From: Burkholderiales bacterium
Lineage (GTDB): Bacteria; Pseudomonadota; Gammaproteobacteria; Burkholderiales; Burkholderiaceae_C
Direction: 5' to 3'
NCBI GenBank assembly: GCA_947453625.1
Contig: CANGHK010000006.1
Location: 1 to 64,000 of the forward strand
Length of the DNA: 64,000 nt
The notes below the pieces were generated by a model. That model saw only the letters and a list, made by a program, of their open reading frames with translations. It did no database searches and was not told the DNA's origin. Below, piece by piece: positions 1-64,000 of this stretch. Positions within the stretch are counted from its first letter, which is position 1; the number at the start of each line of letters is the position of its first letter. The translations under genes and the position numbers were made by a program.

Positions 1-149
1 CCGCCGGCAAGCGCATGGGCCACGCCGGCGCGCTGATCTCGGGCGGCGCCGACACGGCCGATGCCAAGCTGGCGGTGATGGAGGAATGCGGCTTCACCAT
101 CACCCGCAACCCGAGCGAGATGGCGCGCCTGCTCAAGGCGCTGCTGTAA
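1..149 (+). CDS. sucD: Succinate-CoA ligase alpha subunit, 3' end only
   Basis: Only the last 48 codons are in the window; the gene begins before base 1. In frame from base 3 the product reads AGKRMGHAGALISGG and ends NPSEMARLLKALL. AGKRMGHAGA is the conserved C-terminal segment of the ADP/GDP-forming succinyl-CoA synthetase alpha subunit, close to its phospho-histidine domain. The enzyme interconverts succinyl-CoA and succinate with substrate-level phosphorylation in the TCA cycle. This fits the gltA-sdh-mdh genes that follow. The stop is followed about 40 nt later by a strong terminator. Identification rests on this short tail, but it is distinctive. Confidence 0.88.
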   Translation, partial: AGKRMGHAGALISGGADTADAKLAVMEECGFTITRNPSEMARLLKALL

Positions 150-190
150 GCGGACCGCAAGCGGCGGACTGCCCCGCCCTGCCCCCGGGA

Positions 191-216
191 AAAGCCACCT
201 TCGGGTGGCTTTTTTT
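191..216 (+). terminator. Rho-independent terminator of sucD
   Basis: A perfect 9-bp stem (AAAGCCACC / GGTGGCTTT) with a TTCG tetraloop is followed by a run of T. It lies 41 nt after the sucD stop and points in the same direction. Confidence 0.88.
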
Positions 217-242
217 CGTGGTGCCACCGCCACGGGCGGCCA

Positions 243-266
243 CAAAAAAGCCGCCAGAAGGCGGCT
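243..266 (-). terminator. Rho-independent terminator of gltA
   Basis: Read on the minus strand, AGCCGCC / GGCGGCT flanks a short loop and is followed by six T. It is placed about 120 nt after the gltA stop and faces the sucD terminator, so the two converging transcription units are insulated from each other. Confidence 0.8.
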
Positions 267-386
267 CTTGCAGTCAAGCGGAAGGCCAGGCCTCAAAAGT
301 GCTTGCCAGCAGGCATGCGGGCAGATCCTTGGCTGCGCCGCAGCCCGCCAAGGCGCGTTGTCAGCAGGGGCTCGCCAGGTCCAGCC

Positions 387-1697
387 TCAGCGTTGTGCGA
401 TCGGCAGCACGTTGCGCTGCGCCGCACCCACGTACAGCTGACGCGGACGGCCGATCTTGTACTCCGGGTCGCCGATCATCTCGTTGAGCTGGGCGATCCA
501 GCCCACCGTGCGGGCCAGCGCGAAGACCGCGGTGAACAGCGGCACCGGGATGCCGATGGCGCGCTGCACGATGCCGGAGTAGAAGTCGACGTTCGGGTAG
601 AGCTTGCGCGAGACGAAGTAGTCGTCTTCCAGCGCGATCTTCTCCAGCGCCATCGCCAGCTTGAACAGCGGATCGTCGTGCAGGCCGAGCGCACCCAGCA
701 CCTCGTGACAGGTCTCGCGCATCAGCGTGGCACGCGGGTCGTAGTTCTTGTAGACCCGGTGGCCGAAGCCCATCAGCTTGACGTTGGAGTTCTTGTCCTT
801 GACCTGCTTGATGAACTCGCCGATCTTCTCGACGCCACCCATCTTCTGGATGTCGCCCAGCATGTTCAGGCAGGCCTCGTTGGCGCCGCCATGCGCAGGT
901 CCCCACAGGCAGGCCACGCCGGCGGCGATCGCCGCGAACGGATTGGTGCCCGATGAGCCGCACAGGCGCACGGTCGAGGTGCTGGCGTTCTGCTCATGGT
1001 CGGCGTGCAGGATGAAGATGCGGTCCATCGCCCGCACCAGCACGTCGTTCTGTACATACTCTTCGCAGGGATTGGCAAACATCATCTGCATGAAGTTGGC
1101 CGAGTAAGACAGCTTGTTCTTCGGGTACATGTACGGCTGGCCGCAGGTGTACTTGTAGGCCATCGCCACCAGCGTGGGCATCTTGGCGATCAGGCGAATC
1201 GCCGCGATCTCGCGGTGCTCCGGATTGTTGATGTCGGTGCTGTCGTGATAGAAGGCCGACAACGCGCCCACCAGTCCGGTCATGATGGCCATCGGGTGCG
1301 CATCGCGCCGGAAGCCACGCAGGAAGAACTGCATCTGCTCGTGGACCATCGTGTGGTTGGACACCCGGGCCGTGAAATCGACACGCTGCGCGGCGTCCGG
1401 CAGGTCGCCGTAGAGCAGCAAGTGGCAGGTCTCTAGGAAGTCGCAGTTCTTGGCCAGTTGCTCGATCGGGTAGCCGCGGTAGAGCAACTCGCCCTTGTCA
1501 CCGTCGATGTAGGTGATGGTGGAGTTGCACGACGCGGTCGACAGAAAACCGGGGTCGTAGGTGAACTTGCCGGTCTGGCCGTAGAGCTTGCGGATGTCGA
1601 TCACATCCGGGCCGATGTTGCCCTTGTAGAGCGGCAAGTCCATGCTCGGGCTGCCGTCGGAAAACGACAGGGTGGCTTTAACGTCGGAGGGGGTCAT
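387..1697 (-). CDS. gltA: Citrate synthase
   Basis: The 436-residue product is the usual size of the hexameric type II citrate synthase of Gram-negative bacteria, which condenses acetyl-CoA and oxaloacetate in the cytoplasm. The catalytic triad is visible: His269 in [10 protein letters not shown], His313 in [14 protein letters not shown] and Asp371 in YPNVDFYSG. The N-terminal extension (to about residue 60) with [11 protein letters not shown] is typical of the NADH-sensitive type. It is the last gene of the gntR-sdhCDAB-sdhE-gltA series, 58 nt after sdhE, and is closed by its own terminator. Co-transcription with sdh is inferred from spacing and direction; an internal promoter is possible. 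Confidence 0.97.
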
Positions 1698-1755
1698 TTG
1701 GCATTCCCTTTTTTGTGGTCAGGTTCAACGCGGTCAAACGGTCAGCAGCCGACCG

Positions 1756-2037
1756 TCACTTGGTACGCAACATGGCCAGCACCTCGATCACCTCGGGGCT
1801 GGCCAACTCATCTTCGGGCTCACGACGGGCCAGCAACAGATCCAGCAAGTCGTTGTCGGCCAGGTCCATCAATATCTGCAGCCCGGTGGCATGGCGCACC
1901 GTGAGCGCACAGTCGTAGCGCTCGAAGAAGCGCGCGACGAACAGATCGTTCTCGAGCAAGCCGCGCCGGCAACGCCAACGCAGCCGGCTGAGCTCGGTGG
2001 TGTCTATCGTCGCGCTGTCGTCGACTTCAATGTGCAT
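1756..2037 (-). CDS. sdhE: FAD assembly factor SdhE (SDH5 / YgfY family)
   Basis: This 93-residue protein carries the signature RGLLE (the RGxxE motif) at about residues 25-29. In this family the motif contacts the flavoprotein and promotes covalent FAD attachment to SdhA. The start MHIEVDDS gives the usual family size; the open frame continues upstream but that part is antisense to nothing recognisable and is not conserved-looking. It sits 41 nt after sdhB and 58 nt before gltA, so it is probably made together with the complex it matures. Confidence 0.9.
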   Translation of the reverse strand: MHIEVDDSATIDTTELSRLRWRCRRGLLENDLFVARFFERYDCALTVRHATGLQILMDLADNDLLDLLLARREPEDELASPEVIEVLAMLRTK

Positions 2038-2078
2038 GGCCGCTTGCTCCGGAATGACCAACGACAAGACGGGCGCGC

Positions 2079-2783
2079 CTAGACGGCGCGCCGCACCATC
2101 AGTTCTTTGATCTTGCCGATGGCCCGGGTGGGATTCAAGCCCTTTGGACAGACATCGACGCAATTCATGATGGTGTGGCAGCGGAACAGGCGGTAGGGGT
2201 CTTCCAGGTTGTCGAGCCGGGCGCCCGTGTCCTGGTCGCGGCTGTCGGCAATGAAGCGGTAGGCCTGCAGCAGGCCGGCCGGGCCGACGAACTTGTCCGG
2301 GTTCCACCAGAAGCTGGGGCAGGCGGTCGAGCAGCTGGCGCACAGGATGCATTCGTAGAGGCCGTTCAGCTCCTCGCGCTCCTCGGGGCTTTGCAGACGC
2401 TCTTTCTCGGGCGGGATCTCGTCGTTGACGAGATAGGGCTTGATCGAGTTGTACTGCTTGAAGAACTGCGTCATGTCGACGATCAGGTCGCGGATCACCG
2501 GCAGGCCGGGCAGCGGCTTGAGCACCACCACGCCAGGCAGGTCGCGCATGTTGGTCAGGCAGGCCAGGCCATTCTTGCCGTTGATGTTCATCGCGTCCGA
2601 ACCACAGACGCCTTCGCGGCAGCTGCGCCGGAAGCTGATCGCCGGGTCGACCGACTTCAGCTTCATCAACGCGTCGAGCAGCATGCGTTCGGTGCCGTCG
2701 AGTTCGACGTCTATCGATTGCATGTAGGGCTTGGCGTCGGTGTCCGGATCGTAGCGGTAGATTTGAAACGTTCTTTTTGTCAT
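2079..2783 (-). CDS. sdhB: Succinate dehydrogenase iron-sulfur subunit
   Basis: The 234-residue subunit carries electrons from SdhA to ubiquinone. Cysteines for three clusters are in place: SCREGVCGSDAM...LAC for [2Fe-2S], CILCASCSTACP for [4Fe-4S], and CHTIMNCVDVCPKGLNP supplying the [3Fe-4S] and last [4Fe-4S] ligands. The start is MTKRTFQIYRYDPD; the open frame extends upstream, but that part overlaps the sdhA 3' end and is a shadow. There are 32 nt between sdhA and this gene. Product and complex assignment are secure. Confidence 0.97.
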   Translation of the reverse strand: MTKRTFQIYRYDPDTDAKPYMQSIDVELDGTERMLLDALMKLKSVDPAISFRRSCREGVCGSDAMNINGKNGLACLTNMRDLPGVVVLKPLPGLPVIRDLIVDMTQFFKQYNSIKPYLVNDEIPPEKERLQSPEEREELNGLYECILCASCSTACPSFWWNPDKFVGPAGLLQAYRFIADSRDQDTGARLDNLEDPYRLFRCHTIMNCVDVCPKGLNPTRAIGKIKELMVRRAV

Positions 2784-2815
2784 GAGACTGTGTCCTGTCG
2801 CTGCTGTCGCGGCGC

Positions 2816-4636
2816 TTAGAAGGTCCGAACCTTGGGCGGCACGCTGTCCACCGTCAGCGGCTTGAGCTGCACCGGCTTGTAGGCGAGCCGGTTGTCCTCG
2901 CTGTACCACAGCGTGTGCTTCAACCACTCCACGTCGTTGCGGCCGAGCGGGAACTCGGCGTCGTCGGCCAGGCGCTCGTAGTCGTTGACGGTGTGGGCAC
3001 CACGGCATTCGTGGCGCGCGGCGGCCGACTCGATCGTGGCCTGCGCGGCCTCGATCAGGTTCTCGACTTCCAGCGCCTCGATGCGGGCGGTGTTGAACAC
3101 CTTGCTCTTGTCCTTGAGCGCGATGCCGGCCACGCGCTCGCGCAACGCGGCAATCTTGCGGGTGCCCTCGTCCATCGACACCTGGGTGCGGAACACCCCG
3201 GCGTGCAACTGCATCGTGTTGCGGATGTCGTTGGCCACGTCCTGGGCGTATTCGCCCGAGGTGCTGGCGTCGAGCCGGGCGATGCGCGCCAGCGACTTGT
3301 CGGCCGCGTCGGCCGGCAGCGGCTTGTGCGACTTCTGCGACTTGTCGCCCGTCTTGAACGAGTCGACGATGTGGTTGCCCGCGGCCCGGCCGAACACCAG
3401 CAGGTCGAGCAGCGAGTTGGTGCCCAGCCGGTTGGCGCCGTGCACGCTGACGCAGGAGCATTCGCCCACCGCGTACAGGCCGCCCACCACGCTCTTGTAG
3501 TCATCTCCCTTGGGCACCACCACCTGGCCGTTGATGTTGGTCGGGATGCCGCCCATCTGGTAGTGGATGGTCGGCACCACGGGAATCGATTCCTTGGTGA
3601 TGTCGACGTTGGCGAAGTTGTGGCCGATCTCGAACACGCTGGGCAGGCGCTTCATGATCGTGTCGCCACCCAGGTGGGTCATGTCGAGTTCGATGTAGTC
3701 CTTGTTCGGACCGCAGCCGCGCCCTTCCTTGATCTCCTGGTCCATGCAGCGCGAGACGAAGTCGCGCGGCGCCAGGTCTTTCAGCGTCGGCGCGTAACGC
3801 TCCATGAAGCGCTCGCCATTGCCATTGCGCAGAATCGCGCCTTCGCCGCGACAGCCTTCGGTCAGCAACACGCCGGCGTTGTGCACGCCGGTCGGGTGGA
3901 ACTGCCAGAACTCCATGTCCTCGAGCGGGATGCCGGCTCGCGCCGCCAAGCCCAGGCCGTCGCCGGTGTTGATGAAGGCGTTGGTGCTGGCGGCAAAGAT
4001 GCGGCCGGCCCCGCCGGTGGCCACCAAGGTGGTCTTGGCTTCGAGGATGTAGACCTCGCCGGTCTCCATCTCCATAGCCGTCACACCCAGCACATCGCCG
4101 TCGGCGTCGCGGATCAGGTCGAGCGCCATCCACTCGACGAAGAACTGGGTGCGGGCCTTGACGTTCTGCTGGTACAGCGTGTGCAGCATCGCGTGGCCGG
4201 TGCGGTCAGCCGCGGCACAGGCGCGCTGCACCGGCTTTTCGCCGTAGTTGGCGGTGTGGCCGCCAAACGGGCGCTGGTAGATCGTGCCGTCGGGGTTGCG
4301 GTCGAACGGCATGCCGAAGTGTTCGAGCTCGTAGACCACCTTGCCGGCCTCGCGGCACATGAACTCGATCGCGTCCTGGTCGCCGAGCCAGTCGGAGCCC
4401 TTGATCGTGTCGTAGAAGTGGTAATGCCAGTTGTCCTCGCTCATGTTGCCGAGCGAAGCACCGATGCCGCCCTGCGCCGCGACGGTGTGCGAGCGGGTCG
4501 GGAACACCTTGGACAGCACGGCCACGTTCAGCCCGGCGCGGGCCAGTTGCAGCGAGGCACGCATGCCAGAGCCGCCGGCGCCGATGATCACCACGTCGAA
4601 CTTGCGACGCGCCACGGAAGTTTTGATAGCAGCCAT
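2816..4636 (-). CDS. sdhA: Succinate dehydrogenase flavoprotein subunit
   Basis: The 606-residue catalytic subunit oxidises succinate to fumarate. The N-terminal dinucleotide fold reads VVIIGAGGSGMRASLQLA. The histidine that binds FAD covalently is in RSHTVAAQGGIGASLGN, and active-site segments FHPTGVHNAGVLLTEGCRGEG and RDFVSRCMDQEIKEGRG are present. The start at MAAIKTSVARRKFD is chosen by family length. Its start lies only 5 nt after the sdhD stop, indicating translational coupling. It is the third structural gene of the sdhCDAB order. Confidence 0.97.
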   Translation of the reverse strand: MAAIKTSVARRKFDVVIIGAGGSGMRASLQLARAGLNVAVLSKVFPTRSHTVAAQGGIGASLGNMSEDNWHYHFYDTIKGSDWLGDQDAIEFMCREAGKVVYELEHFGMPFDRNPDGTIYQRPFGGHTANYGEKPVQRACAAADRTGHAMLHTLYQQNVKARTQFFVEWMALDLIRDADGDVLGVTAMEMETGEVYILEAKTTLVATGGAGRIFAASTNAFINTGDGLGLAARAGIPLEDMEFWQFHPTGVHNAGVLLTEGCRGEGAILRNGNGERFMERYAPTLKDLAPRDFVSRCMDQEIKEGRGCGPNKDYIELDMTHLGGDTIMKRLPSVFEIGHNFANVDITKESIPVVPTIHYQMGGIPTNINGQVVVPKGDDYKSVVGGLYAVGECSCVSVHGANRLGTNSLLDLLVFGRAAGNHIVDSFKTGDKSQKSHKPLPADAADKSLARIARLDASTSGEYAQDVANDIRNTMQLHAGVFRTQVSMDEGTRKIAALRERVAGIALKDKSKVFNTARIEALEVENLIEAAQATIESAAARHECRGAHTVNDYERLADDAEFPLGRNDVEWLKHTLWYSEDNRLAYKPVQLKPLTVDSVPPKVRTF

Positions 4637-4641
4637 TGAAT

Positions 4642-5004
4642 TCACAGTCTCCACAGCACTTGCACCGCCCAGCCGGCACAGCCGACGAGCCAGGCGATGC
4701 TGGCCACCTGGGCCAGCAGACGCAAGCCGACTGGCTTGACGTAGTCCATCAACACATCGCGCATCCCGACCCAGGCATGCCAGGCCAGCGAGACGATCAC
4801 CACGAAGGTCAGCACCTTCATCCACTGGCGCGAGAAGATGCCGGCCCAACTGTCATAGCCGACCGGGCCGCCGAAGATCACCTGCAGCAGCAACACCAGC
4901 GTGAACAGCGCCATCAGCAGCGCCGTGACGCGTTGGCTCAACCAGTCGCGGAATCCGTAGTGCGCGCCCACGACCAAGCGCTTAGAACCGTAGTTGACGG
5001 CCAT
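4642..5004 (-). CDS. sdhD: Succinate dehydrogenase membrane anchor subunit
   Basis: The 120-residue protein has three hydrophobic helices (about residues 20-45, 55-80 and 90-115). The motif AWHAWVGMRDVLMDYVKP contains the heme b histidine and the aspartate/tyrosine of the quinone pocket known in SdhD. MAVNYGSKRLVVGAHYG is the usual betaproteobacterial start; an upstream in-frame start would overlap the sdhC end. With SdhC it anchors SdhAB to the inner membrane and binds heme and ubiquinone. It is 22 nt from sdhC. Confidence 0.93.
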   Translation of the reverse strand: MAVNYGSKRLVVGAHYGFRDWLSQRVTALLMALFTLVLLLQVIFGGPVGYDSWAGIFSRQWMKVLTFVVIVSLAWHAWVGMRDVLMDYVKPVGLRLLAQVASIAWLVGCAGWAVQVLWRL

Positions 5005-5026
5005 TGTTTTTCTACCTTTTATTGAA

Positions 5027-5476
5027 TCAGAACAAGCCGAACAGCTTGGCACCCAGCACGGCGGTCAGCGACAGGCTGATCGCGAAGGTGGCCAGCGCCG
5101 AAGAACGCCCGAACTGCAGCGTGACGGCATGGGTGGCGTCCATCCACAGGTGGCGCAGACCGGCCACCGCATGGTGCAGGTAGGCCCAGATCAGCGCCAG
5201 GGCCACCAACTTGACCACGAAGCCCGGCACGAAGCCGATGCCGGCCCCGAAGGCGCTGGTAAAACCGTCGAACGACACCTCGGAGGTGACGCTGGCGTCG
5301 AACATCCAGACGATGAAGGGCAGCAGCACGAACATCAACACGCCGCTGACCCGGTGCAGGATGGACACCACTCCGGCCACCGGCAGGCGGTATTGCAGGG
5401 CGTCGATCAGGCGCATGTTCTCGCCCGGACGCGATTTGGGCCTTTTAGGGGACTGGGGTTGGGACAGGTCTGCCAT
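5027..5476 (-). CDS. sdhC: Succinate dehydrogenase cytochrome b556 subunit
   Basis: The 149-residue membrane subunit has three predicted helices. The SILHRVSGV motif (SxxHRxSG) and LHHAVAGLRHLWMD (heme-ligand histidine and RH pair) are the family signatures. The N-terminal 20 residues are proline/lysine-rich and cytoplasmic. It is the first gene of the sdhCDAB set and lies 115 nt after gntR. That gap has a GGGG-T5-CCCC hairpin and no promoter I can point to with confidence. Confidence 0.94.
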   Translation of the reverse strand: MADLSQPQSPKRPKSRPGENMRLIDALQYRLPVAGVVSILHRVSGVLMFVLLPFIVWMFDASVTSEVSFDGFTSAFGAGIGFVPGFVVKLVALALIWAYLHHAVAGLRHLWMDATHAVTLQFGRSSALATFAISLSLTAVLGAKLFGLF

Positions 5477-5591
5477 GGGCTAAGGTCTCGTTGTCATCGG
5501 GGAAAAACCCCATGAGTTTATTGCAACGCAGCAGGCTTACCTGGGGCTTTTGCGAAACCCCAGCCTTGCGCAGCGTCAAAGCGATGCAGCA

Positions 5592-6371
5592 TCAATTCAA
5601 CTCGTTGCGGTAAAAGTGACGGGTGGTGTCGTACAGCCCCCGGCGCAACTCCACCGGCTTGTCGCCGTAAGTGAAGGACAGGCGCTCGACGCTGAGCAGC
5701 GGTGCGCCGGGGGCCAGCCCGAGCAGCTCGGCGGTCGGCCGGTCGGCAGCCAGGGCGCGGATCTTTTCCTCGGCACGGATCATGCGCACGCCGAATTCGG
5801 TCTCGAACATGCCGTACATCGGGCCCTTGTAGTCGGCCAGGCGCTCGGCCGTCAGGCCCTTGAACAAGTGGCCGGGCAGCCAGATCTCGTCGAGCACCAC
5901 CGGCCGGGTCGCCGCCAGCAGCAACCGGCGCAACTGCACCACGGCGTCGCCGCTCTTGCACTCAAGCATGCGCGCCACGTCGGAGGGTGCGCGGGTGCGT
6001 CGGCAGTCGAGCAGGCGGCGCTCCATGTCGCGCGCGCCGCCGTCGTCGGGCATCAGGCGCAGGAAGCGGTACTGGATCTGCTGCTCGGCATGGGTGGCGA
6101 CGAAGGTGCCCTTGCCCTGGCGGCGCACCAGCAGGTTGTCGGCCGCCAACTCGTCGATCGCCTTGCGCACCGTGCCCTGGCTGACCTTGAAGCGTGCCGC
6201 CAGGTCCAGCTCGCTGGGAATGGATTCGCCCGGCTTCCACGCCCCGGCCTGCAGCTCGCGGGTGATCAGGCCCTTGATCTGCCGGTACAGCGGACTGAAG
6301 GCCGGACCGGCCGGCTCGACGGCATCCGCGGCAGGAACCAAGGAGTTGGGCGGAGGTGCAATCGAAGCCAT
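5592..6371 (-). CDS. GntR/HutC-family regulator of the TCA block
   Basis: The 259-residue protein has an N-terminal winged helix (SPLYRQIKGLITRELQAGAWKPGESIPSE ... VSQGTVRKAIDELAADNLLVRRQGKGTFVATH) and a C-terminal UTRA ligand-sensing domain (from about residue 110). This makes it HutC-type rather than FadR-type. The start MASIAPPP is the first ATG; the upstream extension begins with TTG inside the promoter region. It is divergent from mdh and upstream of sdhC in the same direction, and a GTCTTAT palindrome lies just in front of it. The inferred role is autoregulation and control of sdh-gltA and mdh. The ligand is unknown; a TCA-related metabolite is a guess. Confidence 0.85.
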   Translation of the reverse strand: MASIAPPPNSLVPAADAVEPAGPAFSPLYRQIKGLITRELQAGAWKPGESIPSELDLAARFKVSQGTVRKAIDELAADNLLVRRQGKGTFVATHAEQQIQYRFLRLMPDDGGARDMERRLLDCRRTRAPSDVARMLECKSGDAVVQLRRLLLAATRPVVLDEIWLPGHLFKGLTAERLADYKGPMYGMFETEFGVRMIRAEEKIRALAADRPTAELLGLAPGAPLLSVERLSFTYGDKPVELRRGLYDTTRHFYRNELN

Positions 6372-6432
6372 CACCCCGGATTGCAGCACAGATTGCGCCA
6401 AAACAACGTCTCCGCAGCGCAAAAGCTGACAG

Positions 6433-6455
6433 ATGTCTTATAGAAGACATAAGAC
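6433..6455. promoter_or_regulatory. Palindromic operator in the gntR-mdh intergenic region
   Basis: Two nested perfect inverted repeats are present: ATGTCTT-N4-AAGACAT (6433-6450) and GTCTTAT-N7-ATAAGAC (6435-6455). They lie 61 nt upstream of gntR and 158 nt upstream of mdh. On the minus strand the site contains TATAAG, a plausible -10 for gntR, so a bound repressor would block it. The likely binder is the adjacent GntR protein (inference). I do not see a convincing -35 for either gene. Confidence 0.6.
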
Positions 6456-6613
6456 TGCCGAACCCCCGTGGGAACCCCTAGATTGGCCTACACTGTCGTC
6501 CGGCTCGGGCGGCTGACTCCTGAAGCGCCGCGTTCGACTTGCGGGGCACATGGGGACGGCAGCCGCGATGGGCCGACCCGACCCCCTCCGTCACCATCCT
6601 CCTGGAGCCTCCC

Positions 6614-7600
6614 ATGAGCAAGAAGCCCGTTCGCGTGGCCGTCACCGGCGCCGCCGGCCAAATCGGTTATGCCCTGCTGTTCCGCATCGCCTCCGGCGAA
6701 ATGCTGGGCAAAGACCAGCCCGTCATCCTGCAACTGCTGGAAGTGCCGGTCGACAAGGCCCAGGAAGCGCTCAAGGGCGTGATGATGGAACTCGAAGACT
6801 GCGCCTTCCCGCTGCTGACCGGCATGGAAGCGCACAGCGACCCGATGACGGCCTTCAAGGACACCGACTACGCGCTGCTCGTCGGCGCCCGTCCGCGTGG
6901 CCCCGGCATGGAGCGCGCCGACCTGCTGGCCGCCAACGCGCAGATCTTCACCGCTCAAGGCAAAGCCCTGAACGCCGTGGCCTCGCGCGACGTGCGGGTG
7001 CTGGTGGTCGGCAACCCGGCCAACACCAACGCCTACATCGCGATGAAATCGGCGCCCGATCTGCCGCGCAAGAACTTCACCGCGATGTTGCGTCTCGACC
7101 ACAACCGGGCGCTGAGCCAGCTCGCCGCCAAGACCGGCAAGCCAGTGGCCAGCATCCAGAAGCTGGCGGTGTGGGGCAACCATTCGCCGACGATGTATGC
7201 CGACTACCGCTTCGCCACCATCGACGGTGCATCGGTCAAGGACATGATCAACGACCAGGTCTGGAACGCCGAGACCTTTCTGCCGACGGTGGGCAAGCGT
7301 GGCGCGGCCATCATCGCCGCCCGCGGCGTGTCATCGGCCGCGTCGGCCGCCAACGCCGCCATCGACCACATGCGCGACTGGGCGCTGGGCACGAATGGCC
7401 GCTGGGTGACGATGGGCGTGCCGAGCAACGGCGAGTACGGCATCCCGCAGGACGTGATGTTCGGCTACCCGGTCACCTGCGAGGGCGGCGAGTACAAACT
7501 GGTCGAGGGCCTGACTATCGACGCTTTCTCGCAGACCTGCATAGACAAGACCCTGGCCGAGTTGCTGGGTGAGCAGGACGGCGTCAAGCACCTGCTGTAA
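6614..7600 (+). CDS. mdh: Malate dehydrogenase (NAD-dependent)
   Basis: The 328-residue product belongs to the long cytoplasmic-type malate dehydrogenases. It has the NAD loop [21 protein letters not shown], substrate arginines in [24 protein letters not shown], and the catalytic Asp163 (LDHNRA) / His190 ([11 protein letters not shown]) pair. It oxidises malate to oxaloacetate for citrate synthase. [15 protein letters not shown] is the standard start; the longer open frame adds 25 unlikely residues. The 5' leader is long (about 110 nt if the TACACT at 6489 is the -10). It is closed by a terminator before the CitE-like gene. Confidence 0.97.
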
Positions 7601-7637
7601 GCGGGATCCGGCGGGCCCGAGCGGGCCACGCTGACAA

Positions 7638-7673
7638 GGGCTGGTCGGACTCGCGCCGCCAGCCCATTTTTTT
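7638..7673 (+). terminator. Rho-independent terminator of mdh
   Basis: The stem GGGCTGG (7638-7644) / CCAGCCC (7659-7665) is followed by A and seven T. A second repeat using the same right arm (CAGCCCA-T7-GGGCTG) could form an alternative fold. It lies 37 nt after the mdh stop and 16 nt before the next gene. Confidence 0.8.
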
Positions 7674-7688
7674 GGGCTGCCAACGACC

Positions 7689-8699
7689 ATGACCGACACC
7701 ATTCGGCCCCAACAGGCCTTGTTCGAAGAGGGCGACGCCGCGCCCGAACTGCCCGTGTGCGACCACTACTGCGGCACCGAGGAGCGCATGCGCAAGGCGC
7801 TGGCGCTGCAAGCCGAACTCGGCCCGGTGTTCGACATCACGCTCGACTGCGAGGACGGCGCGCCCATCGGCGCCGAGGCCGAACATGCGGCAATGGTGGC
7901 TGAGCTGGCGCTCGCTGTCGACAACCGTTTCGGCCGCGTCGGCGCCCGGGTCCACCCCTTCGGCCATCCGGCCTTCGCCCAGGACGTGGAGACGCTGGTC
8001 GGCCGTGCCGGCGACCGGCTGGCCTACCTGATGGTGCCCAAGCCGCGCCACCTGGTCGACCTGCAACAGGCGGTGGCGCATATCGACCATGTGGCCAGAG
8101 TGCACGGCCGGGGCGCCGCGCTGCCGGTGCATGCGCTGGTGGAAACCCACGGCGCGCTGCGCGACGTGTTTGCAATGGCCGCGCTGCCGCGCATCCAGAG
8201 CCTGTCTTTCGGCCTGATGGACTTCGTCTCGGCGCACCGCGGCGCGATACCGCAGTCGGCGATGGGCGCGCAGGGCCAGTTCGAGCACCCGCTGGTGGTG
8301 CGTGCCAAGCTGGAGATTGCCGCCGCCTGCCACGGCGCCGCCAAGGTGCCCTCGCACTGCGTGGTCACCGAGTTCAAGGATCCGGCGGCCATCGCCGCCG
8401 CCGCGCGACGCGCCGCGCGCGAGTTCGGCTACACGCGGATGTGGAGCATCCACCCGGCGCAGATCCGGCCCATCGTCGAGGCCTTCGCGCCCAGCGTGGC
8501 CGAGCTCGACGAGGCGATCGCCATCATCCTGGCCGCCCAGGCTGCGCATTGGGCGCCGATCCGGCACCGCCAGCAGGGGCAGGATCGCCTGCACGACCGC
8601 GCCAGCTACCGCTATTTCTGGCAGGTGATCGCCCGCGCCCGCCGCACCGGCCAGCCGCTGCCGGCCGAAGTGGCGCTGGCCTTGTTCGGGCCGGATTGA
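7689..8699 (+). CDS. HpcH/HpaI aldolase / CitE-like CoA-ester lyase
   Basis: The 336-residue TIM-barrel protein belongs to the citrate lyase beta / malyl-CoA lyase superfamily. FDITLDCEDGAPIGAEAEH carries the metal-binding acidic residues, and LMVPKPRH, HALVETHGALRDVFAMAALPRIQSLSFGLMDF and MWSIHPAQIRPI match conserved blocks. It would cleave or hydrolyse a (methyl)malyl- or citramalyl-type CoA ester using Mg2+. No other citrate-lyase subunit is nearby, so true citrate lyase is unlikely. Its place right behind mdh, facing the TCA regulator, suggests a side or repair reaction of the cycle. Substrate not determined. Confidence 0.8.
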   Translation: MTDTIRPQQALFEEGDAAPELPVCDHYCGTEERMRKALALQAELGPVFDITLDCEDGAPIGAEAEHAAMVAELALAVDNRFGRVGARVHPFGHPAFAQDVETLVGRAGDRLAYLMVPKPRHLVDLQQAVAHIDHVARVHGRGAALPVHALVETHGALRDVFAMAALPRIQSLSFGLMDFVSAHRGAIPQSAMGAQGQFEHPLVVRAKLEIAAACHGAAKVPSHCVVTEFKDPAAIAAAARRAAREFGYTRMWSIHPAQIRPIVEAFAPSVAELDEAIAIILAAQAAHWAPIRHRQQGQDRLHDRASYRYFWQVIARARRTGQPLPAEVALALFGPD

Positions 8700-8712
8700 G
8701 CGGGCCAGCCCG

Positions 8713-8760
8713 TCGCGGAGAGCCGTGGTGCGGATTCCGGTTCACGTTACCTCTCCGCGA
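8713..8760. repeat. 10-bp perfect inverted repeat at a convergent gene end
   Basis: TCGCGGAGAG (8713-8722) and CTCTCCGCGA (8751-8760) form a perfect pair separated by 28 nt. The left arm follows the CitE-like stop and the right arm lies within the last codons of the convergent MFS gene. It could act as a bidirectional terminator or mRNA-end stabiliser, but neither side has a T-run. Confidence 0.45.
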
Positions 8761-10375
8761 TGTAATGCTGCATCACGACCGGCTCGCCCGGCAGCACCAG
8801 CGCCCGCAGCCTGGCCTCGATCGCCTGGTCGGCCACCGTGGCGCGGGCGCGCTGGTGCAGGTAGTCGGCCCAGCGCGTGATCAGAAAACGCTCGACATAG
8901 CGCGTCGGGTCATCGAGGTCGCGGTAGATGCGCCACAGGCTGGCACCGTCGCGCTGGCGCGGCGCCTTGAGCAGTCCCACCTCGGCCAGGAATTGCTCGG
9001 CGTCCTCGGGCCGGATGCGGTAGCTCACCTCCACCGAGACCGGGCCGGCTTGCGGGTCGGGCTGGTCGGTCACCAGCAAGTCCTCGAACGGCGCCTGCGT
9101 CACCTCGTGCAAGCCCCCCATGCGCAGCGGGAAGCGCTGCGCCAGCAGCAGGTTGGCCAGCATCAACACCGCCGCCGCGCACAGCGCCAGTTGCAGCCCG
9201 ACCAGGCCCGCCAGCGCGCCCCAGAACGCCGAGCCCAGCGCAAACGATCCCAGCGCCGACAGCACATGCATCGCGGTGGCGCGCGAACGCACCCAGGGCG
9301 GCGCGCTGGTCTGGGTGGCCGTGTTGAAGGTGCTCATCACGCTCATCCAGGCCGCGCCCCCGGCCACCAGGGCGAGATAGACCGGCAGCGCCCAGCGTGA
9401 CAGCGCGGCCACCGCCATCGCGGACGCGAAGACGACACAGCAGACCGTCACCAGGCGCTCCAGACCGAGTCGCTGACGCACCCGGCCGATCACCAGCCCC
9501 ACCCCCACCGCGCCCGCGCCCAGGCAAGCCATCATCAGGCCGAAGCCCTCGGCGCCCAGGCTCAGGCGCTGCTGGCCTATCACCGGCAGCAGCGCCCACA
9601 GCGCCGAGCCGGCGGCACTGTAGGCCGCCGTGCGAACCAGTTGCGCCAGGATCATGTGCGAATGCCACGCATAGCGCAGGCCGGCCAGCGTGCCGCCCCA
9701 CAGCCGCTCGGGCGGCAGGCGGCTGGGCGGGTGCGGCCGCGGCGGGTGGTGGTGGATCACCGCGGCCATCACCAGCGTGCCGCCCACGGCCAGCGCGAAC
9801 ACCGTGCCGCCGCCCACCTGCTTGCCGCCCCAGCCGGTGGCCAGGCCGTAGACCAGACCGGCCAGCGCCGGGCCGATGGCGCGCGCGCCGTTGTAGGCGA
9901 TGCTGATCGCGATGATGGCCTGCGGCAACTCGTCGCGCGGCAGCACCTCGCCCAGCGCCGAATTCCAGGCTGGCGACAACATCGCGGTGCAGCAGCCGGC
10001 GATGAAGGTGAACGTCAGCAAGGTGCCCGGCCCGGCCCAGCCGGCCATCAGCAGCAGCGCCAGCGCCACCACCACGGCGGCCTGCATCAGCAACGCGACC
10101 ACGATCAGGCGCCGCCGGTCGGTGGTGTCGGCCAGCACCCCGGCCGGCAGCGACAGCACGAACATCGGCATGAAGACCGCCGTCTGCACCAGCGCGGCCA
10201 AAAAAGACGAGCCCGTCAGCTCGACCATCAGCCAGGACGCGGCCATGGTCTGCATAGCATTGGCGACGAAGTACAGCCCGCTGGCCAGCCACAGGTGGCG
10301 AAAGCCCCGATGCCGCAGCGTGATCCAGATCGACGGGTGAGTTGCTGCGGAGTTGGGGCCGGTGCGCGGTTCCAT
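8747..10375 (-). CDS. MFS transporter with a C-terminal soluble domain
   Basis: The 542-residue protein has 12 hydrophobic segments over roughly the first 410 residues, with the A-loop signature LADTTDRRRL between TM2 and TM3. It resembles the EntS-like MFS_3 family (drug or siderophore exporters). The last 130 residues (from about HEVTQAPFEDLL) are soluble; SVEVSYRIRPEDAEQFL and WADYLHQRARATVAD look like an antibiotic-biosynthesis-monooxygenase-type ferredoxin fold, a combination known in this MFS subfamily. The start MEPRTGPN is the first ATG; the open frame extends 7 codons to a TTG. Substrate unknown. It is convergent with the CitE-like gene. Confidence 0.82.
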   Translation of the reverse strand: MEPRTGPNSAATHPSIWITLRHRGFRHLWLASGLYFVANAMQTMAASWLMVELTGSSFLAALVQTAVFMPMFVLSLPAGVLADTTDRRRLIVVALLMQAAVVVALALLLMAGWAGPGTLLTFTFIAGCCTAMLSPAWNSALGEVLPRDELPQAIIAISIAYNGARAIGPALAGLVYGLATGWGGKQVGGGTVFALAVGGTLVMAAVIHHHPPRPHPPSRLPPERLWGGTLAGLRYAWHSHMILAQLVRTAAYSAAGSALWALLPVIGQQRLSLGAEGFGLMMACLGAGAVGVGLVIGRVRQRLGLERLVTVCCVVFASAMAVAALSRWALPVYLALVAGGAAWMSVMSTFNTATQTSAPPWVRSRATAMHVLSALGSFALGSAFWGALAGLVGLQLALCAAAVLMLANLLLAQRFPLRMGGLHEVTQAPFEDLLVTDQPDPQAGPVSVEVSYRIRPEDAEQFLAEVGLLKAPRQRDGASLWRIYRDLDDPTRYVERFLITRWADYLHQRARATVADQAIEARLRALVLPGEPVVMQHYIAER

Positions 10376-10497
10376 GTCCGGCCCATTGTGTGGCAAGTCG
10401 GGTCCGGGAATCGCTGACCCCCAGACCCTGTCGCGCCACCGGCTGGCTAGGTCACAGGCACCGTGACAAGCGGCCTGTGCGGGCAGGCACTGCTGCC

Positions 10498-10503
10498 TAG
10501 AAT
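10498..10503 (+). promoter_or_regulatory. Candidate leaderless -10 element of mpl
   Basis: TAGAAT ends 6 nt before the mpl ATG, so a transcript started at normal distance would begin at or next to the A of ATG. There is no Shine-Dalgarno sequence in the gap and no good -35. Confidence 0.5.
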
Positions 10504-10509
10504 CGGCCC

Positions 10510-11895
10510 ATGCACCTCCACATCCTCGGTATCTGCGGCACGTTCATGGGCGGCATCGCGGCCATCGCCCGCGAGGCCGGCCACCGCGTCACCGGCTGCG
10601 ATGCCAATGTCTATCCGCCGATGAGCGACCAGCTGAGCGCGCTGGGCATCGCGCTGATCGAGGGCTTCGGTGCCGACCAGATGGCGCTCGCGCCCGATGT
10701 CTATGTCATCGGCAACGTGGTGACCCGCGGCAATCCGCTGATGGAAGCCATCCTGGACGCCGGCGCGCCCTACACCAGCGGACCGCAGTGGCTGGCCGAG
10801 AACGTGTTGCACCACCCGACCCATCCGCGCCATGTGCTTGCGGTGGCCGGCACCCATGGCAAGACCACCACCACCGCGATGCTGGCCTGGGTGCTGGACT
10901 GCGCCGGGCTGCAGCCAGGCTTTCTGGTCGGCGGCGTGCCGCTGAACTTCGCCGTCTCGGCGCGGCTGGGCCATGCCAGCCGGCCGGGCGGCACGCCCAG
11001 CCCCTTCGTGATCGAGGCCGACGAGTACGACACTGCATTCTTCGACAAGCGCAGCAAGTTCGTCCACTACCGTCCGCGCACCGCGGTCCTGAACAACCTC
11101 GAATACGACCACGCCGACATCTTCCCGGACTTGGGCGCCATCGAGACCCAGTTCCACCACCTGGTTCGCACCGTGCCGGCTTCGGGCCGGCTGGTGGTCA
11201 ACAGCCGCGAGCCGGCGCTGGACAGGGTGCTGGCGCGTGGTTGCTGGAGCGAATTGCAGCGCTTTGGCGCGCGCAAGGAGGAGCCCGGCGCGCTGCGCGC
11301 CCGAGGCGAACCGCATGGCTTCGACGTGCTGCGCGGCAGCCTGAAGATCGCCCGCGTCGACTGGTCGCTGCTGGGCGAGCACAACCAGCTCAACGCGCTG
11401 GCGGCGATAGGCGCGGCCGAGCATCTGGGCGTGGCGCCGGAGGTGACCGCTGCCGCGCTGGCCCGCTTCCAGAACGTGCGGCGCCGGCTGGAACTGTGCG
11501 GCGAGGCCGGCGGCGTCAAGGTCTACGACGACTTTGCCCACCACCCCACCGCGATGCACACCACGATCAACGGCCTGCGCCGCAAGGCCGGTCTGGCGCG
11601 CATCCTGGCAGTCTTCGAGCCACGCAGCAATACCATGAAGCAGGGCGACATGAAGTCGCGCCTGCCCTGGGCGCTGGAGGAAGCCGACCTGGCCTTCTGT
11701 CTGCAGGGCAACTACGGCTGGGACGCTGCGCAGGCGCTGGCGCCGATGGCCGGCCAGACCGTCGTCGCTGACAGCGTGGACAAGCTGGTGGCCGCGATCG
11801 CCCGCGCCGCCCGGCCCGGCGACCAGGTGCTGGTGATGAGCAATGGCGGCTTCGGCGGCATCCACGCCAAGCTGCTGGCGGCGCTGGCGGCGTGA
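10510..11895 (+). CDS. mpl: UDP-MurNAc:L-alanyl-gamma-D-glutamyl-meso-DAP ligase
   Basis: The 461-residue Mur-ligase-family enzyme recycles the murein tripeptide by joining it to UDP-MurNAc in the cytoplasm. The N-terminus is MHLHILGICGTFMGGIA and the ATP loop GTHGKTTTT is at residues 114-122. FVIEADEYDTAFFDKRSKF and NNLEYDHADIFPDL are Mpl-type active-site blocks, and DDFAHHPTA is conserved in the C-terminal domain. IEADEYDTAFFDKRSKF distinguishes Mpl from MurC. It appears monocistronic and probably has a leaderless mRNA. Confidence 0.93.
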   Translation: MHLHILGICGTFMGGIAAIAREAGHRVTGCDANVYPPMSDQLSALGIALIEGFGADQMALAPDVYVIGNVVTRGNPLMEAILDAGAPYTSGPQWLAENVLHHPTHPRHVLAVAGTHGKTTTTAMLAWVLDCAGLQPGFLVGGVPLNFAVSARLGHASRPGGTPSPFVIEADEYDTAFFDKRSKFVHYRPRTAVLNNLEYDHADIFPDLGAIETQFHHLVRTVPASGRLVVNSREPALDRVLARGCWSELQRFGARKEEPGALRARGEPHGFDVLRGSLKIARVDWSLLGEHNQLNALAAIGAAEHLGVAPEVTAAALARFQNVRRRLELCGEAGGVKVYDDFAHHPTAMHTTINGLRRKAGLARILAVFEPRSNTMKQGDMKSRLPWALEEADLAFCLQGNYGWDAAQALAPMAGQTVVADSVDKLVAAIARAARPGDQVLVMSNGGFGGIHAKLLAALAA

Positions 11896-11991
11896 GCGGT
11901 CGCTCGCAAGGTCCGCGTCCGCCCGCGCTGGCCGGTGCCGACGCCGATTCCACTGTTCCCGCCTGAACCACCCCCTGAAACCGGAGACCCC

Positions 11992-12777
11992 ATGGACCGC
12001 AGATCCCTTTTCGAGACCACCGCCACCCTGGGCCTGGGCGCCCTGGCCGGCTGCGCCCTGCCCGGCGTGGCCCAGACGGCGGCCAGGACGCCGTTCAGCG
12101 TGCCCGCCACCACGGTGCCGATCGTCGGCAGCGACCTGGTGTTTCCGGTGCGGCGCATCTACTGCATAGGCCGCAACTACGCCGCCCATGCCCGCGAGAT
12201 GGGGTCGGACCCGACGCGCGAGCCGCCCTTCTTCTTCCAGAAGCCGACCGACGCGATCCAGAACGTCGCCCCCGGCACCGTGGCCGACCACCCCTACCCG
12301 ACGCTGACCCGGAACTACCACTACGAGGTCGAACTGGTGGCGGCGCTGCACCAGGGTGGACGCAACATCCCGATCGCCAGCGCGCTGGACCATGTCTATG
12401 CCTACGCCATCGGCCTGGACATGACGCGGCGCGACCTGCAGCGCGCGCTAGGGGACGAAAAGAAGCCCTGGGAGATCGGCAAGAGCTTCGACCGCAGCGC
12501 GCCGATAGGCCCGCTGCACCTGGCCAGCCAGACCGGGCCGTTTGCCAAGGGCGGCATCTGGCTCAAGGTCAACGGCGTACTCAAGCAGAACGCCAACCTG
12601 GACCAGATGATCTGGAGCGTGGCCGAGCAGATCGCCAAGCTGTCCGAGGCCTTCGAGCTGATGCCCGGCGACCTCATCTACTCGGGCACGCCCGAGAACG
12701 TCGGCCCGGTGGTGCGCGGCGACGTGATCGACTGCCACATCGACGGCCTGCCCAACCTGGGAATCAGGATAGTCTGA
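11992..12777 (+). CDS. Fumarylacetoacetate hydrolase family protein with an export signal
   Basis: The 261-residue protein is an FAH-fold hydrolase/isomerase from about residue 45 onward: [39 protein letters not shown] (metal-binding glutamates), [12 protein letters not shown] (aspartate ligand) and [15 protein letters not shown]. The first 40 residues are unusual: MDRRSLF resembles a twin-arginine motif, followed by a hydrophobic stretch ending LAGC (Cys21, lipobox-like) and a VAQTAA signal-peptidase-like site. FAH proteins are normally cytoplasmic, so this would act in the periplasm. A GGAGA ribosome site precedes MDRR. Substrate unknown; probably a beta-diketo or acylpyruvate-like acid. 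Confidence 0.82.
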
Positions 12778-12865
12778 GCGCGGCCGCGGCCGCAAATCGA
12801 CAGGGGTCGCGGCGGTCGACCCAGTCCCGGGCCGACCACCGGCCCAGCGCCGCGCGCGGCGGGCC

Positions 12866-12871
12866 GACAAT
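12866..12871 (+). promoter_or_regulatory. Candidate leaderless -10 element of the yqiA-like gene
   Basis: GACAAT ends 7 nt before the ATG, with no Shine-Dalgarno sequence between (CCAGCCC). Confidence 0.4.
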
Positions 12872-12878
12872 CCAGCCC

Positions 12879-13487
12879 ATGCACCTGCTCTACCTGCACG
12901 GCTTCCGCTCGTCGCCAGCCTCCTTCAAGGCCAGACACCTCAAGGCCTGGCTGGACGCGCACCGGCCCGATGTGACCTGGTGGTGCCCGCAACTGCCGCC
13001 ATCACCGCGCCAGACCTGGGCGCTGATCGAGCAAGGCATCGCGCAATGGCCGCGCTCGGCCGGCGAAAACAGCATGGCGGTGGTCGGCAGTTCGCTGGGC
13101 GGCTTCTACGCCACCGCGGTCGCCGAGGCCACCGGCTGCCGGACGATGCTGCTCAACCCGGCGGTGGACCCGGCACGCGATCTGACCCGCCATATCGGCG
13201 AGCAGACCGCCTTCCACACGCCGGAAGAACGCTTCTTCTTCCGCCCCGAGTACATCGACGAACTGCGCGCGCTGACCCTGCCGGCGATCACCCGGCCCGA
13301 GCGCTATGGCGCGGTGATCGCCAAGGGCGACGAAATGCTGGACTGGCGCGAGATGACCGGCCGCTACGCCGGACTGCCCGCGGCCAACCTGCGCCTGCTC
13401 GAAGCCGGCGACCACGCGATCTCGGATTTCGACGATCACCTCCCCTTCATCCTCCACTTTCTGGATCTCCTCCCGTCATGCGACTGA
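12879..13487 (+). CDS. YqiA/UPF0227-family alpha/beta-hydrolase esterase
   Basis: The 202-residue compact hydrolase starts [18 protein letters not shown], the YqiA-type oxyanion strand HGFxSSP. The nucleophile elbow is [12 protein letters not shown] likely acid is in [14 protein letters not shown] and the histidine in [16 protein letters not shown]. YqiA proteins are small cytoplasmic esterases acting on palmitoyl-CoA and p-nitrophenyl esters; the physiological substrate is unknown. It overlaps the next gene (SDR) by 10 nt, so the two are translationally coupled. Confidence 0.82.
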
Positions 13488-14218
13488 ACAACAAGGTTTC
13501 GATCATCACCGGCGCCGCCCAGGGCATAGGCCTGGCTACCGCGCTGAAGTTTGCCGCCGAGGGCGCGATCGTCGTGGTCTGCGACCGCCAGCCTGCCGGT
13601 GTGGACGCGGCGTTGTCCGCGGTGCAGGCCGCGGGCGCCCAGGCGCTGGGCTTCGCGCTCGACGTCACCGACCGGGTGGCGGTCGACGCCATGGTGGCTG
13701 CCACGCTGCAGCGCTTCGGCCGCGTCGATGTGCTGGTCAACAACGCGGGCATCACCAAGGACGCCAGGCTGCAGAAGATGACGATAGAGCAGTTCGACGC
13801 GGTGATCGACGTCAACCTGCGCGGCGTGTTCCACTGCGCCCAGGCCGTCGTCGACATCATGGTCGAGCAGGGCGCGGGCGTGATCCTCAACGCCAGCAGC
13901 GTGGTCGGCATCTACGGCAACTTCGGCCAGACCAACTATGCCGCCAGCAAGTTCGGCGTGATCGGCTTCACCAAGACCTGGGGCCGCGAGCTCGGTCCCA
14001 AGGGCGTGCGGGTCAACGCGGTGGCGCCGGGCTTCGTCGAGACGCCCATCCTGGCCACCGTGCCCGAGAAAGTGCTGCAGCACATGCGCGACCAGGTGCC
14101 GCTGCACCGGCTGGGCAAGCCCGAGGAAATCGCCAACGTCTACGCCTTCCTGGCCAGCGACGAGGCCAGCTACATCAACAGCGCGGTGATCGAGGTCTCG
14201 GGCGGGATGACGGTGTGA
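13478..14218 (+). CDS. SDR-family 3-oxoacyl-ACP/acetoacetyl-CoA reductase-like enzyme
   Basis: The 246-residue classical short-chain dehydrogenase has the cofactor loop [12 protein letters not shown], and catalytic Ser (NASSVVG) with Tyr and Lys in NYAASKFG. The length and C-terminal SGGMTV are FabG-like. The substrate cannot be fixed from sequence: FabG, PhaB-like reductase or another hydroxyacyl dehydrogenase are all possible. It is not in a fatty-acid cluster. It overlaps the upstream esterase by 10 nt. [16 protein letters not shown] is the natural start; the longer open frame upstream is a shadow of the esterase. Confidence 0.85.
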
Positions 14219-14256
14219 GCTGAAGGCCGGCGCCGGGGCACCGGCTGCCAAGCGGC

Positions 14257-14262
14257 GACAAT
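14257..14262 (+). promoter_or_regulatory. Candidate leaderless -10 element of the rnb-like gene
   Basis: GACAAT ends 9 nt before the ATG. The gap CCGCCGGAT has no ribosome site. Confidence 0.4.
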
Positions 14263-14271
14263 CCGCCGGAT

Positions 14272-16377
14272 ATGTCCTCCTATGCCTTGTTCGACGATGC
14301 CGGTAAATTCCACGCCGGCCGCGTGATGTCGGAAGCCGATGCCTCGGTGCAGATCGAGCTCGATTCCGGCAAGCGCGTCAAAGTGAAATCCGCCAATGTG
14401 ATGCTGCGCTTTGCCAAGCCTGACCCGGTGGCCCTGATCGCGGCGGCCCAGGCCGAGGCCGCCGAGATCGATCTGGAGATGGCCTGGGAGTTCGCGCCCG
14501 AGGGCGAATTCGGCTTCGGCGATCTGGCGCGCGACTACTTCTCGGCCCAGGCCGGCCCCGAGCAGCAGGCGGCCATGCTGTTCAAGCTGTTCGACGCACC
14601 GCATTACTTCCGCCGTGCCGGCAAGGGCCTGTTCAGGAAGGCGCCCGAGGAAACCGTCAAGGCGGCCTTGCTGGCGATCGAGCGCAAGGCCGCGCAGGCC
14701 GCGCAGATCGAGGACTGGGCCACCGAGCTGGCCGCCGGCCGCTGCCCCGAGCCGGTGCGCGAGCAGTTGTTCCGCATCCTGTTCAAGCCCGACAAGAACG
14801 GCCCCGAGTACAAGGCGGTGGTCGAGGCGGCCAAACGCTCTCAGCGCGCGCCGCTGGCCCTGCTGCAGGCCTCGGGCGCGATCACGTCGCCTTACCAGTT
14901 CCACTGGAGGCGCTTCCTGTTCGATCAATTCCCCAAGGGCGTCGGCTTCCCGGCGCTGGCCGCCCCGTTGATCAAGGACGAATTGCCGCTGGCCCCGGTG
15001 CAGGCGTTCTCGATCGACGACTCACAGACCACCGAGATCGACGATGCGCTGTCGGTCAACGGCCTGGGCACCGGCACGATCATTTTCGGCGTCCACATCG
15101 CCGCGCCGGCGCTGGCCTTCCAGCCCGACTCGCCTGTCGACAAGCTTGCGCGCGAGCGCCTGTCCACCGTCTACATGCCCGGCGGCAAGCTGACGATGCT
15201 GCCCGACGAAGTGGTGCGGGCCTACACCTTGATCGAGGGCCGTGACTGCCCGGCGGTCAGCCTCTACGTCACCTACGACGAGGCCACGCTGGCGGTGCAG
15301 AAGACCGAGACCCGGATCGAGCGTGTGCCGATCGCCGCCAACCTGCGCCACGACCAGCTCGACGAGGTGGTGACGGTGGCCTCGCTGACCGATGAGGCGG
15401 TGGCCGAATACCCGTTCGCGCCCGAGCTGGCCTTCGCCTTCCGGCTGGCCAGGCACCTCAAGGCGCAGCGCGAAGTGGTGCGCGGCAAGCCCGAGAACTT
15501 CAACCGGCCGGACTACAACTTCCGCCTGGCCCGCGACGGTGCCCAAGGTGTCGACAGCACGGGTGAACCGCGCGGCGACGAGACCGTGACCATCAGCGAG
15601 CGCAAGCGCGGCGCGCCGCTCGACCTGATCGTCAGCGAGGCGATGATCCTGGCCAACAGCCATTGGGGCGGTTTCATCGCCGAGTCCGGCGTGCCCGGCA
15701 TCTACCGCAGCCAGGCCAGCATGGCACCGGGCGTCAAGGTGCGCATGGGCACAAGGCCGGCGCCGCATGCCGGCATGGGCGTGCCGCAGTACAGCTGGGC
15801 CACCTCGCCGCTGCGGCGCTATGTCGACCTGGTCAACCAGTGGCAGATCATTGCCGCCACCCGGCATGGCCGGACCGCCGCGCTGGCCGCACCTTTCAAG
15901 CCCAAGGACGTCACGCTGTTCTCGGTGATCTCGCTGTTCGACGCCGCCTATGCCGCCTACAACGACTTCCAGCGCGACATCGAGCGCTTCTGGACCCTGC
16001 GCTGGTTGCAGCAGAACGACGTGACCGAGCTCGACGCCGCGGTGCTCAAGGACGGCCTGGTGCGCGCCGACACGCTGCCGCTGGTGTTCAAGGCCATGGG
16101 CTGCGAGACCTTGCCGCGCAACACCCGGGTTCGGGTGCGCATCAGCGGCATGGACTTGTTCACTTTGGACCTGCACGCCAGCCTGGCAGCGCGGCTGGAC
16201 GACACGGCGGCAGCCGGTGCCGTGCAGGACAACGCAGCGGACGACTCGGCGGACGACGACGAGGCGCAAGCCGCCGCGCCGCTGCACCTGGCCTTCGACC
16301 TGGGCGATGCGGGCACTGCGGACGCCGCTCAAACCCCGGCGCCGGGCGACACCGCCCCGGGCTTGCCCCTGGACTGA
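14272..16377 (+). CDS. RNase II/R family exoribonuclease (RNB domain)
   Basis: The 701-residue 3'-5' exoribonuclease has an RNB catalytic domain starting near residue 247. SIDDSQTTEIDDALSV carries the aspartates that bind the catalytic Mg2+, followed by FGVHIAAPA, YMPGGKLTMLPDEV and YSWATSPLRRYVDLVNQWQ. The N-terminal 240 residues are a divergent OB-like region and the C-terminus is an S1-like segment (TRVRVRISGMD). The last 60 residues are alanine/aspartate-rich and low in complexity. It is shorter than RNase R, so RNase II-like is preferred. It leads the rnb-tonB-aroE-mtgA order common in Burkholderiales. Confidence 0.88.
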   Translation: MSSYALFDDAGKFHAGRVMSEADASVQIELDSGKRVKVKSANVMLRFAKPDPVALIAAAQAEAAEIDLEMAWEFAPEGEFGFGDLARDYFSAQAGPEQQAAMLFKLFDAPHYFRRAGKGLFRKAPEETVKAALLAIERKAAQAAQIEDWATELAAGRCPEPVREQLFRILFKPDKNGPEYKAVVEAAKRSQRAPLALLQASGAITSPYQFHWRRFLFDQFPKGVGFPALAAPLIKDELPLAPVQAFSIDDSQTTEIDDALSVNGLGTGTIIFGVHIAAPALAFQPDSPVDKLARERLSTVYMPGGKLTMLPDEVVRAYTLIEGRDCPAVSLYVTYDEATLAVQKTETRIERVPIAANLRHDQLDEVVTVASLTDEAVAEYPFAPELAFAFRLARHLKAQREVVRGKPENFNRPDYNFRLARDGAQGVDSTGEPRGDETVTISERKRGAPLDLIVSEAMILANSHWGGFIAESGVPGIYRSQASMAPGVKVRMGTRPAPHAGMGVPQYSWATSPLRRYVDLVNQWQIIAATRHGRTAALAAPFKPKDVTLFSVISLFDAAYAAYNDFQRDIERFWTLRWLQQNDVTELDAAVLKDGLVRADTLPLVFKAMGCETLPRNTRVRVRISGMDLFTLDLHASLAARLDDTAAAGAVQDNAADDSADDDEAQAAAPLHLAFDLGDAGTADAAQTPAPGDTAPGLPLD

Positions 16378-16384
16378 CACCCGC

Positions 16385-17245
16385 ATGGCCTGGCGACGGC
16401 TCGGCGCGCTGCAGTGGGCCCTGGGCCTGTCGCTGGCGCTGCACGGCGGCTTGCTGGGCTTTCATCTGGCCGATCCGGCGGGTTTCGACCGGGTGTTTCG
16501 CGACACGCCGCTCGAGGTCATCCTGGTCAACGCCAGGTCGGGCGAGGCGCCGGTCACGGCCCAGGCCGTCGCCCAGGCCGCGCTGGCCGGCGGAGGTGAA
16601 CTGGCCAGCGGCCTAGCCACCTCACCGCTGCCGGCCAGCGCCCAGCTGGCCTTAGGCAACGCCAGCGACGAGGCGCGCCAGCGCGTCGACCAGTTGCGCG
16701 ATGAACAGCAGCAGTTGCTGGCCGAGATCCGGCGCGAAATGGCGCTGCTGCCGCCGCCCGACCCCCGGCGCGACAACGGCACGCCGCTCGAACGTGAGCG
16801 GGAGGAGCGGCGCCGCCAGTTGATCAAGCTGCTGGCGGAGATCGAGAAGCGTGTCAACGACGAGAACGCCAGGCCGCGCAAGCGCTACATCAGCCCGGCC
16901 ACGCGCGAGGCAGTCTATGCCCTGTACTACGACCGGCTGCGGCGGCGCATCGAGGACCGCGGCACGCGCGACTTTCCCGAGTTCGAGGGCCGCAAGCTGT
17001 ACGGCGATCTGACGATGAACATCACCGTCGACGCCGTCGGCAGCCTGCTCGAGGCCGAGGTGGTGCGGGGTTCGGGCAACAAGACACTCGACGCCCGCGC
17101 CTTGGGCATCGTGCGCTCAGCCGCGCCGTTCAACGCCTTCTCGGACGCGATGCGGCGCCAGGCCGACCAGATCATCGTCACCTCGCGCTTCCGCTTCACC
17201 CGGGAAGACGGGCTGGAGACGACGCTCAGCCACGCGCCGCGCTGA
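16385..17245 (+). CDS. TonB-family C-terminal domain protein
   Basis: The 286-residue protein has an N-terminal signal-anchor helix (residues 8-26, ALGLSLALHGGLLGFHLA) with the SLALH motif of TonB proteins. A periplasmic charged coiled-coil-like segment follows (about 95-165, VDQLRDEQQQLLAEIRREM ... EERRRQLIKLLAEIEKRV). The C-terminal TonB-like fold includes YYDRLRRRIEDRGTRDFPE and YGDLTMNITVDAVGSLLEAEVVRGSGNKTLDARAL. The usual proline-rich spacer is missing and no exbB/exbD are nearby, so classical energy transduction is uncertain. It is 7 nt after rnb and 15 nt before aroE. Confidence 0.78.
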   Translation: MAWRRLGALQWALGLSLALHGGLLGFHLADPAGFDRVFRDTPLEVILVNARSGEAPVTAQAVAQAALAGGGELASGLATSPLPASAQLALGNASDEARQRVDQLRDEQQQLLAEIRREMALLPPPDPRRDNGTPLEREREERRRQLIKLLAEIEKRVNDENARPRKRYISPATREAVYALYYDRLRRRIEDRGTRDFPEFEGRKLYGDLTMNITVDAVGSLLEAEVVRGSGNKTLDARALGIVRSAAPFNAFSDAMRRQADQIIVTSRFRFTREDGLETTLSHAPR

Positions 17246-17251
17246 GACAAT
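17246..17251 (+). promoter_or_regulatory. Candidate leaderless -10 element of aroE
   Basis: GACAAT ends 9 nt before the aroE ATG and overlaps the TonB-like stop codon. It suggests aroE has its own start of transcription inside the operon. Confidence 0.35.
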
Positions 17252-17260
17252 CCGCCGACC

Positions 17261-18166
17261 ATGAATCCAGCGCCTTCCCCCGCCGTGCCCGACCCCACCG
17301 CCTTGCCCGACCGCTATGCCGTGCTGGGCCATCCGGTGGCGCACAGCCAGTCGCCTTTCATCCATGCCGAGTTCGCGCGCCAGACCGGCCAGTGGCTGGA
17401 CTACGGCCGCATAGCCTGCCAGCTCGATGGTTTCGAGGCCGCGGTGCGCAGCTTCATCGCCAGCGCCGATCCGGCAGCAGGCCTGGGCCCCGCGCGCGGC
17501 TGCAACATCACCGTGCCGTTCAAGTTCCAGGTGCTGCCGCTGGCGCGCACAGTCAGCGACCGCGCCCGTCTGGCCCAGGCCGCCAACGTGCTGCGCTTCG
17601 ATGCCGATGGCTGGTTTGCCGACAACAGCGACGGCATCGGCCTAGTGCGCGACATCCAGACCCATGCCGGTCTTGCGCTGGCCGGGCAGCGCGTGCTGCT
17701 GATCGGCGCTGGAGGCGCCGCGGCCGGCGTGCTGGGGCCGCTGATCGCGGCCGGCTGCGCCAGCATCACGGTGGCCAACCGCACGCCGGCCCGGGCCGAG
17801 GCGCTGGTGACACGCCACCTGGCCTGGGCCAGCCAGCACGGCGTCGAGCTTCAGGCGCGTGGCCTGGACGGCTGTGGCGAGGCCTTCGACCTGGTGCTCA
17901 ACAGCAGCGCCAGCAGCCTGGCCGGCGGCCCGGTGCCGGTGGCCTCCAGCGTGCTGCGGCCCGGCACGCTGGCGCTCGACCTGATGTACGGCGCCGCCGC
18001 CCAGCCCTTCCTGGACTGGGCTGGCGCCCACGGTGCGGTCGGGCGCGACGGCCTGGGCATGCTGGTCGAGCAGGCGGCGGAGGCATTTGCGCTGTGGCGC
18101 GGCGTCCGACCCGAAACCACGGCGGTGCTCGCGGCCCTGCGGGCCAGGCTGGCGGCCCAAGCCTGA
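17261..18166 (+). CDS. aroE: Shikimate dehydrogenase
   Basis: The 301-residue enzyme reduces 3-dehydroshikimate with NADPH in chorismate synthesis. The N-terminal substrate domain has YAVLGHPVAHSQSPFIH and GCNITVPFK (catalytic lysine). AANVLRF and DNSDGIGLVRDI follow, then the nucleotide loop LLIGAGGAAAGVLGPL and NRTPARAEAL (NADP-type). GRDGLGMLVEQAAEAFALW near the C-terminus is conserved. The length is slightly above average because of a 15-residue N-terminal tail. It is followed 25 nt later by mtgA. Confidence 0.94.
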   Translation: MNPAPSPAVPDPTALPDRYAVLGHPVAHSQSPFIHAEFARQTGQWLDYGRIACQLDGFEAAVRSFIASADPAAGLGPARGCNITVPFKFQVLPLARTVSDRARLAQAANVLRFDADGWFADNSDGIGLVRDIQTHAGLALAGQRVLLIGAGGAAAGVLGPLIAAGCASITVANRTPARAEALVTRHLAWASQHGVELQARGLDGCGEAFDLVLNSSASSLAGGPVPVASSVLRPGTLALDLMYGAAAQPFLDWAGAHGAVGRDGLGMLVEQAAEAFALWRGVRPETTAVLAALRARLAAQA

Positions 18167-18191
18167 GGCCGGGCTCGGGCGCGGACTGCCG

Positions 18192-19007
18192 ATGGCAAGA
18201 ACAGCGGGCCGGGTGCCCACCACCGGTGCCACGCTGCGCCGCCAGGGGCTGAAACTGCTGGGGCTGCTGCTGCTGTGCAGCGCCTCGCTGCAGTTCTATT
18301 TCGTCGCCCGGATCGCGCTGATGGCGGTGCTGGCGCCGCAGTCGACCAGCTTCCAGCGCAGCGAGGCCTGGCGTCTGCTGACCGAGCGGCACCGGCTGGA
18401 CTGGCAGCAGGACTGGGTCGACCGTGAGCGCATCGCCACCACCTTGCAGCGCGCGGTGATCGCCAGCGAGGATGCCGGCTTCGTCGACCATGGAGGCGTC
18501 GAATGGGATGCGCTGGAACAGGCCTGGGCGAAGAACCAGCGCGCCGAGGCCGCCGCCGCGCGGCGCAACGCCCAGCTCGACAAACGCCCGGCGCGGGCGA
18601 CGGCGGCCGCCTCGTCGGCCCGGCCCAAGGTCGAGCCCAAGCTGGTCGGCGGCTCCACCATCAGCCAGCAACTGGCCAAGAACCTGTTTCTGTCGAGTGA
18701 GCGCACCGCGCTGCGCAAGGCGCAGGAGTTCGTGATCACGCTGACACTCGAGACCCTGCTGTCCAAGCGCCGCATCCTGGAGATCTACCTCAACAACGTG
18801 GAATGGGGCGAAGGGGTGTTCGGTGCCCAGGCCGCGGCACGCCACTACGTCCACACCGACGCAGCGCGGCTCGATCCGATTTCGGCGGCCCGCCTGGCGG
18901 TGATGCTGCCCGCGCCCAAGCGCTTCGAGAAGAACCCCGGATCAGCCTATGTCAGCGGCCGCGCCGCGACGATCGCTGCCCGCATGGGCAACGTCGCACT
19001 GCCCTGA
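18192..19007 (+). CDS. mtgA: Monofunctional peptidoglycan transglycosylase
   Basis: The 271-residue GT51 enzyme polymerises lipid II at the inner membrane. It has an N-terminal anchor helix (about residues 20-48), the catalytic glutamate in VIASEDAGFVDHGG, and KLVGGSTISQQLAKNLFLSSERTALRKAQEF, LSKRRILEIYLNNVEWGEGVFGAQAAARHY and RLAVMLPAPKRFEKNP. It is longer than typical MtgA (about 230-245) because of an alanine/arginine-rich insertion around residues 114-150 (QRAEAAAARRNAQLDKRP and onward), just before the KLVGGSTI motif. No transpeptidase domain follows. Confidence 0.92.
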   Translation: MARTAGRVPTTGATLRRQGLKLLGLLLLCSASLQFYFVARIALMAVLAPQSTSFQRSEAWRLLTERHRLDWQQDWVDRERIATTLQRAVIASEDAGFVDHGGVEWDALEQAWAKNQRAEAAAARRNAQLDKRPARATAAASSARPKVEPKLVGGSTISQQLAKNLFLSSERTALRKAQEFVITLTLETLLSKRRILEIYLNNVEWGEGVFGAQAAARHYVHTDAARLDPISAARLAVMLPAPKRFEKNPGSAYVSGRAATIAARMGNVALP

Positions 19008-19026
19008 CGGCGACGACTGCGCTTCC

Positions 19027-19032
19027 TACAAT
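19027..19032 (+). promoter_or_regulatory. Candidate leaderless -10 element that also fixes a start
   Basis: TACAAT ends 7 nt before the ATG at 19040. The alternative ATG at 19031 lies inside this hexamer, so the downstream ATG is preferred. Confidence 0.45.
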
Positions 19033-19039
19033 GCCGGCG

Positions 19040-19644
19040 ATGACTGCAACCCTGGCCGAAGAGATCGCCGCCACCGCCGCCCGGCTGGTGGTCGACGAAG
19101 GCATGGAATACGGCCAGGCCAAGCGCAAGGCCTTGCGGGCGCTGGGCCGCGCCGGCGCGGGCCGCGGCGGGCTGCCCAGCAACGAGCAGGTGGAAGACGA
19201 GGTGCGCGACTACCTGGCGCTGTTCTGCGCCGATACCCAGCCGACCGAGCTGGCCGCGCTGCGCCGGCTGGCCCTGCTGTGGATGGACCGGCTGACCGAG
19301 TTCAGGCCGCACCTGACCGGCGCGGCCTGGCGCGGCACGGCCACCCGCCTGTCGGCCCTGCACCTCGACCTGTACTGCGACGATGCCAAGTCGACCGAAA
19401 TAGCGCTGATCAACCGCGGCATCGCCTACGACGTGGGAAGCCGGCCCGGTGTCCGCGGCGAGCCTATAGACATGCTGAGCATCGCCTCGCGCTGCGGCGA
19501 ACTGGGCCAGACCGTGACACTGTTCCTGACCATCCTGGACCACGACGACCTGCGCGGTGCCCTCAAGCCCGACGCGCGCGGCCGCAGCTGGCGCGGCGAC
19601 GCGACCGCGCTACGCCGGTTGCTGGACGAACCGAAAGCACAGCC

Positions 19645-19648
<4 letters not shown>
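19040..19648 (+). CDS. Conserved protein of unknown function
   Basis: The 202-residue acidic soluble protein has no signal or membrane segment. It contains VEDEVRDYLALFCADTQPTEL, TATRLSALHLDLYCDDAKSTEIALINRGI and DHDDLRGALKPDARGRSWRGD. Similar proteins occur beside aroE/mtgA/tlpA in related Burkholderiales, as far as I recall, and are sometimes labelled (I think wrongly) as Mur ligases; no ATP loop is visible. The LYCDDAKSTEIAL block resembles acidic active-site segments of nucleotidyltransferase-like folds, but this is speculation. It overlaps tlpA by 4 nt (ATGA), so the two are co-translated. Confidence 0.75.
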
Positions 19649-20250
<602 letters not shown>

Positions 20251-20548
20251 CGTCGAGGGACGGCGCAGACGCGAAACGCGACAAGCAGTATTTGGCATTA
20301 ACACTATTCAATATCGCCTTGGTTTTTCTAAAAATTAATATAAATCACCAAATCGAAATAATTGATGAAATAGAACAGACCGCCCGATGAAGCGATCTGC
20401 TATGACACAATGCTGAAAATTGCAGGCTGAACTGCGCAGATACGCGCTGCAGCCGAAGCGATCGAGACCCGATCATCGCAAAAGCCCCGACGCAGCGGTC
20501 ACTCCAACGACCCGCCAATCAGCCGACCCGACCCCAGGAGTTCACCCC
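20251..20548 (+). promoter_or_regulatory. AT-rich intergenic region upstream of accB
   Basis: These 298 nt have no gene. From about 20285 to 20380 the DNA is strikingly AT-rich in an otherwise GC-rich window, with runs such as CTAAAAATTAATATAAATC. Candidate promoter parts are TTGGTT near 20319 with TATAAA at 20339 (short 14-nt spacer) and an extended -10 TGCTATGAC at 20398-20406. None is convincing alone. It most likely holds the accBC promoter and a bendable UP-element-like tract. AGGAG at 20536-20540 is the accB ribosome site. Confidence 0.55.
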
Positions 20549-21007
20549 ATGGACCTGCGCAAGCTCAAGACACTGATCGACCTGGTGTCTGAATCCAATA
20601 TTTCCGAACTCGAGATCACCGAAGCCGAGGGCAAGGTGCGTATCGTCAAGGCCAGCGCAGGGATCAGCAACAGCGGGCAGATGATGATGGTGCCGGCCCC
20701 TGCGATGGCCGCTGCAGCGCCGCCAGCCGGATTGGTGGCCACGGCTGCACCGGCGGCTGAAGCCGTCGAAACCGGACACATCGTCAAGTCACCGATGGTG
20801 GGCACCTTCTACCGTTCCAGCAATCCGGGGTCCAAGCCGTTGGCCGAGATCGGCCAGGCCATCAAGGAAGGCGAATCGATCTGCATCATCGAGGCGATGA
20901 AGATCATGAACGAGATCGAGGCCGACAAGAGTGGCACCGTCACCAAGGTGCTGGTCGAGAACGGTCAGGCAGTGGAGTTCGGTCAAGCGCTGTTCATCAT
21001 CGAATGA
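20549..21007 (+). CDS. accB: Biotin carboxyl carrier protein of acetyl-CoA carboxylase
   Basis: The 152-residue BCCP has the N-terminal dimer/contact segment [23 protein letters not shown], an alanine/proline linker (residues 48-72), and the biotinyl domain [21 protein letters not shown]. The thumb is followed by [12 protein letters not shown], where Lys118 is the biotinylated residue. It carries CO2 from AccC to the carboxyltransferase in malonyl-CoA synthesis. AGGAG precedes the ATG by 8 nt. It is followed by accC after an unusual 160-nt interval. aroQ, often the gene before accB, is about 5 kb away here on the other strand. Confidence 0.95.
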
Positions 21008-21027
21008 GCGTGGCGGCAGGTACCAAA

Positions 21028-21156
21028 ATGTTCAAGAAAATCCTGATCGCCAACCGAGGCGACAACGCCGCAGGCGTTGCGGCGCAGGCCGGCTTCGCCC
21101 AAGCGATGCCGGCCGCAGCCAGAATGCCCGGCACGCGCAGCGTGCGGGGCGATTGA
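21028..21156 (+). CDS. Leader ORF repeating the AccC N-terminus (42 codons)
   Basis: This ORF starts ATG and encodes [11 protein letters not shown], the exact N-terminus of AccC, then [17 protein letters not shown] and onward to a TGA at 21154-21156. The stop is 11 nt before the true accC ATG, so translation could be coupled. The first 35 nt are identical to 21168-21202. It may be a chance product of an insertion at the accC start, or a functional leader peptide. No other biotin-carboxylase sequence is present in it. Whether it is translated is unknown. Confidence 0.3.
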
Positions 21157-21202
21157 GCCGAGGCACCATGTTCAAGAAAATCCTGATCGCCAACCGAGGC
21201 GA
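21028..21202 (+). repeat. 35-nt direct duplication of the accC start flanking a hairpin-rich insert
   Basis: Copies at 21028-21062 and 21168-21202 are identical and begin exactly at ATG. The 105 nt between them fold into three perfect hairpins: CAACGCC-GCA-GGCGTTG (21063-21079), GGCCGGC...GCCGGCC with an inner TCGC/GCGA (21087-21114), and GCACGC-GCA-GCGTGC (21131-21145). It looks like insertion of a small structured element with duplication of its target. Confidence 0.75.
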
Positions 21203-22517
21203 AATCGCCCTGAGAATCCAGCGCGCCTGCCGCGAGATGGGCATCAAGTCGGTGGTGGTGTACTCCGAGGCCGACCGCGAGGCCAAGTACGTCAAACTCG
21301 CCGACGAGGCGGTGTGCATAGGTCCGGCGGCGTCGGCGCAGAGCTACCTCAACATGCCGGCCATCATCGCCACCGCAGAGGTCACCGACGCCGAGGCCAT
21401 CCACCCCGGCTATGGCTTCCTGTCGGAAAACGCCGATTTCGCCGAGCGGGTCGAGAAAAGCGGCTTCACCTTCATCGGCCCGACCTCGGAGTCGATCCGC
21501 ATGATGGGCGACAAGGTGTCGGCCAAACAGGCCATGATCAAGGCCGGCGTGCCTTGTGTGCCGGGCTCGGAGGGGGCGCTCAACGACGACCCCAAGGCCA
21601 CCGTGCAGGCGGCGCGCGCGATCGGCTACCCGGTGATCATCAAGGCCTCGGGCGGCGGTGGCGGGCGCGGCATGCGCGTGGTGCACACCGAGGCGGCGTT
21701 GCTCAACGCCGTGGCCACCACCCGCAGCGAGGCCGGCGCGGCCTTCGGCAACCCGGCGGTCTACATGGAGAAATTCCTGCAGAACCCGCGTCATGTCGAG
21801 ATCCAGATCCTGGCCGACGAGCACCGCAACGCAGTCTGGCTCGGCGAGCGCGACTGCTCTATGCAGCGCCGCAACCAGAAGATCATCGAAGAGGCGCCGG
21901 CGCCCGGAATCCCGCGCCGGGCGATCGAGAAGATCGGCGACCGTTGTGCGGCGTCATGCAAGAAGATCGGCTACCGGGGCGCGGGCACCTTCGAGTTCCT
22001 GTTCGAGAACGGCGAGTTCTACTTCATCGAGATGAACACCCGGGTGCAGGTCGAGCATCCGGTGACCGAGATGGTGACCGGAATCGACATCGTGCAGATG
22101 CAGATCCGGGTGGCCGCCGGGGAGAAACTGCCGTTCACCCAGCGCCAGGTGCAGATGCGCGGCCACGCCATCGAGTGCCGGATCAACGCCGAAGACCCTT
22201 ACAAGTTCACGCCCTCGCCCGGCCGCATCACGATGTGGCATGCGCCGGGCGGCCCGGGCGTGCGGGTCGACTCGCATGCCTACACCAACTACGTGGTGCC
22301 GCCCAACTACGACTCGATGATAGGCAAGATCATCGTCCATGGCGACACCCGCGAACAGGCGCTGGCGCGCATGCGCATCGCCTTGTCCGAGACGGTGGTC
22401 GAGGGCATCAACACCAACATCGCGCTGCACCGCGAGTTGATGGCCGATGCCAAGTTCATCGAGGGGGGCACCAGCATCCACTATCTCGAAGGCTGGCTCG
22501 AGCACCACAAGCGATGA
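21168..22517 (+). CDS. accC: Acetyl-CoA carboxylase, biotin carboxylase subunit
   Basis: The 449-residue ATP-grasp enzyme carboxylates BCCP-biotin with bicarbonate and ATP. The N-terminus is [25 protein letters not shown]. The glycine-rich ATP lid is [15 protein letters not shown], and [48 protein letters not shown] and [13 protein letters not shown] contain the metal/bicarbonate residues. The length matches the family. The true ATG is the second of two identical start segments; the weak GAGG ribosome site lies 7 nt upstream. prmA follows 15 nt downstream. Confidence 0.97.
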
Positions 22518-22532
22518 AGGCCGCCGAAAATC

Positions 22533-23447
22533 ATGCATGAACTGGTCTTGAGGTTGCCCGAATCGCTGGTCGAGGCGGTGGCCGAGGCCCTGGTCGACGA
22601 ACTCGACGCGCTGAGCGTCTCGGTGGCCGACGCCGATGCCGGCACCGACGCCGAGCAGGCGCTGTTCGGCGAGCCCGGCATGCCCGCGCCCAAGGAGGGC
22701 TGGCAGCGCTCCGACCTGACCGCCCTGTTCGCCAGCGAGGCCGAGGCAACCGAGGCCGCCACGCTGCTGCGTGCGCAGGACTGGGCCGCCGACATGGTCG
22801 TGCTGGCGCTGCGCGCCGTGGCCGACCAGGACTGGGTGCGGCTGACGCAGTCGCAGTTCGCACCGGTCGAGATCACGCCAAGCTTCTGGATCGTGCCGAG
22901 CTGGCACGAGGCACCGCCAGAAGCCCGCACCGTGATCCGGCTAGACCCCGGACTGGCCTTCGGCACCGGCACCCACCCCACGACCCGGATGTGCCTGCGC
23001 TGGACGGCGCGGCAGGCCGCGTCACTGGCCGGCGGCTGGACAAGGGTGCTGGACTATGGCTGCGGCTCGGGCATCCTGGCCATAGGCGCTGCGCTGCATG
23101 GCGCGCGTGGCATAGACGCGGTCGACATCGACGAGGCCGCCGTGCAGGCGACAAAGGCCAATGCCCAAGCCAATGCCGTGACGCTGCGCGCCGGCCTGCC
23201 CGATATGGCTACCGGTGCCTACCCGCTGGTGTTGGCCAACATCCTGGCCACGCCGCTCAAACTGCTGGCGCCGCTGCTGGCCGGCCATGTGGCGCCGGGC
23301 GGCCGCCTGGTGCTGGCGGGTATCCTGGCACGCCAGGCCGATGAGCTGAAGGCCGCCTACGCGCCCTGGCTGGTGCTGGACGTCACCGACAGTGAAGAGG
23401 GCTGGATCCTGATGACGGCACAGCGGGCGGCGGCGCACGCGGCCTGA
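22533..23447 (+). CDS. prmA: Ribosomal protein L11 methyltransferase
   Basis: The 304-residue SAM-dependent enzyme trimethylates ribosomal protein L11. It has an N-terminal substrate-recognition domain (residues 1-90), a linker, then the Rossmann fold. VIRLDPGLAFGTGTHPTTRMCLRWT, VLDYGCGSGILAIGAALHGA (SAM loop) and VLANILATPLKLLAPLLAGHVAPGG are the PrmA hallmarks. It directly follows accC, an arrangement common in betaproteobacteria, and probably belongs to the accBC transcript. Confidence 0.95.
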   Translation: MHELVLRLPESLVEAVAEALVDELDALSVSVADADAGTDAEQALFGEPGMPAPKEGWQRSDLTALFASEAEATEAATLLRAQDWAADMVVLALRAVADQDWVRLTQSQFAPVEITPSFWIVPSWHEAPPEARTVIRLDPGLAFGTGTHPTTRMCLRWTARQAASLAGGWTRVLDYGCGSGILAIGAALHGARGIDAVDIDEAAVQATKANAQANAVTLRAGLPDMATGAYPLVLANILATPLKLLAPLLAGHVAPGGRLVLAGILARQADELKAAYAPWLVLDVTDSEEGWILMTAQRAAAHAA

Positions 23448-23513
23448 TCCGGCAGCCGCCGGGGGCATGGCATCATCGCGCTCGCCCATGAACCCCGCTG
23501 CCGCCCCCCGCCG

Positions 23514-24575
23514 ATGAGCCTGGCCACGCGTTGCCCGTCTTGCGGCACGGTCTTCCGTGTCGCGCAGGAACAGCTCGAGGTGTCCGAAGGCTGGGTGCGC
23601 TGCGGCCGCTGCAGCGGCGTGTTCAACGCCGCCGAACTGCTGTTCGACATCGACTCCGGCGCGCCGGTGCACCCGAAGTCCGGTGCGCAGTCGTCGCCTG
23701 CCGGCGCCGACATAGGCACCGACACCGAACCCACTGTCAGCGACTGGACCCCGCGGGCAGACCCAGCGCAGCCACCGGCCAGCGACGGGGCTGAGACGCC
23801 ACTTGACGAAGAAGGACTGCCCGCGGGCCGCCAGGAACCAGGCTTCGATGACCGCGGCCCGGTCCGGCCCGGCATTGAAGTTATGGCCTCTGAGGCACCC
23901 GGCATGGCGCGCGGTCAGGCCAGGCGCGAAACGCCCTCACTGCGCACGCCGCCGACGCCTGTCGATGAGCACCCGCGCCAAGGCGACACACCGTCCGGTT
24001 TCGGCGCAGCGCCCCGAAACACCGAACTGGCCGAACTGCGGACAGCGGGCGAAGCCCCGGTCATGCCCTCCTTCCTGCGCGCGGCCGACCATGCCGCGCT
24101 GTGGCGGCAACCGGCGGTGCGCGGCGCGCTGATTGCCAGCGTGGTGCTGCTGAGCCTGGGACTGGTCGCGCAGGCCGCATGGACCTGGCGCGATCTGCTG
24201 GCCGCGCAGGTGCCGGCCAGCGAGCCCGCGCTGCGTGCCCTGTGCGGGCTGGCCGGCTGCCAGTTGCAACCACTGCGCCGCATCGACGCATTGGCTGTGG
24301 ACAGTTCGGGCCTGAACCGGGTCGAAGGCTCTGCGCTCTACCGGCTGCAACTGGTGCTGCACAACCGCGCCGACACGGCGCTGATGATGCCGGCGCTGGA
24401 CCTGTCGCTGACCGATGCCCAGGGCAAGCTGGTGACCCGCCGCGTGCTGCAGATGGCCGAACTGGGCGTGCCGCAAGCGGTGCTGCAGGCCGGCCAGGAG
24501 TTGCCGATCAAGGTCCTGATCTCCACTGGCGAGCGCCGGGTCGAAGGCTACACCGTCGAACTGTTCTACCCGTGA
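23514..24575 (+). CDS. Zinc-ribbon membrane protein with a DUF3426 domain
   Basis: The 353-residue protein starts with an MJ0042-type zinc ribbon, TRCPSCGTVFRVAQEQL...VRCGRCSGVFNA, whose four cysteines are about 20 residues apart in pairs. A long disordered acidic/proline-rich region (about 45-195) follows, then one membrane helix (about 202-222, ALIASVVLLSLGLVAQAAW) and a C-terminal DUF3426 beta domain (LCGLAGCQLQPLRRIDALAVDSSGLNRVEGSALYRLQLVLHN...). This architecture follows prmA in many proteobacteria. The function is unknown. Confidence 0.85.
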   Translation: MSLATRCPSCGTVFRVAQEQLEVSEGWVRCGRCSGVFNAAELLFDIDSGAPVHPKSGAQSSPAGADIGTDTEPTVSDWTPRADPAQPPASDGAETPLDEEGLPAGRQEPGFDDRGPVRPGIEVMASEAPGMARGQARRETPSLRTPPTPVDEHPRQGDTPSGFGAAPRNTELAELRTAGEAPVMPSFLRAADHAALWRQPAVRGALIASVVLLSLGLVAQAAWTWRDLLAAQVPASEPALRALCGLAGCQLQPLRRIDALAVDSSGLNRVEGSALYRLQLVLHNRADTALMMPALDLSLTDAQGKLVTRRVLQMAELGVPQAVLQAGQELPIKVLISTGERRVEGYTVELFYP

Positions 24576-24648
24576 CGCGGCCCGGCCGGATGCCCCGACT
24601 GTCCATTCCCCTCACCCTAACCCGGCCCCAGCAGGCCCGCCCCACACC

Positions 24649-25563
24649 ATGTCAGTCCTGATCTGCGGCTCGCTCGCCTTCGACACCATCACCAATTTTC
24701 CGGGCCGCTTCGCGCAGCAGATCCTGCCCGAGCAGGTGCACATCCTGAACGTGTCGTTCCTGGTGCCCACGCTGCGGCGCGAGTTCGGCGGCTGCGCCGG
24801 CAACATCGCTTACTCGCTGAAACTGCTGGGCGGCGCGCCGCTGGTGATGGCCGCGCTGGGCAATGACGGCGGCGAGTACCTGCAGCGGCTCCAGGGCTGG
24901 GGGCTCGACACCTCGCTGGTGCGCCAGGAGGCCGAGACCTACACCGCCCAGGCCATCATCATCACCGACCAGGACAACAACCAGATCACCGCCTTCCACC
25001 CGGGCGCGATGCAGCAGGCCCATGCCACGGCGGTGCCGGCCGACCGCCCCGACATCACGCTGGCGATCATCGCGCCCGATGGCCGCGAGGCGATGCTCGC
25101 CCATGCGGCGCAGCTGGCCGCGGCCAAGATCCCCTTCGTCTTCGATCCGGGCCAGGGCCTGCCGATGTTCGACGGCGACGATCTGCGCGTCTTCAGCGCC
25201 CAGGCCAGCTGGATCGCCGTCAACGACTACGAGGGCCGGATGCTGTGCGAGCGCCTGGGCACCACGCTGGAAGCGCTTTCACTGCAAGCCAACCTGCGCG
25301 GCATCATCGTCACGCTGGCGCACGATGGTTGCGAGCTGTGGCAGGATGGCCAGCGCACCCATGTGCCCGGCGTGGCCGCCACCGAGGTGCTCGACCCGAC
25401 CGGCTGCGGCGACGCCTTCCGCGGCGCGTTGCTGCATGGCCTGTCGCAAGGCTGGACGCTGGAGCGCTGCGTCGCGCTGGGCAACCAGATCGGCGCGATC
25501 AAGATCGCCCAGCGCGGCGGCCAGAACCACCAGATCCCGGCCGAGCTGATCGCCGCCGCCTGA
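24649..25563 (+). CDS. PfkB-family carbohydrate/nucleoside kinase
   Basis: The 304-residue ribokinase-fold protein has the N-terminal substrate motif LRREFGGCAGNIAYSLKLLGG and the C-terminal PfkB signature DPTGCGDAFRGALLHG, which contains the catalytic aspartate and anion hole. Proteins of this subgroup are often annotated adenosine kinase; GGCAGNIA and the lid region fit, but ribokinase or another sugar kinase cannot be excluded. It converges with aroQ, with 20 nt between the stops. Confidence 0.83.
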   Translation: MSVLICGSLAFDTITNFPGRFAQQILPEQVHILNVSFLVPTLRREFGGCAGNIAYSLKLLGGAPLVMAALGNDGGEYLQRLQGWGLDTSLVRQEAETYTAQAIIITDQDNNQITAFHPGAMQQAHATAVPADRPDITLAIIAPDGREAMLAHAAQLAAAKIPFVFDPGQGLPMFDGDDLRVFSAQASWIAVNDYEGRMLCERLGTTLEALSLQANLRGIIVTLAHDGCELWQDGQRTHVPGVAATEVLDPTGCGDAFRGALLHGLSQGWTLERCVALGNQIGAIKIAQRGGQNHQIPAELIAAA

Positions 25564-25583
25564 TCGGCCTGCGCGGCAGTCGC

Positions 25584-26042
25584 CTAGCCGGCGGCCGCGC
25601 GCGCCTTGCGCAGCAGGCCGTCGATCGCCAGCACATAGCCGTCGATGCCGAAGCCGACCACGATGCCGGCAGCCACCGGTGACAGCCAGGAGTGGTGGCG
25701 GAAGGCCTCGCGCGCATGCACGTTGCTGATGTGGACCTCGATCACCGGCAACCCGCTGCCCTTGATCGCGTCGTGCAGCGCCACGCTGGTGTGGGTGTAG
25801 GCCCCCGCGTTGAAGACGATGCCGGCCAGCAAGCCGGCGCGGTGGGCGGCGCCGGCCGCGTGCACCCAGTCGATCAGCACGCCTTCGTGGTTGCTTTGGC
25901 GGCATTCGACCTCGGCGCCACGCTCGGCGGCGGCGCTGTGGCACAAGGCCTCGACATCGGCCAGGGTGGCGTGGCCGTAGACCGCCGGCTCGCGCGTGCC
26001 CAACAGGTTCAGGTTGGGGCCATTGAGGACAAGGATATTCAT
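25584..26042 (-). CDS. aroQ: 3-Dehydroquinate dehydratase, type II
   Basis: The 152-residue type II dehydroquinase converts 3-dehydroquinate to 3-dehydroshikimate, the substrate of the AroE encoded 7 kb away. Signature segments are [15 protein letters not shown], the catalytic tyrosine in [25 protein letters not shown], and the catalytic histidine in [21 protein letters not shown]. The C-terminal [14 protein letters not shown] is also typical. It stands alone on the minus strand, not in front of accB as in many relatives. Confidence 0.94.
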
Positions 26043-26199
26043 GGGGCGTTGCTTTCGGTCGCGGACTTGCGACCATGGTAGCGAGTGGCGCGGCTGCGGA
26101 TGGTGAGCCTCGCTTCAGACGCCCGCGCCGCTCGAGACGATCGAGACGCTTAAGGCGGCCATAAGCCGGCGCGCAGACCATGGCGGTCCAGGAGTTGCC

Positions 26200-26643
26200 A
26201 TGAAACCACCGTCACCCAAGCTTTCCCCCGTCACGGCGCTGCGCGCGGCGGGCCGCCTGTTGCTGTTGCCGCTGTTGCCGCTGCTGCCGCTGTGCTGCAG
26301 CGCCGCCCTGGCCGCCACGCCGGCCGAGTTGTTGTCAGGCTATGCCGCGCAGGCCGGCAGTGCGCCCATGGCGGCACGTGGCCAGCAGTTCTTCACCGCC
26401 ACCCACGGCCGCGACTGGCAATGCGCCAGCTGCCACGGCGCCCTGCCGACCCAGGCCGGCAAGCATGCCGCCACCGGCAAACCCATTGCCGCGCTGGCGC
26501 CGGCCTTCAACCCCTTGCGCTTCACCGACCCGGCCAAGGTGGAGAAATGGTTCCGCCGCAACTGCAACGACGTGGTCGGGCGCGAATGCAGCGCCGCCGA
26601 AAAGGCCGACCTGCTGGCCTGGTTGCTCACGCTCAAGCCCTGA
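26200..26643 (+). CDS. SHP-like monoheme cytochrome c (DUF1924)
   Basis: The 147-residue exported protein has a leucine-rich signal peptide (residues 1-38, ending SAALA). The single heme site is CASCH (75-79). WFRRNCNDVVGREC (about 117-130) holds the asparagine region and the two cysteines that in sphaeroides heme protein (SHP) form the distal Asn ligand and a disulfide. SHPs bind O2 and NO when reduced; their cellular role is not settled. An AGGAG site precedes the ATG. It leads the cluster SHP, diheme cytochrome, cytochrome b561, response regulator, histidine kinase. Confidence 0.85.
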   Translation: MKPPSPKLSPVTALRAAGRLLLLPLLPLLPLCCSAALAATPAELLSGYAAQAGSAPMAARGQQFFTATHGRDWQCASCHGALPTQAGKHAATGKPIAALAPAFNPLRFTDPAKVEKWFRRNCNDVVGRECSAAEKADLLAWLLTLKP

Positions 26644-26668
26644 CCTGCCCCACTCGCAAGGAGTCCCG

Positions 26669-27175
26669 ATGATGACGCCCCAGCCCCTCCAGCCGCGGCG
26701 GCGCTTGACCGCGCCCGCCCTCACCCTCGCCATCCTCGCCACGCTGGCCGGATTGGGCAGCCCGGCGCGCGCCGACAACATGGCCGTGCCCCGACTCGCG
26801 GCCTACACGCAGGAATGTGCCGCCTGCCACATGGCCTACCCGCCCGGCTTGCTGCCGGCGGCCTCCTGGCAACGCCTGATGGCCAACCTGCCCAGGCACT
26901 TCGGCGCCGATGCGTCGCTCGATCCCGCGACGCAGAAGTCGCTGTCGGCCTGGCTGGCGGCCAACGCGGGCAGCTACAAAAAGGTGGCGCGTGAGCCGGC
27001 GCCACCGCCACAGGACCGCATCAGCCAGTCGGCCTGGTTCGTCCGCGAGCACCGAGAGATCACCAGCGCGGTGTGGACGCGCAAGGCAGTCGGCAGCGCC
27101 GCCAACTGCGCGGCCTGCCACAGCGGCGCCGAAGCAGGCCGTTTCAGCGAGCACGACGTCAAGGTGCCGCAATGA
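26669..27175 (+). CDS. Diheme cytochrome c (DHC)
   Basis: The 168-residue exported protein has an arginine-containing signal peptide (to about residue 35, SPARA) and two heme-binding CAACH motifs (residues 50-54 and about 147-151), with LPRHFGADASLDPATQKSLSAWL between them. This is the DHC family that donates electrons to SHP. AAGGAG (26658-26663) is a strong ribosome site. Two adjacent ATGs (26669, 26672) are possible starts. It overlaps the cytochrome b gene by 4 nt. Confidence 0.87.
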   Translation: MMTPQPLQPRRRLTAPALTLAILATLAGLGSPARADNMAVPRLAAYTQECAACHMAYPPGLLPAASWQRLMANLPRHFGADASLDPATQKSLSAWLAANAGSYKKVAREPAPPPQDRISQSAWFVREHREITSAVWTRKAVGSAANCAACHSGAEAGRFSEHDVKVPQ

Positions 27176-27945
27176 AGTCGCCCCTGACCCCGCCGCCCGC
27201 CGCCGGGCAGGCCAGCATCCTGGTCTGGGACCTGCCGGTGCGGCTGTTCCACGGCTTGCTGGCGCTGAGCTTTGCCGGCGCCTGGCTGACGGCCGAGAGC
27301 GAACGCTGGCGCCTGCTGCACGTCACGCTGGGCTACACCCTGGCCGGACTGCTGGTGTTCCGCGTGCTGTGGGGCCTGATCGGCACCCGCCACGCCCGAT
27401 TCACCGACTTCGTGCGCGGTCCCGGCGCGGTGCGCCGCTACCTGGCGGGGCTGTTGCGCGGCCAGCCCGAGCACGCTGTGGGCCACAACCCGGCCGGGGC
27501 GCTGGCCATCCTGGCCTTGCTGGCGCTCGGCGCTGCAAGCGCCGTCTCGGGCTGGGCGGTCTACAACCAACTGGGCGGCGAATGGCTGGAAGAAGCGCAT
27601 GAGATCGCCGCCAGCCTGATGCTGGCCGTGGTCGGCGTGCATGTCCTGGGCGTGGTGGTGGCGAGCTGGCTGCACCGCGAGAACCTGGCGGCCTCGATGA
27701 TCAGCGGCCGCAAGCGGGGTGCGCCGGAACAAGGCATACGCAGCGCCTGGCGCAGCGTGGCCGCACTGATGCTGGTCGCGGTACTGGGATTTTGGTGGCT
27801 GCAATGGCAGTCGGCGCCTGACGCGGCCGCATCGGCCAATGCGGGCGACGGCCCGGTGGTCCAGGGTCACCCGGCCCGGCAGTCCCACACGGTCAGCCGC
27901 AACGGCCGCAACAGCCACGGCGGCAGCGACAGCGACGGCGACTGA
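27172..27945 (+). CDS. Cytochrome b561-type membrane protein
   Basis: The 257-residue integral membrane protein has four main helices. Likely heme-ligand histidines are in VRLFHGLLALS, LLHVTLGYTLAG, and the pair EEAHEIAASLMLAVVGVHVLGVV. A fifth hydrophobic stretch (VAALMLVAVLGFWWL) precedes a short polar tail rich in Ser, His, Asn and Asp. It would pass quinol or periplasmic electrons to the diheme cytochrome. The 4-nt ATGA overlap with DHC argues for tight co-expression. Confidence 0.87.
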   Translation: MKSPLTPPPAAGQASILVWDLPVRLFHGLLALSFAGAWLTAESERWRLLHVTLGYTLAGLLVFRVLWGLIGTRHARFTDFVRGPGAVRRYLAGLLRGQPEHAVGHNPAGALAILALLALGAASAVSGWAVYNQLGGEWLEEAHEIAASLMLAVVGVHVLGVVVASWLHRENLAASMISGRKRGAPEQGIRSAWRSVAALMLVAVLGFWWLQWQSAPDAAASANAGDGPVVQGHPARQSHTVSRNGRNSHGGSDSDGD

Positions 27946-27990
27946 TCCGCCGCAGCAAAACCGCCAGCCACCCGGCCTACCATCCCCTTC

Positions 27991-28656
27991 ATGCGCATCC
28001 TGCTCGCCGAAGACGACACCCTGCTGGGCGACGGCCTGCGCGCCGGCCTGCGCCAGTCCGGCTTCCAGGTCGACTGGGTGCGCGACGGCGCCGCCGCCGA
28101 GCGGGAGTTGCGCGCCCAGCCCTATGCCGCGGCAGTGCTCGACCTGGGCCTGCCGCTGATGGACGGCCTGGACGTGCTGGCCAGCATCCGGCGCGCCGGC
28201 GTGACCCTGCCGGTGCTGGTGCTGACCGCCCGCGACACGGTGCCCGACCGCATCCGCGGCCTGGACGGGGGCGCCGACGACTATGTCGTCAAGCCGGTCG
28301 ACCTCGACGAGCTGGCAGCCCGGCTGCGCGCGCTGGTGCGGCGCGCCCACGGCCTGCCGCAGGACGTGCTGCAAGCCCAGGGCGTGACGCTGGACGTGGC
28401 GGCGCGCTCGGTCAGCCGCGACGGCCAGGCCGTGGCGCTGTCGACACGCGAGTTCGACCTGCTGCAGGCGCTGATGCTCAGCGCCGGCCGGGTGCTGTCG
28501 CGCGAGCAGCTTGAACAGCAGCTCTACGCCTGGGGCCAGGAGGTCGACAGCAACGCGGTCGAGGTGCATGTCCACCACCTGCGCAAGAAGCTGGGCACTG
28601 AGTTGATACAGACCGTGCGCGGCGTCGGCTACCTGCTGCCGCGCGACAGCCGATGA
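27991..28656 (+). CDS. OmpR/QseB-type response regulator
   Basis: The 221-residue regulator has a receiver domain with acidic pocket EDD (7-9), phospho-acceptor Asp51 in AAVLDLGLPLMDGL, Thr79 in VLTARD and Lys101 in YVVKPVD. The C-terminal winged helix includes STREFDLLQALMLSAGRVLSREQLEQQLYAWG and VDSNAVEVHVHHLRKKLG. It overlaps its kinase by 4 nt. It probably controls the SHP-DHC-cytochrome b genes just upstream (by position). No binding repeat was identified. Confidence 0.9.
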   Translation: MRILLAEDDTLLGDGLRAGLRQSGFQVDWVRDGAAAERELRAQPYAAAVLDLGLPLMDGLDVLASIRRAGVTLPVLVLTARDTVPDRIRGLDGGADDYVVKPVDLDELAARLRALVRRAHGLPQDVLQAQGVTLDVAARSVSRDGQAVALSTREFDLLQALMLSAGRVLSREQLEQQLYAWGQEVDSNAVEVHVHHLRKKLGTELIQTVRGVGYLLPRDSR

Positions 28657-30077
28657 CGGGGCTGCCGCGATCGCTGCAAGGCCGTCTGCTGGCCGGCCTG
28701 CTGGGCGCGGTGCTGCTGGTCTGGGGCGCGGCCGCGCTGGCCACCTGGCGCGACGTGCGGCATGAGCTCGACGAACTGCTGGACAGCCACCTGGCCCAGG
28801 CCGCCGCGCTGCTGGTGGCACGGCAGGCACGCGAGATCGATGACGATGACCACGGCATCGACGCGCCGCAACTGCACCGCTATGCGCCCAAGGTCGCGTT
28901 CCAGGTCTGGCACGCTGGCCGGCTGGCGCTGCGCTCGTCGAACGCGCCGGCCGCACCGATGCTGGCCCAGCCGGCGCTGCAGGCGCTCGTCCCGGCCGAT
29001 CGCGCACAGCGCGAGGATCACGAGCGGCAGGCCGATGGCCGTGCCGCGCCCGGCTTCAGCACCGGCCTGGCCACGGTGCAGATCGCCGGCACAGCCTGGC
29101 GGGTGTTCGCGGCCCAGGGCGCCGAGCGCGACATCCAGGTCTTTGTCGGTGAGCAGATCAGTTCGCGGGCGTCCATCCTGTGGGCGGTGCTGCGCGGCAC
29201 GCTGTGGCCGATGGCGCTGGCCTTGCCGCTGCTGGCACTGGCGGTCTGGTGGGCGGTACGCCAGGCCACCAAGCCGCTGCGCGCCTTGAGCCGCGCGCTG
29301 GCACAGCGCGACCCCCGGGCGCTGGAGCCGGTGGCGATCGTCGACCCACCGGCCGAGATGACGCCGCTGCTGGCTGCGCTGAACCGCTTGTTCGAACGCA
29401 TCACCGAGCGCGCCGAGGCCGAGCGCCGCTTCACCGCCGACGCGGCGCATGAGTTGCGCACGCCGATCGCCGCAATCCGCACCCAGGCCCAGGTGGCGTT
29501 GGCCGAAACCGACGGCGCGGCCCGCGCCCACGCCCTGCGCGCCACGCTGGCCGGCTGCGACCGCGCCACCCGGCTGGTGGCGCAACTGCTGACGCTGTCG
29601 CGGCTGGATGCCGGCACGGCACCGGCCTCGGCGCCGCTGGACCTGGCCGCGCTGGCCCGGCGCGTCGCGGGCGAACTGGCGCCTTCGGCCATCGCCCGGC
29701 ACCAGACCCTGGGGCTGGACGCCAGCGCAGCCTGCCCCGTGCGCGGCGACGAGACGCTGGTGGCGGTGCTGTTGCGCAACCTGATCGACAACGCGCTGCG
29801 CTACAGCCCCGACGGTGCGGAGGTGCGCATCGTCGTCCAGCCCGCGGGCGGTCAGGTGCTGCTGCAGGTCGACGACAGCGGGCCCGGCTTGGCCAAGGCC
29901 GACCGCCAGCGCCTGGGCGAGCGTTTCTTCCGCGTGCTGGGCAGCAGCCAGGGCGGCAGCGGCCTGGGCTGGTCCATCGTGCGCCGCATCGCGCAAGCGC
30001 ATGGCGCGACGGTGGATGTGGCGCCGTCAGCGGCCTTGGGCGGGCTGGCGGTCAGCTTGGCGTGGCCGGCGGCCTGA
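28653..30077 (+). CDS. QseC-type sensor histidine kinase
   Basis: The 474-residue inner-membrane kinase has TM1 (about 12-31), a periplasmic sensor domain (32-175), TM2 (about 184-203), a HAMP-like linker, the phospho-acceptor His266 in [16 protein letters not shown], and the ATPase domain with [16 protein letters not shown] (N box), DDSGPGL (G1) and GLGWSIVRRIAQAHGA (G2). Paired with the upstream regulator by a 4-nt overlap. The signal is unknown; a redox or respiratory cue is likely from context. It converges with pcaF. Confidence 0.9.
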   Translation: MTGLPRSLQGRLLAGLLGAVLLVWGAAALATWRDVRHELDELLDSHLAQAAALLVARQAREIDDDDHGIDAPQLHRYAPKVAFQVWHAGRLALRSSNAPAAPMLAQPALQALVPADRAQREDHERQADGRAAPGFSTGLATVQIAGTAWRVFAAQGAERDIQVFVGEQISSRASILWAVLRGTLWPMALALPLLALAVWWAVRQATKPLRALSRALAQRDPRALEPVAIVDPPAEMTPLLAALNRLFERITERAEAERRFTADAAHELRTPIAAIRTQAQVALAETDGAARAHALRATLAGCDRATRLVAQLLTLSRLDAGTAPASAPLDLAALARRVAGELAPSAIARHQTLGLDASAACPVRGDETLVAVLLRNLIDNALRYSPDGAEVRIVVQPAGGQVLLQVDDSGPGLAKADRQRLGERFFRVLGSSQGGSGLGWSIVRRIAQAHGATVDVAPSAALGGLAVSLAWPAA

Positions 30078-30096
30078 GGGCCTGCGCGGCCCGATC

Positions 30097-31299
30097 TCAG
30101 ACCCGTTCCAGCACCAGCGCGATGCCCTGGCCGACGCCTATGCACATCGTGCACAGCGCGTAGCGGCCCTGGATGCGGTGCAACTGGTTCACCGCGGTGG
30201 TGGCCAGCCGCGCGCCGCTGGCGCCCAGCGGGTGGCCGAGTGCGATCGCGCCGCCGTTCGGGTTGACACGCGCATCGTCGTCGGCCAGGCCCAGGTCGCG
30301 CAGCACCGCCAGGCCTTGGGCGGCGAAGGCCTCGTTCAACTCGATCACGTCCATCTGGGCCAGGCTCAGGCCGGTCAGCTCGAGCACGCGGCGGGTGGCC
30401 GGCGCCGGACCGAAACCCATGATGCGCGGCGCCACGCCGGCGGTGGCCATGCCCACCACGCGGGCGCGCGGCGTCAGGCCGTGGCGGGCGGCGGCCGACT
30501 CGCTGGCCAGCAGCAGCGCGCAGGAGCCGTCGTTGACGCCGCTGGCGTTGCCCGCCGTCACCGTGCCGTCGGGGCGCACCACGCCCCTCAACTTGGCCAG
30601 CGCTTCCAGGCTGGTCTCGCGCGGGTGTTCGTCGCGGCTGACGATGACCGCGTCGCCCTTCTTCTGGGCGATGCTGACCGGCGTGATCTCGGCATCGAAG
30701 AAGCCGGCTTGCTGGGCCGCCACCGCCTTGAGTTGCGAGGCCAGCGCCATCCGGTCCTGCGCCTCGCGCTCGATGCCGAACTCGGTGGCCACGTTCTCGG
30801 CCGTCTCGGGCATCGAATCGACGCCGTGCATCTGTTTCATCAGCTTGTTGACGAAGCGCCAACCTATGGTGGTGTCGTAGACCGCGTTGCTGCGACTGAA
30901 GGCGGTTTCGGCCTTGGGCATCACGAAGGGTGCGCGGCTCATGCTCTCGACGCCGCCGGCGATCATCAGCTGGGCCTCACCCGACTTGATCGCACGCGCC
31001 GCCGTGCCCACCGCGTCCAGCCCCGAACCGCAGAGCCGGTTGATCGTGCCGCCCGGCACGCCCACCGGCAAGCCGGCCAGCAACGCGGCCATGCGGGCGA
31101 CGTTGCGGTTGTCCTCACCGGCCTGGTTGGCGCAGCCGTAGAGCACGTCGGCCAGCGCGTCCCAGTCCACACCCGGGTTGCGCGCCATCAGCGCCCGCAG
31201 CGGGATAGCGCCCAGGTCGTCGGTGCGCACGCTGGACAGCGCGCCGCCGTAGCGGCCGATGGGGGTGCGGATGGCGTCGCAGATGTAGGCGTGGGTCAT
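30097..31299 (-). CDS. pcaF: 3-Oxoadipyl-CoA thiolase
   Basis: The 400-residue thiolase matches PcaF/PaaJ over its full length. The N-terminus is MTHAYICDAIRTPIGRYGGALSSVRTDDL, nucleophilic Cys90 is in TINRLCGSGLD, then NEAFAAQ, GHPLGASGAR (histidine) and the second cysteine in LCTMCIGVGQG. It cleaves 3-oxoadipyl-CoA to succinyl-CoA and acetyl-CoA, the last step of the box pathway as well as of the beta-ketoadipate and phenylacetate routes. It shares the direction of boxCBA but is 585 nt away, so it probably has its own promoter. Confidence 0.93.
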   Translation of the reverse strand: MTHAYICDAIRTPIGRYGGALSSVRTDDLGAIPLRALMARNPGVDWDALADVLYGCANQAGEDNRNVARMAALLAGLPVGVPGGTINRLCGSGLDAVGTAARAIKSGEAQLMIAGGVESMSRAPFVMPKAETAFSRSNAVYDTTIGWRFVNKLMKQMHGVDSMPETAENVATEFGIEREAQDRMALASQLKAVAAQQAGFFDAEITPVSIAQKKGDAVIVSRDEHPRETSLEALAKLRGVVRPDGTVTAGNASGVNDGSCALLLASESAAARHGLTPRARVVGMATAGVAPRIMGFGPAPATRRVLELTGLSLAQMDVIELNEAFAAQGLAVLRDLGLADDDARVNPNGGAIALGHPLGASGARLATTAVNQLHRIQGRYALCTMCIGVGQGIALVLERV

Positions 31300-31884
31300 G
31301 GTCTGGTCTCCTTGTTGGCCGGGGGCTGTGCCCGAGGGGAGGATGCTAATCCTGCGCGGGTCGGTGTCACGGTCACGTGCGGGTCAGGCGGCCGGGTGCT
31401 GGGCTGCGGCGCCGCGGCGCACTGGCGGGAGGGTTGCTGGCCGACATTAGAGGGGCGACCCAGTGGTAGCGGCAGAAGGCCGCCGAGTGGCCGACTGCGC
31501 CGGTACAGGTGAACGGCTGGTTCGGACCCCTCTGGCTGCACCCCAGACCTGAGGTGGCAGCGGCGCTCGGCGCATAGCCTTGAACTGCGGCAGTTGAACC
31601 GGCGTGCCAGACAGCGGTTGTTCGTCTAGGCCCGCTCACGGCCATTTGTGAGGTCACGAGCCGCTGCTTCGTAGAAGCGAAACAAGAAAAGCGATGGCTC
31701 GCCGTCCGGCCGCTTTGGAGCGACCCGGCAGGCAGGTATGGGTCGACCAGCGACGTCCAGGCACGCGAGCTCGGCGCCAGACAGCCGCCTTTCAGGGCTG
31801 CGGCACCTGGCCAGCGGCGCCGTTATCAACAGCAGGCCACGACGACGCCAAACCCGTTGCTTGGCGCCGCGCCCAGACCCCCCC
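31300..31884. other. 585-nt region without a convincing gene
   Basis: Between boxA and pcaF I find only short open frames on both strands with atypical composition (for example 31626-31829 minus, 67 codons) and no recognisable domain, ribosome site or terminator. The composition is more uneven than in the neighbouring genes, and the region looks like decayed DNA or a degenerate intergenic repeat. It must contain the pcaF promoter near its left end, but I cannot place it. Confidence 0.5.
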
Positions 31885-33240
31885 TCAATAGGTTTCCAGG
31901 TGCAGCCGGCCCTCGCGCTTGAGCGCCGCGCCTAGGGTCTCCCAGTCCAGACCGGCCTGGGTGGCGACGTCGCGCAGCGCCAGCACCACGCCCTCCTCCA
32001 TCGCCTTCAGGCCGCAGACATAGAAGTGGCTCTGGCCGTCGCGCAGCAGCGCGCCCAGGTCGGCGGCACGCTCGCGCATCGCGTCCTGCACATAGCGCCG
32101 GGGATGGCCGGGCGTGCGCGAGAAGGCGAAGTTGCAGTCGATGAAATCCTTGGGCAGGTTCTGCAGCGGACCGAAATACGGCAGTTCTTGCTGGGTACGG
32201 GCACCGAAGAACAGCATCAGCTTGCCGCCCTCGAATTTGCCGGATGCCTGCCCCGAGGCCGCAGCTTCGCTGCCGCCGCCCCCCGAGGGGTGCCAGCCAG
32301 CTTGGGACGGCCCGGCGCTTGCCTGCCGCAGGCGCCGCCGCCACTCGGTCATCGCCCGCATCGGCGCCGAGCCGGTGCCGGTGCAGATCATCACGATGTG
32401 GCTGCGCGGGTGGTTGGGCATCAGGAAGCTGGCGCCGAAGGGGCCGATCACCGAGACCTTGTCGCCCACGGCCAGGTCGCACAGGTAGTTGCTGGCCACG
32501 CCGCGCACCGGCTGGCCCTGGTGGTCTTCGAGCACCCGCTTGACGGTCAGCGACAGGTTGTTGTAGCCGGGACGCTCGCCGTTGCGCGGGCTGGCGATCG
32601 AGTACTGGCGCGCGTGGTGGGGTCGGCCTTGGGCGTCGGTGCCCGGCGCCAGGATGGCTATCGACTGGCCCTCGAGCACCGGAAACGGCATGGCGCCGAA
32701 ATCGAGCACGATGTGGTGGGTGTCGTAGTCGGTGCCGACCGCAGTGACCCGCACATTGCCCGCCACCGTGGCGCTGACCGACTTCTCGGCGGACTTGGGG
32801 CCGTACAGGTTGGTGTAGGCATGGGCGGCCGACCAGGGCGGCAGCACAGCCCCAAAGGCGGCCGAGTTGAACGATGCCTCGCCGGTGACGTCGGCCGGTG
32901 CGGCGGCCGTGCTGGCCTCGGCCATCGCGCCAACATCCACGCCGGCCTCGGCCAGTTGCTCGGTGCTCAACTCGGCCGGCAGTTCGTCCCAGGTCAGTTG
33001 CTCGTCGGGCGTGTAGGCCTTGGCGCGGGGCATCTGGCGCCAGTTGTCGATCGACCCGGTGGGGCAGGGCGAGATGCAGTCCATGCACAGGTTGCACTTG
33101 AGCGCATCCACCACGTAGTTGCGGTCGTCATGCGTGATCGCGCCCACCGGGCAGGTGGCTTCACAGGTGTTGCAGCGGATGCAGATCTCAGGGTCGATCA
33201 GGTGCTGCTTGATGACGGCGAGTTCAGCAGGGACGGTCAT
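31885..33240 (-). CDS. boxA: Benzoyl-CoA 2,3-epoxidase reductase component
   Basis: The 451-residue NADPH-dependent reductase feeds electrons to BoxB. It has two ferredoxin-type [4Fe-4S] motifs at the N-terminus ([12 protein letters not shown] and [12 protein letters not shown]), an acidic linker (about 75-125), an FAD domain with [11 protein letters not shown], and an NADP domain with [14 protein letters not shown] and [14 protein letters not shown] 27-codon glycine/alanine/serine-rich segment ([18 protein letters not shown] and onward) interrupts the NADP domain after EWRRRLR. It is DNA of a dispersed repeat (32245-32325) and is in frame. The start MTVPAEL is preceded by GGAG. boxB lies 114 nt upstream. 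Confidence 0.93.
32245..32325. repeat. In-frame dispersed-repeat insert within boxA
   Basis: This 81-nt segment encodes low-complexity sequence between the BoxA motifs WRRRLR and SGKFEGG, which I expect to be adjacent in a typical BoxA. On the plus strand it contains CGCTGCCGCCGCCCCCC followed by GAGGGG. The same core (one mismatch in 23) occurs in the insert at 54718-54789 of the metalloprotease gene. Confidence 0.65.
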
Positions 33241-33354
33241 GCGGGCGGCTCCGGAATCCAGGTGGCAGAAGTCAAGCAAGCCAACACCGCGCAACCTGCT
33301 CTGCCGGGCAGCTGGCGTTCGAGGGGGCGCGCCGAAGGCGCTACGGGGGTGGGC
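33241..33354. repeat. Spacer between boxB and boxA with repeat-like DNA
   Basis: The 114-nt spacer carries, next to the boxB stop, the GC-rich segment GCGCTACGGGGGTGGG. It closely resembles GCCGCTGCGGGGGTGGG at the boxC stop (34963-34979). No promoter is apparent; GGAG at the boxA end serves as the ribosome site. Confidence 0.45.
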
Positions 33355-34782
33355 TCAGTTGAAGCGGACGTAGTCGAAATCGACCGGCTGGCGGTTGATG
33401 CCCATGACCGGCGGCGCAATCCAGTTGGCGAACTTGCCGGGCTCAACCACCCGGCCCATCAGGCTGGCGACAAACGCCCGGTCGCCACCCGAGGGCAGCC
33501 AGCGGTCGACGTTGGCAGCCCATTCGGCTTCGCTCACCACGCGCCCGTCGGGCGCCACCTTGACGCCCTTGAGCGCACCGATGTTGCGGTGGAAGGCCTT
33601 GTGCGGCACTTGCAGCCTGAACGGGATGCCGGCCTTCTCGATCACCTTGTTCCAGCGGTTCACGCCACCGACCGAGTCCTTGATGTAGTCGTCTCGCAGC
33701 ACCTCGTTCAGCGCGTTGAGCATCGGCACCTCGCGCTCGACCAGTTGGCCGCCCTGCACCGCGATCACCTTGTAGGTCTGGCCCTTGAGCAGGTGGTCGT
33801 CATTGCGCTTGCCTTCCTCGAAGCGGCCCTTCAGACCGGTCGAGTAGAAGGTGGCCGCGTTGCTGGATTCGTCGGCGCCGAACAGGTCGATCGTGACGCT
33901 GAAATGGAAGTTCAGGTAGCGCTGCAGCGTGGGCAGGTCGATCACGCCGGCCGCGCGCAGCTTGACCGGGTCGTCGGTCTTGAGCTCGTTCATCGCCGCG
34001 CAGGTACGGCTGATGACGCGGCTGATGCCCGACTCGCCGACGAACATGTGGTGGGCCTCCTCGGTCAGCATGAACTTGGTGGTGCGGGCCAGCGGGTCGA
34101 AGCTGGATTCGGCCAGCGCGCAGAGCTGGAACTTGCCGTCGCGGTCGGTGAAGTAGGTGAACATGAAGAACGCCAACCAATCCGGCGTCTCTTCATTGAA
34201 GGCCTGCAGGATGCGCGGGTTGTCTTCCTGGCCCGAGCGGCGCTCGAGCAGCGCCTCTCCTTCTTCACGGCCATCGCGGCCGAAATGCTTGTGCAGCAGG
34301 TAGACCATCGCCCACAGGTGGCGGCCTTCTTCCACGTTGATCTGGTACAGGTTGCGCAGGTCGTACTGGCTGGGCGCGGTCAGGCCCAGGTGGCGCTGCT
34401 GCTCGACCGACGCCGGCTCGGTGTCGCCCTGCGTGACGATGATGCGGCGCAGGTTGGCGCGGTATTCGCCGGGCACATCCTGCCAGGCGGCTTCGCCCTT
34501 GTGGTCGCCGAAGTGGATCTTGCGATCGGACTCGCCCGGGTTCAGGAAGATGCCCCAGCGGTAGTCGCGCATCTTCACATGGCCGAACTGCGCCCAGCCC
34601 TGCGGGTCGACGCTGATCGCGGTGCGCAGGTAGACGTCGGACGTGGTGCTGCCCTCAGGGCCCATGTCGTCCCACCAGTTCAGGAAGTTGGGTTGCCACT
34701 GCTCGAGCGCGCGCTGCAGCGTGCGGTCTTCGCTCAGGTTGACGTTGTTGGGGATCTTGTCGATGTAGTTGATGGCGGACAT
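33355..34782 (-). CDS. boxB: Benzoyl-CoA 2,3-epoxidase oxygenase component
   Basis: The 475-residue di-iron oxygenase inserts one oxygen atom into benzoyl-CoA to give 2,3-epoxybenzoyl-CoA. The diiron ligands are visible as NVEEGRHLWAMVYLL and LTEEAHHMFVGESG, each an ExxH type. The opening SAINYIDKIPNNVNLSEDRTLQRALEQWQPNFLNWWDDMGP and closing PPVMGINRQPVDFDYVRFN are highly characteristic of BoxB. The start MSAINYIDK is chosen because GGAGA lies 8 nt upstream; an ATG 24 nt earlier (MSFELETD) is also in frame. It works with BoxA; the genes are 114 nt apart. Confidence 0.95.
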   Translation of the reverse strand: MSAINYIDKIPNNVNLSEDRTLQRALEQWQPNFLNWWDDMGPEGSTTSDVYLRTAISVDPQGWAQFGHVKMRDYRWGIFLNPGESDRKIHFGDHKGEAAWQDVPGEYRANLRRIIVTQGDTEPASVEQQRHLGLTAPSQYDLRNLYQINVEEGRHLWAMVYLLHKHFGRDGREEGEALLERRSGQEDNPRILQAFNEETPDWLAFFMFTYFTDRDGKFQLCALAESSFDPLARTTKFMLTEEAHHMFVGESGISRVISRTCAAMNELKTDDPVKLRAAGVIDLPTLQRYLNFHFSVTIDLFGADESSNAATFYSTGLKGRFEEGKRNDDHLLKGQTYKVIAVQGGQLVEREVPMLNALNEVLRDDYIKDSVGGVNRWNKVIEKAGIPFRLQVPHKAFHRNIGALKGVKVAPDGRVVSEAEWAANVDRWLPSGGDRAFVASLMGRVVEPGKFANWIAPPVMGINRQPVDFDYVRFN

Positions 34783-34837
34783 GTCGGTCTCCAGTTCAAA
34801 ACTCATGGGGAGAGGTCTGCAAGTGGACGCCACGGAG

Positions 34838-34940
34838 CCGGCTTTGCCGGGCCGTTTGCGGCGCCCCCTTGAGGGGGCTGAGGCGGGACACAAACGGCGT
34901 GCCGTTTGTGTCTGCCGAAGGGCTGGGCCACTGGCCCAGC
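34838..34940. repeat. Cluster of four perfect hairpins between boxC and boxB
   Basis: In the 198-nt spacer are CCGGC-TTT-GCCGG (34838-34850), GCCCCCT-TG-AGGGGGC (34863-34878), GACACAAACGGC-GT-GCCGTTTGTGTC (34887-34912) and GCTGGGCCA-C-TGGCCCAGC (34922-34940), all perfect. There is no T-run on either strand. They would form strong RNA structures within the boxC-boxB message, able to set processing points or stabilise one segment. The 12-bp arm pair is far beyond chance. Confidence 0.75.
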
Positions 34941-34980
34941 GCGACCTGCAAGGGCGGCCCAAGGCCGCTGCGGGGGTGGG

Positions 34981-36639
34981 TCAAACTCTGTTCCAGTCGA
35001 AGGCGGCCTTGTCGCCCTTGCCATAAACCTTGAGCGCGCCCCTCTCGCCCACCGCGTTGGGGCGCTGGAAGATCCAGTTCTGCCAGGCGGTGAGGCGACC
35101 GAAGACCCGGGTGAACATGGTCTCGGGGCCGTTGAAGCGCAGGTTGGCTTCCATGCCGGTCAGGGCGTCGGGCGACATCGCCACGCGCTCTTCCACGGCG
35201 ATGCGCACCTCGTCGGTCCAGTCTATGTCGTCGGGGTTGCTGGTGACCAGGCCGAGCTTGAACGCGGCGTCGGCGTCCAGCGACTGACCCGTGGCGGCGC
35301 GCACAGCAGCCATCGGCGCAGCTTCGTCGTAAAAGCGGCGGCCCAGGCGGCTTTGGCCGGTGACCATCGGGTAGAGGCTGAAGTTGCCTTCGCCGATCGC
35401 GATCCGGGGCGACTGGGCCGCATCGTCAGGCAGCATCAACTGGTAGCTGCGGTCGCAGGCCAGCGCCAATTCCAGCAACGGACCGGCGAAGCACGAGCCC
35501 GGCTCGATCAGTGCAAACAGGCTGCGCGACGACAGGTCGAGCCGGCTGAAGGTGCGGCGCAGCAAGCCAGTGGTCTCGCGCACCAGCCAATGGCGCTGAT
35601 GCGCCAGCAGCGTGACGTCCAGCGCCAGCGCCGCAGCCACGTCACCCTCGGTCTTGACCAGCCAGGTGCCGATCTCGAGTTCGTTGGTGCGCATCTGCAG
35701 GATGGCGTCTTCCAGCTCACGGCCCATCTGCAACGGATACCAGGCGGCGCCGGCGGCCTCGATGCCCGCCACGTCGGTGGGTTGCTGACCGGTCGGGCCC
35801 TTGACGGTGAAGCTGGCGGTGCGTTTGGCGCGGTCGATCTCGACCGTGACATGGGGATAGCGCAACGCGTCGGCTTCGTCGATGCGGCTCAAGCGGGGCA
35901 GCGCCACACCCTGGGCATCGGCCGGGCGGTCGCTCTGGGCCGCCAGTTGCAGCGCGCGCTCCTGCACCTTGGCGGCAAACTGGGCCGGCTTGGCGATGTC
36001 GTCGACCAGGCGCCAGTCCTTGGCCTTCTGGCCGCGCACGCCTTCCACGCTGGTGCAGAACAGGTCGGCCAGGTCGTGGCGCACATGCTTCTTGTCGGTG
36101 ACGCGGGTCAGGCCTCCGGTGCCGGGCAGCACCCCCAGCAACGGCACCTCGGGCAGGCTGACGGCGCTGCTGCGGTCATCGACCAGGATGATCTCGTCGC
36201 AAGCCAGCGCCAGCTCGTAGCCGCCACCGGCGCAAGCGCCGTTGACCGCGGCCAGGAACTTCAGCCCGCTGTGCTGGGACGAGTCTTCCAGCCCGTTGCG
36301 GGTCTCGTTGGTGAACTTGCAGAAGTTCACCTTCCACGAATGCGTGGACACCCCCAGCATGAAGATGTTGGCGCCCGAGCAAAACACCTTCTCCTTGGCG
36401 CTGGTCACCACCACGGTGCGCACCTCGGGATGCTCGAAACGGATGCGGTTGACCGCGTCGTTCAACTCGATGTCCACGCCCAGGTCGTAGCTGTTGAGCT
36501 TGAGCTTGTAGCCCGGTCGCAACCCCGCGTTCTCGTCGAAGTCGGCCAGCAGCGTGGCCACCGGGCCCTCGAAGCGCAGGGTCCAGTGCCGGTACTGGGA
36601 CGGATCGGTCTGGTATTCGACGCGGTCAAGGGTGCTCAT
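34981..36639 (-). CDS. boxC: 2,3-Epoxybenzoyl-CoA dihydrolase (ring-cleaving)
   Basis: The 552-residue enzyme of the crotonase superfamily opens the epoxide ring with loss of formate to give 3,4-dehydroadipyl-CoA semialdehyde. It consists of two enoyl-hydratase-like halves, the first with VVVTSAKEKVFCSGANIFML and NGACAGGGYELALACDEIILV, the second with SLFALIEPGSCFAGPLLELALACDRSYQL. Long size and FCSGANIFMLG are BoxC-specific. The start MSTLDRVEYQTDPSQY is preceded by GGAGA. It is the first gene of boxCBA and has a promoter with BoxR-type palindromes. Confidence 0.95.
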   Translation of the reverse strand: MSTLDRVEYQTDPSQYRHWTLRFEGPVATLLADFDENAGLRPGYKLKLNSYDLGVDIELNDAVNRIRFEHPEVRTVVVTSAKEKVFCSGANIFMLGVSTHSWKVNFCKFTNETRNGLEDSSQHSGLKFLAAVNGACAGGGYELALACDEIILVDDRSSAVSLPEVPLLGVLPGTGGLTRVTDKKHVRHDLADLFCTSVEGVRGQKAKDWRLVDDIAKPAQFAAKVQERALQLAAQSDRPADAQGVALPRLSRIDEADALRYPHVTVEIDRAKRTASFTVKGPTGQQPTDVAGIEAAGAAWYPLQMGRELEDAILQMRTNELEIGTWLVKTEGDVAAALALDVTLLAHQRHWLVRETTGLLRRTFSRLDLSSRSLFALIEPGSCFAGPLLELALACDRSYQLMLPDDAAQSPRIAIGEGNFSLYPMVTGQSRLGRRFYDEAAPMAAVRAATGQSLDADAAFKLGLVTSNPDDIDWTDEVRIAVEERVAMSPDALTGMEANLRFNGPETMFTRVFGRLTAWQNWIFQRPNAVGERGALKVYGKGDKAAFDWNRV

Positions 36640-36662
36640 CGTGAAATCTCCGGGGGTTGAAT

Positions 36663-36676
36663 TGCACAATAGTGCA
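36663..36676. promoter_or_regulatory. BoxR-type operator downstream of the boxC promoter
   Basis: A perfect inverted repeat TGCAC-AATA-GTGCA lies 23 nt past the -10 and 24 nt before the boxC ATG. It fits a GCA-N6-TGC pattern also seen upstream of boxR. BoxR/BzdR regulators are known to bind TGCA-containing palindromes; assignment here is by sequence and position. Confidence 0.6.
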
Positions 36677-36698
36677 TGTCTTCTAAACCAATTCACGC

Positions 36699-36727
36699 AT
36701 GATATTGCGTGTTTTTCCAGAGGTCAA
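36699..36727 (-). promoter_or_regulatory. Sigma-70 promoter of boxCBA
   Basis: On the minus strand TTGACC (36727-36722) is separated by exactly 17 nt from TATCAT (36704-36699). This is the best-matched promoter in the island. It overlaps a second inverted repeat (CACGCA-N6-TGCGTG, 36694-36711). A TGCA-GTA-TGCA pair (36729-36739) sits just upstream of the -35. The boxC ATG is about 60 nt downstream. Confidence 0.65.
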
Positions 36728-36766
36728 GTGCAGTATGCATTTTTATGCCTGTCGCTATCGCCGGGG

Positions 36767-37756
36767 TCACGCAGCCAGTTGCAAGGCGTCGCGCACACGC
36801 CGGCGCAGAGACTGGAAGGTGGCTTCCAGCGGCGCGGCGCTGGTGTCTATCACCAGATCGGCCTTGGAATAGAAGGCGGTGCGGCCGGCCAGGATCTGGC
36901 GCAGATCATCCATGGCCTCGCGGCTGGCCGCCATCGGACGCAGGTCGCCCTGGGCGGTGACACGCTGCATATGGTCCTCGGGCACGGCCTGCAGCCACAC
37001 CGTGGTGCAGTGCGACAGCAGCAGGTTGAAGGTGGCCGCATCCGACACCAGGCCGCCGGGCGTGGCGATCACCGCCTCGGGATAGATCTGGATCGCCTCC
37101 TCGAGCGCACGGCGCTCGTAGCGGCGGTAGGCGTTCTGGCCATACAGGCCCTGGATCTCGGACACGCTGCAACCGGCAAATTTCTCGATCTCGCGGCTGA
37201 GTTCGACAAACGGATAGCCCAGGTCGTCAGCCAGCATCTGCCCCAGCGTCGATTTGCCGGCACCCCGCAAGCCGATCAGCGCCACCTGCTGGTGGCGCGC
37301 CCGGTGGCCGGTGGCCGCACCCTGGCCGCCGCCCGTGCCCAACAACTCGCTGATGGCGACGCGGGCGCGGCGCAGGGTGGCCTCGTCGCGATGTTCCAGC
37401 AGTTCGCGGATCAGCAGCCATTCCGCCGACTGGGTGGTGACATCGCCCACCAGTTCGGCCAGCGAGCACTGCAGCGCGCGCGACACCTGCTGCAGCACCA
37501 GGAAGGACGCATTGCCGATGCCGTATTCGAGATTGGCCAGGTGGCGTTCGGACACATCGGCCGCCACCGCCACGGCCCGGCGGGTCATGCCGCGCCGCGC
37601 GCGCAGCGTCCGCACACGGTGGCCCAGAGCCAGCAGGGAGGGATTCTTGTCGCCGGCCGCGACATCGCCGGCGAGCTCTGGCACGCCGTGCGCGGCCAAC
37701 GCCGTGACCGCCGGGTCGGCAACCGCCGGATCCAGTGAAAACCCGGAGGAATGCAT
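36767..37756 (-). CDS. boxR: Benzoyl-CoA-responsive regulator BoxR (HTH plus shikimate-kinase-like domain)
   Basis: The 329-residue fusion joins an XRE-type helix-turn-helix ([57 protein letters not shown], about residues 45-100) to a shikimate-kinase-like domain (IGLRGAGKSTLGQMLADDLGYPFVELSREIEKFAG...). In BoxR/BzdR proteins this domain binds benzoyl-CoA and relieves repression. The first 40 residues look non-conserved. A perfect TATAAT on the minus strand overlaps the chosen ATG, so if that is the promoter, translation must begin further in (TTG at 37699 or GTG at 37684). It is upstream of boxC in the same direction. Confidence 0.9.
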   Translation of the reverse strand: MHSSGFSLDPAVADPAVTALAAHGVPELAGDVAAGDKNPSLLALGHRVRTLRARRGMTRRAVAVAADVSERHLANLEYGIGNASFLVLQQVSRALQCSLAELVGDVTTQSAEWLLIRELLEHRDEATLRRARVAISELLGTGGGQGAATGHRARHQQVALIGLRGAGKSTLGQMLADDLGYPFVELSREIEKFAGCSVSEIQGLYGQNAYRRYERRALEEAIQIYPEAVIATPGGLVSDAATFNLLLSHCTTVWLQAVPEDHMQRVTAQGDLRPMAASREAMDDLRQILAGRTAFYSKADLVIDTSAAPLEATFQSLRRRVRDALQLAA

Positions 37757-37817
37757 TATAGTGCTTGACATGGATGGGGTGCGGCAGTACCGTTCAACTG
37801 CTTGCACAATACTTCAT
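37751..37817. promoter_or_regulatory. Divergent boxR / DUF4863-bcl control region
   Basis: On the plus strand TTGACA (37765-37770) with TACCGT 17 nt later (37788-37793) is a plausible promoter for the DUF4863-bcl-transport operon. On the minus strand TATAAT (37760-37755) is a perfect -10 facing boxR. GCA-TTATAG-TGC (37753-37764) lies on the boxR -10, and TTGCACAATACTTCAT (37802-37817), near the plus-strand start point, closely matches the operator in front of boxC. BoxR could thus control both directions. -35 for boxR is not clear. Confidence 0.55.
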
Positions 37818-37861
37818 ATCGCCCAGGCCTGCAACCCGGCGATGTCAACGGAGCCCTCACC

Positions 37862-38332
37862 TTGTCCCAGATCGCTTTTCGACAGCAGCTTGCCGACCTG
37901 ACCGCAGCCATCGCCGGCCGCCCGCTCGACGCCGCGCTGGACGCCTGGCTCAATACCGAGTTTGGCGCTGGCAGCACCTCCCACGCCGCGCTGAGCGCTG
38001 CCTGCCGCCAGGGCGCCGCCGAGGGCTGGCTGTGCAACCGCGAAGGCGGCGGCATCCGCTACGGCCGCATCTTCAAGCCTGCGGCCGACCTGCACGGGTT
38101 TTCGGTCGACGTGGTGGACATGGCCGATATCGCCGGGCCGCACCACGCCCACCCGCTGGGCGAAATCGACCTGATCATGCCAATAGACGAAGACGCCACA
38201 TTCGACGACCGTCCCGCCGGGTGGATGGTCTGCCCGCCCGGCAGCGAGCACCGGCCCACGGTGGACCATGGGCGTGCCCTGGTGCTGTACCTGCTGCCCG
38301 ACGGCCGCATCGACTTCACGGCCCAGACCTGA
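37862..38332 (+). CDS. DUF4863 family protein (box-cluster associated)
   Basis: The 156-residue soluble protein has the opening LSQIAFRQQLADLTAAIAGRPLDAALDAWLN and a cupin-like core with PHHAHPLGEIDLIMPIDEDATFDDRPAGWMVCPPGSEHRPTV and ALVLYLLPDGRIDF. HPLGEI and GSEH could hold metal-ligand histidines. The family is repeatedly linked to benzoyl-CoA (box) clusters; its role is not known to me. The start is TTG: CGGAG lies 8 nt upstream, while the more upstream TTG at 37802 is within the operator. It is the first gene of the operon with benzoate-CoA ligase. Confidence 0.8.
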   Translation: MSQIAFRQQLADLTAAIAGRPLDAALDAWLNTEFGAGSTSHAALSAACRQGAAEGWLCNREGGGIRYGRIFKPAADLHGFSVDVVDMADIAGPHHAHPLGEIDLIMPIDEDATFDDRPAGWMVCPPGSEHRPTVDHGRALVLYLLPDGRIDFTAQT

Positions 38333-38476
38333 TCTGAAAGCCGCGGCGCGGCCCAGCCGCAAAACCAGCCGCCCAACCATCCCGCAGGCCGCGCCCCGGT
38401 GGCGCCTGGCCCTTGGGTCAAGATCCCCACACCCGACGCCGTCGAACCGCCCACAGCGCCCGATCAGGAGACGACC
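38333..38476 (+). other. Spacer before benzoate-CoA ligase
   Basis: This GC-rich 144-nt spacer has no ORF of note and no clear promoter. AGGAG at 38466-38470 is the ligase ribosome site. Confidence 0.5.
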
Positions 38477-40081
38477 ATGACCGCAGCCGACCTCGCCCCC
38501 ACCGCACCCGATATCACGCCACCGGGTGCCCGCTTCAACTTTGCCCAGCACCTGCTGACGGCCAACGCGCAGCGCCCGGCCAAGGCCGCGTTCATCGACG
38601 ACCTCGGCACGCTGAGCTATGGCCAGCTCGACGAGCGGGTGCGCCGCATGGGCGCCGGGCTGCGTACGTTGGGCATCAAGCGCGAAGAGCGGGTGCTGCT
38701 GCTGATGCAGGACTGCAACGACTGGCCGGTGAGCTTTCTGGGCGCCCTGTACGCCGGCCTGGTGCCGGTGGCCGTCAACACGCTGCTGACCGCCGACGAC
38801 TACGCCTACATGCTGGAGCATTCGCGCGCCCAGGCCGTGCTGGTGTCGGGTGCGCAACTGCCGGCGCTGGTGGCTGCGATGGTCAAGTCCGACCACGAGG
38901 TGCACAAGGTGATCGTGTCGCGACCGTTGGCCCCGCTGCATCCCGCCGAGGTCGAGTTCGAGGCCTTTGTGCAGGGCCAGGCGCCGCTGGCCAAGTGCGC
39001 CGGCACCGGCCCGGACGACCCGGGTTTCTGGCTCTATTCGTCGGGCTCCACCGGCCGACCCAAGGGCACGGTGCATTCGCACGGCAACCCCTACTGGACC
39101 TGCGAGTTGTACGGCAAGACCGTGCTGGGCTTGACCGAGGCCGATGTCTGTTTCTCGGCGGCCAAGCTGTTCTTTGCCTACGGCCTGGGCAACGCGCTGA
39201 GCTTCCCGATGAGCGTGGGCGCCACCACGATCCTGATGGCCGAACGGCCCACGCCCGAGGCCACGTTCAAGCGCTGGCTGGGCGGCATAGGCGGGCTCAA
39301 GCCCAACGTGTTCTACGGCGCGCCCACCGGCTTTGCCGGCATGCTGGCCCACCCGCAATTGCCAGCGCGCGGGGATGTGGCCCTGCGCCTGGTGTCGTCG
39401 GCCGGCGAAGCCCTGCCCGCAGAGTTGGGCGAGCGCTTCCAGCGCCATTTCGGCGTGCACATCGTCGACGGCATAGGCTCGACCGAGATGCTGCACATCT
39501 TCCTGTCGAACCTGCCCGAGCGGGTGCGCTACGGCAGCACCGGCTGGCCCGTGCCCGGCTACGCGGTCGAACTGCGCGGCGAGGCCGGCGCGGCGGTGCC
39601 CGATGGCGAACCGGGCGACCTGTACATCCACGGCCCGTCGGCCGCGATGATGTATTGGGGCAACCGCGACAAGACGCGCGACACCTTCCAGGGCGGCTGG
39701 ACCAAGAGCGGCGACAAATACATGCGCAATGCCGACGACGGCAGCTACACCTACTCGGGCCGCAGCGACGACATGCTCAAGGTCAGCGGCATCTATGTCT
39801 CGCCGTTCGAGGTCGAGGCCACCCTGGTCCAGCACCCGGCGGTGCTGGAGGCCGCGGTGATCGGCGTCACCGATGCTGACGGCCTGACCAAGACCAAGGC
39901 CTTCGTGGTGCGCAAGGCCGGCGCGACGGTGACCGAGGAGGAGTTGAAGGCCTTCGTCAAGGACAGGCTGGCGCCCTACAAATACCCGCGCCAGATCGAG
40001 TTCCTCGACGACCTGCCCAAGACCGCCACCGGCAAGATCCAGCGCTTCAAGCTGCGCGAGAAAGAGGCCTCGGCGGCATGA
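38477..40081 (+). CDS. bclA: Benzoate-CoA ligase
   Basis: The 534-residue AMP-forming enzyme activates benzoate with ATP and CoA to benzoyl-CoA, the entry to the box pathway and the likely inducer of BoxR. The ATP loop is YSSGSTGRPKGTVHSHGN. FFAYGLGNALSFPMSVGAT, YGAPTGFAGMLAHPQ and DGIGSTEMLHIFLSN are typical of the benzoate-specific group, and TATGKIQRFKLRE contains the adenylation lysine. AGGAG precedes the ATG by 6 nt. Related acids such as 2-aminobenzoate or fluorobenzoate may also be used. The downstream hydrolase start overlaps its stop (ATGA). Confidence 0.95.
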   Translation: MTAADLAPTAPDITPPGARFNFAQHLLTANAQRPAKAAFIDDLGTLSYGQLDERVRRMGAGLRTLGIKREERVLLLMQDCNDWPVSFLGALYAGLVPVAVNTLLTADDYAYMLEHSRAQAVLVSGAQLPALVAAMVKSDHEVHKVIVSRPLAPLHPAEVEFEAFVQGQAPLAKCAGTGPDDPGFWLYSSGSTGRPKGTVHSHGNPYWTCELYGKTVLGLTEADVCFSAAKLFFAYGLGNALSFPMSVGATTILMAERPTPEATFKRWLGGIGGLKPNVFYGAPTGFAGMLAHPQLPARGDVALRLVSSAGEALPAELGERFQRHFGVHIVDGIGSTEMLHIFLSNLPERVRYGSTGWPVPGYAVELRGEAGAAVPDGEPGDLYIHGPSAAMMYWGNRDKTRDTFQGGWTKSGDKYMRNADDGSYTYSGRSDDMLKVSGIYVSPFEVEATLVQHPAVLEAAVIGVTDADGLTKTKAFVVRKAGATVTEEELKAFVKDRLAPYKYPRQIEFLDDLPKTATGKIQRFKLREKEASAA

Positions 40082-40935
40082 GCGCAGCCTTCGTCGACAT
40101 CGCCTGGGCCGGCCGGCCGGTGCGCATCGAGCACCAGTGGGTCGGGCCGGCCGACCCGCGCTTGCCGCTGATGGTCTTCCTGCACGAAGGCCTGGGCTCG
40201 CTGACGATGTGGCGCGACTTTCCGCAGCGCCTGTGCGCGGCCACGGCTTGCCGAGGACTGGTGTATTCGCGCCCGGGCTACGGCAAGTCGACACCCCGCG
40301 CCGCCGAGGAAGCCTGGGGCCTGGACTTCATGCACAGCCAGGCCCACGAGGTGCTGCCCGCGCTGCTGGCGGCCTTGCAGATCGACACGGCGGCCCGGCC
40401 ACCCTGGCTGTTCGGTCACAGCGACGGCGGCTCGATCGCGCTGCTGCATGCAGCGGCTTTCCCCGCCCGGGTCGCCGGCGCCATCGTGCTGGCACCGCAT
40501 ATCAAGGTCGAGGACCTGTCGCTGGCCAGCATCGAAAAAGCCCGCCTGGCCTACCTGCAGACCGACCTGCGCAGCAAGTTGTCGCGCCACCATGACGACC
40601 CCGACTCGGCCTTCTGGGGCTGGAACAGGATCTGGCTGCACCCGCCGTTCCGCCACTGGACCATAGAAGCCGAGATCGGCGCGATCACCTGCCCGCTGCT
40701 GGCGCTGCAAGGCGTCGACGACGAGTACGGCACGATGGAACAGATCGCCGGCATTGCCCGCCGCGTGCCGGGTACAGAATTGCGGGCGTTTGCCGATTGC
40801 GGCCACTCCCCGCACCGGGACCAGGCCGACGCGGTGATCGCCGCCGTCAGCGCGTTCATGGCCCCGCACACCGCACCCACCGCGCCCACCGCGCCCACGA
40901 CATACAACGCGACCCTCACCGGAGACCCACGATGA
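40078..40935 (+). CDS. Alpha/beta hydrolase of the box operon
   Basis: The 285-residue hydrolase has the nucleophile elbow LFGHSDGGSIA, an oxyanion segment FLHEGLGSLTMWRDFP, an aspartate in LQGVDDEYGT and the histidine in FADCGHSPHRDQ. It overlaps both benzoate-CoA ligase (4 nt) and the binding-protein gene (4 nt), so it is embedded in the operon. Lactone-hydrolase-like proteins of this type are found in box clusters; a role in hydrolysing a side-product lactone or thioester is inferred, not shown. The C-terminus has a short tandem repeat (TAPTAPTAPT) encoded by ACCGC(G/A)CCC units. Confidence 0.85.
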   Translation: MSAAFVDIAWAGRPVRIEHQWVGPADPRLPLMVFLHEGLGSLTMWRDFPQRLCAATACRGLVYSRPGYGKSTPRAAEEAWGLDFMHSQAHEVLPALLAALQIDTAARPPWLFGHSDGGSIALLHAAAFPARVAGAIVLAPHIKVEDLSLASIEKARLAYLQTDLRSKLSRHHDDPDSAFWGWNRIWLHPPFRHWTIEAEIGAITCPLLALQGVDDEYGTMEQIAGIARRVPGTELRAFADCGHSPHRDQADAVIAAVSAFMAPHTAPTAPTAPTTYNATLTGDPR

Positions 40936-42119
40936 CCCCCTCTCGCCGCAACCTGCTGGTCCGTGCCGCCAGCACCGCCGCCGCCCTGGCCGCTCTCGCC
41001 GTACCCGCGACCAGCCCGGCCCAGCCCCTCCCCAAGCTCAAGGTCGGGCTGATGCTGCCCTACACCGGCACCTTTGCCGCGCTGGGCAACGCGATCGAAA
41101 ACGGCTTCCGGCTGCAGATCGCCGAGACGGGTGGCAAGATCGCCGGACGCGAGGTCGAGTTCTTCAAGGTCGACGACGAGAGCGACCCGAGCAAGGCCAC
41201 CGACAACGTCAACAAGCTGGTCAAGCGCGACCAGGTCGACGTGCTGGTGGGCACGGTGCACTCGGGCGTGGCGATGGCCATGGCCAAGGTGGCCAAGGAC
41301 AGCGGCACGCTGCTGATCGTGCCTAACGCCGGCGCCGACGCCGTGACCGGCGCGATGTGCGCGCCCAACATCTTCCGCAGCAGCTTCAGCAACTGGCAAC
41401 CCGGTTACGCGATGGGCGAGGTGGTGGCCAAGAAAGGCCACAAGAAGGTGGTCACGATCACCTGGAAATACGCCGCCGGCGATGAGTCGGTGAAGGGCTT
41501 CAAGGAAGCGTTCGAGAAGGGCGGCGGCCAGGTCGTGAAGGAACTGAGCCTGCCCTTCCCCAATGTTGAATTCCAGGCCCTGCTGACCGAGATTGCCGCG
41601 GCCAAGCCCGACGCCGTCTACACGTTTTTTGCCGGCGGCGGTGCGGTCAAGTTCGTCAAGGACTATGCCGCGGCGGGCCTCAAGAAGAACGTCCCGCTGT
41701 ACGGCGCCGGGTTCATCACCGACGGCACGCTGGAAGCCCAGGGCGACGCCGCCGACGGCCTGTTCACCACCCTGCACTACGCCGACAGCCTGGGCACGCC
41801 GCGCGACGCCGCCTTCCGACTGGCCTACGCAAAGGCCTACAAGTTGCAGCCCGACGTGTACGCGGTGCAGGGCTACGACGCGGCGCAGATCCTGGCCACC
41901 GGATTGACGGCGGTCAAGGGCGACATCAGCAAGAAGGCCGAGTTCGCCGCCGCGGTGGAGAAGGCGAAGATCGACAGCCCGCGCGGTCCCTTCAGCCTGA
42001 GCAAAGCGCACAACCCGGTGCAGGACATCTACCTGCGCCAGGTGGTTGGCAAGGAAAACAAGCTGGTCGGCGTGGCCAGCAAGGCCCTGACCGATCCGGC
42101 CCGCGGCTGCAGGATGTAA
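40932..42119 (+). CDS. ABC transporter substrate-binding protein (LivK type, benzoate uptake)
   Basis: The 395-residue periplasmic binding protein has a twin-arginine-like signal (SRRNLLVRAASTAAALAALAVP, cleavage near ATSPAQ) and a type I fold beginning LKVGLMLPYTGTFAALGNAIENGFRL, with DDESDPSKATDNVNKLVKRDQVDVLVGTVHSGVAMAM. The relatives in box clusters bind aromatic acids, so benzoate is the inferred ligand. It overlaps the hydrolase gene by 4 nt and is 95 nt before the permease. Confidence 0.88.
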   Translation: MTPSRRNLLVRAASTAAALAALAVPATSPAQPLPKLKVGLMLPYTGTFAALGNAIENGFRLQIAETGGKIAGREVEFFKVDDESDPSKATDNVNKLVKRDQVDVLVGTVHSGVAMAMAKVAKDSGTLLIVPNAGADAVTGAMCAPNIFRSSFSNWQPGYAMGEVVAKKGHKKVVTITWKYAAGDESVKGFKEAFEKGGGQVVKELSLPFPNVEFQALLTEIAAAKPDAVYTFFAGGGAVKFVKDYAAAGLKKNVPLYGAGFITDGTLEAQGDAADGLFTTLHYADSLGTPRDAAFRLAYAKAYKLQPDVYAVQGYDAAQILATGLTAVKGDISKKAEFAAAVEKAKIDSPRGPFSLSKAHNPVQDIYLRQVVGKENKLVGVASKALTDPARGCRM

Positions 42120-42214
42120 CCCATACGCCTGCTGCGCAACCCATCTCGGGCTGCTCGCGACGGAATCTTCGTCACATCCGGCCTACCTGACACACCGATG
42201 GATCCCGCGCCCTG

Positions 42215-43096
42215 ATGGACCTCTCCACCTTCCTCATCCAATGCCTGAACTCGCTGCAGTACGGCCTGCTGCTGTTCCTGGTCGCGTCGGGGCTGACGCT
42301 GATCTTCGGCATCATGGGCGTCATCAACCTGGCGCATGGCAGCTTCTACATGATCGGGGCCTACATGGCCTACGCGCTGGCGCCGATCGTGGGCAGCACT
42401 TTCGGCGGCGGCTTCTTCGCGACGCTGGCGGTCGGCGTGGTGCTGGCGGTGATCCTGGGCTACCTGCTGGAGTGGGCGTTTTTCAGCTTCCTCTACGAGC
42501 GCGAGCATCTGCAGCAGGTGTTGATGACCTACGGCCTGATCCTGGTCTTCGAAGAACTGCGCAGCTTGCTGGTGGGCGACGACGTGCACGGCGTGGCGCC
42601 GCCTGATTTCCTGGCCGGCACCCTCCCGCTGGGCGAGTTGATGACCTATCCGGTGTACCGGCTGTTCATCTCTGGCGTCTGCCTGGCGCTGGCGCTGGGC
42701 ATGTACTTCGTGTTCACCCGCACCCGGCTGGGCATGATGATCCGCGCCGGCTCGGCCAACCGCGAGATGGTGCAGTCGCTGGGCATAGACATCAAGTTTC
42801 TCTACCGCGTGGTGTTTGCGGCCGGCCTGGGCGTGGCGGTGCTGGCCGGCATGGTGGCCGCGCCGGTGTCGTCGGTCTACCCCGGCATGGGCAACCAGGT
42901 GCTGATCATCTGCTTCGTCGTGGTGGTGATCGGCGGCATAGGCTCGATCCGCGGCGCGCTGCTGGCCGCGCTGCTGATCGGCGTGGTCGACACCTTCGGC
43001 AAGGTGATCTTTCCGCAGGCCGCCGGCGTGCTGGTGTACGTGCTGATGGCGCTGATCCTGCTGTGGAAACCCAAGGGCTTGTTCGCCGCGGGATGA
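42215..43096 (+). CDS. ABC transporter permease, LivH type
   Basis: The 293-residue inner-membrane permease has about eight hydrophobic segments. GLTLIFGIMGVINLAHGSFYMIGAYMAY at the N-terminus and the EAA-like loop RAGSANREMVQSLGIDIKFLYRVVF are LivH hallmarks. With LivM it forms the channel of the benzoate importer (substrate inferred from the cluster). Its stop overlaps the next ATG (ATGA). Confidence 0.92.
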   Translation: MDLSTFLIQCLNSLQYGLLLFLVASGLTLIFGIMGVINLAHGSFYMIGAYMAYALAPIVGSTFGGGFFATLAVGVVLAVILGYLLEWAFFSFLYEREHLQQVLMTYGLILVFEELRSLLVGDDVHGVAPPDFLAGTLPLGELMTYPVYRLFISGVCLALALGMYFVFTRTRLGMMIRAGSANREMVQSLGIDIKFLYRVVFAAGLGVAVLAGMVAAPVSSVYPGMGNQVLIICFVVVVIGGIGSIRGALLAALLIGVVDTFGKVIFPQAAGVLVYVLMALILLWKPKGLFAAG

Positions 43097-44139
43097 AGAC
43101 GATGACCCACAACCGCTCCCGCATCGTCTTCACCGCCCTGTGCAGCTTGGCGCTCGCCGCCTACCCGCTGGCCGCCGGCGCCTTCGGGCTGGACCTGGTC
43201 ACCAAGATCATGATCTACGCCATCTTCGCGCTGAGCCTGGAGTTGCTGGTCGGCACCACCGGCCTGGTGTGCTTCGGCCATGCGGCGTTTTTCGGTATCG
43301 GCGCCTACGCGGCGGTACTGCTGTCGCCGGCCTCCGACCCCGGCGCCCTGCTGTGGCTGCTGCCCGCCAGCGTGGGGGCGGCGGCGCTGTTTGCGCTGGT
43401 GATGGGCGCGCTGTCGCTGCGCACCCAGGGCGTGTACTTCATCATGGTCACGCTGGCGTTTGCGCAGATGGCCTACTACATCGTCCACGACACGCCGCTC
43501 GGCGGCGGCACCGACGGCATCTACCTGTCGGTCAAGCCAGCGCTGGCGATCGGCGGCCAAACGCTGCTGGACCTCGACCAGGCCGGCACGATCTACGGCT
43601 TCACCTGGGCCTGTCTGGTGGCTGTGTTCGGCTTCCTGGCGGTGCTGCTGCGCTCGCGCTTCGGGCGTGCATTGGCGGGTATCAAGGCCAACGAGCAGCG
43701 CATGCGCGCCACAGGCTACTCCACCTACCCCTACAAGCTGGCGGCCTTCGTGATCTCGGGCGGCATCGCCGGGCTGGCGGGCTTCCTGTTCGGCGTCAAG
43801 GACGGCTTCGTCAACCCCGAGCTGATGAGCTGGCATTTGTCGGGCGCGGTGCTGATCATGATCATCCTGGGCGGCCTGGGCCACTTGCGCGGCGCGCTGG
43901 TGGGCGCCTTTGCGTTTGCGCTGCTGCAGGAGTTCTTCAAGTCCGAGGCCCTCTTCGGCGCCTTCGCCAAGCACTGGACGCTGGGCCTGGGCCTGACCAT
44001 CATCGCCAGCGTGGCCTTGCTGCCGCGGGGCCTGGTCGGCGTGCCCGGGCTGTGGCGCCAACGCCTGTTGGGCGGGCCGGGCAGCGCCGGCCAGGCCGAC
44101 GCCGCAGACACCCCAACCGAGGCTGCCGATGCGCGCTGA
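43093..44139 (+). CDS. ABC transporter permease, LivM type
   Basis: The 348-residue permease partner of the LivH protein has FGHAAFFGIGAYAAVLL and LVMGALSLRTQGVYFIMVTLAFAQM (typical LivM), and a cytoplasmic loop RALAGIKANEQRMRATGYSTYPYKL. MKTMTHNRS is the chosen start because it makes a 4-nt overlap with the LivH stop. The C-terminal tail is alanine/glycine-rich. The next gene starts 11 nt before its end. Confidence 0.92.
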   Translation: MKTMTHNRSRIVFTALCSLALAAYPLAAGAFGLDLVTKIMIYAIFALSLELLVGTTGLVCFGHAAFFGIGAYAAVLLSPASDPGALLWLLPASVGAAALFALVMGALSLRTQGVYFIMVTLAFAQMAYYIVHDTPLGGGTDGIYLSVKPALAIGGQTLLDLDQAGTIYGFTWACLVAVFGFLAVLLRSRFGRALAGIKANEQRMRATGYSTYPYKLAAFVISGGIAGLAGFLFGVKDGFVNPELMSWHLSGAVLIMIILGGLGHLRGALVGAFAFALLQEFFKSEALFGAFAKHWTLGLGLTIIASVALLPRGLVGVPGLWRQRLLGGPGSAGQADAADTPTEAADAR

Positions 44140-44890
44140 CAACATCTTGCTGCGCGGCCAGGGCATCACCCGCCGCTGGGGCGGCCTGGTCGCCGTCAAC
44201 AATGTCTCGCTGGACCTGGCACGCGGCGAGGTGCATGCGGTGATCGGCACCAACGGCGCGGGCAAGTCCACGCTGATCAACATCCTGTCGGGCGAGATAC
44301 TGCCCTCGGACGGCAAGGTGCAGTTGCTGGGCCAGGATGTCACGGCCTGGTCTCAGCCCCGGCGCGCGCGCGCCGGCCTGGGCCGCAGCTACCAGCGCAA
44401 CACCATCTTCCCCGGCTTCACGGTGTTCGAGAACTGTCGTCTGGCTGCGCAGGCCCGCACCCAGAAACCCTGGCAGTGGTGGCAGAGCGCGCAGGATTGC
44501 GAGTCCAGCACCACTGCGGCGCGTGCCGCGGCTTCGCGCGCCGGGCTGGACACCGTCCTGACCCGCCCCGCCGGCCTGTTGTCGCACGGCCAGAAGCGCC
44601 AGCTCGAGATCGCGATGTGCCTGGCCACCGCACCCGAGGTGCTGCTGCTCGACGAACCGCTGGCCGGCATGGGCGCCGAGGAGACCGATCGCATGCTGAC
44701 GCTGCTGGCCGAGCTCAAGTCCGGCCACGCCATCCTGCTGGTCGAGCACGACATGGACGCGGTGTTCCGCATCGCCGACACCATCACGGTGATGGTCAAC
44801 GGCACGGTGATCGCGACGGGCACGCCCGACTTCGTGCGCCACAGCGCCGAGGTGCAGACCGCCTATCTTGGCGGCCCGGGAGGCCACTGA
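44129..44890 (+). CDS. ABC transporter ATP-binding protein, LivG type
   Basis: The 253-residue ATPase has Walker A GTNGAGKSTLINILSG, Walker B EVLLLDEPLAGMG and H-loop ILLVEHDMDAVF. The signature is degenerate: LLSHGQKRQLEIAM in place of LSGGQ, as is usual in this aromatic/branched-chain group. It powers import with the LivF protein. It overlaps LivM by 11 nt. Confidence 0.92.
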   Translation: MRADNILLRGQGITRRWGGLVAVNNVSLDLARGEVHAVIGTNGAGKSTLINILSGEILPSDGKVQLLGQDVTAWSQPRRARAGLGRSYQRNTIFPGFTVFENCRLAAQARTQKPWQWWQSAQDCESSTTAARAAASRAGLDTVLTRPAGLLSHGQKRQLEIAMCLATAPEVLLLDEPLAGMGAEETDRMLTLLAELKSGHAILLVEHDMDAVFRIADTITVMVNGTVIATGTPDFVRHSAEVQTAYLGGPGGH

Positions 44891-44891
44891 C

Positions 44892-45623
44892 ATGACCGAG
44901 AACCACCAACCCGCGGGCGACTCGATCGTCGACGCCCAGGGCCTGCACGCCTGGTACGGCTCCAGCCATGTGCTGCATGGCATAGCCCTGGCCATCGCGC
45001 GGGGCCAGACCGTGGGCCTGCTGGGCCGCAACGGCATGGGCAAGAGCACGCTGATCCGCACCCTGCTGGGCCATGTGACGCAGCGCAGCGGCCGCATCAC
45101 GCTGTTCGGCCAGGACATGTCACGCGCCAAGCCGCATGCGGTAGCCCGCCTGGGCGTGGCCTATGTGCCCGAGGGCCGCGGCGTGTTTCCCAACCTGAGC
45201 GTGCGCGAAAACCTGGTGATGGCCGCTCGGCCGGGTCGCCAGGGCCAGCAGGATTGGTCGTACGCGCGGGTACTCGACACCTTCCCGCGCCTGCAGGAGC
45301 GCATCAGCCACCTGGGCGCGCAACTCTCGGGCGGAGAGCAGCAGATGCTGTCGATAGGCCGCGCGCTGATGACGCACCCCGAGCTGATCATCCTGGACGA
45401 GGCCACCGAAGGCCTGGCGCCACTGATCGTGGCCGAGATCTGGCGCGTCATCGGCGACATCCGCCGCAGCGGCATCGCCACCCTGATCGTCGACCGCGAT
45501 TACCGCCGCGTGCTGGCCCGGGCCGACCAGGCCCTGGTGCTGCAAAAAGGCCAGGTGGTGCTGGCCGGCAGCGCCGACGAGGTGGCCGGCAGCGCCGCGC
45601 TGGCGGGCTACCTGGGCGTGTGA
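44892..45623 (+). CDS. ABC transporter ATP-binding protein, LivF type
   Basis: The 243-residue ATPase has Walker A GLLGRNGMGKSTLIRTLLG, Q-loop GVAYVPEGRGVFPNLSVRENLVM, signature LSGGEQQMLSIGRALMTHPELIILDEATEGLAP, and the H-loop position reads IVDRDYRRVL, where the usual histidine is missing. LivF proteins of this aromatic-uptake group typically have a similar replacement. It starts immediately after the LivG stop and ends the operon, converging on an enoyl-CoA hydratase gene 18 nt away. Confidence 0.92.
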   Translation: MTENHQPAGDSIVDAQGLHAWYGSSHVLHGIALAIARGQTVGLLGRNGMGKSTLIRTLLGHVTQRSGRITLFGQDMSRAKPHAVARLGVAYVPEGRGVFPNLSVRENLVMAARPGRQGQQDWSYARVLDTFPRLQERISHLGAQLSGGEQQMLSIGRALMTHPELIILDEATEGLAPLIVAEIWRVIGDIRRSGIATLIVDRDYRRVLARADQALVLQKGQVVLAGSADEVAGSAALAGYLGV

Positions 45624-45641
45624 CGCAGCGCCGCCTGAGTT

Positions 45642-46454
45642 TCAGCGCGGCGGAAAGTCAGGCGGCCGCTTGCCCAGAAAGGCCCGCACACCCTCGGCGA
45701 ACTCGGGCTTGTCTATCAGCTCGCGTTGGCGTTCGGCCTCGTAGTGCAGTTGCTCGGCCAGGCTGTGGCCGGCCGCCGCGTCATAGGCGCGGCGGGTCTC
45801 CAGCGCGGCATGCGCCGGCAGCAGGGCCAGCCGGTGGGCAATCACCAGCGCCTCGCTCATCAGCGCGTCATCGTCCACGCATTGCCAGACCAGGCCCCAG
45901 GCCGCTGCCTGTTCGGCCGGCAGTTTGTCGCCCAGCAGCGTCAGCGCGGTGGCGCGGCCGCTGCCCAGCAGGCGCTGGTAGAACCAGGTGCTGCCGACAT
46001 CGGGCACGATGCCCAGCTTGGCCATGAACGGCAGGTAGAAATAGGCCGAGCGCGCCGCCAGCACGATGTCACCGGCCAGCGCCAGGCCCAGCCCGCCCCC
46101 GGCCGCCACACCGTTGACCGCGCAGACCACCGGCAGTGGCAGCGCGCGCAACTCGAGCACCAGGCGGTTGGTCATCGCATGCATCGCGTCCGCCGTCTGC
46201 TGGCCCTTGCTGCGGCCGGTGCCGTCCTCGGGGATCAGGCCGTTAAGGTCGGCGCCCGAGCAGAAGGCGCGGCCCGCGCCGGTGATCACCAGGGCACGCA
46301 CGCTGGCGTCGGCCGCCACCTGCGCCAGCAGCGCCCGCAGACTGGTCTGCATCACGGCGGTGATCGGGTTGAGCCGGGCCGGGTTGCTCAGCGTGACGAT
46401 GCCGACCGCGCCGTCGCGGCGGTAGGCCAGTTCGGGGAAGGTCTGTTCGCTCAT
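45642..46454 (-). CDS. Enoyl-CoA hydratase/isomerase family protein
   Basis: The 270-residue crotonase-fold protein has ALVITGAGRAFCSGADLNGLIPEDG and VCAVNGVAAGGGLGLALAGDIVLAARSAYFYLPFMAKLGIVPDVGSTWFYQRLLG. The catalytic glutamate pair of true hydratases is only partly kept: the second position is Asp in IVPDVGST, as in PaaG-type isomerase/hydratases. It is the last gene of the thiolase-kinase-DUF6285 operon. It could be an isomerase for unsaturated acyl-CoAs; a link to 3,4-dehydroadipyl-CoA is possible since it borders the box island (inference). Confidence 0.85.
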   Translation of the reverse strand: MSEQTFPELAYRRDGAVGIVTLSNPARLNPITAVMQTSLRALLAQVAADASVRALVITGAGRAFCSGADLNGLIPEDGTGRSKGQQTADAMHAMTNRLVLELRALPLPVVCAVNGVAAGGGLGLALAGDIVLAARSAYFYLPFMAKLGIVPDVGSTWFYQRLLGSGRATALTLLGDKLPAEQAAAWGLVWQCVDDDALMSEALVIAHRLALLPAHAALETRRAYDAAAGHSLAEQLHYEAERQRELIDKPEFAEGVRAFLGKRPPDFPPR

Positions 46455-46516
46455 GCGGCGGCGCGCCGGGCGCGGACCCTGAATACAGGAAAAATTGTCA
46501 TCTCGAGGTCCATGGC

Positions 46517-46990
46517 TCAGACGGGGTGGGCGGGGTTGGCGGGGTTGGTGGGTTCGCCGAATTCGGGGCAGGCCGCCAGGTGGCGCCGGTAGGTCTCGTA
46601 GGTCGGCTGGTCGACCGCCAGCTTGGCCAGCGTGGTGCGCCACAGGTGATCGGCCAGGCCAGGACTGGCCAGATCGATCTCGCCGCTGGCGATGCGGTCG
46701 GCCAGCCGCTGGTTGAGCCGGGCCAGTTCGGCCGGGCCGGTATCGCCATTGACGCCATCGACGCCATCGACGCCGGCACCCAGCAGGTGGCGCAGGCGCA
46801 CCCGTTCCTCGCTGGCGGCCGCCGGGTCGAGCCGCTGCTGGCGGCGAACGATGTCCAGCATATTGGCTGCCACGCGGGCCTGGTAGGCCAGCGCGCCCCC
46901 GCCCGCACGGGCCAGCGCCGGCCCGGCGTCATCGCGCAGGTAGCGCACCACCGCGGCCAGCAATTGATCGGGATCGGGGGCGTCCTGCAT
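46517..46990 (-). CDS. DUF6285 domain protein
   Basis: The 157-residue helical protein includes LLAAVVRYLRDDAGPALARAGGGALAYQARVAANMLDIVRRQ and LAKLAVDQPTYETYRRH. Proteins of this family are usually encoded next to APH-like phosphotransferases and acyl-CoA dehydrogenases; the function is unknown. Its ATG overlaps the upstream stop by one base (TGATG), so translation is coupled. A small tandem repeat (GVDGVDGVNGD) sits mid-protein from GACGCCATC units. Confidence 0.78.
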   Translation of the reverse strand: MQDAPDPDQLLAAVVRYLRDDAGPALARAGGGALAYQARVAANMLDIVRRQQRLDPAAASEERVRLRHLLGAGVDGVDGVNGDTGPAELARLNQRLADRIASGEIDLASPGLADHLWRTTLAKLAVDQPTYETYRRHLAACPEFGEPTNPANPAHPV

Positions 46991-48015
46991 CAGGCGACTC
47001 CGGGTTGGGCTGCCGGCGCGGGGCGCGGTGCGATCAGGGCCAGCAAGTCGATCTCGTTCTCCGAGGCGCGGCGGCCTATCGCCGCCTTTTCCATCACCGG
47101 CTCGGCGCCGGTAGCCCAGGCATGGCCCATGCTCTCGCAGATCACGCCCCAGCGCAGCGTGCCCAGCAACTGCCACCAGAAGACCCGGTCCGCATCGACC
47201 TGGCCACCCGCGGCCCGGTAGCCGGCAAACAGCTCGTCGAGCGTGCCGAAGCCGCCCACCACGCGCTGGGATTGGCCGTAGCGCCAGGCGTTGACGCACA
47301 GCCAGCCCAGGTCGGCCATCGGGTCGCCGCGGTAGGCCAGCTCCCAGTCCAGCACGCCGCGCAGCGGGTTCACGGCGTCGTCGAGATCGACCATCAGGTT
47401 GCCGTTGCGAAAGTCGCCGTGCACCAGCGCCGGCGAGACATCGCCGGGCGCGTGGTCTGCCAGCCAGCGCAGCGCAAGCTGGAACACCGGCCGCACGCTG
47501 CCATGGCGGGCATGCCATTGCCGCAGGTGGTCGACCTCGGCGCGCGGCTGGGTGCAGCGCAGCGCCGGCAGACCCGCGGCCGGCAGGGCGTGGATGCGGG
47601 CCAGCGCCTGGCCGCACTGCCAGGCCAGTGCCGGGCGGTGGGCGGCGGCGATGCGCCGTCCCAGCGTCTCGCCGGGCAGGCGCTGCATGATGAAGCCGTC
47701 GCCCAGGCCATGTTCAGGGCGCAGCACCGCCACCACCTCGGGCACCGGCACGCCGGCAGCGCCCGCCAAGGCGATCAGCACGGCTTCGGCCGCCAGGCCG
47801 GGACCGTCGCTGCCGCGCTGCGCCGCACCGGGTGGCGCGCGGCGCAGGATCAGCGGCCGCGTCCCACCCCGGCTGACCCGGTCGAAGGCCCAGGTCTCCT
47901 GGCTGGCGCCCCCCGACAGCCGCCGCAGATCCCGCACCTGGCCGCTGGCCAGGCCGTCGGGCGACAGTGCGGCGTCCAGGGCCTGCTGCAATGCATCGGT
48001 CAGGCCGGCCAGCAT
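46990..48015 (-). CDS. APH-family phosphotransferase
   Basis: The 341-residue aminoglycoside-phosphotransferase-fold kinase has RLSGGASQETWAFD, the catalytic loop LVHGDFRNGNLMVD and metal aspartate in GVLDWELAYRGDPMADLGW. These proteins commonly cluster with acyl-CoA metabolism genes; in animals the homologous ACAD10/11 domain phosphorylates 4-hydroxyacyl-CoAs, so this may act on hydroxy-acyl-CoA. Antibiotic resistance is not suggested by context. It sits 16 nt after the thiolase gene. Confidence 0.85.
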   Translation of the reverse strand: MLAGLTDALQQALDAALSPDGLASGQVRDLRRLSGGASQETWAFDRVSRGGTRPLILRRAPPGAAQRGSDGPGLAAEAVLIALAGAAGVPVPEVVAVLRPEHGLGDGFIMQRLPGETLGRRIAAAHRPALAWQCGQALARIHALPAAGLPALRCTQPRAEVDHLRQWHARHGSVRPVFQLALRWLADHAPGDVSPALVHGDFRNGNLMVDLDDAVNPLRGVLDWELAYRGDPMADLGWLCVNAWRYGQSQRVVGGFGTLDELFAGYRAAGGQVDADRVFWWQLLGTLRWGVICESMGHAWATGAEPVMEKAAIGRRASENEIDLLALIAPRPAPAAQPGVA

Positions 48016-48031
48016 GGTCTGCAGACGGCGC

Positions 48032-49210
48032 TCAGAGCCGCTCGATGATCGTCACGTTGGCCAGTCCACCGCCCTCGCACATCGTCTGCAGGCCGTAACG
48101 GCCGCCGCGCGCGATCAGTCCGTGCAACAGCGTGGTCATCAGCTTGGCGCCGCTGCCGCCCAGCGGGTGGCCGAGCGCGATCGCGCCGCCGTTGACGTTG
48201 AGCTTGGCCGGGTCAGCGCCGGTGGCCTGCAACCAAGCCACCGGCACCGAGGCGAAGGCTTCGTTGACCTCGAACAAGTCGATGTCGTTGATCGACATGC
48301 CGGCCTTCTTCAGCGCATGGGCGGTGGCCGGGATAGGCGTCTCGAGCATCACCACCGGGTCGCCGCCTATCACCGTCATGTGGTGGACGCGGGCCAATGG
48401 CTTCAGGCCCAGTGCCTTCAGACCGCGCTCGCTGACCACCATCAGGCCGGCCGCGCCGTCGCAGATCTGGCTGGCGTTGGCCGCCGTGCAGACGCCGCCT
48501 TCCTGCAGCAGCTTGACGCCGCCTATGCTGGCCAGCGAAGCGTCGAAGCGTATGCCTTCGTCGGCGCCGTGCATCTCGCCTGTCGCAGTGCCGTCGTTCA
48601 TGCGCACGGCCAGCGGCAGGATCTCGGCCGCAAACGCGCCGGACTGGGTCGCGGCAATCGCCCGCTGGTGGCTTTGCAGCGCGTAGGCATCGACATGGTC
48701 ACGCGTCAGGCCATATTTCTTGGCCACCATCTCGGCGCCTATGAACTGGCTGAACTGCACGCCGGGGTAGCGCAGCGCCATGTTGGGGCTGACGTAAAAC
48801 CCCATGCCGGCCTTGGCCGCCAGCGAGCTGGGCAGGCCCATGGGCACCCGCGACATGCTCTCGACGCCAGCGGCGATCACCACGTCCATGCTGCCAGCCA
48901 TCACCGCCTGGGCCGCAAAATGCAGCGCCTGCTGCGACGAGCCGCATTGCCTGTCGACCGAGGTGGCAGGCACCGACTCGGGCAGCTTGGACGCCATCAC
49001 CGCGTTGCGCGCGATGTTGACCGCCTGCTCGCCGGCCTGGCCCACGCAGCCCATGATCACGTCCTCGACCAGCGCCGGGTCGCAGCCGGTGCGCTTGATC
49101 AGTTCGTCGAGCACGCTGGCGGCCAGGTCGGCCGGGTGCCAGCCCGAGAGTTTGCCGTTGCGTTTGCCGCCGGCGGTGCGCACGGCGGCGACGATGAAGG
49201 CTTCAGCCAT
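48032..49210 (-). CDS. Acetyl-CoA acetyltransferase / 3-ketoacyl-CoA thiolase
   Basis: The 392-residue type II thiolase has nucleophilic Cys89 in SVDRQCGSSQQALHFAAQ, then NEAFASVP, NGGAIALGHPLGGSGAKL and the second cysteine in LQTMCEGGGLANV. The QCGSSQQA motif is seen in FadA/steroid-type thiolases rather than in PcaF. The start is MAEAFIVAAVRTAGGKRNG. It is the first gene of a four-gene minus-strand operon with APH kinase, DUF6285 and enoyl-CoA hydratase, probably for degrading some medium or branched acyl-CoA. Divergent from the SNF2 gene. Confidence 0.88.
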   Translation of the reverse strand: MAEAFIVAAVRTAGGKRNGKLSGWHPADLAASVLDELIKRTGCDPALVEDVIMGCVGQAGEQAVNIARNAVMASKLPESVPATSVDRQCGSSQQALHFAAQAVMAGSMDVVIAAGVESMSRVPMGLPSSLAAKAGMGFYVSPNMALRYPGVQFSQFIGAEMVAKKYGLTRDHVDAYALQSHQRAIAATQSGAFAAEILPLAVRMNDGTATGEMHGADEGIRFDASLASIGGVKLLQEGGVCTAANASQICDGAAGLMVVSERGLKALGLKPLARVHHMTVIGGDPVVMLETPIPATAHALKKAGMSINDIDLFEVNEAFASVPVAWLQATGADPAKLNVNGGAIALGHPLGGSGAKLMTTLLHGLIARGGRYGLQTMCEGGGLANVTIIERL

Positions 49211-49303
49211 GGAATCACTCCTGAGTTTGATCGCCTGGGATTGTTCGCCGCTGGCGCGGGCGGCGCACTCGTCGGAAGCGATGATTCCGGCGCCGGCCCA
49301 CCC

Positions 49304-49309
49304 GACAAT
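49304..49309 (+). promoter_or_regulatory. Candidate leaderless -10 element of the SNF2 gene
   Basis: GACAAT ends 7 nt before the ATG at 49317. It argues for that start over in-frame ATGs at 49281 and 49308. Confidence 0.4.
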
Positions 49310-49316
49310 GCGGTCC

Positions 49317-51716
49317 ATGCCCTCGCCACCCAGCCACAGGCTGATCCTGCAGACCCTGGACCGCGGCGACGGCCTGCTCGGCCTGCGGCCCTGCGGCCCG
49401 GTGCTGCCGCCGGCGCGCACGCCGCTGTTCGGTGCACGCGGGCCGCGGGTGACGGTGGCGCGACTGGGCTGGGGCCCGGCGACGCCGCGCCCGCCTTCGC
49501 CCCAGCCCGCGCCGGAGCAAGAAGCCGCTGCCCTGGTCCGCCTGCGCGCCGCCGGCCTGCACCCGCTGCCGGCCGAGGCGCTGCAGTGGCGTGGCGAGGC
49601 CTCCCCGCTACCCGCCGGCGAGCCGCTGTGGAGCCTGGTGCGCGAGACCGACTTCGGCGATTTCTGGGCCGACGCCCTGCCCGCTTTGCAGGCCGAGGGC
49701 TGGCTGATCGAGTTGCTGCCCGGCTTCGCCCATGCCAGCCTGCCGGTGAGCCAGTGGCAGATCGCGTTGCAACCGCTGACCTCGCCGCGCGGCATGGGCT
49801 CGTGGATGCTCAGCCTGGGCGTGACGCTGCAGACCCGCGACGGCAGCGAGACGCTCGACCTGGTGCCGCTGCTGGCGCGCCTGATCAACCGCGACCGGCG
49901 CTGGACCGACGCGCAGGCGCTGGAATCCATCCCCGACGACGCGCTGATCCGCCTGCACCTGCCGGGCGGCCGCCACATCGACGCCGAGGCCGCGCCGCTG
50001 AAGGCCATCACCCGGGCGCTGGTCGATTTGCTGACCCAGCCGCGGCGCCGCAAGCAGGACGGGCTGCTGCTCTCTTCCTGGGATGCGCAGCGGCTGGCCT
50101 TGCTGCGCGCGGGCCTGAGGGACGTGATGGCGAGCCACCCCAGCGCGCGCCTCGACTGGGCGCTGCAGGGCGACGCCGGGCTGCAATGGCTGGATGCGCA
50201 GTCCAAAGCCAGCCCGCTGCGCGCGGTCGAGCCCCCGGCAGGCCTGGACATCACGCTGCGGCCCTACCAGCGCGACGGCCTGGCCTGGCTGCAGCACCTG
50301 CGCGCGCACCAGTTGGCCGGCATCCTGGCCGACGACATGGGTCTCGGAAAAACCGCGCAGGCCCTGGCCCACCTGCTGGTCGAGCAGCAAGCCGGCAGGC
50401 TGGACCGCCCAGCGCTGATCGTCGCACCCGCCTCGCTGATCTTCAACTGGCAGGCCGAGGCGGCCAGGGTGGCGCCGGCGCTCAAGTTGCTGACACTGCA
50501 AGGCCCGCAGCGCGCCGCCGACATCGCCAGGATGGCAACGGCCGACGTCGTGCTGACCAGCTACCCGCTGCTGTGGCGCGACGCGATGGCGCTGCAGCGC
50601 CAGCCCTGGCACCTGGTGGTGCTCGACGAGGCGCAGATGGTCAAGAACGCCGGCAGCCGAACCGCCACCGCCGCGCGCCGGCTGAAAGCAAGGCATCGCC
50701 TGTGCCTGACCGGCACGCCGATGGAAAACCACTTGGGCGAGCTGTGGGCGCAGTTCCACTTCCTGCTGCCGGGCTACCTGGGCGATGCGCGCAGTTTCCA
50801 GCGCGACTGGCGCACGCCCATCGAGAAAAACGGCGAGACGCTGCGCGCGCAGTTGCTGGCGCAGCGGGTGCGGCCCTTCATCCTGCGCCGCCGCAAGGCC
50901 GAGGTGGCGACCGAGTTGCCGCCGCTGACCGAACAGATCCACCGCCTGGCGCTGGCCGGCCGCCAGCGATTGCTCTACGAGAGCGTGCGGCTGGCCGCCG
51001 ACGAGCAGGTGCGGCGCATCCTGGCCAAGCAGAAGTTTTCGGGCGCGATGGTCAGCATCCTCGATGCGCTGCTCAAGCTGCGCCAGGCCTGCAACGACCC
51101 GCGGCTGCTCGACGCCCCCGGGCCGGGCGAACTGGCCGGCCCCGACATCGGCGCTTTTGAGGGCAGCAGCGCCAAGATCGCCTGGCTGCGCGAGACCCTG
51201 CCCACGCTGGTGGACGAGGGCCGGCGCATCCTGGTGTTCTCGCAGTTCACCCGCATGCTGCGGCTGGTCGAGCCCGAACTGCGCGCACTGCGGCTGGACT
51301 GGCTGACGCTGACCGGCGACACGCCCACGGCAGCGCGCGGCGCCACGGTGGCGAAATTCCAGCGGGGCGCCGCGCCGATCTTTCTGGTCAGCCTGAAAGC
51401 CGGTGGCGTCGGACTGAACCTGACCGCCGCCGACACCGTCGTCCACCTCGACCCCTGGTGGAACCCTGCCGTCGAGCAACAGGCCAGCGCGCGCGCCCAC
51501 CGCATAGGCCAGGACAAGCCGGTCACCGTCTATCGGCTGGTGGTGGCCGGCAGCATCGAGGAGCGGCTGCTGGCGCTGCAGGCGCGCAAGGCGGCGCTGG
51601 CCGAGGCGGTGCTGGGCAAAGGAGTGGATGGCGCGGGCGATGCCGATGCGCGCTTCGACCTGGCCGACCTGCAGTCCTTGCTCGCGCCGCTGGACCCGCC
51701 AGCCGCGCCAGCCTGA
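49317..51716 (+). CDS. SNF2-family DEAD/H helicase-like ATPase
   Basis: The 799-residue protein has an N-terminal non-conserved third, then the SNF2 ATPase: YQRDGLAWLQHLRAHQLAGILADDMGLGKTAQALAHLL (motif I), LIVAPASLIFNW (Ia), LVVLDEAQMVKNAGSRTATAARRL (II, DEAQ), LCLTGTPMENHLGELWAQFHFLLPGYLG (III), ILVFSQFTRML (IV), FLVSLKAGGVGLNLTAADTVVHLDPWWNPAVEQQASARAHRIGQ (V/VI). It is a dsDNA translocase; the bacterial role is not defined (transcription recycling or stress). The usual N-terminal SWIM zinc finger of many bacterial SNF2 proteins is not seen. The C-terminus is short and proline-rich. Confidence 0.9.
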   Translation: MPSPPSHRLILQTLDRGDGLLGLRPCGPVLPPARTPLFGARGPRVTVARLGWGPATPRPPSPQPAPEQEAAALVRLRAAGLHPLPAEALQWRGEASPLPAGEPLWSLVRETDFGDFWADALPALQAEGWLIELLPGFAHASLPVSQWQIALQPLTSPRGMGSWMLSLGVTLQTRDGSETLDLVPLLARLINRDRRWTDAQALESIPDDALIRLHLPGGRHIDAEAAPLKAITRALVDLLTQPRRRKQDGLLLSSWDAQRLALLRAGLRDVMASHPSARLDWALQGDAGLQWLDAQSKASPLRAVEPPAGLDITLRPYQRDGLAWLQHLRAHQLAGILADDMGLGKTAQALAHLLVEQQAGRLDRPALIVAPASLIFNWQAEAARVAPALKLLTLQGPQRAADIARMATADVVLTSYPLLWRDAMALQRQPWHLVVLDEAQMVKNAGSRTATAARRLKARHRLCLTGTPMENHLGELWAQFHFLLPGYLGDARSFQRDWRTPIEKNGETLRAQLLAQRVRPFILRRRKAEVATELPPLTEQIHRLALAGRQRLLYESVRLAADEQVRRILAKQKFSGAMVSILDALLKLRQACNDPRLLDAPGPGELAGPDIGAFEGSSAKIAWLRETLPTLVDEGRRILVFSQFTRMLRLVEPELRALRLDWLTLTGDTPTAARGATVAKFQRGAAPIFLVSLKAGGVGLNLTAADTVVHLDPWWNPAVEQQASARAHRIGQDKPVTVYRLVVAGSIEERLLALQARKAALAEAVLGKGVDGAGDADARFDLADLQSLLAPLDPPAAPA

Positions 51717-51839
51717 CCATCCAACCGCCCGCCGCGACGCCGCGCCACAACGCGGATAATCGCCGATTGGCTGGCCGCCCCGCGACCGGCACCGCGCCGC
51801 CGCACAGGGCAGCGCGCCACCCGAACCAAAGCATCCACC

Positions 51840-51917
51840 ATGGCCCAGTACGTTTTGTCGAAACAATTGCCCGCCTGCGGCGGACCGGCCTCACTTCGTT
51901 CACCCGGAGCCCTGTAA
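51840..51917 (+). CDS. Leader ORF mimicking the EttA N-terminus (25 codons)
   Basis: This ORF starts ATG, encodes MAQYVLSKQLPACGGPASLR and ends with TAA at 51915-51917, 2 nt before the ettA ATG, so ribosomes ending here could restart on ettA. Its first six codons match those of ettA except for four third-position changes; three are silent and the fourth changes Phe to Leu. A GGAG at 51905-51908 within it can serve ettA. Whether it is translated is not known. Confidence 0.33.
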   Translation: MAQYVLSKQLPACGGPASLRSPGAL

Positions 51918-51919
51918 CC

Positions 51920-51937
<18 letters not shown>
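51840..51937 (+). repeat. Diverged duplication of the ettA start flanking a short insert
   Basis: ATGGCCCAGTACGTTTTG (51840-51857) and ATGGCGCAATATGTTTTC (51920-51937) are paired, 14 of 18 identical. The 62 nt between them contain a small hairpin CCGCC-TGC-GGCGG (51871-51883). The arrangement parallels that at accC, though here the two copies have drifted only at third codon positions. Confidence 0.65.
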
Positions 51938-53584
<1,647 letters not shown>

Positions 53585-53700
53585 TGCGCTGAACCACGCC
53601 ACGGCGGTCGGGCGGTGACGCCGCTGGCCAAGCCTCGCCGCTGCAAGGACAACTTCGCGGCGTCCGAACTGATCCAGCGACCCACTGGGGCCTACCCAAG

Positions 53701-56568
53701 ATGCCCGCTCTCCTGCCTGTCTGCCTCTCCCTGAACTGGCGCGCCAGCGCGCTGGCCGCGGTGCTTGCCCTGGCCGGCTGTGCCACGCCCCCGGTGGGCA
53801 CCGCGGCAGGGACGAGCGGACCTGCCGCGGCCTCGGCCAGCGTGGCCGTTGCGCAGCCAGCGCGCGCGCCAGCGACCGCCTCCGCGCCCAGCAGCATGGC
53901 ATCGGCACCGCTGGCACCGGGCCAGCCTCCGCCGTTCGCCCAGGTGATCAAGTCCGCCCGCAAGATCGACGGCCTGTTCACCACCTGGCAGAAGGATGAA
54001 AAGGTCTGGCTGGAACTGCGGCCCGAGGATTTCAACCAGCCCTTCTTCTTCTCGCCCAAGCTGAGCAGCGGCATAGGCGAGTCGCCGTTCTTCGGCGGCG
54101 CGATGCTGCCCTCGCCCCGGCTGGTGATGTTCCGCCGCCTGCACAACATGGTGCAACTGCTGGCGATCAACGGCCAACAGGTGGCGCGCGGCGGCACGCC
54201 CGAGGCGCGCGCCGTCGCGGCAGCGATATCGCCTAGCCTGCTGGCGTCCAACCCGGTGGCCAGCCAGCCCCAGCCCGAGCGCAAGACGGTGCTGGTCGAC
54301 GCCAGCGCGATGTTCGGCGCCGACCTGCTCGGCCTGGGCGCGGCGCTGCAGCGCAGCTACCGCCAGGCTTACAGCCTGGACGCACGCAACTCGGCCATCA
54401 CCGCGGTGCGCGGCAAGCCTGACCTGCTGGTGCTGGAGGTGATCAAGCACTTCGCCACCGCGTCCATCGCCACCGCGCAGCCCGGGGCGCTGCCCGGCGC
54501 GCCGGTGCCCACCCTGCCCAGCGGACTGCCCGACCCGCGCAGCCTGTTCCTCGGCCTGCACTACTCGCTGGCGCGCCTGCCGGCCCAGGTGATGGCGGCG
54601 CGGCAGGCCGATGCGCGCATAGGCCATTTCGTCTCGGTGGTCGACGACTTCAGCGACGACCTGGCGCGCAGCCCGCGCCAGCGCTTCGTCAACCGCTGGC
54701 GACTGGAGAAAAAAGACCGCCCCCAGGCGGCGCTGCCGCCGCCCCCCAAGGGGGTTGAGCAAAGTGGCCAAGCAACATTTGCTCAAGACCCGTCGGCTGG
54801 CCTGTCCGAGCCGGTCAAGCCCATCACCTACTGGCTGGACCGCAACATCCCGCTGAAGTACCGCGCGACCCTGACCGCCGGCGTGCTGGAGTGGAACAAG
54901 GCCTTCGAGGCCATAGGCTTCAAGAACGCGATCGCCGTCAGACAGCAGGCCGACGATGCCGACTTCGACACGCTGGATGCGGGCGTGGCCTCGCTGCGCT
55001 GGATGGTCAACCGCGAACCGGCGTTCGGCGCCATCGGGCCCAGCCATGTCGACCCGCGCAGCGGCGAGATCCTGGACGCCGACATCGGCATCGAGAGCCT
55101 GTCCTCGCGCAACCGGCGCAGCCTGCGGGCCCAGGTGCTGGGGGGCTCGACCGCCACCGATTGGGCAGGCTTGCTGCAGGTCGGCGGCGGCATGGGCGGC
55201 GCGGCGGCCGAAGCCACGACGACCTGGCCAGGCAGCACGGCGCAGGAGGGCCTGCCCTGCCAGGCCGCCGACCTGGCCGCCGACCAGTTGGCCTACGGCC
55301 TGGACCTGCTGGCCGCGCGCGGCGAGATCGAGCCCGACAGCCCCGAGGCCCAGCGCTTCGTGCTCGACTACCTGAAGAACGTGGCGATGCACGAGGTCGG
55401 CCACACGTTGGGGCTGCGCCACAACTTCCGCGCCTCGCACGCGTTCAGTGAGCAGCAGGTCAGCGACCCCGAGTTCACCCGCAGCCAGGCCTTCACCGGG
55501 TCGGTGATGGAATATGCCGCGATCAACCTGGCGCGGCCGACCGAGCCGGCGGTAACGCCGTTCCAGACCACGCTCGGGCCTTACGACTACTGGGCGATCG
55601 AATATGCCTACAGACCGCTGCCCGCCGGGCAGGAAGCCGAGGCGCTGTCGCGCATCGCCGGGCGCAGCGGCGAGCCGGCACTGGCCTTCGGCACCGACGA
55701 GGACAACTTCCTGGGCATTGACCCCGACGCGCTGCAGATGGACCTGGGCGACGACGTGCTGGCCTTCGCCGCCCGGCGCTTCGACATCGCGCAGGACTTG
55801 TTCCAGCGCCAGGAGAGCCGCAGCCTCAAGCCCGGCGAGGACTATGCCGGCCTGCGCCGCGCACTCGGCTACGCAGTGATGGACGCGGGCCGCGCCGCCG
55901 GCATCCTGCTGCGCCAGATCGGCGGCGTGCGCACGCTGCGCGACTTTCCCAACACCGGGCGCGACCCGCTGCAGCCGCTGCCCGCGGCGCGCCAACGGGC
56001 GGCGCTGCAGATGCTGTCGCAGCGCGTGCTGGCCGCAGGCAGCCTGACGGCGAGCCCGGCGCTGCTGCGCAAGCTGGCACCCGACTATTTCGAGCGCAGC
56101 GAAAGCCAGGGCAGCACGCCGACCGACTACCCGCTGGCCCAGAGCGTGCTCGACCTGCAGCGTGCGCTGCTGAACCGGCTGATGAGCGACAGCCTGGCCG
56201 CGCGCCTGCTCGACAACGCCGGCAAGCTGAGCCCGCCCGAACAGCCCTTGCGCCTGGGCGAGCTCTACACCCGGCTCGAAGCCGATGTGTGGGGCGAATT
56301 GGCCGGCCGCGGCGACATCACGCCGCCGCGCCGCGAGTTGCAGCGCGAGCATGTCAACCGGCTCGCGGCACTGGTGCTGCGGCCCGGCGCCTTGTCGCGC
56401 AGCGATGCCCGTTCGCTGGTGCGCAGCCGCGCCGCCACGCTGGCCAAGCGTATCGAGCAGGCGAGCAGCCGCACCGATCTCGGCGCCGAGGCGCAAGCCC
56501 ACCTGCAGGACTGCGCCGAGAGCCTGCGCAGCGCGCTGGCCGCACCGCTGGCGCGGGCCGGGGTTTGA
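53701..56568 (+). CDS. Zinc-dependent metalloprotease lipoprotein (DUF4953/DUF5117 type)
   Basis: The 955-residue exported protein has a signal with lipobox LAGC (about residues 24-27), a 50-residue alanine/proline linker, an N-terminal beta region (IKSARKIDGLFTTWQKDEKVWLELRPEDFNQPFFFSPK) and the metzincin zinc site HEVGHTLGLRH (His564, His568, His574) with SVMEYAAINLARP as the Met-turn. PVKPITYWLDRNIPLKYRATLTAGVLEWNKAFEAIGF is characteristic. A 24-codon proline-rich insert (54718-54789) interrupts the segment before SAGLSEPVKP. Substrate unknown; likely an outer-membrane-anchored protease. Confidence 0.88.
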   Translation: MPALLPVCLSLNWRASALAAVLALAGCATPPVGTAAGTSGPAAASASVAVAQPARAPATASAPSSMASAPLAPGQPPPFAQVIKSARKIDGLFTTWQKDEKVWLELRPEDFNQPFFFSPKLSSGIGESPFFGGAMLPSPRLVMFRRLHNMVQLLAINGQQVARGGTPEARAVAAAISPSLLASNPVASQPQPERKTVLVDASAMFGADLLGLGAALQRSYRQAYSLDARNSAITAVRGKPDLLVLEVIKHFATASIATAQPGALPGAPVPTLPSGLPDPRSLFLGLHYSLARLPAQVMAARQADARIGHFVSVVDDFSDDLARSPRQRFVNRWRLEKKDRPQAALPPPPKGVEQSGQATFAQDPSAGLSEPVKPITYWLDRNIPLKYRATLTAGVLEWNKAFEAIGFKNAIAVRQQADDADFDTLDAGVASLRWMVNREPAFGAIGPSHVDPRSGEILDADIGIESLSSRNRRSLRAQVLGGSTATDWAGLLQVGGGMGGAAAEATTTWPGSTAQEGLPCQAADLAADQLAYGLDLLAARGEIEPDSPEAQRFVLDYLKNVAMHEVGHTLGLRHNFRASHAFSEQQVSDPEFTRSQAFTGSVMEYAAINLARPTEPAVTPFQTTLGPYDYWAIEYAYRPLPAGQEAEALSRIAGRSGEPALAFGTDEDNFLGIDPDALQMDLGDDVLAFAARRFDIAQDLFQRQESRSLKPGEDYAGLRRALGYAVMDAGRAAGILLRQIGGVRTLRDFPNTGRDPLQPLPAARQRAALQMLSQRVLAAGSLTASPALLRKLAPDYFERSESQGSTPTDYPLAQSVLDLQRALLNRLMSDSLAARLLDNAGKLSPPEQPLRLGELYTRLEADVWGELAGRGDITPPRRELQREHVNRLAALVLRPGALSRSDARSLVRSRAATLAKRIEQASSRTDLGAEAQAHLQDCAESLRSALAAPLARAGV
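54718..54789 (+). repeat. In-frame dispersed-repeat insert within the metalloprotease gene
   Basis: The segment encodes RPQAALPPPPKGVEQSGQAT and four more residues between KKD and PSAGLSEPV, and is flanked by a repeated GAC codon. Its CGCTGCCGCCGCCCCCC core is identical to that of the boxA insert (32245-32325) over 17 nt and continues AAGGGG against GAGGGG. Confidence 0.65.
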
Positions 56569-56641
56569 GCCTGCGAACCGCCGTCAAACAGCAAGAACAC
56601 GGCTGACTGACGGCAGCGGCTCGGCGTCGACCTGAGTCCGC

Positions 56642-57604
56642 TCAGCGGGAAGCAGCAGCGTCCCGCCCCAGCCAGGCCGCGCCGCGCACGCCCGACGCGT
56701 CGCCGTGCAGCGCCGGCAGCAGCCTTGTGCGCACCGGCTCGCGCACACCGCCCGAAAACACCCAGCGGCCCCACAGTTCGGGCACCACCCGGTAGCTGTC
56801 GTCTATGCGCGACAGCCCGCCGCCCAGCACGATGACGTCCGGGTCGAGCAGGTTGATCACCCCGGCCAAGGCCCGCGCCAGCCGCTGCTGCCAGCGCAGC
56901 AGCGTCGCGGCGCAGGCTGAGCCGGTTTCGCCGTCGCCCACCGCAGCGGCGGCGATCTGCAGCGCACTCATGGCGCCGCCATGCCGGCGCTGGTGGTCCG
57001 CGGCCAGGCCAGTGCCGCTGAGCAGGGTTTCGACACAGCCGGTCTGGCCGCACCAGCAGGCCAGCCGCGCCTCGTCGGCCCAGGGCAGCGGGTTGTGGCC
57101 CCATTCGCCGGCCAGACGGTTCGGCCCGGTCAGCACCCGGCCGCCGACCGCGATGCCGGCGCCGCAGCCAGTGCCCAGGATGGCGGCGAACACGACCGCC
57201 GCGCCCCGGCCGGCGCCGTCGGTGGCTTCCGACAGCGCCAGGCAGTTGGCATCGTTGGCAATGGCCACCGTCTGACCCAGCAGGGCTTGCAGGTCGGCCT
57301 GCAATCGCCGGCCGTTCAGGCAGACGGTGTTGGCGTTCTTGACCCGGCCGTCGGCCGCGAGGCTGCCGGGCGCGCCAAGCCCCAAGCTGACCGCCGCACC
57401 GCCCACGGCCTGGCGCGCCTGCGCCACCAGGCCCGCCAGCGCGGCCAGGATCGCGTCGTAACCCTGGGACGACGGCGTGGCGATGCGCTCGCGCCAGCGT
57501 TCGGCGCCTTCGCCGTCGAGCAGGACCGCTTCGGTCTTGGTGCCGCCGAGGTCGATGCCGAGCGCGAAAGCCGGACCGGCCTCGGTATCCTGGCCCGGTG
57601 GCAT
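56642..57604 (-). CDS. ROK-family sugar kinase
   Basis: The 320-residue kinase has the phosphate loop ALGIDLGGTKTEAVLLD, catalytic aspartate region AIANDANCLALSEA, ILGTGCGAGI, the histidine of EWGHNPLPW and the ROK zinc motif CWCGQTGCVETLLSGTG. It matches bacterial fructokinase/mannokinase (Mak) or N-acetylglucosamine kinase; which sugar cannot be told. The start is ATG at 57604 with a one-base overlap with the pepP stop (TGATG). An upstream extension in this frame is a shadow of pepP. Converges with the protease gene. Confidence 0.87.
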   Translation of the reverse strand: MPPGQDTEAGPAFALGIDLGGTKTEAVLLDGEGAERWRERIATPSSQGYDAILAALAGLVAQARQAVGGAAVSLGLGAPGSLAADGRVKNANTVCLNGRRLQADLQALLGQTVAIANDANCLALSEATDGAGRGAAVVFAAILGTGCGAGIAVGGRVLTGPNRLAGEWGHNPLPWADEARLACWCGQTGCVETLLSGTGLAADHQRRHGGAMSALQIAAAAVGDGETGSACAATLLRWQQRLARALAGVINLLDPDVIVLGGGLSRIDDSYRVVPELWGRWVFSGGVREPVRTRLLPALHGDASGVRGAAWLGRDAAASR

Positions 57605-59424
57605 CAGACGGCTTCGGTGCGCCGCAGCAGCCAGTCCAGCGCGGCGCCGTCGACACGCGGCGCCAGCCGTTCGCGCACCGTGGCGTGGTAGGCGTTGAGC
57701 CAGACGATCTCGTCGTCGCGCAGCAGACTGCGGTCCAGGCAGCGGGTGTCGATGGGACATAGCGTCAAGGTTTCGAACTCGAGCATCTCGCCAAACGCGC
57801 CGTTTTCGGCCGTGGCCACCGTCACGTTGAGCAGCAGGTTCTCGATCCGAACGCCCCACTGGCCAGGCCGGTAGACGCCAGGCTCGTCGCTGGTGATCAT
57901 GCCGGGCTCCATCGCGTGGTGGGCCTCGGGCAGCGCCTTGCTGATGGACTGCGGACCCTCGTGCACATTGAGGAAATAGCCCACGCCATGGCCGGTGCCA
58001 TGGCCGAAGTCCAGTCCCTCGGTCCACAGCGGCGCGCGCGCCAGCGTGTCGAGAAAGGGGCTGAGCGTGCCGCGAGGAAAACGTGCCCGCGCCAGATTCA
58101 TCATGCCCTTGAGCACCAGCGTGAAATCGCGCCGCTGCGCGGCGGTGACCTCGCCTATCGCCCAGACCCGGGTGATGTCGGTGGTGCCACCCAGGTACTG
58201 TCCGCCCGAGTCGATCAGCAACAGGCCGTCGCCTTCGATCCAGGCGAAGGACTCGGGGACCGCGCGGTAATGGGGCTGGGCGCCGTTGGCGTTGAAGCCG
58301 GCGATGGTCGGGAAACTCAGGCCCATGAAGCCCGGCCGCCGCGCCCGCTCGGCCGACAAGCGCTCGTCCACGCTGAGCTCGCTGAGTCGCTCGCCGCGCG
58401 CCAACGCGGCCTCGAAGCCGGCGTAGAAGCAGCACATCGCCGCGCCGTCTTCGACCATCGCCTCGCGCACGAAAGCGGCTTCGGTGTCGCTCTTGCGGCT
58501 CTTGAACAGCGTGCTCGGGTTGATCGCCTCAACCACGTCAACCCGCGCCGGCACCTGCTGGCGAAAGCCCAGCGTGATGCGGCGCGGGTCGATCAGCAGG
58601 CGGCTGTCCTCGCCCGACGACCCCAGCTCGGCCAGCGCCGGCCCGGCCTGGGCGTAATCGGCCAGCGCAAAACCTTCGGCGGCCAGTTGCGTGGCCAGCG
58701 CCGCCGGCACCTTGCCGGCACCGACGAACAAGGTGGCCCGGGTGGCATCGATCAGCAGGTGGGCCAGGAAGACCGGGTTGTACTCGACGTCGGCGCCGCG
58801 CAGGTTGGTCAGCCAGGCGATGTCGTCGACGGTGGAAATGAAATGGTGGGTCGCCCCCTGCCTGGCCATCGCCTCGCGCACCCGGGCCAGGCGCTGAGCG
58901 CGAGGCTCGGGCGCCTGCGGCGCCAGGTGGGCATAGACCGCGGCAGTCGGCAGCGCCGGGCGGTCAGGCCAGACCTCGTCCACCAGGTCGAGATCGGTCG
59001 CGAGCGCGATCCCGGCACTGTCCAGCGCCGCGCGCAGTTGCTGCGCCGCGGCCAGCCCCATGACCTCACCGTCGATGCGCACCACGGCGCCGGTGGCCAG
59101 GTGGCCGACCAGCCACTGCAGGTGGTGGGTGGCCGCGCCGGTCGGGATCTTGACCAGTTCGATGCCGCTGCCCAGCAACTGGAGTTCGGCCTGCTCCCAG
59201 TAGCGGCTGTCGGCAAACAGCGCGGCAGCGCCGCGCGTGACCACCAGCGTGGCCATCGAGCCGGTGAAGCCCGACAACCACTCCCGCGCCTGCCAGCGGC
59301 CGGGCAGGTACTCCGACAGGTGCGGATCGGCGCTGGGCACCAGCAGCGCCTGGGCGCCGTGGCGGGCCAGGGCATCTCGCACCCCTTGCAGGCGCTCTCG
59401 AACGGGGTTGACGCGGGTGTCCAT
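57604..59424 (-). CDS. Xaa-Pro aminopeptidase (aminopeptidase P, long form)
   Basis: The 606-residue M24 metallopeptidase has two N-terminal creatinase-like domains (from MDTRVNPVRERLQGVRDALARHGAQALLVPSADPHLSEYLPGRWQAREWLSGFTGS) and a catalytic pita-bread fold. Metal ligands are in LLIDSGGQYLGGTTDITRVW (two Asp), FGHGTGHGVGYFLNVHEGPQ (His), TSDEPGVYRPGQWGVRIENLLL (two Glu). It removes N-terminal residues before proline in the cytoplasm. GGAG lies 8 nt upstream of ATG. It is first in a two-gene unit with the ROK kinase. Confidence 0.92.
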   Translation of the reverse strand: MDTRVNPVRERLQGVRDALARHGAQALLVPSADPHLSEYLPGRWQAREWLSGFTGSMATLVVTRGAAALFADSRYWEQAELQLLGSGIELVKIPTGAATHHLQWLVGHLATGAVVRIDGEVMGLAAAQQLRAALDSAGIALATDLDLVDEVWPDRPALPTAAVYAHLAPQAPEPRAQRLARVREAMARQGATHHFISTVDDIAWLTNLRGADVEYNPVFLAHLLIDATRATLFVGAGKVPAALATQLAAEGFALADYAQAGPALAELGSSGEDSRLLIDPRRITLGFRQQVPARVDVVEAINPSTLFKSRKSDTEAAFVREAMVEDGAAMCCFYAGFEAALARGERLSELSVDERLSAERARRPGFMGLSFPTIAGFNANGAQPHYRAVPESFAWIEGDGLLLIDSGGQYLGGTTDITRVWAIGEVTAAQRRDFTLVLKGMMNLARARFPRGTLSPFLDTLARAPLWTEGLDFGHGTGHGVGYFLNVHEGPQSISKALPEAHHAMEPGMITSDEPGVYRPGQWGVRIENLLLNVTVATAENGAFGEMLEFETLTLCPIDTRCLDRSLLRDDEIVWLNAYHATVRERLAPRVDGAALDWLLRRTEAV

Positions 59425-59489
59425 GGCAGTCTCCGGGTTCGGCGGCAAGAGGCCCGGTCGGGCAGCGCGCCTGGGGTGAGTGAGCGCAG

Positions 59490-59495
59490 ATTCTA
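59490..59495 (-). promoter_or_regulatory. Candidate -10 element of pepP-like gene
   Basis: TAGAAT on the minus strand, about 65 nt before the ATG, in the divergent gap between the peptidase and the response regulator. No clear -35. Confidence 0.35.
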
Positions 59496-59555
59496 GGATC
59501 GCGCCCCGGCTATGCTCGCGGGTCGACCGCCCACAACCCCACACCCGAAATCCCG

Positions 59556-60242
59556 ATGCGATTGCTGCTGGCCGAAGACGACCGCATGATCGGCGACAGC
59601 CTGCGCCAGGCGCTGCGCCTCGAGGGCCATGCGGTGGACTGGGTCTACGACGTTCCGGCCGCACAGTCGGCGCTGGCCGCCGAGCGCTTCGACCTGCTAC
59701 TGCTCGACCTGGGCCTGCCCGCGCGGGCCGGCCTGGGCGCCGAGCCCAGCGCCGGGCTGGCCGTGCTGCGGGCACTGCGTGGCCGCGGCGACACCACCCC
59801 GGTGATCGTGCTGACAGCGCGCGACGCCACCGCCGACAGGGTGGCCGGGCTGGACGCCGGCGCCGACGACTACCTGGTCAAGCCCTTCGAGCTCGACGAG
59901 CTGAGCGCCCGGATGCGCGCGGTGGCACGGCGCCACGCCGGCCGCGCCGACCCGGCACTGACCCATGCCGGCATCCGGCTCGACCCGGCTACCCGGCAAG
60001 TGACGCAACAGGGCCGGCCGGTGCTGCTGTCGGCGCGTGAATTCGCCGTGCTGCAGGCCTTGATGCAGCGCCCCGGCGCGGTGCTCAGCCGGGCCCAGCT
60101 CGAGGACCGGCTCTACGGCTGGGGCGATGCGGTGGAGAGCAACGCCGTCTCGGTCTACGTCCACCAGTTGCGCAAGAAGCTGGGCGCCGACACCATCCAG
60201 AGCATGCGCGGCGTCGGCTACTTCCTGGCGGCAGCGCCATGA
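59556..60242 (+). CDS. OmpR/PhoP-type response regulator
   Basis: The 228-residue regulator has receiver residues EDD (7-9), Asp51 in [17 protein letters not shown] and [10 protein letters not shown], then a winged helix ([33 protein letters not shown]...[25 protein letters not shown]). After Asp51 the usual GLPGMDGL loop is replaced by [19 protein letters not shown], about eight residues longer. It overlaps its kinase by 4 nt. The regulon is unknown. Confidence 0.88.
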
Positions 60243-61609
60243 GCGGCCGCCTGCGGCGCAGTTTCAGCTCCATCCGCGCCCGGCTGCTGCTGTCGCTGTT
60301 CGCCGCGCTGGCCGCCGCCGCCGCGCTGATCGGCGGCATCATCTACCGCAGCGTGCTGAGCGAGACCGAGGCGCTGTTCGACTACCAGCTGCGCCAGATG
60401 GCGCTGAGCCTGCGCGACCAGGGCGAGATCGCGGCGGGCGACGCCGACGCGCTGAACGACGAGGAGCTGGATTTCGTGGTGCAGATCTGGCGCATCGACG
60501 GCCGCAAGGTCTATGCGTCGCGCGCCCACCGCGCCCTGCCGTCGCAGGCGGTGCTGGGCTGGGCCGAGGTCCAGGTCGACGGCCAGCGCTGGCGCAGCTT
60601 CGCGGTGGCGGCGCGCGACAAGGTGATCCAGGTCGCGCAGCCGGTCCGCATCCGCCAGGGCCTGGCGGCCGCGGCCGCGCTGCGCGGCGTGCTGCCGCTG
60701 GGGCTGGCCGCACCGCTGATGGCCGCCGTGCTGTGGTGGCTGATCGCGCGCAGCCTGCGGCCGCTGGCCCGGGTGGCGCGCCAGGTCAGCGAGCAGGACG
60801 CCGATGCGCTGGCCGCGTTGCCGGCCGATGGTCTGCCCGACGAAGTGGCCCCGCTGGTTGCCGCGCTCAACGCGCTGCTGGCCCGGCTCGGGCTGGCCTG
60901 GGGTCAGCAGCGCGCCTTCGTGGCCGACGCCGCGCATGAGCTCAGATCGCCGCTGACCGCGCTCAAACTGCAGGCCCAGGTGCTGCGGCGCCTGGACGAG
61001 ACCGACGCCGACAAGGCCAGCCGCGCCGCCGCGCTGGATGCGCTGGTCGCCGGCGTCGACCGCGCCAGCCGACTGGTCGAGCAACTGCTGACGCTGGCCC
61101 GCAGCGAGCCCGGCGCGCCCGCCACGGCCTTCGAGCCGGTGGCGCTGGCCGCGTTGCTGCGCCAGGTGCTGGCCGACCATGCCGCGCCGCTGGCCGCCGC
61201 CCGCGGCAGCCGCGTCAGCCTGGATGCCGACGAATCGGTCAGCGTGCAAGGCGACCCGGCCGCGCTGGCGGTGCTGCTGCGCAACCTGATCGACAACGCG
61301 CTGCGCTACACCCAGGCCGGCGGCGAGTTGCACCTGGCGCTGCGGGCCGGCAGCCCTGGCACGACCGGTGCGAGGCTGACGGTCGACGACAGCGGCCCCG
61401 GCATCCCCGAAGCCGACCGCGAGCGGGTGTTCGAACGCTTCGTGCGCGGCGCGGGGGCCGACCAGGCCAGCGGCATCGGGCTGGGGCTGGCCATCGTGCG
61501 GTCGATCGCGCGTCGCCACGGCGCGACCGTGACGCTGGGCGATTGCCCGCTGGGCGGGCTGCGGGTGGCGCTGCAGTTCGGCGCGACAGGCCCCAAGCCT
61601 GCGCGCTGA
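60239..61609 (+). CDS. Sensor histidine kinase (QseC/PhoQ-like)
   Basis: The 456-residue kinase has TM1 (about 15-35), a small periplasmic domain (36-148) with [16 protein letters not shown] and [17 protein letters not shown]2 (about 149-169), a HAMP-like linker, phospho-acceptor His233 in [20 protein letters not shown] box [15 protein letters not shown]1 VDDSGPGIP and G2 [18 protein letters not shown]. It is coupled to the response regulator by 4-nt overlap. No target gene can be named. Confidence 0.9.
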
Positions 61610-61842
61610 AGCGACGCATCGCCGCGAATGCCAGGCGAACTGACTGGCCCGAGAGCCCTTGTTCCCCAAGGGAAAACCCCGCAGCCCATTACAATGCTCT
61701 GGCAAGGCCGCTACCAGTCACGTCCTTGCAGTCGATTCTCGACCTCTGCACAGCACCATCTGCCTCCCCGACTGGGGCCCTTGTCAACAAGCGGCTGCAG
61801 GCTGATCGCAAAACGCCCCTCACCGGGGCGAACCAGACCCCC
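61610..61842 (+). promoter_or_regulatory. rhlE upstream region with a promoter and two hairpins
   Basis: TACAAT (61690-61695) is a good -10 without a clear -35. Just upstream is a perfect inverted repeat CCCTTG-TTCCC-CAAGGG (61656-61672), where an operator or the kinase terminator could be. The predicted leader is about 140 nt and ends with CGCCCC-TCACC-GGGGCG (61814-61830), 12 nt before the ATG, which could sequester the start. Such leaders are typical of cold-regulated RNA helicase genes; the function here is inferred. Confidence 0.45.
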
Positions 61843-63363
61843 ATGAAATTCACCGATCTCGGCCTTGCCGAGCCGCTGTTGCGCGCCGTCGCCGATCAAG
61901 GCTACGACACCCCGACCCCGATCCAGATGCAAGCGATCCCCGCCGTGCTCAAGGGCGGCGACCTGATGGGTGGCGCGCAGACCGGCACCGGCAAGACCGC
62001 CGGATTCACGCTGCCGATGCTGCAGTTGCTCTCCAGCGAGCCAGCCAAGAAGGACGCCAAGGGCCGCATCTGCATCCGCGCGCTGATCCTCACGCCCACC
62101 CGCGAGCTCGCGGCGCAGGTCGAGGAAAGCGTTCGCACCTACGGCAAGTACCTCAAGCTCACCAGCATGGTGATGTTCGGCGGCGTCGGCATGCAGCCGC
62201 AGATCAACGCACTGCGCCGCGGCGTCGACATCCTGGTGGCCACCCCCGGCCGCCTGCTCGACCACCACCAGCAAGGCACGCTCGACCTGTCGCATGTCCA
62301 GATCTTCGTGCTCGATGAGGCTGACCGCATGCTCGACATGGGTTTCGTCCACGACATCAAGAAGGTACTGAGCTACCTGCCGGCCAAGAAGCAGAGCCTG
62401 TTGTTCTCGGCAACCTTCTCGGACGAGATCAAGGCGCTGGCCGACAAGCTGCTGAACAACCCGGTGCTGATCGAGGTGGCACGCCGCAACCAGACCGCCG
62501 AGACCATCGCGCAGAAGGTGCACCCGGTCGGTCGCGAGAAGAAGAAGGCGCTGCTGTCACACCTGATCAAGTCGGGCAACTGGCACCAGGTGCTGGTGTT
62601 CACGCGGATGAAGCATGGCGCGAACCGACTGGCTGAATTCCTGAACGAGGAGGGCATCTCGGCGATGGCCATCCACGGCAACAAGAGCCAGGGTGCGCGC
62701 ACCAAGGCGCTGGCCGACTTCAAGAGCAACAACCTGCAGGTGCTGGTGGCCACCGACATCGCGGCGCGCGGCATCGACATCGACATGCTGCCGCATGTCG
62801 TCAACTTCGAACTGCCCAACGTCGCCGAAGACTATGTGCACCGCATTGGCCGCACCGGCCGCGCCGGCGCCACCGGCGAGGCGATCTCGCTGGTCTGCGT
62901 CGACGAGGACATCTTCCTGCGCGACATCGAACGCCTGATCAAGCGCAGCATCCCGAGCGAGATCGTTCCCGGCTTCGAGCCGCCCTCGACCGAGAAGGCC
63001 GAGCCCATCGTGCTGGGCCGGATGACCATCGGCGTCGGCGGCACGCGCCGCAACGCGGGTGGCGGCTTTGGCGGCGGCGGCGGCGGTCGCTCGGGTGGCG
63101 GCGGTGGCGGTGGCCAAGGCCGGCGTGAAGGCGGCGGCGGTGGTGGCGATCGGGGAGGCCGCCCGGCGGGCGGTGGTGGTGGTGGGCGTCCGGCCCATGC
63201 CGGCGGCGGCCGTCCTTCCCAGGGCGGCGCTCCGGCGCGTGGCGGCAGCGGCGTGGGCGGCGCCCGCACCGCAGCGGGACCGTCGCGCAGCAGTGCGGGC
63301 AGCGGTGGCGGAACCGGCGGCGTTGGACGCCCCGGTGGTCGGCCGTCCGGCCCCAAGCGCTGA
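61843..63363 (+). CDS. rhlE: DEAD-box RNA helicase (RhlE type)
   Basis: The 506-residue protein has the Q motif [26 protein letters not shown], motif [42 protein letters not shown], and IV-VI ([40 protein letters not shown]). The C-terminal ~115 residues are glycine-rich with Arg-Gly repeats ([20 protein letters not shown] and so on), used to bind RNA and promote condensates in RhlE proteins. The [11 protein letters not shown] is the family start. It unwinds structured RNA in ribosome assembly and decay. A long 5' leader suggests regulation. Confidence 0.94.
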
Positions 63364-63380
63364 ACAGCAGTCCAGCCGAG

Positions 63381-64000
63381 ATGCCCGGCCGCCGACCGAC
63401 CCCGCCCAGGATCTGCATCGCCGGCGCCACTGGCCTGGTGGGTCTTGCACTGCTGGCCAGACTGGCGCCCTATGCCGGCAAAGGCCGGATCACGGCGCTG
63501 GTGCGCCAACCCGCTCAGGTTAACGGCTTGCCCAAGGGCGTGCGCGGCCAGGTGGTCGATTTCAGCGCGCTGGGCCGCGCTGGCGTGGCCGGTCTGCCAG
63601 CCATCGACTGGGCTTTTTGCTCCCTGGGCACGACGATCAAGGTGGCCGGCTCCAGATCGGCCTTTCGAACGGTCGACTTCGACGCCGTGCTGGCCTTCGC
63701 GCGGGCTGCCAAAGTGGCAGGCGCCAGCCGGCTGGCCGTCGTCTCGGCGCTGGGCGCCGACCCGCGCTCGGCGGTGTTCTACAACCGCGTCAAGGGCGAG
63801 ATGGAGCAGGCGCTGCGCGCGATGGCCATGCCCTGCCTGGTGATCGCCAGGCCGTCGTTGCTGCTCGGCGACCGCCAGGCCTTGGGCCAGGCCAGTCGGA
63901 CGGGCGAGGCGATCGCGCAGGCGCTGATGCCGGCTTTCGGCTGGCTGCTGCCGCGCCGCTTGCGGCCCATCCCTGCCGACGCAGTGGCCGCGGCGATGAT
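63381..64000 (+). CDS. NAD(P)-binding oxidoreductase, 5' part only
   Basis: An ORF opens 17 nt after rhlE and runs off the window after 206 codons without a stop. The Rossmann loop is ICIAGATGLVGLALLARLAP. AIDWAFCSLGTTIKVAGSRSAFRTVDFDAVLAFARAAKVAGASRLAVVSALGADPRSAVFYNRVKGEMEQALRAM follows; YNRVKGEME resembles the YxxxK of atypical SDRs. The fold is that of the HTATIP2/TIP30-like and NmrA-type NAD(P)-binding proteins. No substrate is implied. Possibly co-transcribed with rhlE. Confidence 0.8.
   Translation, partial: MPGRRPTPPRICIAGATGLVGLALLARLAPYAGKGRITALVRQPAQVNGLPKGVRGQVVDFSALGRAGVAGLPAIDWAFCSLGTTIKVAGSRSAFRTVDFDAVLAFARAAKVAGASRLAVVSALGADPRSAVFYNRVKGEMEQALRAMAMPCLVIARPSLLLGDRQALGQASRTGEAIAQALMPAFGWLLPRRLRPIPADAVAAAM

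Follow-up and report, generated by a model that had tools for sequence, protein, structure and literature searches.

A small folded cassette in the ettA coding start of scattered Burkholderiales, a candidate coupling leader

Why would the gene for a translation factor be preceded, with hardly a gap, by a short reading frame that opens with the gene's own first codons? EttA throttles early elongation, and such an arrangement at its gene, ettA, occurs in a 64,000-nucleotide (nt) stretch of DNA from a Burkholderiales bacterium (GenBank assembly GCA_947453625.1, contig CANGHK010000006.1, positions 1 to 64,000), referred to here as the window. The identity of the gene product as EttA was established by a match to NCBIfam NF008775 with 972.5 bits (cut-off, 599). 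A 25-codon leader lies upstream, and the dinucleotide CC alone separates its stop codon from the ettA ATG (Table 1). Codons 1 to 6 read ATG GCC CAG TAC GTT TTG in the leader and ATG GCG CAA TAT GTT TTC in ettA. Our reading of the window confirmed what a first-pass annotation had described, namely, that the leader repeats the first six codons of ettA and departs from them only at the third base of four codons, of which three keep their amino acid and one exchanges Leu for Phe.

Table 1. Features at the ettA locus, numbered from the first letter of the window
Feature	Position	Strand	Remarks
ORF 5' of the leader, SNF2-type helicase	48804..51716		Start position as ORF only
Leader ORF, 25 codons	51840..51917	+	MAQYVLSKQLPACGGPASLRSPGAL; stop TAA at 51915-51917; stop at ettA start kept in 22/23 loci
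Left copy of ettA start, host-type	51840..51856	+	0-2 differences in 17 nt from empty starts in ten comparisons at other loci
Insert body, missing from empty relatives	51858..51919	+	Match to covariance model R1 at 51858-51916, 73.9 bits
Closing stem P0, 5' strand GAAACAATTGC	51860..51870	+	Pairs with 51925-51937
Hairpin 1, CCGCC-TGC-GGCGG	51871..51883	+	CCGCC/GGCGG with three-base loop; covarying stem
Hairpin 2, CCGG arms at 51885-51888 and 51904-51907, two-pair apical stem in loop	51885..51907	+	Covarying stem
Shine-Dalgarno-like GGAG of ettA	51906..51909	+	Overlaps 3' arm of hairpin 2
Hairpin 3, GCC..GGC, contains leader stop and ettA AUG	51909..51924	+	No double changes in helix
Right copy, the actual ettA start, codons 1-6	51920..51937	+	51925-51937 is the P0 3' strand
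ettA, ABC-F energy-dependent translational throttle protein, 554 aa	51920..53584	+	NCBIfam NF008775
Gene 3' of ettA, Met-zincin with DUF5117/DUF5118 domains	53701..56568		

We observed that this locus is one case of a recurrent insert, 76 to 84 nt long, that follows ettA codon 5 in scattered Burkholderiales; loci with the insert are referred to here as filled and those lacking it as empty. With all sources merged, the insert was complete in 23 genomes, decayed in three (G006, G013, and G497), and cut by a contig end in one. Among 97 genomes of four genera with a readable ettA start, 12 carried the complete insert and 81 were empty. In the window's own genus, the ettA start was matched in 15 of 21 genomes, four of them complete (G000, G010, G012, and G014), two decayed (G006 and G013), and nine empty, a sixteenth match (G008) being a 58-base piece elsewhere that stands outside the 15. 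Matches were obtained in 45 of 47 genomes of the Acidovorax-like g101 (4 filled and 41 empty), 23 of 26 of g30 (1 filled and 22 empty), and 14 of 15 of g119 (3 filled, 1 truncated where its contig ends, 1 decayed, and 9 empty). The 40 nt upstream of filled and empty starts were identical at 40/40 positions in the pairs L144/L145, L153/L155, and L091/L110 and at 39/40 in L121/L122. Loci with an unmatched start motif (L015, L018, L022, L025 to L029, and L031) were left out of every tree and table, and L177, judged by eye only, was left out of the trees.

A strict pattern of the arrangement, run against a named genome collection, gave 17 matches, and since all 17 lay at an ettA start, the arrangement goes beyond chance. 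By title, the matched sequences were from Burkholderiales, except for one MAG labeled 'Proteobacteria bacterium'; carriers included Acidovorax sp. Leaf78, Polaromonas jejuensis, a Ramlibacter MAG, Aquabacterium commune, and several Rubrivivax MAGs. Comparison of upstream regions thus bore out the expectation that leaders beginning with MAQYV recur before ettA in relatives. The insert body itself forms one homologous family across genera. Of 399 family genomes, 7 gave strong matches (≥55.7 bits) to a covariance model of this body, always at ettA and in one genome as two tandem copies, and 235 genomes drawn from across the order yielded a single strong copy, the window's own; both scans used stricter filters, with which weak matches are lost. 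The 14 carrier genomes contained 15 strong copies, all at ettA. Away from ettA, the model found no strong copy in these 14 genomes (the next best match scored 25.1 bits), and they hold no dispersed copies above background of the kind expected of a dispersed repeat or MITE. No second copy was found by blastn in the window's own genome. Weak matches among the 399 genomes (G056, G265, and G302; 25.6 to 28.8 bits) lie, as judged by eye, in other coding regions, and one from the order-wide draw (G596; 33.3 bits) is a terminator-like hairpin, also by eye. Rfam searches returned no match at gathering score for the window stretch, with one sub-threshold match on the minus strand (14.5 bits versus 37.8), and no match up to E 0.5 for five relatives.

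The empty loci point to the left of the two starts as the original one. At 72 of them, the first six codons were ATG, GCC or GCT (71/72), CAA or CAG, TAC (67), GTN, and TTC or TTT (64), and in ten filled/empty comparisons, the left copy differed from the empty start at 0 to 2 of 17 nt. These comparisons identify the left copy as the former ettA start of the host. The resemblance is not complete, since GCG is commoner in left copies (7/23, including two second tandem copies) than in empty starts (1/72), and their codon 6 reads TTA or TTG in 20/23 cases. The right copy mostly has GCG (15/23), CAG (20), TAT (17), GTT (21), and TTC (22). In 12 filled/empty comparisons, it differed at two to four sites, all of them third positions in codons 2 to 6, with the next ettA difference 20 to 95 nt in. 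At the place where a MITE might leave a target duplication made from host sequence, the right copy has mostly non-host third positions, paired with the insert. These bases differ because they pair with the insert 5' end; they could have been carried in or selected afterwards. This pairing accounts for the third-position pattern in which the annotation had seen selection on the peptide start of the leader, a reading left without support, given that the changes sit in the right copy.

When the window and L052 were folded as RNA and as DNA, the 5' end of the insert, GAAACAACTGC, paired with GCAGTATGTTTTC of the right copy, with two bulged bases. The insert ends are imperfect inverted repeats (11 pairs and two bulged bases), as in a MITE. 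In the lowest-energy folds, this closing stem, P0, was partial in L050 and absent in L061 and L072. Over 23 copies, 230 of 253 P0 cells (91%) were paired. The same insert 5' end paired with the left copy in 164 of 253 cells (65%) and with randomly drawn empty-site starts in 66.8% on average, the highest of 500 draws reaching 70.4%. P0 contained four double changes (shuffle mean, 0.6; 0 of 1,000 shuffles as high). Leader TTG co-occurs with CAA as ettA codon 3 in 3 of 3 loci, a pair of changes silent in leader and ettA alike, and a single TCC codon is matched by GCA.

The remaining helices were assessed in the same manner. In 21 sequences, 9 of the 11 pairs of hairpins 1 and 2 were changed on both sides in a compensatory way, CCTCC/GGAGG being the commonest form of hairpin 2 in relatives, and the further two-pair stem inside the hairpin 2 loop also covaries. 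Hairpin 3, which links the leader end to the ettA AUGGC, shows zero double changes because one of its strands is the fixed start codon. Compensatory changes back three of the four helices made up by the closing stem and the three hairpins. For the whole structure (22 sequences), 90.6% of cells were paired and 13 of 29 pairs had double changes, a count that is slightly low because the MAFFT alignment sets the additional codon of L061 and L068 in the wrong place; none of 500 shuffles was as high, and slid controls reached 38.6 to 47.0%. The single folds of five filled loci were not clearly more stable than shuffles (z of 0.70 for the window, −0.03 for L052, −1.74 for L050, −0.85 for L061, and 0.30 for L072), so that the structural case stands on comparison and not on energy. 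Exceptions at 14 candidate pairs comprised 11 G-T and 16 A-C in a comparison of RNA with DNA strand, counts that favor neither. The predicted fold covers the ettA Shine-Dalgarno sequence, the AUG, and codons 2 to 6. We also noted an unpaired UC on each side of the apical stem in the hairpin 2 loop (A2 columns 60 to 72) in nearly all copies, possibly a site of protein or tertiary contact. The out-of-frame locus L097 was excluded from the codon-constraint, 14-pair exception, P0-pairing, Mantel, and opening-cost analyses; for alignment of the bodies, extra codons of L061, L068, and L082 were removed in the codon, 14-pair, P0, and Mantel analyses, and that of the first G102 copy in the codon, 14-pair, and P0 analyses.

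What does the cassette do to ettA? On the filled/empty comparison, it has turned the old ettA start into the start of the 25-codon leader and supplies a second ettA start, a Shine-Dalgarno sequence (in 21 of 23 members), and the leader stop. A Shine-Dalgarno match of at least 4 nt precedes ettA in 21/23 filled loci versus 37/87 empty ones. The predicted cost of opening the ettA start region was 17.8 kcal/mol in 22 filled loci versus 10.0 kcal/mol in 72 empty ones, and that of opening the leader start of filled loci was 11.0 kcal/mol. By prediction and covariation, the downstream start is hidden in a way that upstream translation could remove, as expected of a coupled leader. The leader frame is intact in 22 of 23 loci, where it stays open for 25 to 27 codons and where its stop, for which TAA, TAG, and TGA are all used, overlaps the ettA ATG by one nt or ends 0 to 3 nt before it. 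The adjoining stop and start first described for the window have accordingly been kept in 22 of 23 loci. Length changes within the reading frame were 3 nt (first G102 copy), 3 nt (common to L061 and L068), and 6 nt (L082). L097 is out of frame, its G run being one base shorter than that of its sister L101. The G6/G7 run sets the leader frame in this pair (genomes G452 and G456), and the one-G difference may be genuine or may stem from an error in sequencing.

Our preferred reading, held with moderate confidence, is a translational gate in which ribosomes would have to read the leader before ettA could be initiated. Ribosomes would load where ettA was formerly initiated, melt the closing stem and hairpins 1 to 3 as they read through the leader, terminate at the new AUG, and there reinitiate, now on ettA; the new, hidden start would probably open only upon such reading. 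ettA would then not be freely initiated, and EttA synthesis would be gated by completed leader translation. The leader shares EttA's first residues, and a failure of early elongation on it would lower EttA. We infer that ribosome loading, unfolding, and reinitiation probably take place at the ettA leader. A counterpoint to the gate is that 81 of the 97 genomes of the same genera do without the cassette. The earlier proposal that the leader controls ettA thus likely holds, with translational coupling as the means, whereas its idea of stalling on MAQYV draws no support from the sequence.

The cassette may alternatively be a site-specific selfish element, a possibility that we regard as tentative. 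It would be a minimal mobile unit targeting ettA codons 5 and 6, whose replacement start keeps the host alive; some enzyme acting in trans, or recombination of foreign DNA through short homologies, would move it, and fold and frame would be kept for movement and for sparing ettA. In its favor, a quick tree of 99 loci, partly picked as filled and with decayed copies scored as filled, needed 15 filled/empty changes, at least 12 of them forced by starred branches, and the nearest relatives, L144 and L145, differ in state at ∼2% ettA divergence. Insert distances track host distances weakly and not significantly (Mantel r, 0.17; 458 of 5,000 permutations as high; 22 loci). The imperfect inverted-repeat ends would also suit such an element, as would the restriction of changes to two to four third positions in the first 18 nt of ettA in the 12 comparisons. 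Long donor tracts from homologous exchange, considered as another source of these changes, were not seen in the 12 comparisons, a longer tract being possible in the three where the next difference lies at 20 to 26 nt.

Tandem copies, which likewise favor mobility, are found in G102 (L067:2035-2215) and in L063 (L063:5675-5786). The contig of L063 ends within the upstream copy, whose 17 visible nt match the downstream copy exactly, as expected for a recent array. A decayed cassette lies just 5' of ettA in L005 (G013), where a TTGTGAAAC-like unit occurs three times before the remnant and the ettA start has host-type codons. At the sequence level, tandem and decayed copies together show turnover of the cassette, and its mobility is possible.

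Whether filled loci arose by gain or persisted through loss was evaluated by likelihood with 102 loci, 16 of them filled or decayed, from the four carrier genera and six other relatives, a sample that favors loss because carrier-free genera are nearly absent from it. A model with gain and loss fitted best (lnL, −41.66), and gain only fitted worse (−46.96); loss only (−43.39) was not rejected and, against the selfish element, still stands as a history of these loci. The same loci required 21 losses under Dollo and 12 changes under parsimony. The junctions cannot give the direction, because deletion by slippage across the fold would give identical junctions, with the left copy likewise retained. 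Further points against the selfish element are the confinement of strong copies to ettA in the 14 carriers and the 399 family genomes and the outcome of searches for a vehicle: blastn gave no match to a plasmid, phage, or viral carrier, and the tandem/circle junction pattern had no viral match. Viral pattern matches in L076 to L079 reached ≤12.9 bits with the covariance model, and one in L162 lies inside an unrelated gene; these candidates were rejected. Searched for larger elements, the 399 family genomes gave three matches with the 5'-end pattern, all of them known copies, and five with the 3'-end pattern, two known and three in genus g44 without an insert upstream. These g44 loci (L165, L166, and L167) all carry CTGAGTAAGCCATGGCCCAATATGTTTTC at ettA, lack the insert, and have ettA start codons partly like those of the cassette's right copy. 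No recombinase was seen: 76 to 84 nt are too short to encode one, and the neighbors in the window are the SNF2 helicase and the Met-zincin. The cassette may be an ettA-specific mobile element of <85 nt that enters this single site of a housekeeping gene time and again, folded as a single strand with paired ends and carrying a recoded replacement start and a coupling leader that keep the gene expressed, or else a portable translational gate that spreads between genera as gating pays; we offer this pair of origins as a suggestion that is rather doubtful at present.

A leader-peptide attenuator, in which stalling on MAQYV or later in the leader would report the EttA/ATP state and free or hide the ettA start, appears improbable. 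Passages of PMC11282234 describe an action of EttA on the leader peptide MgtL in Escherichia coli, the ettA leader begins like EttA, and the fold is predicted to occlude the ettA start region, all of which would suit an attenuator. However, the leader body gave no clear sign of peptide constraint. Its diversity by codon position was 0.25, 0.26, and 0.31, and its synonymous fraction was 0.383 versus a column-shuffle mean of 0.30 (sd, 0.07; 38 of 300 shuffles as high), the other two frames giving 0.243 and 0.354. Over 23 copies, this amounted to no significant signal of codon-level constraint, and no conserved arrest peptide was found in the 23 leader bodies. MAQYV itself was changed in 4 of 24 copies. 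Stalling on MAQYV, as the annotation had envisaged it, is left without sequence support because the leader body shows no significant codon-level constraint. With the peptide loose and frame and stop kept, it seems that translation through to the leader stop, rather than a peptide, has been maintained.

Ribosome bypassing, with a jump from the left Val or Tyr codon to its right counterpart that skips the folded insert and yields EttA from the leader start, is very unlikely. If formed as predicted for the window and L052, the closing stem would place the two copies near each other, and both copies encode MAQYV in 20/24 cases. Bypassing elements such as T4 gene 60 and the yeast mitochondrial inserts, as covered in passages of PMC5009743, likewise place a folded insert between similar codons. 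In contrast to these, the left copy has no stop after the would-be take-off codon, and the right copy has an independent AUG, with a Shine-Dalgarno match in 21/23; left and right Val codons often differ, and bypassing would not need the kept leader frame and stop. A functionless, neutral tandem duplication, to which the sporadic presence and three decayed copies would conform, is least credible of all in view of the covariation, the frame and stop kept across genera, and the single homologous family formed by the insert bodies.

The gate that we favor has relatives among known systems. Its mechanism is that of a translational coupling leader and as such of a known kind. As in termination-reinitiation coupling at overlapping stop/start pairs (PMC6728339 and PMC12548453), the leader stop and the ettA start overlap (TAATG) or are spaced by 0 to 3 nt, and the downstream start is predicted to be hidden during the time before the upstream reading frame has been read. 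The ettA case differs in that the upstream frame is the gene's own displaced start plus a conserved insert, not a separate gene, and in that the cassette is present or absent between close relatives. Leader control connected with ABC-F proteins, as in msrD (PMC10314930) and MgtL under EttA (PMC11282234), likewise involves a short reading frame before a ribosome-factor gene and a structure that hides a start; the text of PMC11282234 contains neither 'uorf' nor 'autoregul'. Unlike these systems, the ettA cassette has no conserved stalling peptide, and its insert pairs with the coding start itself.

As an insertion, the cassette also resembles several mobile elements. SXT in prfC is an integrative element that replaces the 5' end of a gene. 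Elements of this type likewise give the target gene a new start, whereas the ettA cassette measures 76 to 84 nt and has neither integrase nor cargo. The Rickettsia palindromic element is a small palindromic insert in genes. Palindromic or MITE-like inserts (review, PMC10969869) are likewise small and structured, have imperfect inverted ends, and are tolerated inside a gene. The ettA cassette differs from them in having one target, where it occurs singly or in tandem, and in carrying a replacement gene start.

In searches of open-licence PubMed Central papers, we found no description of an ettA leader and no account of the control of EttA's own synthesis. It is the form of the arrangement that is unusual: a cassette within the coding start makes the old start the leader and draws silent codons of the new start into the pairing. 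Close relatives are thereby set apart by an exact insertion of natural origin, as a result of which ettA lies downstream of a folded leader starting with EttA's own residues, and filled and empty relatives are ready-made strain pairs for probing the effects of EttA dosage. The cassette also raises evolutionary questions, namely, by what route synonymous codons of a conserved protein came to be paired with an insert and in what way so tiny a cassette turns over at one site.
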